Shown here: one piece after another, positions 1 to 44,445 of the stretch
Position numbering within the stretch: the stretch's first letter is position 1
Layout of the letters: each line of letters opens with the position of its first letter
Source: Verrucomicrobiota bacterium
GTDB lineage: Bacteria > Verrucomicrobiota > Verrucomicrobiia > Limisphaerales > UBA9464
DNA: 44,445 nt
Direction: 5' to 3'
Assembly: GCA_947471985.1 (NCBI GenBank)
Contig: CANIZL010000054.1
Span: 1 to 44,445, forward strand
The notes under the pieces: model-generated
What the model was told of the DNA's origin: nothing
The model's database searches: none
Seen by the model: the letters and a program-made list of their open reading frames with translations, nothing else
Translations under genes and position numbers: made by a program

Positions 1-2412
1 CGTGGCCGACGGCGATTGGCCCTGCAGAACCACGCTGGTTGCGGTTAGCGCAGTCGGAATCTGCACGGGTTGGTGGGACGGTATCGGAAACCGCTTAAGC
101 TTGGTTCCATCAAACTCATAACGTTCGTCCCAAAGCGTCTTACGAACTCTTGCGCCTTCGGTTCCGACATGGTCACCGCCTTTGGGGAAAGCTACCTGCT
201 TCATCCAGAAGCAAGAGAGGGAGCTGTTAAGCACTCCTACCAATCTGACATGTTCCCCTTCAGTCGCGTCGGGAACGAGTTTGATGATTGGCGCGTGGCT
301 GTTGAACATGTAACCACCGCGGTCTAAGACGAAGTGATTGTGGGTGGCTACGTTCGCGAACGAAATGGACAAACTGGTCCGCATCTTTTTCGCCATGATG
401 ATGGCGTATTCTCTCCAATCCAGACCTCGTTGAGCCTTGGTTTTTCCAAAGTAAGGGGCGAAGGCAAGGATCCGACGAAACTTCCAAAACTGCTGCTCAG
501 CGGTAGGCGCTCCGACGAAGGAACCGCGCTCGTCGTAGGGGTAAATCACCCCGCTCGTCTCTCCATAACCAAAGTCTCGGATTGTCTCTCCTATCACCAT
601 CTTACGTAGAGATTTTTCGCTTATTCCAATTCGCGACCAATCTTGACGAGAATCAGAAACGAATACGTCGTCATCTCCAGGAATTGCCAAAAAGCCAATG
701 GATTCGCACTTGTCGCCGACGCAATAGTCCACGCTTTCGTCGATTTCTTCCTTCAACTCGGCTGCTCCCCCACCGCCAATGCTCCACGGGTGTGAGTGAA
801 ACTTTTGTCGGAGTGAGTCAGCCGAACTTACCCATTCGCTCTCGCTGCCCGGTTCGTCGATCTGACGCACAATGGCCCGCCAGACTAAACCTTTCGAGGG
901 GTCGGCGGGCGTCGATGGTTCGCCTGCAATTCCGAGCACGGTGCGGATGGTGCCACTCACAGGCGGCTGATTTTTCCCATAAAGGATGACCGTGGGCGTG
1001 CCGTGGCCGGGGATGTAGGTGCCCGAGGTGTCGAGGACGTGCGTGAGGTTCCAGCGCGGGAGGAATTCCTCGATGAGTTTTTTGCCAAACTCGCGCTTCA
1101 TGAACGCATTCCCGGTAATCTGCCCGACGAAACCGGCCGGCTGCTGCGCGGTGCCGTCGCCTCTGACTGCAAGGTCGAAGAATCGCTCCATGAAAGGCAC
1201 GGAAAGCGAGTATTTGCCGCGGCACGAGGGGAAACGCTCTCGGTAAAGCTCACTGACTGCCTTGTCCTTGACGGTGATGTAGGGCGGATTGCCGACGACG
1301 GCGTGGTATTGCTGCCCGAGGATACGGTGCAGGGCCTCGACGTCCTCGACCTCGTAGTGGTGCTTGAGTTCGTCGCGGAAAATCGCGTCTCCGGTGTCGA
1401 AGGTCCGCTGTGGGCCAGTGTTCGACTCGAACTCGCGAAACCGCCGCCCATGCAGCAGCGAGTCCCCCGTGGCCAAGTTGAGCCGAAAGTTAGGTGTGCC
1501 TTTGAGTTTGGTCACCCCCACCGACCGAAGTGCGGCAATCAGCAACCGAAACCGTGCAATCGCCACCGCAAACGGGTTCAGATCGACGCCGAACACGGAA
1601 TCCAGAGCTCGCTGTGCCAGTTCACGGATTGGTGTGGCAGGCTCAGCCTGTTGCCAGAGCTTCAGAATCCGGTCGAATCCCCCCAGCACGAAGTGACCAG
1701 AACCACACGTGGGATCGATCATCCGGACGCCCTTCAATCCGAAGGTTTGGATTGCCGGGTTCAACGTGCGGTCGAGGATGAACTCCTCGATGAAGAGCGG
1801 CGTTTGCAGCAGGGCGTAGCGCTTTCGCGCCGCCTCGGACAGATTTTGGTAGAGGTCGCCTAGGAAACGGGTGTCCCACGAGGCGTCTGTGAAATCGTGG
1901 TTCAGCACTCCAGTGTCGGGGTTCCGCTCCTGCCAGAAGCGCAGGAGCTTGGTCACCGCGTCGCCGGTCGGGCCGAACTGCCAGAGCGGGTTGTGCTTCG
2001 GATCGAACAGGTGGCTGAGGCCCGCCAGATTCGCCGCCGTGCGGAAGACGTGTTCAAGGTAGTCGCGGTCGGAATGGAGCTTATTCGTCCGGAAATATTC
2101 CTCCAGTTCGTGCTCCGCCGCCGTCCTCCGGTCGCCCGGCCCGCTGATCCACGGATGGTCCAGCAGCTCGTTGTCCTCCAAGAACCGGATGAAGACTGTT
2201 CCCAGCACCCAGGCCACGGCGATCTGAGTGATCAGTTCATCCCGCCACACCGAGTAGGCCTCGGTCGTCCGCCGACTCGCCCGGGCCGCCTCATATTGCC
2301 CGGTGAGCTTGGCCTTGATAGTCGGTTCCGCGTCGGAACGGTTGCGCAGGTCCTTCTCCAGATTGAGGAGGACCGGCTTGAGGGCGTCGAGCAAGGCAGT
2401 GCGGTCGATCAT
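1..2412 (-). CDS. pglX: BREX type 2 DNA adenine methyltransferase PglX, N-terminal 804 residues
   Basis: The frame is open from an ATG at 2412 to the left edge, so the gene is partial and its C-terminus lies outside. The product should methylate adenine as the self-marking enzyme of a phage-exclusion (BREX/Pgl) system. A SAM-binding motif I (DPTCGSGHF) is at residues 233-241 and the catalytic NPPY at 375-378, the order expected of a gamma-class N6-adenine methyltransferase. The N-terminus (FLEDNELLDHPWISGPGDR region) reads like BREX-2 PglX as I know it. Full-length PglX is usually about 1,200 residues. The start overlaps the pglW stop as ATGA, which indicates translational coupling and one operon. 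pglY, pglZ and the other BREX-2 genes would be expected to the left. I am confident of the methyltransferase, and fairly confident of the BREX-2 assignment because of the PglW neighbour. Confidence 0.9.
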   Translation of the reverse strand, partial: MIDRTALLDALKPVLLNLEKDLRNRSDAEPTIKAKLTGQYEAARASRRTTEAYSVWRDELITQIAVAWVLGTVFIRFLEDNELLDHPWISGPGDRRTAAEHELEEYFRTNKLHSDRDYLEHVFRTAANLAGLSHLFDPKHNPLWQFGPTGDAVTKLLRFWQERNPDTGVLNHDFTDASWDTRFLGDLYQNLSEAARKRYALLQTPLFIEEFILDRTLNPAIQTFGLKGVRMIDPTCGSGHFVLGGFDRILKLWQQAEPATPIRELAQRALDSVFGVDLNPFAVAIARFRLLIAALRSVGVTKLKGTPNFRLNLATGDSLLHGRRFREFESNTGPQRTFDTGDAIFRDELKHHYEVEDVEALHRILGQQYHAVVGNPPYITVKDKAVSELYRERFPSCRGKYSLSVPFMERFFDLAVRGDGTAQQPAGFVGQITGNAFMKREFGKKLIEEFLPRWNLTHVLDTSGTYIPGHGTPTVILYGKNQPPVSGTIRTVLGIAGEPSTPADPSKGLVWRAIVRQIDEPGSESEWVSSADSLRQKFHSHPWSIGGGGAAELKEEIDESVDYCVGDKCESIGFLAIPGDDDVFVSDSRQDWSRIGISEKSLRKMVIGETIRDFGYGETSGVIYPYDERGSFVGAPTAEQQFWKFRRILAFAPYFGKTKAQRGLDWREYAIIMAKKMRTSLSISFANVATHNHFVLDRGGYMFNSHAPIIKLVPDATEGEHVRLVGVLNSSLSCFWMKQVAFPKGGDHVGTEGARVRKTLWDERYEFDGTKLKRFPIPSHQPVQIPTALTATSVVLQGQSPSAT

Positions 2413-5400
2413 GACGTTGCGTTCTGAAAGCGGGCGGTAAGGTTGAGCCACACCTCGGGGATTTGTTCCCACTGTCCTCGCGTCGCCACCGGGACCGGAC
2501 GTCCGTGGAGCGTGGGAAGTCGGTTCTGGTCGTCCGAGGGGACGAGCACCCAGAGGGATCGGGGATTCTGGCCATCGAGGCAGATGGCTTCGCGGAGTTG
2601 TTCCAAAATCGGGATCTGGTTGAACCGGGCGAGCAGACCAATGTTCGTCAGGAGCACCGGACCATCCTGCGCGACCAATTGCGCCTTCAACTTGGGCATC
2701 ACGTAACTCGCCACGAGTTGATTGAGCTTATTCCAGTCGATGGAGGTCTCGGCGGCTTGGTCGGCCTCCAGGATTTTCTCCCACTTCACCTTCAACGACT
2801 CGGCTTGGGCCTTCAGTTCGTTCAACAGAAGGGTGTCGAGGTCGCAGACCGCCACTGGAAACCCCTCGCGGAGCCTTTGCTCAACGACGAGGTAGTTGGT
2901 CGTTGTCGAAACCAGCACGAGGTAGCCCGCCGTTTGGATCGAGCGTTGGAGCCGGTCCGTGAACTGATTGGCCGTCAGCTTCTCCGCCGTGACGCCATTT
3001 TCCTCGGCGTTGCCCGAATTCCCCTTCGTCGCCGTCGAGGAACTCACCCCGGTCACCCGGTCCCGCCGCTCCGAGCGATAGGCACCCCGGCCATTGTCCG
3101 CCGTCGGGTCCCACTTCAGCTTCGTATCGACCTGATCGAGCAAGGTATCCAGCTCGGGGCGATTGGGCAGCGGAGCCGCCTCGGGATAGCGGCTGCTGAC
3201 GCGCTGGCGGATGTCATCGACCGACAGGTCTCGCGTGCCGAGCAACGCACCCGCCGCCAACTGGATGGCGCGGCGCGGTTCCAATCCCCGGGGATAGACT
3301 TCCAGACGCGAGGAGAGTCCGGCAGTCAGCGAGGCGTTCACCGCCAGCTTAACCAGTCGTTCGTCGGAAAGCGGGGAGACTCCCTGCGGGACACGAACCC
3401 GGCGCAGGGTCTCGACCACCCGCGCAGGCGGTGCGAGCGGATCTTGCAGAGCCAAATCGTCGGCTTCCTTGCCCAACCGGAAGGCGTAGTCACCTAGGTC
3501 GTGGCTGATCGCAATCAGCACGCGGTCGTTGCTCCGGCTTTCGACGAAGCGGGCGGTCTTCAGGGAAAACTCGGTTTCGCAGGCGGTGCGGAGAACCGCG
3601 ATGGCGATTTGCGTCCGCCGGGGCTCGGTCTCGGTGGAGCCTCGGGCCGCGAGGAGCGCGTCCGCGAGTTCCTTGTGCGTCATCGCTCCGCCGGAGGCCT
3701 GGAGGATGTGGAAGATGGCCTCGCGAAGTCCGGTGATCGATGGCGTGCGCGCCCAACGGTCGCGGGCACTGCCAACGACCTGGCCAATCCGCTGACGGGA
3801 CACGCCGCTGTGTTTGGCGACCTCGGTCTGGCTGGGCCATCCCGCAAGGTCTTCCGGCGGGATGACCGCCCGCGGGGCATCGTTGAGCGCGGAACCGCTC
3901 GAAGGGGAATCCGACGGTTGGGAACTTTCCGACGGGAGTTCCTTCAACCCCAGAATGAGGCGGATGATGTCGGCTTCGCCTGCGCCAATCCTGTTCAATG
4001 ACGAGACCAAATGATTGGCCACCCAATCGATGCTCGCGGATTCCGACTCGTTGGGCGTGCTGTCCCGATGATCGGTTTCCGTGGCGTCCTGTTTGGGCTG
4101 GATGTCCGGGAAGCGAACACGCAGGTCGCGGTGCAGATCGGTGATTTCGCGCTGCGTCTTCTTGCCGACGCCGGACAGCCGATTGAGCCGCCAGATGGAG
4201 CACTGCAAGAGGTCCCGGACAGTGATGGCGTTGATCTTGTCCACGGCATTGGCCGCCCGGGTGCTGAGACCAAGTTCGACCAACTGGGTGGAGAGCTGAG
4301 CCTTCTCAATCAGCGCAGCGCGAGCAGCGGTCGTGATCAGGTCGCCACCATGGGGCGTCTGATCCAGTTCCGCGAAGACCGCCAGCCATGCGTCGCGCAT
4401 CTGGCGGGCGTTGTCGAACCGCTGGCTGAAATCCCGGCGCAGGGCGCGCTGGAAGAACTCGATCAACTGCTCACGCAAATCGGCGCTGAAACGTTCTGGG
4501 AAGAGATTGGCTTCGCAGTCGAGGACGGCTGGATCGCTCTTGCCGTCGCCCCACGCGGGAAGATCCCCGGTGGCCATCTCGTAGAGCGTCATGCCGACGG
4601 CGAATCGCTCCGCCTGGAGATCCCAGCGGATGGGCTTTCGAAGCCGGATGAAGGGGTCGAGGTAGGCGGTCGTTCCACACCGGATGTTCTCTGCGGAGAT
4701 GTGGGAAAGTGAGAAGTCGAACAGCGCGAGGTGCTGCTCGGACTGCTTGCCACGCTGCCGGATGCCGATGTTCTCGGGCTTGATGTCGCGGTGAGCCACG
4801 CCCATGCGCTCCAGTTCCACGACGGCATCGATCAGGTCCGTGCCGAAGCGCTGGAGGAAGTCGATGTGCAAGCGGCCTTCCTTGCGCAGGCGGCGGGCCA
4901 GCGTTTCTTCGCCCGCACGCTCCATCAGGATGCCTGCCAAACCGTGGAGATGCAGGAGTTCCTGGGCTTTGACGATCCCGGGATGGTCGAGGCGCTTGAG
5001 GGTCTCGAACTCCGACTTCAGGCGGTCGTTGTGGTCGGGCTGATTGGCGAGCTTCAGCACGGATTGCGATTCGCCGTGCTGAACCAAAAAGGCGACGGCC
5101 GTGGAACCTTGGCCGAGCCGTTCCAGCACTACCAACCCGCCCGGGAGGCGGTCGCCCGTCTTCGCTTCGATGGGATTCTGACGCGCCTCCGAATCCGGCG
5201 TGGTCAGTTCGTTCTCCACCAGGTTGAGTTGGTGGAGGAATTCCCGGACGTCGTCGTAGCGGGCGAGGACGTCGGGATGCGTGCTGAACCGGATGAGATC
5301 GCGAAGTTCGTCGCCCGCAGCATCCATGACGCTGCCGATGTCCAAACCGCCTTCGCTCGTCACCCGCTGGGTCATTTCCAACGGCGACGTCGCGGGCGTC

Positions 5401-6680
5401 TGGCCGGTGAACAGGTAGTAGGCCAGCGCCCCGAGGCTGAAAATGTCCTGGCTGAGTGCGTCGCAGAACGGGTCGCGCTGCGCTTCCGGCGAGAGGTAAA
5501 CGGCCGAGGAATCCTCCACCAACTGCTCGGCGTGGAGGGTTCCGGTGACGCGGGTCGCACCGGTGGTGGTGGCACTCGACCGCCGCGCGAGTTGCCAGTT
5601 CAGGATCTGGAGTTGGGGAACGGGAGCCTCGGGATTCAGCACCAGAATGCTCTGAGGGCTGAGTGCGCGGTGAACCAAGCGGCGATGATGAGCGAACTGA
5701 AGGGCTTCAGCGATCTGCCGCACGAATTCGAGGCGGGTGCCGACCGTCAAGCGGTCCGCCCGTTGCGCCATGTAATGGTCGAGACGTTGGGCACCGGTCG
5801 GAATCCGGAACACCAGCGCCGGTCCGAGCTCGTGCTGGGTAAACGTCTCCGCGAGGACGATTCCCGGATGCAGCAGATCCTGGAGTGACATGAACTCTTT
5901 CTCCGCGGCGCGTTGGAGGGACTGGCGTTCATTGGCGGGAAGATGCGGCGCAATCGGGTAGAGACGGACGATGCGCCGCGTATCGGGCAAATTGACGTGG
6001 GCCGCAATCCAATCCTGAAACAGGCCGACCGGGCTCTCGTTGAAGATCTCCTTGAGCTCGAAATCGGCCACCCGCCGGGACTTCTGGGTCTGTCGGATGC
6101 CCGCTTCTTCCAACGCCCGAAAGACTGCACGAGCCGCCGGTTTGTCGAGGCGTTGGGCGTTGTTGCGCTCCTGCCCGAGTCCATTCCGGTTGATGAGCGC
6201 CTGAAGGATCCCCGGAGACTTGTCTGTGTCGCGAAGGAAGACGTTCGTGCGCCCGGCCCCCGCCAAACGATTCTGGAGGTCAGTGGCGGAGCAAAACACG
6301 ACCGCTTCGAGATACGGAATCGACGTCTTGGCCGCCGCCTTCTGCCGCCGCAGTAGGGAAACCAGCTTGCGGGCCTTCCGATTGGCGAGGAAAAGCGGGT
6401 TGTCGTAGGTGAAGCGGTGCCCGCCAGTGGTCCATGTCCACGTGTGGACGTCGCCGTTGAGGATGCCCGGCCGGCTCTTGATCTCGACCAGGAAGAACCC
6501 CATCGGGGTCAGAATCAGGGCATCGATCTCGTTGATCGTGCCGTCATCCGCGAGAAACTCGAAGTTGGACCAAGCCATGTAGGGCTCGTGGTCGGGCAAT
6601 CCCGCGCGCAGGTATTCCAACGCCTCGGACTCCCAAGCCGATTGGGAGGGCGTGATGGCTTTCCAGCGTTGCGGTGACAT
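2409..6680 (-). CDS. pglW: BREX type 2 serine/threonine kinase PglW
   Basis: A 1423-residue multidomain protein. Residues about 16-130 form a NERD (nuclease-related) domain with the D53 and E66-x-K68 pattern. Residues about 200-480 form a first kinase-like domain whose catalytic loop reads HRALSPQS instead of HRDxKPxN, so it is probably a pseudokinase. Residues about 510-770 form a second kinase domain with GQGSTAVAFLV as the glycine loop, HRDIKPEN at 630-637 and DFS in place of DFG at 655-657. After residue 800 come helix-hairpin-helix-like (LSGVGKKTQREI) and HTH-like (VAKHSGVSRQRIGQV) segments. The size and NERD-kinase order are those of PglW, the kinase of the Streptomyces Pgl/BREX-2 phage-resistance system. 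The last codons overlap the pglX start by four bases. The second kinase is likely the active one; the role of the first is inference. Confidence 0.92.
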   Translation of the reverse strand: MSPQRWKAITPSQSAWESEALEYLRAGLPDHEPYMAWSNFEFLADDGTINEIDALILTPMGFFLVEIKSRPGILNGDVHTWTWTTGGHRFTYDNPLFLANRKARKLVSLLRRQKAAAKTSIPYLEAVVFCSATDLQNRLAGAGRTNVFLRDTDKSPGILQALINRNGLGQERNNAQRLDKPAARAVFRALEEAGIRQTQKSRRVADFELKEIFNESPVGLFQDWIAAHVNLPDTRRIVRLYPIAPHLPANERQSLQRAAEKEFMSLQDLLHPGIVLAETFTQHELGPALVFRIPTGAQRLDHYMAQRADRLTVGTRLEFVRQIAEALQFAHHRRLVHRALSPQSILVLNPEAPVPQLQILNWQLARRSSATTTGATRVTGTLHAEQLVEDSSAVYLSPEAQRDPFCDALSQDIFSLGALAYYLFTGQTPATSPLEMTQRVTSEGGLDIGSVMDAAGDELRDLIRFSTHPDVLARYDDVREFLHQLNLVENELTTPDSEARQNPIEAKTGDRLPGGLVVLERLGQGSTAVAFLVQHGESQSVLKLANQPDHNDRLKSEFETLKRLDHPGIVKAQELLHLHGLAGILMERAGEETLARRLRKEGRLHIDFLQRFGTDLIDAVVELERMGVAHRDIKPENIGIRQRGKQSEQHLALFDFSLSHISAENIRCGTTAYLDPFIRLRKPIRWDLQAERFAVGMTLYEMATGDLPAWGDGKSDPAVLDCEANLFPERFSADLREQLIEFFQRALRRDFSQRFDNARQMRDAWLAVFAELDQTPHGGDLITTAARAALIEKAQLSTQLVELGLSTRAANAVDKINAITVRDLLQCSIWRLNRLSGVGKKTQREITDLHRDLRVRFPDIQPKQDATETDHRDSTPNESESASIDWVANHLVSSLNRIGAGEADIIRLILGLKELPSESSQPSDSPSSGSALNDAPRAVIPPEDLAGWPSQTEVAKHSGVSRQRIGQVVGSARDRWARTPSITGLREAIFHILQASGGAMTHKELADALLAARGSTETEPRRTQIAIAVLRTACETEFSLKTARFVESRSNDRVLIAISHDLGDYAFRLGKEADDLALQDPLAPPARVVETLRRVRVPQGVSPLSDERLVKLAVNASLTAGLSSRLEVYPRGLEPRRAIQLAAGALLGTRDLSVDDIRQRVSSRYPEAAPLPNRPELDTLLDQVDTKLKWDPTADNGRGAYRSERRDRVTGVSSSTATKGNSGNAEENGVTAEKLTANQFTDRLQRSIQTAGYLVLVSTTTNYLVVEQRLREGFPVAVCDLDTLLLNELKAQAESLKVKWEKILEADQAAETSIDWNKLNQLVASYVMPKLKAQLVAQDGPVLLTNIGLLARFNQIPILEQLREAICLDGQNPRSLWVLVPSDDQNRLPTLHGRPVPVATRGQWEQIPEVWLNLTARFQNATS

Positions 6681-6709
6681 GTGTGGGTGGCAGCTCCGGG
6701 CGTCAGGAC

Positions 6710-6943
6710 CTACGGTTTCGGGGTCTTCTTCCCCTTGGTTGGGTACTTGGCCTCCCCGACGGCTGACTCGTCACCCGCGAGACCGCCCTTGACCCATCCG
6801 TCGATCTCCGAGGCCAAGAATTTCCAGAGCTTGCCCACCTTGTGCGCGGGCATGCGTTTCCGGGTGATCCACTTGTAGATCGTGTCCGGATTGACCCCGA
6901 GATGCGCCGCGATCTCGTCCACGGATAACCAGCGTTCTGGCAT
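6710..6943 (-). CDS. small excisionase/MerR-type helix-turn-helix protein
   Basis: A 77-residue protein. Residues 1-55 are a compact HTH domain of the HTH_17/excisionase kind (LSVDEIAAHLGVNPDTIYKW, then a wing-like RMPAHKVGKLWKF), followed by a lysine-rich tail. I chose the ATG at 6943 because the family starts a few residues before the HTH; the frame stays open to 7000 without family-like sequence. It lies 29 bp upstream of pglW in the same direction and so could be the first gene of the BREX operon. It may regulate that operon or act as a recombination directionality factor. Neither role can be decided from sequence. Confidence 0.8.
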   Translation of the reverse strand: MPERWLSVDEIAAHLGVNPDTIYKWITRKRMPAHKVGKLWKFLASEIDGWVKGGLAGDESAVGEAKYPTKGKKTPKP

Positions 6944-7020
6944 AAGATTCTTTCTGTGATCAGGCCATGAGGCACGACCACTGGGAACCAACGGATTCAA
7001 TTTCCAACGCTACGAGAGCT

Positions 7021-7056
7021 GTCCAACAAAGCCAGCCAAAAACCGGATGAAGCGGA
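7021..7056 (+). repeat. 36-bp imperfect direct repeat, copy A
   Basis: This stretch matches 12888-12923 at about 31 of 36 positions in the same orientation, with the shared core AAAGCCAGCCAAAA and ATGAAGCGGA. It lies between the dprA-like stop and the HTH gene. Together the two copies bracket the dprA, RecQ-PRTase, unknown and hsdM/S-remnant block. It may be a recombination scar or a dispersed intergenic element with regulatory function. Confidence 0.6.
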
Positions 7057-7070
7057 GGTGAAAACCACTC

Positions 7071-8375
7071 TCAGAGCAGACGGTCAACGTTCTTGACCGT
7101 TCGGAAGCGCACCGGCTTTGGCTTGGTTACTCGTTCAACAACCGCTTCCGCTACTAATCGAGCAAGCCACGCTTTTGCCTGCGGTTTCGTGACATCGAGA
7201 AGGCCTGCAACCTCATCCTCAGTTCGAGGCTCAATAAGTTCACGGCGTAAAATGTTCCGGACCGCCGTCAATAACTCAACGCCTGCCGATGGCTTCGAAG
7301 TAGCCGCCGGTAGCAGGCTGCTCTCTGCGACCGCTTCAGCTTTTTCAGCCACAAGTGCAGGCTCACAAGCTGACGGTTCCTTTCGTAGAGTCAGCGACAA
7401 CGTGTCCTGTTTGAGTTCAACAGCTACGGACCCAACAGCAGCGGTGAATGCCATTTCGAATTCCTGAACGCTGCGCGGATTCGGCCACGGTTTGCCGCCA
7501 CGGCTAAGCAGGGCCGAATTGCCTTTGCCGGCATTATCTCCGTTGCGAACAAAGATCGGCACGAAGTGAAGGCGGTCGAGTTGCTCAATGGCTCCAGCCC
7601 ATGTTCCGCCCTTCTCGAAGTCCGAGGTCACCACCAAAGCCTTGTCCGCGAGGGCATAGATGAGTTTGTTGCGTTGCATGGCGTGCCCGACGTTGAAGCC
7701 CGCCGCCGGATCGTAAGGAGAGATAAGCACCAGTCGGCCTTCCATCAATGGCTGGCGATTTTCCCGCGCCAGCGCCGCCCGTTCCAGGCTATCCGCCATC
7801 ACGCCCGCCACATCGCCGCCCGCAACCAAAGCACCATACATCGCCGCCCTGTCTATTCCCTTCGCTCCACCTGACACGATGTTGCGACGCGCCGCGGCGC
7901 TCAATCGCCCGACGTTTTCAGTGAATCCGACGAGTTCGTCATCCACATGGCGAGAGCCGACAACTGCCAGCCCGCCTTTTTCGAGCAAAGCAATATCGCC
8001 GCACCCGTAAAGCAGCGGAGGTGCATCTTCCTTGAGCTTTGCCTTCAGCCGCCTCGGATACTTGGGGTCAGCCCGGCTGATCACCCAGATGGCCCGTGCA
8101 TTCCAACGTTCCACGGCCTGACTGAGCAGGAACCCACGCGCAAGAAGCGCATCCAGCCGCGCTCGGCCGAAAGGCTGCGCGCAAACTTCAATCAACTCCT
8201 GCGCATCCGGCGCGAGCAAGTCCGCAGGCTGCTTCTGCTTTTGGCGCAGTATGACTGCGAGTCGGTTGTATTCACCCAGGCTGAGTAGATCGCGGGTGGT
8301 CTCACCGCGTCCGGCAATCAACGGAGCGGTCAGGAGCAGGATCGCCTGCGTGTTCGGTGTCAGAGGCTCGATCAT
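7071..8375 (-). CDS. DprA/Smf-like DNA-processing protein, defence-associated
   Basis: A 434-residue protein with a central Rossmann fold of the DprA/Smf family at about 120-290: VVGSRH (138-143), SGGAKGID (168-175), and the [15 protein letters not shown] segment. An N-terminal helical part precedes it. A long linker and a C-terminal winged-helix-like region ([17 protein letters not shown]) follow. Classical DprA loads RecA on incoming ssDNA in transformation. Here its start ATG overlaps the stop of the RecQ-PRTase gene as ATGA, so the two are coupled and probably act together. DprA-like plus phosphoribosyltransferase is the gene content of the ShosTA anti-phage pair, where the DprA-like partner acts as antitoxin. 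That role here is inferred from the gene pair and not from diagnostic residues. Confidence 0.88.
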
Positions 8376-10456
8376 TCGTCAGAGTTTGCAGTTGATGCCA
8401 GCGCCAAAGGATACACCGGGCCACTGCCGTTGGAGGTTAAAAGATAAGCGGCGACCGTCAGCGTCCACCTTGAATCCACCATATCATCTACCAGAAGCAC
8501 GGGACCAGTCGGCACTTGTCCACGGACGGCCAGTGCGCCATCCACGTTGCGCGCCTGCTGGCTGCTGTTCGCCATTTCCTTTTGAGCCGGTCTCTCATCT
8601 GTCTTCTCCATGACCGCATGAAAAGGCAAGTTTAACGCAGAAGCCAGACGCCGTGCAAAGTCAGGCACAAGGTCGGGATGGCGGAGCGATGGAATACATG
8701 TCAACCACTGCGGAGCCGGAGTGGGTCTCCACGCATTCACCAGAGCCGCACATGCTGTTACCAGTTCTTCGGAGAAACGCCCTTCTTGATACTTGCCGCG
8801 ACGAACTAGCTGTCCCCAGCCGGCATCGCCCCATGTGCAAAGCATTTTGCCGGGTTGGAGATTCTGACCGACAGGTATGCTCGTATTACTCCGAGCACCC
8901 AGACTCGGAAGGCCTCCTGGCGGCCATTTTTTGCGAGGTTCGAGCGGCAGATCGGAGCGTCGCAAAAAGGCTATAGCCTCCTGGACGAGTCCGGCATGTA
9001 CTGTGCCAGGCAAGTGAGGAAGGTTTGGAGGTTGGAAACCCGCAGTGACACCATCAAGCGCATCAATCAGGAACTCCATGTGGCCGTCCGTAAGCCTCAC
9101 ATAATTCTGCATTTGATCCTGCTCATCCTTTCGCAAGGCCGTGATACTTTCTGCCCTCTGCCAAAACGCTTCGCTCAAATCTGCTGCCGCAAGAATCCAT
9201 TTGCTGCCCTGCCTGATGACAGGAGCGGGAGATTCCAGTGACATGAGTAGCAAAGCCTTCTCGATGCGACTTTCACTCATATTGACGTGCGCGGTCAGTT
9301 CTCTTTTCGACAAACCCTCCGGTGCAGCCAGTAATGCTGCGAGAACCTGAGCGGCTTCGTCCCGGGTCGGGAATGCGCCTTTGCGGAACGAGTCTGTAAT
9401 GTCAGTTTCCTCCCTGCCGCTCAGAAGAACCCCGTAGGCGTGCGGCACCGCTCGTCCTGCACGTCCGACTTGCTGGTAATATGCGACCACTGAGCCCGGA
9501 GTTTGGTAGTGAATCACAAAAGACAAATCCGGCTTGTCGTAACCCATTCCCAGTTTCGTCGTGGCCACGAGAGCTTTGATTTGATTGCCTAGCAATGCGT
9601 CTTCCAATTCGTGGGCACGCTCAGGCGGCAGTTCGCTGTGGTAGGCGTATACGTCGTGCCCCTTTATTTGCAGCCATTCCGCAACACGTTCAGCATCCCG
9701 AACGGTCAAGGTGTAGATGATTCCGTATCCCCCCAACGTCTTCAATTGTTCTGCGAGCCAAGCCATCCGTTCAGCGGGATCTGACAACCGGATCGTCTGT
9801 AGGAAAAGGGACGCACGCGCGAGGTCCCCGCGAATCTTTTGCAAGTCTGGTCCAAGGACAACATCGAGATCGGCCATAACACGATTGTTCGCCGTAGCGG
9901 TTGTCGCGAGAACCCGCACGTTTCGCGGAAGACTTGCGATTCTACGCTGAATCTGGCGGTAGTGTGGCCTGAAGTCATGCCCCCAGTCCGAGATACAATG
10001 CGCTTCATCAATCACCAGCAATGAGATGTTGCCAGTAACCGGTCCCAAAACGCCATCGACAAAGTCAGGGTTTGAGAGTTGCTCCGGCGTGCTCAGAATA
10101 ATGTCGATCTCGCCGTTTCTGACTCTGGCCCCGTTAGCGGCCCATTCCGGCCGGTTATCATGGCTAAACCGAGCAGCTCTTACTCCCATTCGAGCCGCCG
10201 CGTCTATCTGGTTCCGCATCAACGAAAGAAGCGGCGAAATCAAAATGGCAGGTCCCAAGCCTTCTTCGCGCAGCAGCTTGGCGGCGATGAAATAGACCGA
10301 ACTCTTTCCCCAACCGGTTTTCTGCACCACGAGCAAACGACCACGACCATCCACTACATACTGGATTGCTTCTTCCTGACCGTCATGAAAGACAGCGGCG
10401 GGATTCTTCGTGCCGAGGCACAGCAGTTCGAGAGCACGTATTGAATTGTATGGCAT
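8372..10456 (-). CDS. RecQ-like helicase fused to a C-terminal phosphoribosyltransferase
   Basis: An SF2 helicase with Walker [21 protein letters not shown] (motif II plus the RecQ aromatic loop), LATTATAN (motif III), a second RecA-like lobe ([14 protein letters not shown]) and QQVGRAGR (motif VI). No four-cysteine RecQ zinc site or HRDC domain is visible. The last 120 residues are a ComF-like phosphoribosyltransferase ending in the PRPP loop [15 protein letters not shown] used the ATG at 10456, about 20 residues before the first helicase motif; a TTG at 10507 gives 17 more residues and neither has a good ribosome-binding site. The stop overlaps the dprA-like start by four bases. The likely role is defence: nucleic-acid sensing or unwinding coupled to a nucleotide/PRPP reaction (inference). 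Confidence 0.9.
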
Positions 10457-10575
10457 GGTGGCTAGATGTTCACATTTCACCGTGCGCGAGATGCCGCCCG
10501 TGCCCAACCAAATAGCTGGGCTCCCCGGAGGCCTTCGAGGTTGGCGTTGTCGACGCTGTATTTGTTGAGGGACAT

Positions 10576-12198
10576 TTAGGATGAGATCTGTGGCCCGAAG
10601 TATGAATAGTCGATCTCCATGATCGCTCTGCGCGCATTCGTCGAGACCGTCTGCAACGAGCTGTCGGCCAAGATGGCACCAATGGCGACGAGGTCTTCCC
10701 TTTCGTTGGCGGCATCAATCAGGAGCCGCAGCGCGGGGAACTTGTCGGAGTCCATACTGATGGTCCCGTTCCGCAGAGAGTCTAGTGGTGCGGCGAGAGA
10801 GTCCGTTTTCTGAATCTCTGGGACAAGCGATTCGTAAGCTGCTTTCCGTTGGCCCGTGTTGCCATCAATGCGGGGCAAAAGCCTGTCGACGAGTGACTCT
10901 CTCCGTTTGTCACGGTTTGTGATAGAAGTTGCCAGAGATGTTGCGAGCGCTGAATTGGCGTCGACGGGCTTGGCGTTTGCCGCAGCCTGAAACAGCGGTT
11001 CGTATTCCGCCAAGCTCTTTCTGAGCTTGTTGCTCTTGGCAGCAGCGGCGTTGAGCTGTTTGATCAATTGGCCGATTTCTCCCGGTTTTAATGACCGAAG
11101 CAGGAAGAAGCACGGTCCTTTGGTTCCGCCGTAGTTGAGCGCGCTTGCGATGAATGGCCAGAGGCTGTGCGACGAGAGACCGCCTTTTGTTTCTTCCTCA
11201 GGGAGTCCAATATTGTCGATGCCGATCGCGGCGAATCGGTAAACCGAATTTATCGGAGGGAGCGACAGGATGCCTTTGTCCAACTCCCCATTGGCGTTGC
11301 CAACGTAGGCACTCCACGCGTCGGAGAGCTTGTCGAACTTCTTCTTCATTCCTTCGATGTAGATTGGCAGAGCCTCGGGATTCGAAGATTTATCGACGAC
11401 TTTAACCGCCGTGGCGTTGACTCCTTTTCCAACCTTAAACATCTCTCCAACATTCGCCTTCTGAAGACTTTTAATGAGGACAGAGATGTCCTGAGCGCGA
11501 GGTGTAACTTGGACTCGCTGCAGAGTTTTCAACCAATCGGGCTCCGACTTAGTCAGCTCGGGCAGCACTAAATAAATTCCTGTAATCGAAGCGCCTGCCT
11601 TTGATTTGTCGCCCGTTGATAGCAGTGCGGCCAACTCCTGCGCGATAAGGGTCCTCTCCTTGGGAAGTGCAGGAATTGCCGGAACGTGCTTTAGGTAAGG
11701 TTTCCACTTTGTGCTTTCCGCCAAGGCGAGAAGAAAATCTGCGACTGACTTCCCTGCCACGAAAGCCACATCGCTAGAAATGCCCGCACCTCCGTGAACG
11801 GCACATGCTCTGGCGGTGAAGATGACCGGAAATGTGCTGCACGCTGCATCCAATCTTTTGAGGTGAGCGGAAGCGTCAGGAACGCCGTGCGTTAGCGCTG
11901 CGAGCCGGGGGATCTTCGAGTTCAAAGTCGCTCGGAATGAGTCGAGGGCTTCGGATGCGGACAAGTAAAACCCGCTGTCCTTGCGGACAATCCCGAACGC
12001 TCCATGGACTTCATAAAGACAAGCGGAAATGGCCAAGTCCGCAGCAATGCCGATCAAGCCTATCTCAATTGCACCATCAGTGCTGACAGGTTCGTACGCT
12101 ACGGTCTTGGGAATGGACAGCATTCCAAACGCTGTCGTCAACGCTCTCTGGCTTACGATTAGCCGCTGGTCAGTTTCGGATTTCAGGAGACGGGGCAT
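10576..12198 (-). CDS. uncharacterised 540-residue protein in the defence island
   Basis: I do not recognise the family. The protein is soluble in appearance: no signal peptide or membrane helix, mixed alpha/beta composition and an alanine-rich helical C-terminal half. The N-terminal part has a histidine/glycine-rich patch (ARACAVHGGAGISSDVAF) that could be a helical HEPN-like or sensor fold, but there is no decisive motif. The gene starts with ATG at 12198, seven bases from the end of the hsdM/S remnant, and ends about 120 bp before the RecQ-PRTase ATG in the same direction. It therefore may be a third component of that operon or a passenger of the degraded restriction system. The frame is intact over 1.6 kb, which supports a functional gene. 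Confidence 0.75.
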   Translation of the reverse strand: MPRLLKSETDQRLIVSQRALTTAFGMLSIPKTVAYEPVSTDGAIEIGLIGIAADLAISACLYEVHGAFGIVRKDSGFYLSASEALDSFRATLNSKIPRLAALTHGVPDASAHLKRLDAACSTFPVIFTARACAVHGGAGISSDVAFVAGKSVADFLLALAESTKWKPYLKHVPAIPALPKERTLIAQELAALLSTGDKSKAGASITGIYLVLPELTKSEPDWLKTLQRVQVTPRAQDISVLIKSLQKANVGEMFKVGKGVNATAVKVVDKSSNPEALPIYIEGMKKKFDKLSDAWSAYVGNANGELDKGILSLPPINSVYRFAAIGIDNIGLPEEETKGGLSSHSLWPFIASALNYGGTKGPCFFLLRSLKPGEIGQLIKQLNAAAAKSNKLRKSLAEYEPLFQAAANAKPVDANSALATSLATSITNRDKRRESLVDRLLPRIDGNTGQRKAAYESLVPEIQKTDSLAAPLDSLRNGTISMDSDKFPALRLLIDAANEREDLVAIGAILADSSLQTVSTNARRAIMEIDYSYFGPQISS

Positions 12199-12204
12199 CG
12201 CAGG

Positions 12205-12831
12205 TCAGTTGGTTGTTTTGAGTTCGCCGCTCAGCAGCTTCGGCAGCAACGTATCCCGCAGGGTGGCCTGAGTGCGGGATTGATATCCGAGGATGTCGGC
12301 TTCGCCGGTCCGATTGGAGGATATGCTGCCGTTGGCGAGGACTAAGCCGACCACACCGTGGGGCGCGTGATGGTCGATGAAGTGCTGCGCCCACGTGAAT
12401 GTGGCGTTGCTCTTGGGAGGAAAGCTGGGACTTCGACATCCCACCCTGGCTCTCTCCCAATTCGAGGCGGAGAGGGAGAAGAAGCGCACGGCGTTGTCCT
12501 TGCGGAACCGGTCGGACTCGTTGAAGGGCGGATTAGCGAGGACGTAGTCGTAGCAGGGGGCGGGATGGCGGTTGCAGCAGATGGTGTCGGCGTGCTCGGG
12601 GCCGAACTCGTCCTCGATGACGCGTAGCGCGAGGTTTATCACCGCGAAGCGACGTAAGCCGCAATCAGCCTCGAAGGGTCGAATATGCAAGTGCGACCTG
12701 GGTTTGTACCCAGGTAAACCTCTTCGCGGCATCCCTTCGCGAGCTTTTCCCAGCTCTGCCCCGAGATCTGCCGTGATCCTGGCAACTGATGCACAGCCTT
12801 GTGGCATAATGGGGCCGTGATGAACCCCCAC
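12205..12831 (-). pseudogene. type I restriction-modification remnant: HsdM fragment joined to an HsdS tail
   Basis: The 208-codon frame is a mosaic. Residues about 62-112 and 141-180 match the catalytic part of HsdM (YDYVLANPPFNESD, with NPPF at 100-103, then ATFTWAQHFIDHHAPHGVVG and LVLANGSISSN). Between them about 20 residues of unrelated sequence (the FFSLSASNWERARVG stretch) interrupt the family. The final 20 residues (ATLRDTLLPKLLSGEL) are the conserved coiled-coil end of HsdS. The N-terminal half of HsdM, the HsdM C-terminus and almost all of HsdS are missing. The region before residue 62 is not HsdM-like. I read this as a deletion product of an hsdM-hsdS operon that kept an open frame by chance; function is unlikely. 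Confidence 0.82.
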
Positions 12832-12887
12832 CCCTCAATGGGGGGCATGGGAGCGCAACGGTCTCAGCCTCGAATCCTAGGCCAGAC

Positions 12888-12923
12888 GTCCAGGAAAGCC
12901 AGCCAAAAGCCAAATGAAGCGGA
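12888..12923 (+). repeat. 36-bp imperfect direct repeat, copy B
   Basis: Partner of the copy at 7021-7056, same orientation, about 31/36 identical. It sits just upstream (minus strand sense) of the hsdM/S remnant. The surrounding 12832-13015 stretch holds nothing else that I recognise. Confidence 0.6.
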
Positions 12924-13015
12924 TGCCCACGAGGTAGCCACTTCGGTCTCCGGATCGGAGTCGTTGGGCGTTTTCTCGATCGAGTTTCGACCGTCGTTAC
13001 CGCTGGGCGCAGCGC

Positions 13016-13264
13016 TCAGCCGGGGTGCTGGACGGACAGACGACCCCAGTGCTGTTGCAGGTAATCCACCACCAGACGGCGGTGGCGGTGATGATGCGTT
13101 GCCTCGCTGCAAAGTAGGCAGCCGCCCGTGATGGCGGCGGGATAGATCTGCTTTTCAATTTCCCTCTTTCTCACTAGGTCCAGGAAGGCCAGTTCGTAGT
13201 CCGGCCATTCCCTCCTGTGGTTCCCGAAGGCAGCAAGGCGGTGAGGTCGTTTCAGCGCAGCGCG
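13016..13264 (-). pseudogene. DUF488-family C-terminal remnant
   Basis: Read on the minus strand, about 80 codons resemble the C-terminal half of DUF488 proteins: RLAAFGNHRREWPDYELAF, then GGCLLCSEATHHHRHRRLVV and DYLQQHW. This includes the family's CLLC and HRRL signatures, although the usual Cys-His pair is altered (HHHRHRR). There is no start codon belonging to it; upstream the frame runs into the neighbouring 241-residue gene. It is thus a truncated gene, and one more sign that this stretch has lost DNA by deletion or recombination. Confidence 0.65.
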
Positions 13265-13274
13265 AGATTCGCGA

Positions 13275-14000
13275 TCACCTACGTCCTGGATCCGCTTGGC
13301 GGAGGCAGTCCAGCGCTTGGCGAAGCAGCCCGTTGGCGCGCGTCCATTGTGGGACCGGAGCGCTGGGTGGCACGGCGTTGAGTAGATCGCTGACGGCGTC
13401 GAAGGCCTCGACGAGCCGTTTCTGTTCCGGGGCGCGGAAACGGACGGTGTCCCAGCGGTCCATCTCACCGGAATCGAACAGGGCGCGGCGGATGGTGGCT
13501 TCGGGAACGAGCCCCTGCATCCAGGCGGTGAAGACTTCGGTGACCCACTCGTTGTGTTGGGTTTCGAGGACGTCCTTCATCCGCCAAAGGTTGAGGGCGT
13601 GGTTTCCGTTGAAAGTGGACCAGACGAATCGGCGCAGATGCTGGCCACTGTGGGTGTCGGGGTTTTCGCGAATGGAGTTGGCGAGGTTTTGCAGGGCCTC
13701 CTCGGCCGTGCGCTGACGGGTGGTCCGTCGGTCGAGTTCGGCTTGCGAAAGGAATGAGGGCGCGGCGAGGACGACGGCCAGGAGTTGGCGAATGGCTTCA
13801 GGGGGCGCCTCCTTGAGTTCCGACCGCCAGGCCTTGGATCCGTCGCCGGGAATGGCATGGAGAACGGAGCCCTCCACCCGGACGGTGGCGCGGCCGTTGG
13901 TGAAGGTGGCGGGAGCCGTGCGTTGGAAGCCGTGGTTTTCGAGGAGTTCCTTGAGCCAGGGTTGTTCGGTGAGTTGTGGACGGGCGAGTTCTGGAGCCAT
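13275..14000 (-). CDS. uncharacterised 241-residue protein downstream of the relaxase
   Basis: No family is recognised. The sequence is soluble, moderately charged, and has a helical pattern with a tryptophan-rich middle (RRFVWSTFNGNHALNLWRMKD). The ATG at 14000 is followed by an uninterrupted frame. It runs in the same direction as the relaxase gene, 240 bp away, with a large inverted repeat between them. Its C-terminal end abuts the DUF488 remnant, so the natural stop may have been altered. It may be a mobile-element accessory gene; this is only inferred from position. Confidence 0.6.
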   Translation of the reverse strand: MAPELARPQLTEQPWLKELLENHGFQRTAPATFTNGRATVRVEGSVLHAIPGDGSKAWRSELKEAPPEAIRQLLAVVLAAPSFLSQAELDRRTTRQRTAEEALQNLANSIRENPDTHSGQHLRRFVWSTFNGNHALNLWRMKDVLETQHNEWVTEVFTAWMQGLVPEATIRRALFDSGEMDRWDTVRFRAPEQKRLVEAFDAVSDLLNAVPPSAPVPQWTRANGLLRQALDCLRQADPGRR

Positions 14001-14111
14001 TCCTGGGTCTTACCATGTCTGCACAACGTCTCGAAAGAGGGGAACTGCAACCGGGCTGCGTCCCGCTCCTGCATCATTACGGAGTAAAAGGTCACCGGCG
14101 GAAAAACCAGT

Positions 14112-14197
14112 CCCCAACGGGCGTAGCGCCGCTGTGGACCGATCCGCCGACCCGCCAGGTCGCGGTCCACAGCGTAGCGCCCGGGGCCCCGTTGGGG
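14112..14197. repeat. 86-bp two-tier inverted repeat behind the relaxase gene
   Basis: The outer arms CCCCAACGG (14112-14120) and CCGTTGGGG (14189-14197) pair over 9 bp. The inner arms GCTGTGGACCG (14131-14141) and CGGTCCACAGC (14163-14173) pair over 11 bp. An asymmetric internal loop contains GCGTAGCG on both sides. It lies between the relaxase stop and the next gene. It could act as a transcription stop or messenger-end stabiliser, or be a dispersed REP-like element. There is no T-tract typical of a Rho-independent terminator. Confidence 0.75.
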
Positions 14198-14240
14198 GCG
14201 GTTTCCTGGGATTCGCGGTTCCGGCGCCGCTCCCTTCGGG

Positions 14241-16919
14241 TCAGTGGGAATGTCCCTGCGATTGAGAGTTGGACTGGGAATTCGACGGCCCCGCAGCGCG
14301 ACGCCGTTTCTCCTCCTCCCGCCGGATGTCGTCTTCCTTCCGACGCGTTTCTTCCGCTTCGCGGGCTGCGCGCAACCTTTCCTGTTCGGCGCGTTTCGTT
14401 TCTTCCTCCGTACCGTATTGGTCGCGCATCTGGGCATGGCCATCAGCGGTAAAGAACTTGGTGTGCTCGGAGGCTACGTAGATCCGGACGGGAGTCTTGG
14501 TGCGTTGTTTGACGATGGCGGCCAACTCTTGGGCAGAATCATTGGCCTCGAACAGTACATGGGCGAATCGGGACCGGGATTTCCGGGCGTCCCGGTGGGT
14601 CACGGCATAGGCCAAATCGATGATGGGGCAGTTCCCGGTCGGAATGGTGACCGTTTTGCCGGAATCGAGAGCCACCTGAATGCTGATCGAATTGACCTTG
14701 GTCACGGTTCCTAGGTCGTCCGGTTCCACGCCGTAGCTGCGTTTCCCACGGCGGAAGATGATCCGGTCGTTCTGGTGGACGATGGTGCCACCGACCAACG
14801 TTCCGGTCTTGGCGATGTGACCGCCCTTTTGCCGACGCTTCTGTGCGGCCTTGTTCAAAACATCGGCCCGCTTGCGGGTCTGGGTTAGAATCAGGTTGTC
14901 CTCGGGATACTTCATGGCCTTCCCGGTCCAGTCGTTGATGAGGCTTCGGAACGTCTCAAGGTCCGTCTTGGCGATCACAATCTGCGAACGGCGGAGCCGC
15001 TTGTCACCCAGCCCCCACTCACTCGGGTTCCATTTGGTGGAATTGATCCGGTCATCGCGGAAGAGGATCCGCTTCACGCCGGTGGCAAGGACGGCAGCGA
15101 GCGTCTCCCGGATCTGACGCTCCATCCGGGTTCGAGTCCGGTCCAACGGAAGGATCAGGCGGCGCTTGAGCCCGAGCGGGTCCCGGTTCGGCGTCACCAC
15201 CAGCCCGGGAAGCTTGAGCTTGGACACGGGATTCCAGTCGGGGGCATTCCGAAAGACGCGCACGTCCCGCACCTCCAGAAGGAAGAAGCGAAGGTCAATC
15301 GCCCACCGCGGGCCACCCTGCTGGGGTGTCTCCTTCCGAATCCGGAAGCTCGCGAACGGTCCCTTCTTCTGGTTGCCCTGGCCCTTATCGGCCGATTGCT
15401 TTCGACCCTTGGACTCCTTGGCGCGTTCGCGGGCGCGCCGGAACTCCTCCTTGGATTTGTCTTTCTGCTCGGCGTGTTCCCCGTCGGCCTTCCGCGATTT
15501 CGCCCGGGACTTCTCCTTGGAATCCTCATGGGCGCTACCCTGGGTCTTCTCCTCCGAAGTTTGGGCGGTCTTGGTCTGGGTTGGCGACGGTTCTTTGTCG
15601 TGCGCTTTCTGTTGCTCTCGGTTCTGTGCCTTGGCCTCCGCCTTCCTCTGGGTCAACTCGAACGCCTTTTTCAGCCGGGCCTCAAGGTGGATCATTCTCC
15701 GCTGTGCGTCGTTGATGCTTCGCAACTGCTCGCGGGCTTCCTTCCTGCCCGCCTTGATCGCCTCGGCGAACTCGGTCTGTTGCCGCTCATTCTTGACGCC
15801 GTCGGATTTCCGGAACTTGGGCGCGGCGGAGTAAACAGCGGCGGCTATCTGGCGGGCCGAAAGTCCGGAGTCCTGCGTGATGCTGGCGACCGCCTCCAGG
15901 ACCTCGGCCCGGGTCAACGTCCCTTGGTGCTTTCCCATCGCCGTGCGGACGGCTTCCGCGAGCAAGCCCATTTCGAGATTCCGTGCAGCGATGCTCTTGG
16001 TAGGCCCCATGAGCCGGGTCACCTCATTCTCCGTCCAACCGAACTCCTTGCCGACATCCCGCCATTGGGGAAACAGCTGCTCCCGCGGAACGTGTTCTTT
16101 GGCCCGCCGAGTTGACCGCGCCGCCGCTTCCGCTGCCACCGCACCGTAGTCGCCCACCGCCTCGCATTGGGCGAGGACCTCCTTCCGGCGCGTCGAAAAC
16201 CGGTCGATCAGTTCGGGACTCACGCCCTTGACCTCGAACCAACTCTCCACCTGCTGGATGGGCCACTGGAGGTCCCGACGGAGGAGTGACGCCAGCTCAC
16301 ACCGCTGGAGGTGACCAACGGTCTTCTTGAATTCGTACAGGGCGTTGGTCCAAAGCGCCCCGGTCGTCCTGTCGTCCCGAATGCCGACGTTGAAGCAGAC
16401 CACGTGGTAGTGGAGCTGTGGATCCTGGGCGCGGCTGGTACCGTGCTGGAACATCGCGTAGCAGAAGCCGACCTTTTCCCGGATCCGCCCGCCCACTCCG
16501 CGCCGGGAGTAACCGGCAAACTCCTCCATCATCGACAACGCGGTTCGGACGGACTCCTCGAACGCCCGCTCGATGGCGCGACGCTCATCCGCCGAAGCCA
16601 GCGCCCAACACACGCTGACGGATTTGGGAACGGAGAAGGTCAAATCCCAGCCGGGAACCCGCTTGTGGTAGCCGGACCGTTGGCCAGCGTTCTGGACGAA
16701 GGCGACCTTGCCGGTGGGGGAGAAACCTGCGAACAGGTTCTGAAAATGTTCGGCCTGAACCTGCCCAACCAAGCCCATCAGTTCGGCCCCTTTGCCGTGC
16801 CACTGACCGGGAGGTTCGCCACCATTCAGGTAGTAGTCCTCCCGGGCCAGATTCAGGTAGTAGTCGGCCGAACCAATGGAGGTTTTAAGGATCGAGAGCA
16901 TCGTGATTCGGAGGGCCAT
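14241..16919 (-). CDS. MobF (TrwC/TraI-type) conjugative relaxase with an eroded helicase region
   Basis: An 892-residue protein. It would cut one strand at oriT, stay bound to the 5' end and pilot it to the recipient. With the ATG at 16919 (GGAGG four bases upstream), tyrosine pairs fall at 20-21 and 29-30 (ADYYLNLAREDYYLNGG), the MobF arrangement, and the metal-binding histidines at 159, 170 and 172 (HGTSRAQDPQLHYHV). Residues about 400-530 are a charged Lys/Glu/Gln linker. The C-terminal part keeps fragments of the SF1B helicase end: an SH3-like segment (NDRIIFRRGKRSYGVEPDDLGTV) and LAYAVTHRDARKSR where motif VI would be. No Walker A GxxGxGKT is present. It is therefore probably a relaxase without ATP-driven unwinding, needing a helicase in trans. 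Confidence 0.9.
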   Translation of the reverse strand: MALRITMLSILKTSIGSADYYLNLAREDYYLNGGEPPGQWHGKGAELMGLVGQVQAEHFQNLFAGFSPTGKVAFVQNAGQRSGYHKRVPGWDLTFSVPKSVSVCWALASADERRAIERAFEESVRTALSMMEEFAGYSRRGVGGRIREKVGFCYAMFQHGTSRAQDPQLHYHVVCFNVGIRDDRTTGALWTNALYEFKKTVGHLQRCELASLLRRDLQWPIQQVESWFEVKGVSPELIDRFSTRRKEVLAQCEAVGDYGAVAAEAAARSTRRAKEHVPREQLFPQWRDVGKEFGWTENEVTRLMGPTKSIAARNLEMGLLAEAVRTAMGKHQGTLTRAEVLEAVASITQDSGLSARQIAAAVYSAAPKFRKSDGVKNERQQTEFAEAIKAGRKEAREQLRSINDAQRRMIHLEARLKKAFELTQRKAEAKAQNREQQKAHDKEPSPTQTKTAQTSEEKTQGSAHEDSKEKSRAKSRKADGEHAEQKDKSKEEFRRARERAKESKGRKQSADKGQGNQKKGPFASFRIRKETPQQGGPRWAIDLRFFLLEVRDVRVFRNAPDWNPVSKLKLPGLVVTPNRDPLGLKRRLILPLDRTRTRMERQIRETLAAVLATGVKRILFRDDRINSTKWNPSEWGLGDKRLRRSQIVIAKTDLETFRSLINDWTGKAMKYPEDNLILTQTRKRADVLNKAAQKRRQKGGHIAKTGTLVGGTIVHQNDRIIFRRGKRSYGVEPDDLGTVTKVNSISIQVALDSGKTVTIPTGNCPIIDLAYAVTHRDARKSRSRFAHVLFEANDSAQELAAIVKQRTKTPVRIYVASEHTKFFTADGHAQMRDQYGTEEETKRAEQERLRAAREAEETRRKEDDIRREEEKRRRAAGPSNSQSNSQSQGHSH

Positions 16920-16991
16920 CGGTCCTCCGCAAGTGCTGTCTTTCCGGGACGAGAAAAACGGACAAAAACCGGCTCCTTTGGAAAAGGCCCT

Positions 16992-17056
16992 TTGTAAACA
17001 TTGCAAGTCGCTATCCAGGAGCAGCTTCAGCAGCGAAAACTGACGGATGTTTACAA
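16992..17056. repeat. 10-bp inverted repeat upstream of the relaxase, possible oriT or operator
   Basis: TTGTAAACAT (16992-17001) and ATGTTTACAA (17047-17056) are perfect inverted copies 45 bp apart, 73-137 bp before the relaxase start. MobF origins of transfer commonly lie beside the relaxase gene and contain inverted repeats. I cannot place a nic site. The TGTAAACA core also occurs upstream of parA (29807-29814), so a shared regulator site is an alternative. Confidence 0.5.
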
Positions 17057-17525
17057 GGCTGTTAACACCGCAACTCTTAGCGAGCCAGAGCCTTGAAGCC
17101 TGCTGCGGTCGTTGGCGTTAACTGCACCGAAGGTGCCTCAGGTGTGTATTCCTTCTTTTGGGATCTTGGAACTTGGGATCGGGGAATCACGGTACGCTTC
17201 GTTTGGGTTCCAAAATTTTGGATTTGGTTCCTAGCCTGAGTATTCAGGTTCAGGAGTTTTTTGGCTGTTGGACCGGGTGGTTGATGGGATTGGCGACACT
17301 CTGGAATCGAGTCGGCTTCGAGGTGGTTCCACGGTCGACAGGAGATTCGGTTGATGACTGAACGCGGTCGATTCTCGACCGCGCTCAGTGGGTTGGGACA
17401 GGTGGCGAGTTCATTCCAGCCAGATTGTCGTAAACCGGGTTTTGAAGTCGGTCACGACCATGAAGAATCGGTCTCCGCGAAGCGGATACCTCGCGGTCGA
17501 TTTCCCTCTGAAGCGGGCGGCGATG
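17057..17525. other. 469-bp non-coding stretch with one strong hairpin
   Basis: No credible gene is seen. It contains GCACC-GAA-GGTGC and a perfect 9-bp inverted repeat CGCGGTCGA / TCGACCGCG with a 3-nt loop at 17363-17383. As the relaxase points away from it, this region may hold the relaxase promoter and part of oriT; that is inference. Confidence 0.5.
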
Positions 17526-17790
17526 TCGTTCGCCGCCGCGCCGCGCCGCGGAGCGGGAACAGGGCTCCCGCCCTGGGCGGGAAACCTTTCAGGCCACGGC
17601 GAAGTCCACGGGGTCGGAAGGGCTTTCCGGAACGGAGGCGCTCAAGGTGGAGCGCAGGTGCGAACCCGTGGGTGAGCTGCCGAGCAATACCTTGAACGCC
17701 GGGAGTGGAGGGAAGTCGTTCCGACAGCGGAGGGGAAACCCCGGAGCGACCGGGCGAAGCCGGTGAAACAGAGCCCGCCACCGGCGGGCT
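17526..17790. repeat. structured intergenic repeat, copy 1 (short form)
   Basis: About 265 bp, nearly identical to 18746-19010. It contains three hairpins: CCCGCC/GGCGGG near its start, TCAAGGT (17642-17648) / ACCTTGA (17689-17695), and CCCGCC/GGCGGG at its end (17774-17788). It lacks the long upstream hairpin module of copies 2-4. Confidence 0.85.
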
Positions 17791-17912
17791 GCCGTTTGGC
17801 CCAATGAGCAGGATCCGGAGTTGCCGAAGTGTCCAATGGTTCGTTGCTGACCGTACCCCGTGAACGCCCGGCATCGGTCCGGGCGGTCCACGGCGGCGGA
17901 GATATCCGCCCA

Positions 17913-18521
17913 TCAGTATCCGACGTTGTTCGAGATCACGATAAGCACTCGTCTTCGTGACTCAGTCTGCCTCTCCCTGATGAACCAGTCCTTCGGGTTG
18001 AGAAACTTCTCGGGATCGAAAGAGAATCCTTCCTCGTTGTGCGCCATCAGGAATTGGTAAACATCGGGGTAGCGTTTCCTCATCACTTCCACGGCTGCCT
18101 GCCGGAAGAGGGTCGCCGATGGCATCTCCATGGGTCGGTCGAAAACGTAGGCTTCCCGGTCACGGACTTCGTCAGCCTCCAGGTTTTCGAGGTCGAGCTT
18201 TTCGTCGTTGCGAACCGTGTAGTAAACTCGCATCCAGTTCTCGACTGTGTCCCCTCCGAGCCCTTGAACAATCTCGATCACGTTCAGGAGGTCTCTGGGC
18301 GAAATCGACGGAGCCGTTCCGACGACCGTAGCTATCCCGAAATGATCTCCTCTCGGCCAGAACCAGGCCGATCCGTCCGTGGCCTCATCCCAGTTGAGTA
18401 CTTCGTCCGCTGTCAGCCTGCGTCGAAACGGGCCGTGATCCCGAAATGAGTACCCTCCAAAGGTTCCAAGGTTGAAGGGGCAGATTCTTCGTTCGGTCTT
18501 CGTCTTCTCGGCTAATTCCAT
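17913..18521 (-). CDS. uncharacterised protein, paralogue A of a tandem pair
   Basis: A 202-residue protein of unknown family, clearly homologous to the gene at 19274-19864: both share FxLGxFxGxxFR near the N-terminus, then RxLTxDEVxNWD and FWPxG, and a similar spacing of the later helical part. There is no signal peptide or membrane helix. I chose the ATG at 18521 because GGAG lies six bases upstream; another ATG at 18527 is in frame. The same frame stays open back to 19067 only because it runs through the upstream repeat, which is not coding. The gene begins 27 bp after repeat copy 2 and ends 120 bp before copy 1, so it sits like a cassette between repeats. Function unknown. Confidence 0.8.
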   Translation of the reverse strand: MELAEKTKTERRICPFNLGTFGGYSFRDHGPFRRRLTADEVLNWDEATDGSAWFWPRGDHFGIATVVGTAPSISPRDLLNVIEIVQGLGGDTVENWMRVYYTVRNDEKLDLENLEADEVRDREAYVFDRPMEMPSATLFRQAAVEVMRKRYPDVYQFLMAHNEEGFSFDPEKFLNPKDWFIRERQTESRRRVLIVISNNVGY

Positions 18522-18547
18522 GTTCATCTCCGTCGTTGGTTTCGGCA

Positions 18548-19018
18548 CCCCAACCCCAAGAAAGGCTTTCCTGGGGAGAGGGGGTGTTTTCACTTGGCTG
18601 CGAACACCCCCTCTCCCCGGGAAAGGCTTCCAACACAGCCAGCCCGCAGGGCTGACCGCTTGGAGGGATGGCGGAGTCAACGCGGGAACAAGCGACGGCG
18701 AATGACGAAGCAAGCTTAGTGACAGCTCTGCTGGCACGGGCTTGCTCGTTCGCCGTTGCGCCGCGTTGCGGAGCGGAAACAGGGCTCCCGCCCTGGGCGG
18801 GAAACCTTTCAGGCCACGGCGAAGTCCACGGGGTCGGAAGGGCTTTCCGGAACGGAGGCGCTCAAGGTGGAGCGCAGGAGCGAACCCATGGGGTGAGCTG
18901 CCGAGCAATACCTTGAACGCCGGGAGTGGAGGGAAGTCGTTCCGACAGCGGAGGGGGAAACCCCGGAGCGACCTGGCGTAGCCGGTGACACGGCGCCCGC
19001 CATCGGCGGGCTGCCTTT
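18548..19018. repeat. structured intergenic repeat, copy 2 (full form)
   Basis: About 470 bp. The left module (about 18561-18630) folds into a stem of roughly 25 bp: GGCTTTCC and GGGGAGAGGGGGTGTT against AACACCCCCTCTCCCC and GGAAAGGC, with one mismatch. The right module from 18746 repeats copy 1, including TCAAGGT (18862-18868) / ACCTTGA (18910-18916) and CCCGCC/GGCGGG at 18996-19010. It lies immediately upstream of the 202-residue gene. Confidence 0.88.
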
Positions 19019-19070
19019 TGCATCGAACCGTTTCGCGGGCAGAAAAAAGCCCGCCGAAGCGGGCCAAACC

Positions 19071-19262
19071 TCAGGACGGTTTAGTTCGTTGGAGATGCTT
19101 CTGATCGGACAGCCATCGGTCGAGCGCCATGACGGAACCGAAGACGTGATCCACCAGCTCGAACAGGTCGGCTTCGATGAAGCTCTTCCGGTTTTCATCC
19201 GTGTACAGGTGATCGATGACTCGTTCCAGGTGCTTCAAGACCTCGGGGTCCACTCGTTGCAT
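19071..19262 (-). CDS. small uncharacterised acidic protein
   Basis: A 63-residue helical protein (LKHLERVIDHLYTDENRKSF...FELVDHVFGSVMALDRWL). The ATG at 19262 has a textbook AGGAGG seven bases upstream, which sets the start and supports translation. It follows the 196-residue gene by 11 bases in the same direction, so the two form a small operon inside one repeat-flanked cassette. It could be a partner protein of that gene. No family recognised. Confidence 0.72.
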   Translation of the reverse strand: MQRVDPEVLKHLERVIDHLYTDENRKSFIEADLFELVDHVFGSVMALDRWLSDQKHLQRTKPS

Positions 19263-19273
19263 GGGTATCCCTC

Positions 19274-19864
19274 CTATTGTGGCGCGACGATCAAGGCTTT
19301 GCGGTCGCCGATCTCGACTTCGTCCACGGACCACACCGGCGAATCGAGGAAGCGGTCCTCATCGAAAATCAGGCCATCACAGTTGCTCTTCTCCCAAGCG
19401 GCGTATGCCTCGGGGTAGTACAGCTCGAACAACTCGAAGGCGGCATCCTTTCTCAGCCCGATGAAATGGTCGCCTTCGAAGACGTGGATGTTCTGATCCT
19501 CCACCTGTTCCCCGGTGAGCTGGTTCAGGTACGTCCCGAGCCCGTTCACGGCGTGGTGAATCCGCAGGTAGTTGAAGGTTGAATCGTCCCCCAACTCCTG
19601 AAGCACGCGGTCAAGCTCCAGCAGGTCCTGACCGGTCACGGCTGAGCGGTCCTTGAACAGCAACGACACCCCGGCGTTTTCTCCCGACGGCCAAAATTCG
19701 GCCTCCCCATTCGCGTCGTGATCCCAGTTCACCACCTCGTCCCCGGTGAGAACCCGGTCGATGGCTGAACTCTCCCGAAAGTTGAAGCCCTCGAACGAGC
19801 CGAGATCGAATTGAAGCGCGTATCCTCCTCTCTCGACGGTGCTAGTTGTCTCAATCGTTTCCAT
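19274..19864 (-). CDS. uncharacterised protein, paralogue B of a tandem pair
   Basis: A 196-residue acidic protein homologous to the product of 17913-18521. Shared landmarks are FDLGSFEGFNFRE, RVLTGDEVVNWDHD and AEFWPSG, and a middle block with LGDDSTFNYLRIHHAV. GGAGG lies five bases before the ATG at 19864, and the start lies 25 bp after repeat copy 3, the same layout as its paralogue. The duplication therefore included the upstream repeat and leader. The conserved aromatic/acidic pattern suggests a compact binding domain, but I know no characterised relative. Confidence 0.8.
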   Translation of the reverse strand: METIETTSTVERGGYALQFDLGSFEGFNFRESSAIDRVLTGDEVVNWDHDANGEAEFWPSGENAGVSLLFKDRSAVTGQDLLELDRVLQELGDDSTFNYLRIHHAVNGLGTYLNQLTGEQVEDQNIHVFEGDHFIGLRKDAAFELFELYYPEAYAAWEKSNCDGLIFDEDRFLDSPVWSVDEVEIGDRKALIVAPQ

Positions 19865-19888
19865 TTTATCCTCCGTTAGTCGGTTTCA

Positions 19889-20334
19889 GCACCCCAACCC
19901 CAAGAAAGGCTTTCCTGGGGAGAAGGGGTGTTTTCACTTGGCTGGGAACACCCCTCTCCCCGGGAAAGACTTCCAACACAGCCAGCCCGCAGGGCTGACC
20001 ATTTAGAGGGATGGCGGAGTCAACGCGGGGAAAAGCGGCGGCGAATGACGAAGCAAGCTGAGTGACAGCTCCGCTGGCACGGGCTTGCTCGTTCGACGTC
20101 GCGCCGCGTTGCGGAGCGGATATAGGGCTCCCGCCTTGGGCGGGAATCTATTCAGGCCGCGACGCAGTCCGAGGGACGGAACGGCTTCCCGCAGCGGAGG
20201 CGGTCAAGATGGCAGCGCAGCGTAGCGAGCACCTCTTGACGGCCGGGAGCGGAGGGAAGTCGGGCCGTCAGCGGAGGGGGAACCCCGGAGCGACCTGGGC
20301 GAAGTCGGAAACACGGCGCCCGGCTCAGCCGGGT
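19889..20334. repeat. structured intergenic repeat, copy 3 (full form)
   Basis: The long hairpin module is at about 19903-19972. The middle hairpin arms are changed to GTCAAGA (20203-20209) / TCTTGAC (20234-20240). The terminal hairpin is CCCGGC/GCCGGG (20319-20333), whereas copies 1 and 2 have CCCGCC/GGCGGG. Both changes keep the pairing. Confidence 0.88.
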
Positions 20335-20417
20335 GACCTTGAGGTCGAACATCTCCACGAATCGGGCCTGCCAATTCCCAAAAGGCCGCCGTGCCGAGTG
20401 GCACGACGGCGTCCTGA

Positions 20418-20696
20418 TCAATAGTCCTCAGGCAATAAGATCGTGGTTACCGACCGGTCTCCCTCCGTGATGATCCAGAACTTCCGCCCCTGACGGTCGG
20501 AATAGGCGGAAAGAATCCGGCAGCCCTCGACGAGGGATCGGTTGTTTTCCGCCGCGTCCTCCGGGCAAACCTCGCCCCAATTGCCCCGGGAATGGTTCAT
20601 GATTGCCTGCGCGATGTCTGCTGCATGAACCGACCCTAGCGCGTTTGGTGTGATCACGACCCTACCCAAGCGGACCGTGAAAGAACTCGTCTTCAT
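20418..20696 (-). CDS. small element-borne protein, FWIITE...LLPED family
   Basis: A 92-residue protein. Its C-terminal half (GRKFWIITEGDRSVTTILLPEDY) closely matches the product of 40100-40450, and the preceding LGxVVxTPxA segment also aligns, so the window carries two members of one family. The strand-rich FWIIT/TTxLLP pattern suggests a small beta-sheet domain. Such proteins are, to my recollection, common as hypothetical genes on mobile elements. GGAGG lies five bases before the ATG at 20696, and repeat copy 4 begins 26 bp upstream. Function unknown. Confidence 0.8.
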   Translation of the reverse strand: MKTSSFTVRLGRVVITPNALGSVHAADIAQAIMNHSRGNWGEVCPEDAAENNRSLVEGCRILSAYSDRQGRKFWIITEGDRSVTTILLPEDY

Positions 20697-20721
20697 AAAT
20701 GCCTCCAATGTTTGCCCCGCT

Positions 20722-21159
20722 CTCTCCAAAAAGGCTTTCCTGGGGAGACGGGGTGTTTTCACCTGGCTGAGAACACCCCTCTCCCCGGGAAAGACTTCCA
20801 ACACAGCCAGGCCGAAGGGCTGACCATTTGGAGAGATGGCGGAGTCAACGCGGGAAGAAGCGACGGCGAATGACGAAGCAAGCTTAGTGACGGCGAAGCC
20901 GGCACGGGCTTGCTCATTCGGCGTTGCGCCGCGTTGCGGAGCGGAGACAGGGCTCCCGCCTTGGTCGGGAAACCTTTCAGGTCGCGACGGAGTCCGGGGG
21001 ACGGAACGGCTTTCCGCAGCGGAGGCGGTCAAGAGGGCAGCGCAGCGTAGCGAGCACCTCTTGACGGCCGGGAGCGGAGGGAAGTCGGGCCGTCAGCGGA
21101 GGGGGAACCCCGGAGCGACCTCGGCGAAGTCGGAAACACGGCGCCCGCGATCAGCGGGC
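20722..21159. repeat. structured intergenic repeat, copy 4 (full form)
   Basis: The long hairpin module is at about 20729-20798. The middle hairpin is GTCAAGAGG (21028-21036) / CCTCTTGAC (21057-21065), a perfect 9-bp stem. The terminal stem is CCCGC/GCGGG (21144-21158). It separates the 92-residue gene from the membrane coiled-coil gene. Confidence 0.88.
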
Positions 21160-21191
21160 AACCTTCGCGTCCCTGAACCGCCGAAAACCAA

Positions 21192-22535
21192 TCAGGGTTC
21201 CATCAGTTTCATCTCCACCAAGACGGGAGCCACCTCAATCAGGATCTTCTGTCGTTCGGCAGCGAGGGCAACCCGGGCCGGGTCCTTTAGAAATGCGCTG
21301 AGGTTCTGATTCTTGTAGGCAATGTCCGACCACTTGGGGCGGTCATTGTGATAATTGCACGCGATGTATACCAAGGCCTTCAGTCCATTGGCGTTGGGAT
21401 TGAGTGCTCCTGATGCCTTGAGCTCCGAAAGGGAAAGCGGCTTCTTCTCGATCTCTTTAAAGGCTCCCGACCCGGCAGCCGGTGTCCAAAGGCCCGGTGT
21501 CAGAAGCGGAGCCAGCGCGGCTTGGACGGATGGATCGGACGCGCGTTGCCGCAGCTTGGTTCGGGTTGCCTCGTCCAAGGTGTCTTTTGCCGCGACGTCG
21601 GCCTTGGCATCCTCCAGTTTCGCCTGCGCTTTTCGCTGCAAAGATTCCCGTTCGGCCTGGGCTTTGATCTCGGCGGCTTCATCGATCACCCGCTTGGCCT
21701 CCGCCTTGGCTTGGTCGAGAACCCGCTGGGCTTCCGCCTGCGCGAGCGCAGCGGTGCCCTCCACCTTGGCTTCCGTGGACTTCTTGACGATGGCCTCTTG
21801 TCGCGCGGCAATCTCAGCTTCGTTCAAGCGCCGGATGGCTACCTCCAGGCTTGGCGAACTTGGCGTCACTGATCCACCCGTCACTTTGATGTTCGACTCT
21901 GAAATTAGACCCGCCAGCAGCGTTTGGGCGTGGGTCACCTTGCGCTTCTCCTCATCTGCCCAGAAGGAGTTGCTATGAATGCTTACCAGCAGGTCTTTCC
22001 CGGGTTCGAATGTGGTTCCCGCTGCACCAACGATTTGCTGCTCCACCCGTCGAACCCCCTCCAGTCGGGTGACAACGTCGTCCACCGAAACAACGCCGGG
22101 GATTTCGCTTTCGTACAAGCGTCGTGCCTGCGCGACAAGATCGGGATGGAGGGCGACCTGTTTTCCAGCCCCGTTCACTTTTAGTGCGGCCGAGTCGGCT
22201 GAAAGGGCCCTCGTTTCTGCCAGTAACCGGAAGAGAATGTTGGTGGTACTTCTCACCTGAGCCAGCACCTCATTCTGGAAGTTCCGGGCGAGAGTTAGCT
22301 TTTCGTCCTCGGCCGCCTTCTTTTTGTCGAGTTCTGCCTGAGCCTGTTTCGCCGCCGCTTCTGCAATCTGCCGCTGCAATTGGGCGTTGCTGCTTCGCGT
22401 GGAATAAACGACTACGACGAGGCTTCCGATGCCAATCACGGCCAGCACCAGGAGCCCGGCGAACACGGTGGCGAGGGAGATTCCTTTTCTTTCTTCACGC
22501 ACGGTGATGACGCGCGGGTTTCGGTTGTCGGCCAT
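21192..22535 (-). CDS. membrane-anchored coiled-coil protein beside the coupling protein
   Basis: A 447-residue protein with one N-terminal membrane helix at about 20-43 (SLATVFAGLLVLAVIGIGSL), so the bulk lies on one side of the membrane. Two Ala/Lys/Glu/Gln-rich coiled-coil blocks follow, at about 52-90 and 240-330 (AQAEAQRVLDQAKAEAKRVI), with a mixed domain between them. There is no OmpA or peptidoglycan motif. It lies 41 bp downstream of the coupling-protein gene in the same direction, so it may be a transfer accessory such as a scaffold or entry-exclusion factor. This is by position only. Confidence 0.75.
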   Translation of the reverse strand: MADNRNPRVITVREERKGISLATVFAGLLVLAVIGIGSLVVVVYSTRSSNAQLQRQIAEAAAKQAQAELDKKKAAEDEKLTLARNFQNEVLAQVRSTTNILFRLLAETRALSADSAALKVNGAGKQVALHPDLVAQARRLYESEIPGVVSVDDVVTRLEGVRRVEQQIVGAAGTTFEPGKDLLVSIHSNSFWADEEKRKVTHAQTLLAGLISESNIKVTGGSVTPSSPSLEVAIRRLNEAEIAARQEAIVKKSTEAKVEGTAALAQAEAQRVLDQAKAEAKRVIDEAAEIKAQAERESLQRKAQAKLEDAKADVAAKDTLDEATRTKLRQRASDPSVQAALAPLLTPGLWTPAAGSGAFKEIEKKPLSLSELKASGALNPNANGLKALVYIACNYHNDRPKWSDIAYKNQNLSAFLKDPARVALAAERQKILIEVAPVLVEMKLMEP

Positions 22536-22576
22536 AGCTTTTCAGGATTGGGTCTTGGGATGGTCGGTATTGAAGA

Positions 22577-24622
22577 TTACTTGTCGCGGCGACGGCCGCG
22601 GCGCTCCGGCAACGGTGGGTCGTCCGGAGGGGGCGATGGAGGGGCGGCAAGCGGTTGAGTCTTCTTTTTCTCAGTTGCCGGGTTGTTTGCTGGCGAAGGA
22701 TCGGATTCTGTCGCGGTCTCAGTGGGGGGGCAGAATTTGAGCACCTCCTTTGGTCCCCAAGGCCAAAGAGTTTGCTTCTTAACATCTGAAACCACATCTA
22801 CCGCGATCACCTTGAGGTCCCAATTTCGTGAGAACTCCCGCGGAAAAGCATCTTCCAGGAGCATTCGATTAAGTCGGGGAATCTCCTCTCCCACAGGACT
22901 CGACTGAATCATGGCCCAGGTCTCTTTCCGAAGGTCTACGCCAGTGAAGCGGTTGCTGTCCCAGATCGTCTCCCCCGTCAGGATCTTGTTCAACGCATCG
23001 ACCAAGTCCTGTTTCAATTCCGGCGAAATCGATGTGTTCCAGTGCCAGCTCTCCAGACGGGTACGGGTCGCGTCACTCATGCGTCCCCAAAGATAGGCGG
23101 ACAAACCGGTTTCCCGTGCCTTCAACTTGGTTGCGATGGAAACGTCATCGAGCAAGCTCTGTACGGAGAAAAATGGCGTCAGTTCCGGCTTCGGCAGCCA
23201 ACCGAGGACGACATCGAATAACCTTTGGACGATGACCGTTTCCCGCATGGACGGGAGATCACAGATCGCCTCGTAAGTTCCCCCGCGCACAGGAAACGGC
23301 AGATCCAAAAAGACCGTCGCCAGAAACATGAAACGTTCCTGCAGACTGTGTTGGACAGTGGTCGTCGTGGTCCCGCTACCCGTCGAGTAGCTGACGGTAG
23401 TCTCCTGCTGACGGACCTTGTTGAAATGCTGCTCGGCCCACTCGGCGGTCTTGTATCCACCCGCCCGAAGAAACACTTTATGGGCGCAGTTGCCGAGCAG
23501 TTCGTTGGCCTTTTCCGCCCCGTAGACATCCACCATGCCTTCGATGGCCTGGATTCCGAGCATGACTGACGCCCCCTTTGACCTCCCTTGGTTAAGGAAT
23601 GTGTGCATGCAATCGACCTGCTGCATGGAGCGAAACTCATCCAGAACGAACCAGTGGCGGGGCGGAAGGGAATCGGGTCGTCGCAGGATTTCCTCGGTCA
23701 ACGCCTTCAGCAAGATGGCGTTTAACGGCCAGAAGCTGTCCTTCAGCGCCGGATCATTCCCAAGAACGAGGACGCCTGGTTTACTAAGAAAGGTGGCGAT
23801 ATCGAATTTCCGCCCCGACGTGTTGGCGCTCCAGAGCGCCGCCACCTCCGAGAACTTGCTAGTCTTGGAGCCAAGCGTCGACAGCACACCGGGAAGATTC
23901 CGCGTGTCTCTAAACAATCCATCAAGGGCGGACGCAGAGGGTGAATAACGGTTCGTGACTCCCTGGATATATCGCCGATTGCCGAGGATGATAAGAAGGT
24001 CCCGGAGAGTCCACCGATCTTGGTGAATCGCGTTCAGGGCGTTGATGACCGCAACAACAATCATTCTGGAATTGTCGTTGAAATATGGTGCGGTCGAATT
24101 CCGCTCCTCGGGAATCATCAGGTGCGCAAGCGCCTTCGCCATGGTGGGGGTTTGCACCGCCTCGGCGATGTTCCAGACCGCTGATCGACTGTCCAATGGG
24201 TTGAGGATGTAGAAATTCTCATCCTCGGGACGCAGCCCCAATGACGCCAACATGGGGACCGTGTTGGACTTGGCGTCAAAGATAATTAACTGTTCGGGAT
24301 TGAGCCGTCCGGTTTGGAAGCGGGGTGCGATGGACTTGAGAAACAGTTCGATGGCCACGCTTTTCCCACTACCGACAGCCCCGCACACGAGAAAATTCTT
24401 GGTGGCCTCGGATGCGGGAAGGTTTCGCATGGCCCAAAATACGAAATCCTCGTCGAACTCTTCGGCGCAATTGGGCGGTGGCTGTTGGGAGGAATCGCTG
24501 GTGTTCTCCTTCTTCGGGAAAAGTAGATCGAGGATCGATCCGCTCTTCGCCGCAGGGGCTTCCTCCACCGGTTCGCTCTTCGCGAATAGGTTCCAAAACG
24601 AGTAGTCAGATTTATCGTTCAA
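22577..24622 (-). CDS. type IV coupling protein (TraD/TrwB/VirD4 family) without membrane helices
   Basis: A 681-residue hexameric-ATPase type protein that would hand the relaxase-DNA complex to a secretion channel. Walker A GAVGSGKS is at 81-88 after a short acidic/proline N-terminus. Other family marks are LIIFDAKSN, FYILNPLDSRSAVWNI, the Walker B WFVLDEFRSM and LNQGRSKGASVMLGIQ. TrwB-like proteins normally start with two membrane helices; none is present here. The gene start overlaps the stop of the upstream zinc-ribbon membrane protein by four bases, so that protein may supply the anchor. The C-terminus is proline/lysine-rich and disordered. No VirB/Tra channel genes are in the window. 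Confidence 0.9.
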   Translation of the reverse strand: MNDKSDYSFWNLFAKSEPVEEAPAAKSGSILDLLFPKKENTSDSSQQPPPNCAEEFDEDFVFWAMRNLPASEATKNFLVCGAVGSGKSVAIELFLKSIAPRFQTGRLNPEQLIIFDAKSNTVPMLASLGLRPEDENFYILNPLDSRSAVWNIAEAVQTPTMAKALAHLMIPEERNSTAPYFNDNSRMIVVAVINALNAIHQDRWTLRDLLIILGNRRYIQGVTNRYSPSASALDGLFRDTRNLPGVLSTLGSKTSKFSEVAALWSANTSGRKFDIATFLSKPGVLVLGNDPALKDSFWPLNAILLKALTEEILRRPDSLPPRHWFVLDEFRSMQQVDCMHTFLNQGRSKGASVMLGIQAIEGMVDVYGAEKANELLGNCAHKVFLRAGGYKTAEWAEQHFNKVRQQETTVSYSTGSGTTTTTVQHSLQERFMFLATVFLDLPFPVRGGTYEAICDLPSMRETVIVQRLFDVVLGWLPKPELTPFFSVQSLLDDVSIATKLKARETGLSAYLWGRMSDATRTRLESWHWNTSISPELKQDLVDALNKILTGETIWDSNRFTGVDLRKETWAMIQSSPVGEEIPRLNRMLLEDAFPREFSRNWDLKVIAVDVVSDVKKQTLWPWGPKEVLKFCPPTETATESDPSPANNPATEKKKTQPLAAPPSPPPDDPPLPERRGRRRDK

Positions 24623-25380
24623 TCTCGCCTCCCTGTGCGCCCTTGCGGCGCCGTAGCGTCGTGTTTCTTGTCGACCGGTTTGTCACGGTAGAATTCCGTG
24701 AATTCTTCCTTCATGGGCCAGACCAATCGCGAAAGCAGCCACGCAGCGATCCAAGTGCTGATAAACATTCCGATGAGGATTAGCGCACGCTCGTGCCAGG
24801 TGGTCGTGAAGATTCGGAGAGCCAGAATCGCAGTGAGGTAATTTGCCATCAGCGCCAACTTCATCCGCCCGCTTGATCGCTGGATCATGGCTTGGACGAT
24901 GCGTCGGGGAACGGCAACCAGGAAGGCGAACCCAAGACCGGTGAGGAGCACGCAGGCCATGGCGGCTTGGCCAATCCAATCGCCCGGGAAGCGCTCATCC
25001 ACAATCGCCAAAACCCACCAAAGGAGGGACAGGCTGAACAGCATGTACATCCACTGGGTGCGGGACTCCCATCGGAGCCGTTCTAGTGGGGCCATCGAGG
25101 CAAAGAGTTGGCGCCACTTCCGTTTGGGCGGCTCAACCACCGCATCTATGGCGGAACGAACATTGACCTGGCCGTGGCAGGCGGGGCACCAGGCGCTCTG
25201 CATCGGGACGGCTGCGGAGCAATGGCCGCAGCGAACCACCGCGGCGGCTTTGGCTGTCCTCCACAAGCGATTCCAGTAGAAGCGGATAACGGATCCGAAG
25301 TTCAGCGGGAGACTACAACGGGAACAGGTCTGATCGTTGAGTCGGCAGACGCGGGAGCAGTTGGGGCAAACGATATTCAC
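24619..25380 (-). CDS. zinc-ribbon, four-helix membrane protein coupled to the coupling protein
   Basis: A 253-residue protein. The N-terminus holds two zinc ribbons, CPNC...CSRC (residues 5-21) and CGHC...CPAC (about 51-68). After a basic linker come about four membrane helices (for example MYMLFSLSLLWWVLAIV, MACVLLTGLGFAFLVAV, LIGMFISTWIAAWLL). The cytoplasmic-type zinc ribbons would face DNA or protein. The stop overlaps the coupling-protein start as ATGA. The simplest reading is a separate membrane anchor for that ATPase, which itself has no membrane helix. I know of no named family. Confidence 0.78.
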   Translation of the reverse strand: MNIVCPNCSRVCRLNDQTCSRCSLPLNFGSVIRFYWNRLWRTAKAAAVVRCGHCSAAVPMQSAWCPACHGQVNVRSAIDAVVEPPKRKWRQLFASMAPLERLRWESRTQWMYMLFSLSLLWWVLAIVDERFPGDWIGQAAMACVLLTGLGFAFLVAVPRRIVQAMIQRSSGRMKLALMANYLTAILALRIFTTTWHERALILIGMFISTWIAAWLLSRLVWPMKEEFTEFYRDKPVDKKHDATAPQGRTGRRD

Positions 25381-25470
25381 GTCGCCCCCTTTCGCGCTAA
25401 ATCGCTGTCTGTTAGGGGATACAAAACCCCGACAATCTGACCAATTCCGACACGCAGGGAAAGTCAGAAT

Positions 25471-25827
25471 TCAACGGGGGCTATCGTCGAGTTCATCGAT
25501 GGGGATATTCAGGTTTTCCTCAACCCACTTGGTCGCCCTTTCGGGCTCGGTGGCTCCCCGGCGTTGCAGCAACGCTTCTGTTGCCAAGGCCAAATCTCCC
25601 CGGGTTGCAACCAGTTCGAGACGCAGCTCCTCCAACTGCTCGGCGTTGTCCCTACTGTTGTCGTCTCCTCGAAGCGCGGAGGCCACATAGCTTCTGGCCA
25701 AGAGATGGGCGCTGATGCCCAATGCGGTCGCCCGGTTCCCCAGCTCCAGCGTGTCTTGGGCCGAAAGCCGGAAGCCGATCACGTTGAGGCGGGACTTTCG
25801 GGTGGCCGTTTTGCGGGTGCGGCTCAT
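25471..25827 (-). CDS. ribbon-helix-helix protein, probable relaxosome accessory or repressor
   Basis: A 118-residue protein with a basic N-terminus, then a ribbon-helix-helix-like segment at about 13-50 (NVIGFRLSAQDTLELGNRA, ALGISAHLLARSYV) and a helical Glu/Leu-rich C-terminal part. This layout is common among MobC/TraY-like oriT-binding proteins and plasmid repressors. Its ATG overlaps the stop of the upstream 120-residue gene by four bases. It lies about 90 bp from the end of the zinc-ribbon gene's start region, in the same direction as the transfer genes. Confidence 0.7.
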   Translation of the reverse strand: MSRTRKTATRKSRLNVIGFRLSAQDTLELGNRATALGISAHLLARSYVASALRGDDNSRDNAEQLEELRLELVATRGDLALATEALLQRRGATEPERATKWVEENLNIPIDELDDSPR

Positions 25828-26186
25828 GGGGTGGCGATCTGCTTCTCGGACGACACAACGCCCTTGTTTCCCCGCGCCGTCAGGGCTTGTCGGGAGGAGA
25901 AAATGGGTTTCGCCCGGCGCTCATTTTTTTCCAGCCAGTACTGCTGAAGGGTAAGGGTCACCCGATTCAGCCAGTTCCGGTCCTCCAACTGCGCCAGGAA
26001 TTCCCGGGTGGCGAAGTACTTGGTTCCGTTCGGGGACGGATCTCCGAGCGGCTTGAGGAGCCGGGCGCCGATGAGCGTGGCGACGTCCGTGGGCTGGCAT
26101 TGAAGCACCCACGCCACCTGCTCGGCGGTTATCCGTGCGGGCGGCTGGCCCAGCAGCCCCAAGAACTGTCTTTGGTCGTCCTTCAT
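25824..26186 (-). CDS. small putative DNA-binding protein
   Basis: A 120-residue protein. Residues about 18-60 read like a winged-helix or MerR-type site (ITAEQVAWVLQCQPTDVATL, then GARLLKPLGDPSPNGTKYF), followed by a helical part and a basic tail. It is the first gene of the minus-strand transfer cluster, coupled (ATGA) to the ribbon-helix-helix gene and divergent from the ECF sigma gene. It may regulate the shared 188-bp intergenic region; the domain call is by eye and not firm. Confidence 0.6.
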   Translation of the reverse strand: MKDDQRQFLGLLGQPPARITAEQVAWVLQCQPTDVATLIGARLLKPLGDPSPNGTKYFATREFLAQLEDRNWLNRVTLTLQQYWLEKNERRAKPIFSSRQALTARGNKGVVSSEKQIATP

Positions 26187-26374
26187 GCGATGTCGAAGTC
26201 CGGCTTCCCTCGATGGAACCTTCGGATTTCAATGGTTCCGTCTGCGGCCAGGGGCGAAACCGGAAAAACTTTTCAGGAAAACCCTCAACCCACTTTGGGG
26301 GGCGTCTCCGTGGATCTGTCCGTTCGCATCACAGCTCATTTGGTTTGCCGAAACCTGACTAAACGGTTATCGAA

Positions 26375-26953
26375 ATGTCGGTTATGGGTTCGCTTGCCGA
26401 ACTGATTCGGGACTATCGAAACGCACCAAGCCTTCAGGCTAAAGGTGCGGCCGCCGCTGCCATCGTCAGTGAGATCCACCCGTCCATGTGGATCTTCGTC
26501 CGAAGCCGCGTTGGCACAAATGCAGACGCCGAAGACCTCGTTCAAGAAGTTCTGAAAGGCTTCTTCACTGGCCTCCCCATTCTCAGGGGAGACTCGTCGG
26601 AACAAGCTTGGGGCTATTGCTATCGAATCGCCTTCAACCGGCTCGGTACTTTTTATAAGCGGAAGGGTCGAAATCTGGAAGATTGCGGTTTGGATGATTC
26701 GTTCTGGCGATGGGTGGAAGACACGGTGGCTTCGGTCCCGGCCGACTCTGGGAAATACCAAGACCTTCATGAGGCATTGGCCATTCTGAAAGAGTCCCGA
26801 CCGAATTGTATCCGATACTTTGAAATGTATTTCTACCAGGGGATGACCTACGTGGAGATGGGGCCGTTAATCGGGAAGAATGCAGACGCTACCAGAAAGC
26901 AGGTGGAGCGCTGCCTGGAGCAGTTGAAACACCTCTTACCCAAAAAGGTATAA
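26375..26953 (+). CDS. ECF-type RNA polymerase sigma factor
   Basis: A 192-residue sigma-70 family protein. Region 2 is at about 30-95 (MWIFVRSRVGTNADAEDLVQEV... with the DAEDLVQEV signature). Region 4 is at about 130-190 (IRYFEMYFYQGMTYVEMGPL followed by the recognition helix KNADATRKQVERCLEQL). There is no region 1 or 3, as in the ECF class. The ATG at 26375 has no clear ribosome-binding site; an in-frame ATG lies three codons on. It is followed by a small gene five bases downstream, which may encode its regulator. On a mobile element it may drive transfer or defence genes (inference). Confidence 0.85.
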   Translation: MSVMGSLAELIRDYRNAPSLQAKGAAAAAIVSEIHPSMWIFVRSRVGTNADAEDLVQEVLKGFFTGLPILRGDSSEQAWGYCYRIAFNRLGTFYKRKGRNLEDCGLDDSFWRWVEDTVASVPADSGKYQDLHEALAILKESRPNCIRYFEMYFYQGMTYVEMGPLIGKNADATRKQVERCLEQLKHLLPKKV

Positions 26954-26957
26954 TTCT

Positions 26958-27326
26958 ATGGCCGAAGAAACTTCCAGCGTCGAAGCAAAGTTGCGCCTTC
27001 TCGGTGAACATTTTCGTGCCAGTGCCGCCAGGGCTCATCCGCCGAGTGCCAAGACCATGGCGATTGTGAATGATATTGTCGGTGAACAATGGGAGCGCGA
27101 GCAGCAGGTCAACCAGATGCTTTCCCAAAGTGATCCAGCCAAGGGGCAGAATCCGGCGCAGGAGCAATCCCAGGCTCCGGACCATCAGGCTGAACCCGAT
27201 AAAGGGCTTTCCAAGGAAAAGACAACAGGGCAAGGGCGGTCAGCGTCTCAAGGTAACTCGAAGTCCACCGGTCAGAGCCAAGACCACGACTCCGATCACG
27301 ATCATGGACACGACCACGGGCACTGA
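26958..27326 (+). CDS. small His/Asp-tailed protein coupled to the sigma factor
   Basis: A 122-residue hydrophilic protein. The N-terminal 55 residues are helical (LRLLGEHFRASAARAHPP...IVNDIVGEQW), the middle is a Gln/Ser/Lys-rich disordered stretch and the C-terminus is metal-binding in appearance (DHDSDHDHGHDHGH). The start is five bases after the sigma stop, so the two are co-transcribed. A zinc- or nickel-responsive anti-sigma factor is possible from context, but there is no known anti-sigma domain. Confidence 0.65.
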   Translation: MAEETSSVEAKLRLLGEHFRASAARAHPPSAKTMAIVNDIVGEQWEREQQVNQMLSQSDPAKGQNPAQEQSQAPDHQAEPDKGLSKEKTTGQGRSASQGNSKSTGQSQDHDSDHDHGHDHGH

Positions 27327-27411
27327 AGGCTGGGTGTCTCGCCGTAGTCCCGGGCAGAGGCATTACGAAACGTCGGTAGTTGTGCGGAAGTAACGACGCC
27401 CTCGTCGTCGC

Positions 27412-27927
27412 TTACTGCTTTCCCGGCGGGCGGAACACGATGATGGCGCTCGGAAACGGCGCAATGCTGGTGGCGTCGCCAAACTTCAGCCGCCCCTTGA
27501 GAAAACGAATCTCCCCGTAGATGGCGAAGGTGTGCCACCACGCGGTGTCTGTCCGGGCCGGAACCAAGCACACCACGGTGGCCCCCTCCGAAGCCGACCG
27601 AAACGCCTTCTCCATCCAAAGCCCGATCTCGCGTCCGTACGGAGGATTCATGAAGACGATATCCCGAGACCAATCACGGGAGAGACCATCCTCGGCCAGG
27701 GTGTAGTGGCGCGAGCACTTGGCATTCTCGTGCGTCGAGCACGGGTCCAAGGTGAAGCCGAACTCGCCGTCGAGCTTGTCGAAGAGCCACTGCGGCGTCC
27801 CCCACTCGTTGGAGCGGGAGGAGAAGTGGACACTGGCAGCTCCGCGAGGCGGCGATGAGCCTCTCCGAGTCGTCACAGTTTCCTCGGCCAACGGTCCAGC
27901 GGGGTTTTCGATGTTCCGGATATTCAT
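27412..27927 (-). CDS. phage-type DNA N6-adenine methyltransferase
   Basis: A 171-residue protein of the phage N-6-adenine-methyltransferase (Dam_phage) type: EWGTPQWLFDKLDGEFGFTLDPCST at the N-terminus of the domain (substrate-binding W and the DPCST motif), IVFMNPPYG as the catalytic motif, then WMEKAFRSA and VVCLVPARTDTAWWH. It would methylate adenine in element DNA, protecting it from host restriction or marking it for replication control. It stands alone on the minus strand about 105 bp from the Rep gene end. Solitary methyltransferases are common on plasmids and phages. Confidence 0.88.
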   Translation of the reverse strand: MNIRNIENPAGPLAEETVTTRRGSSPPRGAASVHFSSRSNEWGTPQWLFDKLDGEFGFTLDPCSTHENAKCSRHYTLAEDGLSRDWSRDIVFMNPPYGREIGLWMEKAFRSASEGATVVCLVPARTDTAWWHTFAIYGEIRFLKGRLKFGDATSIAPFPSAIIVFRPPGKQ

Positions 27928-28032
27928 GACAGCAATTCCGCGTTCTGAAGGTGCTGTCTTTTTTTGGGGCGGAATCCGGACAAAAAAGTCGGGAATCTTT
28001 GATCGGGCGAGGTCCCAACGGTTTTGCCGGTT

Positions 28033-29475
28033 TCAGTCCGCAGCCGCCGGTCCTTCAAGCAGACGGGCAACGTGTTTGTTCACGGCCAGTCTTCTGGTCA
28101 CCTCCGCCATGGCCCCCCCATCTTCAATCAGCGACCGCACCAGGGGCGGGGCTGAACTCAGTGCCTCCTTCTCCACCTGATTTCGCTGATCCTTGGAAAG
28201 ACTTTGGAGGAATTGATCCACAACCCGTTGTCGCTCTCGCTCACGCACGTTCTCCCTCTCTTCGCGTCGCCTCTGCCGTGTTGTGGCTTCTTTCGTGCGT
28301 TCCTGAATCTCCCGTCGCTTTCGGGCGATTTCCGCGGTTCCCAAGAAGCCCGGTGGCGGTGAAAAATCCCCGTGGATGGCACTGAGGAGAAAACCCGGCG
28401 GGTTCCGGGAAACCCTCGGATCTTTCCGTGCGACGAGCCAATCGAGAACCTCGATCTGGGCCCGGACCTTTTCGGCTGCATGCGCTTTGACGGTTTCTTC
28501 GGCCGCCTTGACGCCGACTCCGCGTTCCACCAGCGCATCGGTCAGTGGTGAAGTCGCGCTTTCAGACTTGGTGGGTGACGATGCAACGTCACGCGCACCC
28601 GCCTTGGTGAACCGAACCTCCCATTTCCCGGAGCACACTTTGCGAAAGCGCTCGTCCTCGGGCATCGGCTCCAAATAGCCCGCCCGTTCCAACTCTTCGA
28701 TGCCCACCCGCAGTTTCCGCTTGAGGCTGGCGGCATCGTAACCGCGAGACAGACCGACGTGATTCCAGCTCAACTCCCTGAGGTCGAATTCCCATCGGCG
28801 GCGGTGGAAGAACCGTTTGTCGAGAAACCGATACAGCCGCTTCGCGATGGCGCTCTGGAGTCGCTTGAAGAACTCGAAGTCGATGGCCTTGAGATTGCCT
28901 CCCTGGAAGCTCCGGAACAGGACCTCGTTCCAGACAAAGGCCGAGAGTGGCGCCCCCGGACCGAGGTCGGGCCGGGTGTCGTGTCGGTGACAAAGCCAGA
29001 CGTTGTCGATGACGTGAAATTTTTCATCGACCCAACACTGCCGCTGCCTGTCCCACCAGGCGTTCCGGTAGTAGAGCGTCACGCCAGTCCAACGGTTCAG
29101 CGACTCTTCCAACCGGTCGTAAGTCTTGGTGTCGTCCCGCCAGCCCAGCAGCCGAATGAGCTGGTAGCGGGTGAAGGAAACCTTTCGGTCCGCGAAACCG
29201 CCCTGGCGGCTGAGCTGAATCAGGCCAAGCAACACCTCGTCGTCCAACGCCGTGGGCAGTCCAAAGGCATCCGAACCGGTGACGGTGAGTTGCCGGGTGA
29301 CGTAGTCGGCCCGACCCTTGTCCCAGATCCGGTCCTCAAAGCGCAGCGTCTTCCGCTCCGCCGGGAGCCGGTGCGCCAGCGCGCACAGCGGAAATTCCGC
29401 CAAATTCAACTCATCTCGTCCGTCCCCGCTCCCGACCCTCATCGACTCCAGTTCGATGCACTTTCTGTCCCGCAC
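28033..29475 (-). CDS. plasmid replication initiator, RepA/RPA family
   Basis: A 480-residue protein that would bind the iterons and open the origin. The core (about 20-300) matches the replication initiator protein A family: ELNLAEFPLCALAHR, YVTRQLTVTGSDAFGLPTALDDEVLLGLIQL, a winged-helix segment (SFTRYQLIRLLGWRDDTKTY), AIAKRLYRFLDKRF and the second winged helix (LSWNHVGLSRGYDAASLKRKL). The C-terminal third is a long charged helical region. The start is a GTG at 29475 with GGAGG seven bases upstream. The iterons lie about 110-220 bp upstream and parA is divergent beyond them, the usual rep-ori-par layout. Confidence 0.88.
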   Translation of the reverse strand: MRDRKCIELESMRVGSGDGRDELNLAEFPLCALAHRLPAERKTLRFEDRIWDKGRADYVTRQLTVTGSDAFGLPTALDDEVLLGLIQLSRQGGFADRKVSFTRYQLIRLLGWRDDTKTYDRLEESLNRWTGVTLYYRNAWWDRQRQCWVDEKFHVIDNVWLCHRHDTRPDLGPGAPLSAFVWNEVLFRSFQGGNLKAIDFEFFKRLQSAIAKRLYRFLDKRFFHRRRWEFDLRELSWNHVGLSRGYDAASLKRKLRVGIEELERAGYLEPMPEDERFRKVCSGKWEVRFTKAGARDVASSPTKSESATSPLTDALVERGVGVKAAEETVKAHAAEKVRAQIEVLDWLVARKDPRVSRNPPGFLLSAIHGDFSPPPGFLGTAEIARKRREIQERTKEATTRQRRREERENVRERERQRVVDQFLQSLSKDQRNQVEKEALSSAPPLVRSLIEDGGAMAEVTRRLAVNKHVARLLEGPAAAD

Positions 29476-29583
29476 GATTTCACCTCCGCAACAACCTGCT
29501 CGGTTGTTGTTCGTTCAAAGTTTGAGAACAGAGTTCGAAGTTGGGCCACCGATTTCCCAATGGTTTCAGGAACCTGCGCCAGA

Positions 29584-29695
29584 ATTCCCGCCCCGGGTCA
29601 TAGTGATCCCGTCCTCAGTTCCCGGTAGGGCCTGTCCCGGTTCCCGGTAAACCCAGTCCCAATTCCCGGCTTCGACGCTGTCTCGAATCCCGGTA
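29584..29695. repeat. iterons: probable replication origin (oriV)
   Basis: A TTCCCGGTA-like motif recurs in the same orientation at 29618-29627, 29640-29649, 29662-29671 and 29686-29695, that is at intervals of 22, 22 and 24 bp (about two helical turns). A weaker copy lies at 29584. The array sits between the rep start (29475) and the divergent parA gene. Regular two-turn spacing beside a RepA gene is the hallmark of iteron plasmids, so this is the best origin candidate. A DnaA box was not identified with confidence. Confidence 0.8.
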
Positions 29696-29781
29696 TAGCA
29701 CGGGCCGGAATGCTTCCGGAAGCCCCTTCGATTCATTCGCCAAACAGGTGTGGGTCGCGGACTCCGGCGACACTGGAAAGC

Positions 29782-29817
29782 AAACAAGCACGCATGCTTG
29801 CATCCATGTAAACAAGC
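29782..29817. promoter_or_regulatory. AAACAAGC repeats before parA: operator or centromere candidate
   Basis: AAACAAGC occurs at 29782-29789 and 29810-29817, 28 bp apart, with a CAAGC/GCTTG inverted repeat between them (29785-29800). The site lies 60-100 bp before the parA start. ParA-type loci are usually autoregulated through such sites. The second copy overlaps TGTAAACA, also seen upstream of the relaxase. Confidence 0.5.
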
Positions 29818-29880
29818 CCACTTGTAGGAAGGATTGGTGCCGTGTTACGACCGCATCATGGGACGATGGAGGCTTCGGGC

Positions 29881-30579
29881 ATGATTGTGGCACTGACCAA
29901 TTCGAAAGGCGGCGTGGGCAAGTCCACCTTGGCGGTTCATCTTGCCGTGTGGTGGAAAGAATCGGGCGCGAACGTCGCGCTGGTGGATGCCGACGTGCAG
30001 GGCTCGTCGTCACTTTGGCTCAAGGAGACGGGGACCGAGATTCCCGTCTTCCGGCTTCAGTCCGCCGATGAGGTGCTCGACCGCGTTCCGGAGATCAGCC
30101 GAACTTTTGAGCACATCGTAGTGGATGGCCCTGCCGGGCTTTCCGAAGTAACCCGAGCCATTCTGCTCGTGGCGGATCTGGCGTTGTTGCCGTGCGGTCC
30201 CTCGGTGCTCGACCTGCGTGCCGCCAACGAGGCCATCCGCGTCGTTAAACAGGCACAGGCGATTCGGAGCGGCCGACCGGACGCGGTGCTGATCCCGAAC
30301 AAACTTCAGGTGCATTACCGGCTGAGTCGGGAACTGCTGGAAACCACGCGGAACATGGCTGTGGCATCAACGGAGGGACTCCGGTTGCGGCAGGCCTACG
30401 CCGAGGCCGCCGGTCAGGGGACCGTCGTGTGGCGTCTGGGAACGCGTGGCGAAATGGCTACCAGTGAAATCAGGGAGTTGTGGAATGGACTATTCAGGAC
30501 GGACACGGAGAACGATGGGCGAAGCATTGCAGACGGCGGGGTTCAGCCGCGAGGAACTGACCTTTGTGACCGGCGGTGA
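29881..30579 (+). CDS. parA: ParA-family partition ATPase
   Basis: A 232-residue P-loop ATPase. The deviant Walker A KGGVGKST is at residues 9-16. ALVDADVQGSSSLW (motif A') and HIVVDGPAG (Walker B region) follow, as in short ParA proteins of type Ib partition systems. I chose the ATG at 29881 since the family begins MIVALTNSKGG and GGAGG lies eight bases upstream; the frame extends 13 codons further. The 3' end overlaps the next gene. It would position plasmid copies on the nucleoid. It diverges from the rep gene across the iteron region. Confidence 0.9.
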   Translation: MIVALTNSKGGVGKSTLAVHLAVWWKESGANVALVDADVQGSSSLWLKETGTEIPVFRLQSADEVLDRVPEISRTFEHIVVDGPAGLSEVTRAILLVADLALLPCGPSVLDLRAANEAIRVVKQAQAIRSGRPDAVLIPNKLQVHYRLSRELLETTRNMAVASTEGLRLRQAYAEAAGQGTVVWRLGTRGEMATSEIRELWNGLFRTDTENDGRSIADGGVQPRGTDLCDRR

Positions 30580-30853
30580 GCTTTCTCCCCCTGTGGCTCC
30601 GGCGGACAAACCCAAGACCGACCAGCCGTCCCGTCGGCCCAAAGCGAGGGCAGTGGTGACCTCCGTCGCCGATGGTGCAGTACCTGATTCAGCACCGGGT
30701 GCGACGGTCTCGATGACCTTTCGCCTCCCGGCAGATCTGCCCGCTCAGCTCATTCGCACCTCCGCCGAACGACGGGTTCAACGAAAGAGCCCCAGCAGCC
30801 AACAAGCTATCGTGGCGGAAGCACTCAGGGAATGGTTCGAGCGCCACAGTTGA
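30485..30853 (+). CDS. small partition partner, ParG-like/ribbon-helix-helix candidate
   Basis: A 122-residue protein overlapping the parA end. The N-terminal half is basic and disordered (proline/lysine-rich). The C-terminal 45 residues read as a ribbon-helix-helix-type unit (VSMTFRLPADLPAQLIRTSA, then SSQQAIVAEALREWFERH). Small ParB-type partners of short ParA proteins have this layout. AGGGAG stands seven bases before the ATG at 30485; a second in-frame ATG at 30515, with GGAG four bases upstream, gives 112 residues and is equally possible. Confidence 0.72.
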   Translation: MDYSGRTRRTMGEALQTAGFSREELTFVTGGELSPPVAPADKPKTDQPSRRPKARAVVTSVADGAVPDSAPGATVSMTFRLPADLPAQLIRTSAERRVQRKSPSSQQAIVAEALREWFERHS

Positions 30854-30879
30854 ACTGAAGGGCAGCGGTTTCCAACCGT

Positions 30880-30898
30880 TGTTTGACCCAGTCAAACA
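30880..30898 (+). terminator. 8-bp perfect hairpin after the partition operon
   Basis: TGTTTGAC / GTCAAACA with a CCA loop, 26 bp after the partition gene stop, preceded by a smaller CGGTT/AACCG hairpin. No T-tract follows, so a terminator role is uncertain; it could also be a binding site. Confidence 0.4.
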
Positions 30899-30979
30899 TG
30901 GTAAAAGGCACCCTGGGAGGTTTTGGCTTCCCGTAGTCGTCAGTTCAGATGCCAACGCATCGTGCTGACTCCATTTTGA

Positions 30980-32301
30980 GATGGGCATGAACGCCCGCCA
31001 AACCGGATTCACCATCCGGCTAAGGGGACGGAGTTTACCAACCGTCACGTTCATGTTCCGTAGAGCGTGGTGCCACGAGAGTGGCCCGCCACGTTCGAGA
31101 GAGGCTTTTGGAAGTAATCCCCGGTCACCAACCGGGAGTAATCTCCAGATTCTATCTCATGGCGTCGGGGCTCCGCCCCGCGAATACGGGCGAACGGGAA
31201 ATGCTCTGCCGTGCAAATCGGCGGAGTTGTCGGATTCAAAGCGGGTGCGGAAGGAAGCTTCCAAATCCCCCGGCGGGACACGTGACCACAGCCCTTTGGG
31301 CCAATCGGGTGCAATGCTCGTGAGGTTCGTGTAACGCACGCTGGCGTCGGGAGCCCGGCGGTCGCAAGACCGACCGGCCGGAGGGGGACAACCTCCGGGG
31401 TTCTGCCGAAAAAGCAGACCGTGAAAAGCTCAACGATGAGAGGGGCATCAAGCCCTTGCCAGTAAGCAACAGCAGAGACGGAGCCGAATCGGGAAAGACC
31501 AACCAGGACGGGTAAGGGAGCAGCTTCTGTATTCTAGCCCCCGAAATCGGTCTCCCCAGCGGGGATCGAAAACTATGCCGAGGCGGAAGCCTCGACCATA
31601 CCTGGAAGGAACGGACGATAGTGTCCTACCGACGTGACTGCTGTAGCGGAGAGTCAGACTAACCGTGCAAGGAGTGTGGCTGCCGGAGTGGTATCCGGTG
31701 TCGGCCAAGTCAGCCGATGATTCAAACGCCGCACTTCGATGAGAGTGTTCCAAGTAGGAGCGGACGATGGTCCGCACCCTGTCCGCGTTTCCTTCGGGAG
31801 ACAACGGGCGGGGTGTCGCTTCAGCAAGGCAGTTGAAGCGGCGGGCGCGTGCTTACGGGTGGTGCCGGGCACAAAGCGCACACGAAAGGAACGACGGGAT
31901 TCACCCGTCTCAAAATGAGGTCAAAGGTCGGTGGGGTCCAATCCCCCACCGGCCAGTTCTCCATGGAGAGAACATTCGTTCGAGCCCGCGCGGCCTGGGG
32001 ACAGGCGGCGGTGATCGAAGGCAACTGAACAACAAAACGATTTTCGGGAACGCAACGGGATTAGGGATTTGCGGGCGCAACCACTATGGATTGCGCAACT
32101 GCGATGCAGGAATACAGCTTCGTACAACGGAGATGGACGAGAAACCTGCGCACAGCGCGAACACGAGGTTTTTAGGACGACGAGGTTGGACGTGGTTTTG
32201 AGCACTGCAAGGTGCTGTAGGGTTTGGGCTTTCGGGAAAGTTGCGCCCCCAATGCAACTTCCCACCTTCACGCCTCCATAACAGCCGGTGGAGGCGTGAA
32301 C
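30980..32301 (+). ncRNA. candidate large structured RNA (about 1.3 kb) upstream of a basic protein gene
   Basis: No credible ORF exists on either strand, yet strong hairpins follow one another. Examples: 31120-31136 (CCCGGT/ACCGGG), 31204-31226 (CTCTGCCG/CGGCGGAG), 31359-31372 (CGGTC-GCAA-GACCG, a GNRA loop), 31378-31398 (CCGGAGG/CCTCCGG), 31579-31594 (CGAGGC-GGAA-GCCTCG, GNRA), 31760-31775 (GCGGAC/GTCCGC), 31788-31801 (UUCG loop), 31893-31909 (GACGGG/CCCGTC), 31926-31954 (11 bp), 31956-31973 (GTTCTC/GAGAAC), 32075-32096, 32234-32263 (10 bp with one bulge) and 32269-32298. This density with tetraloops resembles large ornate RNAs, but I match it to no known class: there is no reverse transcriptase or intron domain V as in group II introns, and no IscB as in HEARO/omega RNA. 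The 5' end is a guess. Confidence 0.65.
32269..32298 (+). promoter_or_regulatory. hairpin hiding the ribosome-binding site of the basic protein gene
   Basis: CACGCCTCCA (32269-32278) pairs perfectly with TGGAGGCGTG (32289-32298) around a 10-nt loop. The right arm contains GGAGG (32290-32294), seven bases before the ATG at 32302. Folding would block ribosomes, so translation may depend on the RNA's conformation or on a bound protein. Confidence 0.75.
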
Positions 32302-33135
32302 ATGGGTTACCGGTGCGTCGCCACCTCGGTGGCGGGATTCGTGCAGCAATTGGCCGTGTGCTACGTGGGGCGCGGATATTACTTCTACGTCCAGGGTGGC
32401 ATCCCGGCGCAGAAGAACCCGGCGGCCATCGACCGGAAGCTGGTCGAGCGCTACGGGATCGCCGTCTCGAAGTGGACTCGGTGCAGGCGGCGCAAACGGG
32501 GCCACGCCAGCGTGCAATATCTGCGCCACGGCGAGTTCTTCGTGCTGTTGGCGACCCACGGCGAACACCCGTTCTTCGGTTCAGAAGGAACGCTCGTTCG
32601 GGACATCCGACGACAACCGCTCCGATTCATGGGTTACTCCATCGGCTGCCGGCCCGCCCGGGGCGGCGGACTGCTTCACCCCTCGGTCCGAATCGAGAGG
32701 AGGGAGTTCGCAGCCTTGAAGGCTCATCTGGGGAGGGTTGCCGTCCACCGTTCGGTCGATGACCTCTGCCGGATTCTCCGTTCGTTGCCTTACGAGCCCT
32801 ATGCGCCGGTCCGGGACCAGTTGCGCATCCTGGTCCGGTCCATGAACCGCCGCCGCAAAGCGGCCGGTTTGGAGCCCGTCCCGCCGGGAGCCTTTCGACA
32901 ACGAAGAAGGCCGGTCCACCCCTTCGGAGCTCCGTTGCCCCGACCAACGGTAGCGCCCCCCAATTTATCGTGTCCGGAAAGGGCTGCTTCCAGCGACTGC
33001 ATCTCTGATCGGACATTTTTCAGGAGCAAAACCTATGAGCGACATGCAGAACAACAACCCGAACCAGCGGAAGAAACCGACAGCCAAAGGCGGCATCCTG
33101 GTGCCGTTTCCGAAGCCGATCGTGGAGAGGACTGA
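32302..33135 (+). CDS. basic protein of unknown family, partner of the structured RNA
   Basis: A 277-residue, strongly basic protein. The N-terminus is well ordered: a hydrophobic, aromatic block (VAGFVQQLAVCYVGRGYYFY, 11-30), then WTRCRRRKRG (58-67), RHGEFFVLLATHGEHPFF (75-92) and RFMGYSIGC. A second basic helical part spans about 125-190 (VRIERREFAALKAHLGR, MNRRRKAAGLEPVP). Nothing resembles RuvC, HNH, LAGLIDADG, reverse transcriptase or a transposase catalytic set. Arginine clusters alternating with aromatics suggest RNA binding. The start is set by GGAGG at 32290. From about residue 210 the sequence is low-complexity and overlaps the next gene by 101 bp, so the native end has probably been lost by recombination and the frame runs on. 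Confidence 0.75.
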   Translation: MGYRCVATSVAGFVQQLAVCYVGRGYYFYVQGGIPAQKNPAAIDRKLVERYGIAVSKWTRCRRRKRGHASVQYLRHGEFFVLLATHGEHPFFGSEGTLVRDIRRQPLRFMGYSIGCRPARGGGLLHPSVRIERREFAALKAHLGRVAVHRSVDDLCRILRSLPYEPYAPVRDQLRILVRSMNRRRKAAGLEPVPPGAFRQRRRPVHPFGAPLPRPTVAPPNLSCPERAASSDCISDRTFFRSKTYERHAEQQPEPAEETDSQRRHPGAVSEADRGED

Positions 33136-33790
33136 CCTGGATCGACTGCCTCCGGACCTGCTGATCACTATTGATGGGCAGGCCCGCACGGGCAAGAACA
33201 CGGCCGGGGAACTCCTCGCGGGGGCGCTCGGCGGAATCCTGGTGGATTCGGGCCGATTCTACCGGTCCCTCACCCAAGCCGCTTTGGTCGCGGAAGTGGA
33301 CCTTGATGACCGGAACGCCGTGGAATCCTTCTGTGCCGGGGCGCGTCTGGACGCCGTCATCCGTCCGAACGACCGGGGTGTCTTTGAAGCCCTCACCACG
33401 GTGAACAGCGGATTGTTTACCGACGCCACCCTCGTTTCCGTCGGGGCCTTGGTTCCCAAAGTGGCGCAGATCCCGTTGGTTCGCGCCCTGGTGAATGCCA
33501 CGTTGCGCCGACTTTACCGGGGAGGACGAATGATCGTTCTGGGCCGGGACATCGGGATGAAGGTGTTCCCGAACACCCCCTACCAGTTTTACTTCTGCGC
33601 CCCTGCCGCCATTCGCGAGCTGCGCGATTCTGGCCGGATCGACGGCAGTGCAGTGGCCAAGCGCGACCGCGACGACGCCAATCAGACCTTTTTCCCGCCC
33701 AAAGCTGCCGAGGTGGACACCGGCAACAAGTCTCCGGAGCAGGTGCTCCATGTGATGCTGGATGAGATTCTGGAGCGGACGCCGGAGTAA
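33035..33790 (+). CDS. cmk: cytidylate kinase-like protein with atypical P-loop
   Basis: A 251-residue protein. After a 40-residue extension it follows the cytidylate kinase fold: ITIDGQARTGKNTAGELLA (P-loop, where Cmk normally has GPSGSGKGT), GGILVDSGRFYRSLTQAAL (LDTGxxYR equivalent), GRDIGMKVFPNTPYQFYFCA (the GRDIGT motif) and VAKRDRDDANQTFFPPKAAEV near the C-terminus. Cmk phosphorylates CMP/dCMP. GKN replacing GKG/GKS and GM replacing GT suggest altered activity. AGGAG lies eight bases before the ATG. A nucleotide kinase is unusual cargo on a mobile element and may serve DNA replication or a nucleotide-based defence; this is open. Confidence 0.85.
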   Translation: MSDMQNNNPNQRKKPTAKGGILVPFPKPIVERTDLDRLPPDLLITIDGQARTGKNTAGELLAGALGGILVDSGRFYRSLTQAALVAEVDLDDRNAVESFCAGARLDAVIRPNDRGVFEALTTVNSGLFTDATLVSVGALVPKVAQIPLVRALVNATLRRLYRGGRMIVLGRDIGMKVFPNTPYQFYFCAPAAIRELRDSGRIDGSAVAKRDRDDANQTFFPPKAAEVDTGNKSPEQVLHVMLDEILERTPE

Positions 33791-33866
33791 AGTGGCTTTT
33801 GTGACTGGCCTGTGTTCGGCTGACTCGATGAGAAGCTAGTCACGCGGCACGCCATATCCGCGAACA

Positions 33867-34538
33867 TCAGTCCAGCATCTCGCTTAAGTAGCGGTTGATA
33901 GACAGTTTTAGAGGACTGTTCGGTTCGCTGCTTGAGCCGAATTGTTCCCAAATGGCCTCGTGCGCTGCCGTAAAACGATCCCAAAACCAGTATGGGTTAA
34001 CAATTACCGCCCCTTTCTCCATGGCCCATGAAGGATACTTGGAGTCCTCAGTGAAGTATACACCCTTGCCCCTGTATCCATGAACCATCGTGTGCCTACC
34101 CAAGCGATAAATGATGTGGGAATACGATGTGACCTTTTGATGTTCACCGCTCCCCCAAAGCGAGTCGTATTCTTTCTTCTGGGCCTTGTTGAGTGGGCGG
34201 GATAGCTTCGCGTCAATCTTCGTGCACACCTTCAAGAACCCATCCCGTTGGACATCGTCCTCATTCTGACCGGAGGAAGGCGGGCGATGGTAGAAGACCT
34301 TTCCAAGAGTTTCGATTCCAACGCACGTCATAAGAAACAAAGGGAACGGCGCATAGACCAAGCGCTTGCCGTCCTTCGCCAATTTCGCCATCTCACTCAC
34401 CTGGCCAACGAATAACACCTTTAGTCTACGCTTAAGCGCAGCGTACTTTTCCTCCTCGCCAAAGGCTCGCACTTGCCCGTAGTTGAGACCTGTTTCATGG
34501 GCACTTGGCCCGAAATACACTTCGTCTGGAACTGGCAT
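33867..34538 (-). CDS. possible HEPN-type protein
   Basis: A 223-residue protein without a named family that I recognise. Near residue 160 it has YRLGRHTMVHGYRG, which fits the HEPN ribonuclease motif R-polar-xxx-H (RHTMVH) and its usual GY sequel; helices before and after fit an alpha-helical HEPN fold. An earlier hydrophobic segment (YAPFPLFLMTCVGIETLGKVF) may be a buried helix. HEPN proteins often act as RNases in toxin-antitoxin or abortive-infection systems. There is no adjacent MNT partner. The ATG at 34538 starts 114 bp from the end of radC, in the same direction. The call is inferred from one motif. Confidence 0.6.
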   Translation of the reverse strand: MPVPDEVYFGPSAHETGLNYGQVRAFGEEEKYAALKRRLKVLFVGQVSEMAKLAKDGKRLVYAPFPLFLMTCVGIETLGKVFYHRPPSSGQNEDDVQRDGFLKVCTKIDAKLSRPLNKAQKKEYDSLWGSGEHQKVTSYSHIIYRLGRHTMVHGYRGKGVYFTEDSKYPSWAMEKGAVIVNPYWFWDRFTAAHEAIWEQFGSSSEPNSPLKLSINRYLSEMLD

Positions 34539-34652
34539 ATTGTAGGCGTCAGATTCTTCACGTTCGGCTCTTTGACTCCCCAGTCCATCGTAATGAAAAG
34601 TCGGAGCGTCGTCGAGCTTTCTACGACTGTGAATCTGGAAGACGTTTCACGT

Positions 34653-35270
34653 CTAAAAGTAGCCCAACTCCCGAAGGGACACGTAGTCTTTCGGGCGCTC
34701 GGTCGTGCTACGTCCCATGATGACGTGGTCGAGCACTTCGATCTTGAGCAATTGCCCGGCGCGGATGAGGTCGCGCGTCACGCGGATGTCCGCCTCGCTC
34801 GGGGTCGGGTCTCCCCCTGGATGATTGTGTGCCAGAACGATGGCCGACGCCCGTTTGGCGATGGCCACGGCGAAGACCTCACGGGCATGGACCAGCACCT
34901 GGTCGAGAATACCTTGGCCGATGTTTTCGACGGCGATCAGTCGGCGGCGGGTGTTCAGGCAGAGCACTTGAAAGTGTTCAACGGCATAGAGCCGGTTAGG
35001 TTCGCGCAGCACGTCGGCGATGCGTCTTGGGTTGTCGAGCACCGGGGATTCGCGGTGGGCTTCCTGCGTCAACCGCTGGGCCAGCAGGAAGGCCGACTTG
35101 ATCGCCGCCGCCTTCGACTGGCCGACGCCTTTGACCTGCTGCAATTCGTCGAACGAGGCCTGCGCGAGATTGGTGAGCCCGCCGTAACGCTGCATCAGCG
35201 ATTCCGCGACGGGTTTCCCTGCCAACCTGGAAAGCAACTGGGTGTTGTCGACCTGTTCGAAAGACTGCAT
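34653..35270 (-). CDS. radC: RadC-family JAB-domain protein
   Basis: A 205-residue protein with N-terminal helix-hairpin-helix segments (QVKGVGQSKAAAIKSAFLLA) and a C-terminal JAB/MPN metalloprotease-like domain, ending in the HNHPGGDPTPSEADIRVTRDL signature and the family tail YVSLRELGYF. The name DNA repair protein is historical; the activity is not established. Mobile elements carry RadC very often. The ATG at 35270 has GGAGG five bases upstream; a GTG two codons earlier is less likely. It runs opposite to the DUF932 gene, 407 bp away. Confidence 0.93.
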   Translation of the reverse strand: MQSFEQVDNTQLLSRLAGKPVAESLMQRYGGLTNLAQASFDELQQVKGVGQSKAAAIKSAFLLAQRLTQEAHRESPVLDNPRRIADVLREPNRLYAVEHFQVLCLNTRRRLIAVENIGQGILDQVLVHAREVFAVAIAKRASAIVLAHNHPGGDPTPSEADIRVTRDLIRAGQLLKIEVLDHVIMGRSTTERPKDYVSLRELGYF

Positions 35271-35677
35271 GGGCACCTCCTCAACGGACCGATTCTACCA
35301 CCGTCCGATTTCTTAAGGAACCTGACGGCCGTTCCCCAACGCAGAAATGTCCAAGCGAATCCGGGAAGTTACGCCCGCGGGTCGCGGCCCAGCTATCACC
35401 GACCAGGACCCCGCTTTGACTAGCAAACGCCGTTTGGGGTAAAACGGACGTGGGTAGAAGCAGGTTCCCGGTTCTTCACCGGAGTCTTCAGCGCGACTCG
35501 TCACCGAGCCCGCATCTCTTTCCGACACGATTTTCCCAAGGCACGGACTCGCTTGAGTTCGCGCACGGCGGGGAACTCCTCGACCGGAAACAGGTGCCGC
35601 CCGGCGCCTGGTCGAGGATCAGTTCATTCACAGCGTAAACCGACTCTGTCGGTGGGCGGCGTTGAAAGAGCATTCCC
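35271..35677. other. divergent intergenic region with a nested hairpin in the DUF932 leader
   Basis: It lies between the divergent radC and DUF932 genes and carries no gene that I can support. At 35578-35617 CCTCGACC/GGTCGAGG encloses CAGGTGCC/GGCGCCTG (one G-T pair) with a 4-nt loop, 60 bp before the DUF932 ATG. It could control that gene's mRNA. Promoters for both genes must lie here, but none was recognisable. Confidence 0.5.
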
Positions 35678-36532
35678 ATGAGCGATTCCGTTTATTCACA
35701 GTTCAAGGCCACAGCCTTGAGCGAAGACACCCTCCGCACTCAGGCCCCCAGCATCTTTGCTGAAAGCCCGATGTTCGGAGTCAGCCGCCGCTACACCTTT
35801 GTCCCCACGGCCCAGATCGTTGAAGGGCTTCGGAAACAGGACTGGGTGCCCGTGACGGTCGAGGAACAGCGCATCCGCACCGAAGCCCGTCGGGGATTTC
35901 AGAAGCATCTGATCCGCTTCCGCCGGGCCGAGCAGATGCAGACGCTCGACGAGTGGAACGTCGAGCTGGTGCTGATCAACTCGCACGACGCCGGTTGTGC
36001 GTATCAGCTCCACGCCGGAATCTTCCGGCGCATTTGCAGCAACGGCCTGGTGTTGAGCGAAGGCTCATTCCAAGCCCTCCGATTCCGTCACTCGGGGCTG
36101 GAGAGCGAGGCGGTGGTTGCCTCCAGCTTCCAGATCCTCGACAGCATGCCGAGGGTTGGGGAGATGGTGCACCGCTTCTCGGAGCGCTTCCTGGAAACCC
36201 GGGAATCTCTGTCACTCGCGGCGCACGCCCTCCGGCTGCGTTACGAAGGACAGGGTGAACCCCCGGTCGAACCGGAGACGCTGCTGAAGGCCCGACGGCC
36301 CGAGGACGAGCGGACAGACCTGTGGACGGTGCTCAATCGTTTGCAGGAGAATCTGATTCGCGGCGGTGCCTCCGACCACCATCGGGACCGGCGCGGGAAA
36401 CTGCGTTCGGTGCGGGCTCTCCGTGGGATTGATTCCCGGGTGGGCCTGAACAAAGCGCTCTGGGGACTCGCCGAACGCGTGGTCAACGGAGAATCACTGC
36501 CCCCGGCTGACAGCCATTCGTTCACCGCCTGA
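35678..36532 (+). CDS. DUF932 (phage/plasmid-like) protein
   Basis: A 284-residue protein matching the DUF932/TIGR03299 style: GVSRRYTFVPTAQIVEGLRK near the N-terminus, RRAEQ and WNVELVLINSHDAGCAYQLHAGIFRRICSNGL (the conserved G-x-FR-x-C-x-NGL block), then a helical C-terminal half. These proteins are widespread on plasmids, phages and ICEs; their biochemical role is not known. There is no membrane or secretion signal. It begins at ATG 35678 behind a leader hairpin. Confidence 0.85.
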   Translation: MSDSVYSQFKATALSEDTLRTQAPSIFAESPMFGVSRRYTFVPTAQIVEGLRKQDWVPVTVEEQRIRTEARRGFQKHLIRFRRAEQMQTLDEWNVELVLINSHDAGCAYQLHAGIFRRICSNGLVLSEGSFQALRFRHSGLESEAVVASSFQILDSMPRVGEMVHRFSERFLETRESLSLAAHALRLRYEGQGEPPVEPETLLKARRPEDERTDLWTVLNRLQENLIRGGASDHHRDRRGKLRSVRALRGIDSRVGLNKALWGLAERVVNGESLPPADSHSFTA

Positions 36533-36917
36533 AGGCCCCAAGCCGACGACGTTGAACCGGTCTGCCAGCGGAGAGGTTATTCTGAAGGTTCGTGCTTTCG
36601 AGGATTGTGCCGAAAACAACCCTCACCCTTTTCATCTCTTCAACCGCACACCTCCGCGCGCCGATCCTAAATGCAGGAATCTTGGCGGGGCGAGGAGGGT
36701 CAAGGTGGAGCGCAGGAACGAGCAATACCTTGAGGCCCGGAGAACCGCCATACACTCAAACAGGATGGCCGCGCGTGAACACGGGGAGTTCGCGATGCAT
36801 TTTGGATTTCAGGAAGCAGGCGAGTCCTCGTAGGAGAACTGCGAAGAAGGGGATATTGGTGAGGACCGTTTGCTTTAAGGCACGGTCCTCTGAGCCTTTG
36901 GAACCTTTACAGAAACC
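36533..36917. other. non-coding stretch with a partial copy of the structured repeat and a hairpin
   Basis: 36697-36740 repeats the central hairpin of the 17526-type element: TCAAGGT (36700-36706) and ACCTTGA (36727-36733) with the shared GGAGCGCAGG and GAGCAAT. At 36861-36890 a perfect 9-bp inverted repeat (GAGGACCGT/ACGGTCCTC, 12-nt loop) may be a shared terminator for the converging genes on either side. Confidence 0.7.
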
Positions 36918-37247
36918 TCAGCGCTCGTCGCCGTTCCGGGTCGCAGCGGCTCTGGTGTGGTTCTCCTCAGGGATGCCGTTCTGGGAACAGATCCATGAGT
37001 GAGCTTGGTCCGCCACTTTGCCGAGCAACAGGAGGTCGTCACGGCCGAATGATTCGGTCGACTTCCAACTGTCGCCCTCGCGGTAGAGGCGACTGAAGGT
37101 GACGTTGTAACGAACGCCCGCTTCGGTGTCGTTTTTCCAGACTGCGGCCTTGATGGAGCCCAGCCGGATTTCCTTGGTCGGTTGCTGCTTGTTGTTTTTC
37201 ATAGGTGGTAACGCTTCAACTGCGGATGAACCTTGCGGTGAATCCAT
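36918..37247 (-). CDS. small uncharacterised mobile-element protein
   Basis: A 109-residue protein. Its conserved core (IRLGSIKAAVWKNDTEAGVRYNVTFSRLY, then WKSTESFGRDDLLLLGKVADQA and HSWI) is a strand-rich domain that I recall as frequent among hypothetical plasmid proteins, possibly nucleic-acid binding. AGGAGGG four bases before the ATG at 37247 sets the start; the in-frame ATG at 37202 lacks any such site. It faces the DUF932 gene end-to-end. Confidence 0.75.
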   Translation of the reverse strand: MDSPQGSSAVEALPPMKNNKQQPTKEIRLGSIKAAVWKNDTEAGVRYNVTFSRLYREGDSWKSTESFGRDDLLLLGKVADQAHSWICSQNGIPEENHTRAAATRNGDER

Positions 37248-37612
37248 GAACCCTCCTTTTTGGGGACGAATACTGGCTTCGAGCCTCGAAACCTTCGCTC
37301 CCGTGATACCATGTTTTCCTGCCCTAACCAACGGGCCGGAACGATTCTCTGACGGGGCCAAGCCAACCCCCGGAAACGACTGGCCGAATGACCATTCGGC
37401 CTTCCAGAACTAGGCCGAGAATTCACCCCGGAGGGTGGCCTGCGAACCAAGCTGTTGAATCACGCTTACGATTCACTGATGGGAGGAGGGGACCTGTTCC
37501 GTTACCGGTGCGGTTGGGTCTGGGTGTAATCCAAACAAGAATGGTCTCCAAAGCGGGACCCGTTTCGGACCGCGAATGTACCTAGGCTTGGCGGCTTGCC
37601 ACACCATGCCGG
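37248..37612. other. 365-bp intergenic region, nothing recognised
   Basis: It separates the divergent 109-residue and GIY-YIG genes. I see no gene, strong hairpin or long repeat; promoters for both sides are expected here. Confidence 0.5.
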
Positions 37613-38089
37613 GTGTGGCACCAACCGGGAATGCACGACAGATTCAAAACGGTGTGCGATGCACTGCATTCCAAGTTCGAGACGCTGGTGAGAATGCCCG
37701 CCTGCACCATAGCGACTGCGGAAGGCACGCCGATCGGAGGCATCTACATGTTCTCGGAGGATGATAGGCACCTCTATGTTGGCCGAACCAAACGGCGGAT
37801 AGGCGTTCGCTTAAAGAACCACGTCAGCACCGCTGATGATTGTCCGTTTGCCTTCCGCCTGGCCCGCGAAGCTACAGGTCACACCGAGTCGCGATACTCA
37901 GGCAACAGAACCAGGGACAAGCTTCTCGCAGACCCGGGTTTTCGAAGCGCTTACGAAGCGGCCAAAAATCGCATCCGGCGAATGCAAGTGCGTTGGGTTG
38001 ACGAAGCCGATCCGGTAAGACAGACGTTGTTGGAAGTCTACGTATCCGTGGTTTTGGGGACTCCTCACAACGATTTCGACACTCACTAG
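37613..38089 (+). CDS. GIY-YIG nuclease-domain protein
   Basis: A 158-residue protein. A single GIY-YIG domain covers about 40-130: GGIYMFSEDDRHLYVGRTKR holds the GIY and YVG (YIG variant) strands with the catalytic arginine segment GRTKRRIGVRLKNH after it. A conserved C-terminal Glu (LLEVYVSV) fits the metal-binding residue. Stand-alone proteins of this kind occur as homing or defence nucleases and on mobile elements; no target can be inferred. The start may be the ATG at 37613 or that at 37631; neither has a strong ribosome-binding site. Confidence 0.82.
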   Translation: MWHQPGMHDRFKTVCDALHSKFETLVRMPACTIATAEGTPIGGIYMFSEDDRHLYVGRTKRRIGVRLKNHVSTADDCPFAFRLAREATGHTESRYSGNRTRDKLLADPGFRSAYEAAKNRIRRMQVRWVDEADPVRQTLLEVYVSVVLGTPHNDFDTH

Positions 38090-38333
38090 CCTCGGGGCTC
38101 GACGGGGAGCAATACGGTCTGAGACTCCTATTCGATCCCGTAATGAATTGGCCGAATGCCCGTTCATCGTGCCAACGGAACTGCGATTGGGTCGTCCGGC
38201 CCGCATTTTGAGAAATGACAGACTCGGTCCCAGTCGCATAGGCTGTTGAGGTGGGCTGGTTGACGCGGTGAGGATTGTCCATTGCCGATGATCCCAATGG
38301 TCCGTCGAGCGCGAAGATCCGGCCAACTTGCGC

Positions 38334-40073
38334 ATGAGATACTCCTCGAAGCGGTTCGGCTCGGGCGTCTGCCTAAACGGAGTTGCCCTCGGTGCGGTGA
38401 TGCTTTGCTGCCTTTGCTTCAACTCGTCTGCTCAGGAGGCCCGAAGAGTGGATGCTGCTGCCGAGGGATTCCTGGAACCGCTCAATGCTCCGGACCCAGA
38501 CCCAGACAACTGCGGGCTGATGATCGGCGGACGGAAAATCAAGGCCAGCGACGTGGCACGGGCCATTGAACGGGTAAGCCCTAAGCCCGCCGGAAATCTT
38601 CTGTGGGAAGTCCAGGTGAAGGGGCTGGAGGCTTCGCCTCTGTTGGTGAAGGCCAACTTCAAGCCGTTCCAGGTCATAAAGTGCCTCCCCGCTGTGCCCT
38701 CGACGTTCGAGCAGGTGAAGTCGGCTGCAAAGGCCGTTCCCAAGTCCGGTGCCAAAACCAACTCGATTCCCGCTGCGACCGAGTTGAACGAATTGGGTTT
38801 TGGGAAGTCGGTCCGTCATCTGGAACAACTGGCCAAGGATGGCCGTGTTCTGAGTGAACCCGAGGTGGTTGACGAGTTTTTCAAGAGCATCCCTGCTGAA
38901 GACCTTTCAGCGGCGATGGAGTTGATGCGGAATCGAATCGAGAGCATCAGCAAGGTCCTCGTCAATGAACTGCCCCGAGAGGATTGGGTCATGGCGTTTG
39001 CCGCCAACACCAACCGAATGGATGCGGGTTCCTACGGTAAGCTCACTTCGATCATCCAACTGCGGACGAACCGACTGGACCAATTGGGTGCCTTCATTGC
39101 GGCGACACATCCGGGAAAGCCTCCCCAGCCCCGGGAATTCACCTCGAAACTCGTCAATGCCGGCATCCGCCTCGCAAACCAGAGCCGAACGGATGCGTCG
39201 GCGAGTCCGGAAGCCTTCGCGAAGCCGTTGAGCCACGCCGATGGGGATCTGGTGCCGCTGACGGAAGCGGTCAGCGTTTGCGCGCGGTTCATTTCAGGAA
39301 CCAATTCCGTCTCCCAATCAGACTTCACCGTTTTGTTCAAAGCGATGGAGGCTGAGCATCGTTCCCTCTCAGAGCAGGCCCGAAGGAAGTCAATGCGGCC
39401 GGGTGCCATCTACAAGGAGAGCCTGAACGACAAGGTGGTCGAAGGCCTGGCTCCGGCGATGACTGGATTCCTCGACAACTTCGTCGAGATGTTGAATCTG
39501 GATTACCGGTCGGAACCTGCGGAAATCCGCGCGTTTTGCGCACTGGCCAAGGCCGCATGGGTCGACAACAACGTGCAGCTTGAGTTCGACCTGACGAATC
39601 CAACCCTTTTCAGAATTCCCGGGGACGTTCCCGGATTGATCGTTCCCGGCACCGATAGCTTTACCCGAGAGATGTTTGATCGAAGTTTCCGGGTGGTGGC
39701 GCACACGAAGGCCAACGCAAAAGGGGCAGCCCGCACCGAGATCGGCAGCCAGAGCTTCGGGATTTACCTGAGCCAGGTGGCGGCGATTGCGGTGAGGAGG
39801 AAACAGTTTCCCGATGCGGCCTCGATTGAGAAGGCGGCACGGATGTGCCTGGGCATACCTGAACTCGGAAACGGGAAGTTCTTCAAAGCCTCGATTGTCC
39901 CGCACGTGCTGTTCATCCGCGATGGAACGGAGCCTGCGTTCGATTTTTGGGATGTCCCTCAGGCGGAGGAGAGAAAGCCGGGACAGCAACTCGGCCTCCC
40001 TCGTCGCTATTCGCCTCCGCCCGGACAGACGAACAAGGGCTACCCGTCACGGAACCAAGCCAAGCCCAACTGA
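38334..40073 (+). CDS. exported protein of unknown function
   Basis: A 579-residue protein. The N-terminus is a signal peptide (basic MRYSSKRFGSG, hydrophobic VALGAVMLCCLCF, then SSAQEA as a likely cleavage site). The mature part is soluble, mostly helical and rich in Ala/Ser/Glu, with no repeats, no metal motifs and a proline-rich end. The ATG at 38334 was preferred to the TTG at 38328. It is convergent with the next gene, 27 bp from its end. It may act in the periplasm or at the surface, for instance in exclusion or attachment, but I recognise no domain. Confidence 0.78.
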   Translation: MRYSSKRFGSGVCLNGVALGAVMLCCLCFNSSAQEARRVDAAAEGFLEPLNAPDPDPDNCGLMIGGRKIKASDVARAIERVSPKPAGNLLWEVQVKGLEASPLLVKANFKPFQVIKCLPAVPSTFEQVKSAAKAVPKSGAKTNSIPAATELNELGFGKSVRHLEQLAKDGRVLSEPEVVDEFFKSIPAEDLSAAMELMRNRIESISKVLVNELPREDWVMAFAANTNRMDAGSYGKLTSIIQLRTNRLDQLGAFIAATHPGKPPQPREFTSKLVNAGIRLANQSRTDASASPEAFAKPLSHADGDLVPLTEAVSVCARFISGTNSVSQSDFTVLFKAMEAEHRSLSEQARRKSMRPGAIYKESLNDKVVEGLAPAMTGFLDNFVEMLNLDYRSEPAEIRAFCALAKAAWVDNNVQLEFDLTNPTLFRIPGDVPGLIVPGTDSFTREMFDRSFRVVAHTKANAKGAARTEIGSQSFGIYLSQVAAIAVRRKQFPDAASIEKAARMCLGIPELGNGKFFKASIVPHVLFIRDGTEPAFDFWDVPQAEERKPGQQLGLPRRYSPPPGQTNKGYPSRNQAKPN

Positions 40074-40099
40074 TCGACGGCGGGGCAAAGTTTCCGGCT

Positions 40100-40450
40100 T
40101 TAGAAATCCTCAGGCAGCAAGACTGTCGTTCGGCTACCGTTTGCCTCGGTGATGATCCAAAAACGCCCGCCATTGGCGGCGCGGAAGACGGATAGTCTGC
40201 GGAATCCTTCCAATGCCCGCCGTTCCGGCTGACGGCGGGCGAAATCCTCCAGATCCCCGTCATCGCCCCGCATGTGTCGGAGCAATGCCTCGGTGACCTC
40301 GTGGGACGCCAAACTGGCCTGTGCCCTGGGTGTCATCACGACGTTGCCCAGCCGCCGAATCGGCCCTTGCTCCAAACAAACCATCCGTCCTCCCGTGGGA
40401 AACCACTGCCGGACCATCCTGCGAATCGTCTCTGCGACGTGAACTACCAT
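40100..40450 (-). CDS. small element-borne protein, FWIITE...LLPED family (second copy)
   Basis: A 116-residue protein whose C-terminus (GGRFWIITEANGSRTTVLLPEDF) matches that of 20418-20696, as does LGNVVMTPRAQASL; it has a longer N-terminus (VAETIRRMVRQWFPTGG). AGGAGG lies five to six bases before the ATG at 40450. It follows the SNF2 gene by 28 bp in the same direction and is probably co-transcribed with it, which links this family to the helicase-methylase protein. Function unknown. Confidence 0.8.
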   Translation of the reverse strand: MVVHVAETIRRMVRQWFPTGGRMVCLEQGPIRRLGNVVMTPRAQASLASHEVTEALLRHMRGDDGDLEDFARRQPERRALEGFRRLSVFRAANGGRFWIITEANGSRTTVLLPEDF

Positions 40451-40478
40451 ACCTTCCTCCTTCAAAAAACAGTCTTCA

Positions 40479-43400
40479 TCACTCGGTCACCCTCTCGTCT
40501 TGTTCCTCAGCCGCCATCTGGCTGGAAGCCTGGCTCTTGGTGAGGTCCAGTGCGTCGGCGATTTCCTGCTGCCGCAGGGACAGCGCCGCCAAGCGGTCTT
40601 CGTATTCGTAGGGTTGGCCGGCCTGGGCGGTGAGTTCCGTCAGTCGTTTGCGGGTGTCCGCAATCCGCTCGGTGAGTCCGGCGGCAACCTCTTCCAACGA
40701 CTGCACGGCATGTTCCACGGACCGCATGGTCCCGTGGGCGGAAGTGCCAAACTTCGCCCGATGAACCGCGCTTCCCTTCAGCACGATTTCTGGACCACCC
40801 ATGAAGTTGTCCGCCACGAATAGCTGGAACCCGGCAAAGGTGCCGACCCGGCGCTCGACCTGTCGTCCCTTCACACGGTCACCTTGCCGGGCGAGCAATT
40901 CCCCGGCAATTCCCCGGTCCCGGATTTCCTGACCGTCCAGCTCGATGACGAATCGGTCGCCGTGGGTATCCTGTCGCGAAGTGAGGTCCGACTGAACCTC
41001 GGCGAGGCGTTTCTCCAGTCGTGGAACCTCGTCCGTGTAGTGCCGAATCTCGGATCGGAGCCGATACTGGGTGTCCCGATGCTGCGTGCGGAGACGGCTC
41101 AACCGAGCGACTTCCGCATCTACCCCGGCCTTCTCGATGACGAGTGGATTGCCGGACGCGATGGCTTTCACCTCGGCGTAGGTCAGGGCCGCGCCGTCGA
41201 TGTCCTCGATACGGCGCAGGTCGCTGTCGCCATTCATCACCTGGGCGATGAATCGGGCCTTGGTCTCCAAGGTCTGCCACATGTAGGAGTCGAACGAGCC
41301 TTCGGTCACGTAGCGGTAAATCTGAACCTCAGGATGGGTGTTGCCCTGCCGGAGAATGCGGCCATCGCGCTGCTCCACGTCCGCCGGACGCCACGGCGCA
41401 TCCAGGTGATGTAAGGCGATGAGGCGTTCCTGCACGTTGACCCCGGTGCCCATCTTCTGGGTGCTGCCGAGCAGGATGCGGATGCGTCCCGCTCGAACTT
41501 CGCGGAAGAGGGCGAGTTTGGCCGCGTCGCTATCGTGATCCTGGATAAAGGCGATTTCCGACTTGGGAACCCCATGAGCAATCAGCTTCGAGCGCAGGTC
41601 TTCGTAAACGGAGAACCCTTTCCCTTCGGTCGGAGTGGACAGGTCGCAGAAGGCGATCTGAGCGGCCTTCTCCGGCGCGGTCTCGCGCCAAATGCGCTCA
41701 AGGTTGGCCGCCGCTTGGTTGACCTTGCTCTCCGGATGATCGGGCAAATCGGCGCGGTAAAGTCGGAGATCCAACGCGGCTTTCCTTCCATCCGTCGTGA
41801 CCAGAAGCATGTTGTCCGTGCGCGGGTCCACGCGCCCGGACCGGAGCGCTTCGGCCCGCTGCACCAACGACTGCACAATCTCCTTCAATTCCGGCGAACA
41901 GGGCGCGTTCGTCACGATGGGCTTGCCGGACTTCAACCGGGGCACGGGCAGGTTGAGCATCTTCTGCGTCTGGATGTCGGTGACCTGCCGGAACTGCTGC
42001 ATGAGTTCCGGAACGTTGATGAACCGGGCAAAACGAGTGTTCAATCGGTAGCCCGCACCGTCGGGCGAAAGCTCCATCGCGGTGACCGGTTCGCCGAAGG
42101 TCGCCGCCCACGAATCGAAGTGGTCCACCTGCAAGCTCTTCAGGGCGGTGAGTTGGAGATACCGTTGCATGGTGAACAACTCGGCCACGCTGTTCGCGAT
42201 GGGCGTCCCGGTGGCGAACACCACGCCGCCCCCACCGTTCACGCGCTGCACATGTTGCACCTTGAGGAACATGTCGAAGGCGCGCTGGGAGGCGGTCTGA
42301 GGGAGCCCGGCAATGCGGGTCATCTTGGAGACGTAGAACAGATTCTTGAACGCGTGCGCCTCATCCACAATCAGGCGGTCCACCCCGAGTTCCTCAAAGG
42401 CGAGGGTGTCGTCCTTGCGTTCATCGGCCATGAGGTCCTTGAGCTTCCCCTCCAGCTTCTTCTTCGCCCGTTCCAGCATCTTGACGATGCGGGAACCGCT
42501 CTCGCCTCCGCGCTGCTGTTCGATGGCCAACGCGAGTTCACGTAGCTGGGCTTGGATGAACTCTTCCTGGGAGGCACGGCTGAGCGGAATCTTCTCGAAG
42601 CCCGAGTGGGTGACGATGACGGCATCCCAATTGCCGGTGGCGATGCGGCTCATGAGCGTCTTTCGCCGCTCCTTCTCGAAGTCGTCCTTCGAGGCGACGA
42701 GGATATTCGCACCCGGATACAGGGTCAGCAGTTCCGAAGAGAACTGTCCGAGCATGTGGTTCGGCACCGCAATCAGCGGCTTGCGGGCAAGACCGAGCCG
42801 CTTCAGTTCCATCGCGGCGGCCACCATGGTGTAGGTCTTCCCGGCTCCCACGACATGGGCGAGCAGGCAGTTCGGCGTTTGCAGGATGCGCCAAACCGAA
42901 GCGCGCTGGTGCGGTCGGAGGGTGATGACCGGACTGGCTCCGGGGAGCGTCAGATGATCGCCGTTGAAGGTGCGCGGTCGAAGATTGTTGAACTCGCGGT
43001 TGTACTTACGGACCAGACGTTCCCGTCGGTCGTCGTCCTGCCAGAGCCACGCCTTGAAGCGTTCCTTGAGCTTCTCCTGCTTGTCGCGGGCCGCTTCGGT
43101 GGCGGGACCGTTGACCACGTCCCGGTCGTTCTCTTCGTCCCGGTCATAGACCGTGGGTGTGCGGAGATTCATCGCGTCCTCGATCAGCTCCAGCGCACTG
43201 CGCCGGTCGGTTCCGAACTCGGTCGTGTTGGCGACGGAGGATTTCGCGTTCCAGCCCGCTTGCACCACCCAAAGGCCAAGCTGGGGGACGTGGTTAATGG
43301 TGATGCCGCGTTCGCCGAGCAGTTCTTCGACGAAGAGGGCGAGGTCGTTCGCCGGAATCCAGGTGCTACCCAATCTCGCGTCGATCTCGGCGGCGGTCAG

Positions 43401-44445
43401 GTCCACCGGCTGCACGGGTTTCAACGCCTCGATGTTCGTCTGGAACTGTTCGTCGCTCAGCACGGCGGCCTCGGCGGCGGCGAGTTTCGCGCGCACGTTA
43501 CCGGAGAGGTATTCGTCCTCGGTTTCCCAGCGGTCGGTTTGGGGATTGAGGAAGATGGCTCCCTTCAGTTCGGGGATTACATCCGCGACCCGCCTCTTGA
43601 GCAGTGACGCGACATGCTCCAAGTCCACCCGGCCTCGCTCGCCCAGCGAAATCAGCAGGGCGTCCTGAGCCGTCTTGATGTCCGTGACGGCGCGCAGTCC
43701 CTGAATGGTCCGCTCGTGGAAGATGGTCGCCTTGCGGGCACGCTTGGTTTCGGAGTCGTAGTTCTCCAGCGACAGTAGCAGGGGAAGATCCGGGTCACCC
43801 CGGAAGGCCGATGTGTTGGCCCGGTCGGAGACCGCGCCGAACTTAGCCACGAACGTGTCGTAGGCGTCGTTCAACTGACGGCGGGCCATCTCGACGCTGG
43901 ATTCGTCCGAGGCTTCCAGTTGGGTCCGCAGACAACGGCGCACCGCGTCTCGGACACGGATGAGTCCACGAATGCGCTGGGTGCGAGCAGGCGAAAGCCC
44001 TTCCAGAATCGTGATGTTGTCGCCCTCACGGATGCCGATGCGGTCGTTCACGACGGCGTAGGCGTTGGGCTTGATGTTCTCCGGCGCGGGGACGGTCTGG
44101 TCCAACGTCGGCGGCCGGATCGCCGTCCGATGCGGCGTGAACACGTTCCGGGGCAGTAGCGCTATGGCCTCGGCCAGTTGTTCGCCCAAATCGCGACCGT
44201 TGCCGACCAACGACGGTTCGCCTCGGCGATACAGCCCCCCTTCAAGGCGCATCTCGCCGAGCATCATCTCGGGGTGGGCGACGAAGTATTCGTTCAGGGG
44301 AATCGTCTCCCCGAGCGAGTTGGTGATTTCTCCGAGCGCCTTCCACGCCGGTCCCTTCGGATTTGCCCCCGGCAATCGTTTGCGAAGCATCACGATGTCG
44401 GTGGTCACTTCGGTGTTGGCGTTCTTCTTAAACGCATCGTTGGGC
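40479..44445 (-). CDS. SNF2-family helicase of a methylase-helicase element protein, 5' end outside the window
   Basis: At least 1,322 codons; the frame is open at the right edge. The first visible residues (NDAFKKNANTEVTTDIVMLRKR) look like the end of an N6-adenine methyltransferase domain, so the true start and the methylase catalytic motif lie outside; the GTG at 44408 is internal. Helicase motifs are LRPHQRASVWRIL, HVVGAGKTYTM (Walker A), VDRLIVDEAHAFKN (motif II), VFATGTPIANS, ILLGSTQKMGTGVNVQ and QRDGRILRQGN (motif VI), the SNF2/SWI2 set. The C-terminal third is a coiled-coil with a small domain. Such methylase-SNF2 giants are typical of large plasmids and ICEs and may protect or remodel the transferred DNA. 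Confidence 0.9.
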   Translation of the reverse strand, partial: PNDAFKKNANTEVTTDIVMLRKRLPGANPKGPAWKALGEITNSLGETIPLNEYFVAHPEMMLGEMRLEGGLYRRGEPSLVGNGRDLGEQLAEAIALLPRNVFTPHRTAIRPPTLDQTVPAPENIKPNAYAVVNDRIGIREGDNITILEGLSPARTQRIRGLIRVRDAVRRCLRTQLEASDESSVEMARRQLNDAYDTFVAKFGAVSDRANTSAFRGDPDLPLLLSLENYDSETKRARKATIFHERTIQGLRAVTDIKTAQDALLISLGERGRVDLEHVASLLKRRVADVIPELKGAIFLNPQTDRWETEDEYLSGNVRAKLAAAEAAVLSDEQFQTNIEALKPVQPVDLTAAEIDARLGSTWIPANDLALFVEELLGERGITINHVPQLGLWVVQAGWNAKSSVANTTEFGTDRRSALELIEDAMNLRTPTVYDRDEENDRDVVNGPATEAARDKQEKLKERFKAWLWQDDDRRERLVRKYNREFNNLRPRTFNGDHLTLPGASPVITLRPHQRASVWRILQTPNCLLAHVVGAGKTYTMVAAAMELKRLGLARKPLIAVPNHMLGQFSSELLTLYPGANILVASKDDFEKERRKTLMSRIATGNWDAVIVTHSGFEKIPLSRASQEEFIQAQLRELALAIEQQRGGESGSRIVKMLERAKKKLEGKLKDLMADERKDDTLAFEELGVDRLIVDEAHAFKNLFYVSKMTRIAGLPQTASQRAFDMFLKVQHVQRVNGGGGVVFATGTPIANSVAELFTMQRYLQLTALKSLQVDHFDSWAATFGEPVTAMELSPDGAGYRLNTRFARFINVPELMQQFRQVTDIQTQKMLNLPVPRLKSGKPIVTNAPCSPELKEIVQSLVQRAEALRSGRVDPRTDNMLLVTTDGRKAALDLRLYRADLPDHPESKVNQAAANLERIWRETAPEKAAQIAFCDLSTPTEGKGFSVYEDLRSKLIAHGVPKSEIAFIQDHDSDAAKLALFREVRAGRIRILLGSTQKMGTGVNVQERLIALHHLDAPWRPADVEQRDGRILRQGNTHPEVQIYRYVTEGSFDSYMWQTLETKARFIAQVMNGDSDLRRIEDIDGAALTYAEVKAIASGNPLVIEKAGVDAEVARLSRLRTQHRDTQYRLRSEIRHYTDEVPRLEKRLAEVQSDLTSRQDTHGDRFVIELDGQEIRDRGIAGELLARQGDRVKGRQVERRVGTFAGFQLFVADNFMGGPEIVLKGSAVHRAKFGTSAHGTMRSVEHAVQSLEEVAAGLTERIADTRKRLTELTAQAGQPYEYEDRLAALSLRQQEIADALDLTKSQASSQMAAEEQDERVTE

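Follow-up and report, generated by a model that had tools for sequence, protein, structure and literature searches.

A contig from a Verrucomicrobiota genome probably pairs a circularly permuted (CP) group II ribozyme with a downstream gene for its own reduced and catalytically dead maturase. The window analyzed here is the whole of this contig, 44,445 bases in length, and belongs to a genome assembly of 6.38 Mb that is 96.25% complete. As it encodes a RepA-like initiator (28033-29475, minus strand), ParA (29842-30579, plus strand), a TrwC relaxase and a TrwB-type coupling protein, the contig looks like a plasmid. The RNA and the gene for a basic protein of 277 amino acids (32302-33135, plus strand), designated AcpG-like below, sit between a small open reading frame (ORF) after parA, which ends at 30853, and a cytidylate kinase-like gene that runs from 33035. 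A first-pass annotation had likened the pair to group II introns with their maturases, while stating that neither the RNA nor the protein fitted the classes it named. The analogy was apt and the disclaimer was not: a match to group II domains 5 and 6 and a CP architecture assign the RNA, and the protein is predicted to fold as a reduced group II reverse transcriptase (RT).

CP group II ribozymes were described by Roth et al. in 2021 (PMC8637638) as a class of about 900 nt in which domains 5 and 6 (D5-D6) stand ahead of domains 1 to 4 (D1-D4). The sections of that paper considered here name hosts in Deinococcus-Thermus, Firmicutes and Proteobacteria, call a pseudoknot between P2 and D2 the most widely distributed, and predict for the plasmid pPNAP05 an excised circle of 32 nt, consistent with gels, although processing of pPNAP05 in vivo was not detected. 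The same sections describe AcpG, a CP-associated protein with no detected homology to any known class and no fold or function given, and mention some CP RNAs with no AcpG nearby. They leave open the nature of AcpG, the seeming lack of an intron-encoded protein in the CP class and the folding of so large a ribozyme in vivo. Recognition of the AcpG-like protein as a reduced RT and of a layout in which the permutation takes in the ORF appear new; among the matches listed in our literature search, which left out bioRxiv and most subscription journals, no publication on AcpG besides PMC8637638 was present, the other matches to the name having unrelated titles.

Its sequence places the RNA among the group II ribozymes of this published class, as a new member in further phyla. 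An Rfam scan of the window at gathering scores gave no match. A permissive scan placed RF00029 (Intron_gpII, D5/D6) at 31061-31155 with 36.9 bits and an E-value of 4.8e-5, the sole match in the region with an E-value below 0.1. The RNA was hard to spot, its domains being permuted and its D5/D6 score lying a little below the Rfam cut-off of 40 bits; at the matching place in relatives, the cut-off was exceeded in four of the ten loci scanned (L012-L015). OLE RNA, another of the analogies named at first, receives no support from these scans, which gave no match to it in the window at gathering score or in the region at E-values up to 5.

That this is a long structured RNA on one strand, as first proposed, is borne out by folding and by covariation. 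The strand from 31020 to 31985 folds to -445.1 kcal/mol, compared with -377.3 +- 7.4 kcal/mol for 20 dinucleotide shuffles, none of which came as low (z -9.15), and D5-D6 by itself gives a z of -5.85. The hairpins first noted are in place, with GCAA (31364-31367), GGAA (31585-31588) and UUCG (31793-31796) loops and two stems before the ATG at 32302. Covarying pairs, the lack of which would have spoken against the first-pass annotation, are abundant: counted without regard to phylogeny, compensatory changes affect 20 of the 32 pairs when D5-D6 is aligned across 15 loci, and for D1-D3, aligned across 14 loci, 111 of 169 pairs. By the same kind of count, the stretch 31893-32301, conserved in eight close relatives, has 24 such pairs out of 78; its covariation is weak, with a term of -0.58 kcal/mol. 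Conserved sequence in the close relatives begins near 30875, upstream of the start at 30980 that had been assigned to the RNA. Mechanically called plus-strand ORFs of up to 144 amino acids within 30980-32301 are judged spurious because gaps in the alignment do not come in triplets.

Along the plus strand the domains run D5-D6, linker, D1-D2-D3-D4 and then the ORF, in departure from the canonical order D1-D2-D3-D4-D5-D6. At the 5' side stands the CP-specific P2 hairpin (31027-31046), the loop of which pairs, with covariation, with the hairpin loop of D2 (31672-31737). D5 (31063-31096) is supported by the RF00029 match, by a covariance model of our own (R1, below), by its fold and by compensatory pairs. 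It contains a GAGA tetraloop and an AGC triad that is invariant in 15 of 15 rows, and its five pairs followed by a 2-nt bulge reproduce the published geometry, although the bulge in the window is CC and thus without the U of the published UN consensus. D6 (31097-31160) ends with the 3' splice site after the AU at 31160; its predicted branch point is the bulged adenosine 31154, which occupies an unpaired alignment column (141) flanked by paired columns 140 and 142. The linker of 27 nt (31161-31187), the predicted excised RNA circle, has IBS1 as its last six nucleotides (31182-31187). D1 (31188-31666) begins with GGGCGA, carries EBS1 (GUAUUC, 31529-31534) and is backed by covariation and the EBS1-IBS1 pairing. 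D3 (31747-31892) was assigned by position, as was the D4-like 3' part (31893-32301), which reaches the protein start and closes with two hairpins, their stems at about 32238-32263 and 32268-32299, immediately 5' of the ATG. The GGAGG ribosome-binding site of the AcpG-like gene lies inside the second of these; burial of this site was also looked at across loci, where it is suggestive only, some starts being the edges of search matches and no control having been included.

The reversed splice sites are a regular feature of the relatives. In 30 of 30 loci examined, namely those with an R1 match and with the second L037 copy omitted, GGGCGA stands 12-41 nt (median 24) beyond the AT that ends D6, a pattern that was defined on these same sequences; four loci (L018, L019, L020 and L040) contain GGGCGA twice, and one occurrence was chosen. 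Applied to pPNAP05, itself among the 30, the rule yields a linker of 32 nt, equal to the published circle length. An alternative 5' splice site at GTGCG near 31245, which implied a linker of about 85 nt and a 'conserved circle', was rejected when comparison with pPNAP05 pointed to GGGCGA at 31188, and with this move the idea of a conserved linker was dropped.

Two long-range pairings were assessed by permutation, again without regard to phylogeny. Over 21 distinct pairs of EBS1 and IBS1, 104 of 126 positions can pair, against 81.0 +- 3.9 when permuted (0 of 20000 permutations as high); the second L037 copy was dropped from this test, and since the EBS1 of L040 was located by eye, it was repeated without that locus with a like result (98 of 120 against 77.9 +- 3.8; 0 of 20000). 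The pairing is imperfect in several divergent loci. For complementarity of the P2 and D2 loops, the longest duplexes sum to 119 in 25 rows (23 distinct; L002, L003, L015, L017 and L036 omitted), against 100.0 +- 3.6 permuted (0 of 5000), and to 102 against 86.4 +- 3.4 (0 of 5000) without the three rows, L018, L038 and L040, in which loops were chosen by eye. As to the alignments, L019, L030, L031 and L033 were excluded from A4; A6 retains L019 in trimmed form but not L030, L031 or L033. Taken against the published description of the CP class, the element has in common with it the placing of D5-D6 before D1-D2-D3-D4, the reversed splice sites, short linker, branch adenosine, EBS1/IBS1 and P2-D2 pseudoknot. 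It differs in its extent, D5 and the start of the protein lying about 1.2 kb apart compared with the published 900 nt or so, and in hosts that here, going by record titles, include Verrucomicrobia, Planctomycetes, Acidobacteria and cyanobacterial plasmids.

Residues 1-210 of the AcpG-like protein contain 39 Arg and Lys as opposed to 13 Asp and Glu, and their computed pI of 11.2 agrees with the basic partner first described. With dN/dS ratios of 0.08 and 0.13 to its two nearest relatives (dN and dS 0.057/0.675 and 0.109/0.869), the protein is, by this measure, under purifying selection. It has no Pfam or NCBIfam match at E-values up to 1, and searches of Pfam, NCBIfam and PDB sequences connected neither it nor its relatives to any RT family or PDB chain. 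Nor was a nuclease family, RuvC/HNH included, matched by the protein (Pfam, NCBIfam) or its relatives (Pfam), which tells against the RNA-guided reading of the first-pass annotation, modelled on IscB and its omega RNA.

Profile comparisons lead instead to AcpG. Aligned with hhalign, the family profile and Thermus AcpG match over 163 columns at 20% identity with a P-value of 2.4e-6, and the score of 45.8 lies above all 100 column shuffles, whose maximum was 19.9. From the set of ORFs that was searched, hmmsearch recovered a Gluconobacter plasmid protein (E 2.4e-15) and the T. aquaticus AcpG (L047, E 1.4e-4), the only one of six Thermus AcpGs below 1e-3; L046 stood at 0.16, and no significant match was obtained between the family profile and TTHC007 by itself. 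These comparisons indicate that the AcpG-like protein is remotely related to AcpG. Like AcpG (TTHC007) of Thermus plasmids, it is encoded beside a CP RNA, but in T. thermophilus HB8 the gene and the RNA are divergent, whereas here the gene lies 3' of the RNA on the same strand.

Comparison with profiles of group II RTs gave a weaker signal. The P-values were 0.024 (14 RTs) and 0.0052 (37 RTs), with hhalign probabilities of 2.0 and 6.9. Both scores nonetheless beat 100 of 100 shuffles (23.9 against a maximum of 21.7, and 28.4 against 22.6; reversed profiles scored 17.3 and 14.4), and the aligned stretches, RT5, RT7 and thumb, are colinear, with the YADD stretch opposite 'YLRHGEFFVLL' and 'FLGY' opposite 'FMGY'. 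No relation emerged when Thermus AcpG was compared with the RT profile (P 0.16). The weak alignment of the family to group II RTs sets residues 78 and 79 against the two YADD aspartates; Asp is present there in one and none of 30 rows, respectively, and Arg and Phe prevail. The RT3 aspartate is aligned to a gap, and position 33, placed by eye, holds Asp in none and Glu in five of the 30 rows. Because the catalytic aspartates are missing at the aligned positions, the protein is unlikely to be an active polymerase.

An AlphaFold2 model made from 30 sequences is confident for residues 1-210 (pLDDT 94.3, pTM 0.88) and of low confidence after about residue 214. Foldseek placed first a group II RT, 8h2h_D (E 2.7e-3, probability 0.97), with no match reaching an E-value of 1e-3 and a poor superposition (TM-score 0.37 by query, rmsd 15.9). 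VIA-align, which re-ranks the Foldseek candidates, aligned 188 residues with 8h2h_D at 3.7 A and a Z of 10.4, followed by 8t2r_D (9.5), 8t2s_D (9.4), 6me0_C (9.2), 8fli_B (9.1) and 7uim_D (8.9); 6ar1_A reached 8.2. All six best rows are maturases of group II intron ribonucleoproteins. Of the best 50 rows, a designed protein accounts for one, and the other 49 comprise RTs, RT-like Prp8 chains, telomerase and viral RNA polymerase; Prp8-type chains within whole spliceosomes were taken as such from residue numbers common with an entry titled Prp8. Since best Z values of 7-8 are common for models without a true match, weight is laid on the top rows and on their coherence. The aligned part of known RT chains begins only at residue 102-154, so that the fingers region is absent from the model. 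The model thus suggests that residues 1-210 form a reduced RT palm and thumb, without fingers or catalytic aspartates. With group II RT/maturases (8h2h, 8t2r, 6me0, 6ar1) the protein would have in common the palm, the thumb and a position after D4; it differs in having some 210 structured residues, neither fingers nor YADD, and a gene beside the ribozyme instead of within it.

An RT-like fold could also have been inherited from elsewhere. The protein might descend from a different RT lineage, such as a retron, a DRT or some other domesticated RT, recruited to the ribozyme at a later time and never the maturase of the intron, and the Z values of DRT9 (8.5), Prp8 (8.0) and the retrons (up to 6.6) lend this some substance, rows within 1 Z being counted as tied, as does the lack of a clear sequence tie to group II RTs. 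We nevertheless regard such a history as unlikely, given that the six leading rows belong without exception to group II maturases, that the ribozyme it accompanies is of group II as well and that in the AcpG-like family the ORF follows D4 on the same strand, which is where a permuted intron should have it.

The association of RNA and protein was traced in other genomes. The protein has 32 relatives in the GTDB collection, distributed, going by record titles, over Verrucomicrobia, Planctomycetes, Acidobacteria, Hydrogenedentota and others, and eight further records among plasmids; none was found in phages or, among 35 pattern matches, in viral contigs. Model R1, built from the 15-locus D5-D6 alignment, scores the window, one of its training rows, at 119.9 bits. 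Of the 26 relatives with at least 1.3 kb of upstream sequence, 24 have an R1 element ahead of the gene and on its strand, 14 of these 24 having been model rows and 10 not; the element was not detected upstream in L030 and L033, and the remaining six relatives are cut by contig ends. Homologues lacking the upstream RNA, which would have spoken against the first-pass proposal of a joint element, are the exception. Four of the five plasmid relatives opened, out of the eight records, also have the element (L035-L038), with no detection in L039. R1 scores pPNAP05, whose CP RNA is published, at 38.4 bits and misses pTT8 (L034), in which the CP boundary motif was seen by pattern; a blastn search of plasmids with the RNA returned no match. 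From the start of the D5 model to the protein start the distance is 1177-1570 nt in 24 of 25 loci, the window included, 2150 nt in L004, which has an insertion, and 792-1373 nt in four plasmids.

Within the phylum, R1 matches 38 of 387 genomes, and beyond the genome of the window and G339 (90.2 bits) every match is at or below 53.5 bits. The AcpG-like protein occurs in two of the 387, the same two that have strong RNA matches, while group II RTs occur in 161. Ten loci with weak R1 matches were opened. In five (L049, L050, L051, L056 and L058) a frame with a YADD motif stops immediately 5' of D5, as it would in a canonical intron; the other five (L052-L055 and L057, reopened with more flank as L122-L126) have no GGGCGA within 260 nt after D6, which leaves unsupported the notion that weak matches are CP introns with an active RT. 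In L122 a YADD frame follows some 1 kb farther along.

Co-occurrence of this kind also bears on a reading in which AcpG serves in plasmid maintenance or binds DNA, with the ribozyme a mere neighbour in the plasmid core. RepA or ParA homologues of the genes in the window are present in 18 of 32 relative loci, a figure with no background rate for comparison, and Roth et al. (PMC8637638) found proximity of gene and RNA without proof of interaction. The same-strand, upstream placement of the RNA in all but two of 26 loci, the restriction of the protein to the two genomes of the phylum with a strong CP RNA match and the predicted RT/maturase fold make this reading quite improbable. That the locus is a decayed fragment of an ordinary group II intron with no present function, as might be argued from its single copy and from the failure to find any group II RT in the 96.25% complete genome, is scarcely credible in view of the strong covariation and splice-site pairing retained in diverse relatives, the purifying selection on the protein and a domain order that is permuted rather than truncated.

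If the locus is indeed a CP ribozyme with its own reduced maturase, its operation can be outlined by analogy. The transcript would fold D1-D4 around D5-D6, whereupon the branch adenosine 31154 would attack the 5' splice site before G31188 and the freed end of the linker would attack the 3' splice site after 31160. A circle of 27 nt would be released, and a 2'-5' bond would keep D5-D6 attached to D1-D4. In canonical maturases the thumb works on the RNA core; the AcpG-like protein is most likely a maturase without RT function, which binds and stabilizes the active ribozyme fold as intron-encoded maturases do. Since the ORF comes 3' of D4 and in the same orientation, the locus can be read as an intron of the canonical type D1-D4(ORF)-D5-D6 that has been permuted together with its ORF. 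Its origin may accordingly be sought in a mobile group II intron of canonical order, ORF included, that became circularly permuted and whose protein then lost catalysis. As Roth et al. describe some CP RNAs with no AcpG nearby, the protein may be dispensable.

A further parallel concerns the spliceosome. Prp8 is a dead RT that serves as a scaffold, an RT-like fold without RT activity next to a group II-like RNA active site; it is eukaryotic and very large and works with split snRNAs. Its chains match the predicted model of the AcpG-like protein at the Z of 8.0 given above. One could tentatively see in the locus, although we hold this to be rather less than an even chance, a bacterial counterpart of the same principle, with a dead RT, formerly the ORF of an intron, acting from outside on a permuted ribozyme. 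As acpG is encoded 3' of D1-D4 and in the same orientation, a joint transcript that back-splices would yield a message with a branched 5' end: the acpG mRNA would acquire a 2'-5' branched D5-D6, in effect a self-made cap, as the 27-nt circle is set free. The buried GGAGG might then let AcpG control its own translation, and such units might ride in the replication and partition modules of plasmids.

Should AcpG prove to be a reduced maturase, the protein of the intron would not have been lost but permuted along with it. The nature of AcpG, the seeming lack of an intron-encoded protein in the CP class and the folding of these ribozymes in vivo would then all become testable. If true, this would be a small bacterial case of a dead RT retained as a splicing cofactor, a role usually given to Prp8.

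Homologues of the RepA-like or ParA protein of the window are encoded near the unit, that is, the circularly permuted (CP) group II RNA together with its AcpG-like gene, in 18 of 32 loci (a raw count; L003, L004, L005 and 15 others). A gene for a ribbon-helix-helix protein of the CopG type lies immediately 5' of acpG in four of the six Thermus plasmids opened (L043, L044, L045 and L047), and a small ORF downstream of ParA in the window (30446-30853), which had no Pfam match, may be similar to this Thermus gene, as judged by eye. On the other side of the unit, the terminal part of the AcpG-like frame overlaps a cytidylate kinase-like gene (window 33035-33790), and homologues of this kinase-like gene adjoin the unit in L002, L003 and L009. 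Elsewhere on the window, a minus-strand ORF of 1,423 amino acids (2409-6680) has matches to NERD, protein kinase and RNA polymerase alpha-CTD, an odd mix for a plasmid-like contig.

In L004, an insert of about 900 bp (4070-4985) separates the CP RNA from the AcpG-like gene; it carries a reverse-strand frame resembling, by eye, a phage-type adenine methyltransferase, and a search of plasmids found no similar DNA. At L122, a weak D5-D6 match is followed, roughly 1 kb further on, by a YADD frame (1746-3233, reverse complement), and the first 260 nt of the stretch between the two contain no CP boundary. The Calothrix plasmid L037 has two CP D5-D6 copies (621-731 and 2772-2873), on the same strand, upstream of a single AcpG-like gene.

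The AcpG-like protein is multicopy in three genomes, represented by L014, L016 and L027, by L011, L017 and L032, and by L010 and L013, respectively, and the RNA accompanies most of these copies. The occurrence of several protein copies per genome suggests that AcpG-like units reside on plasmids or are spreading.
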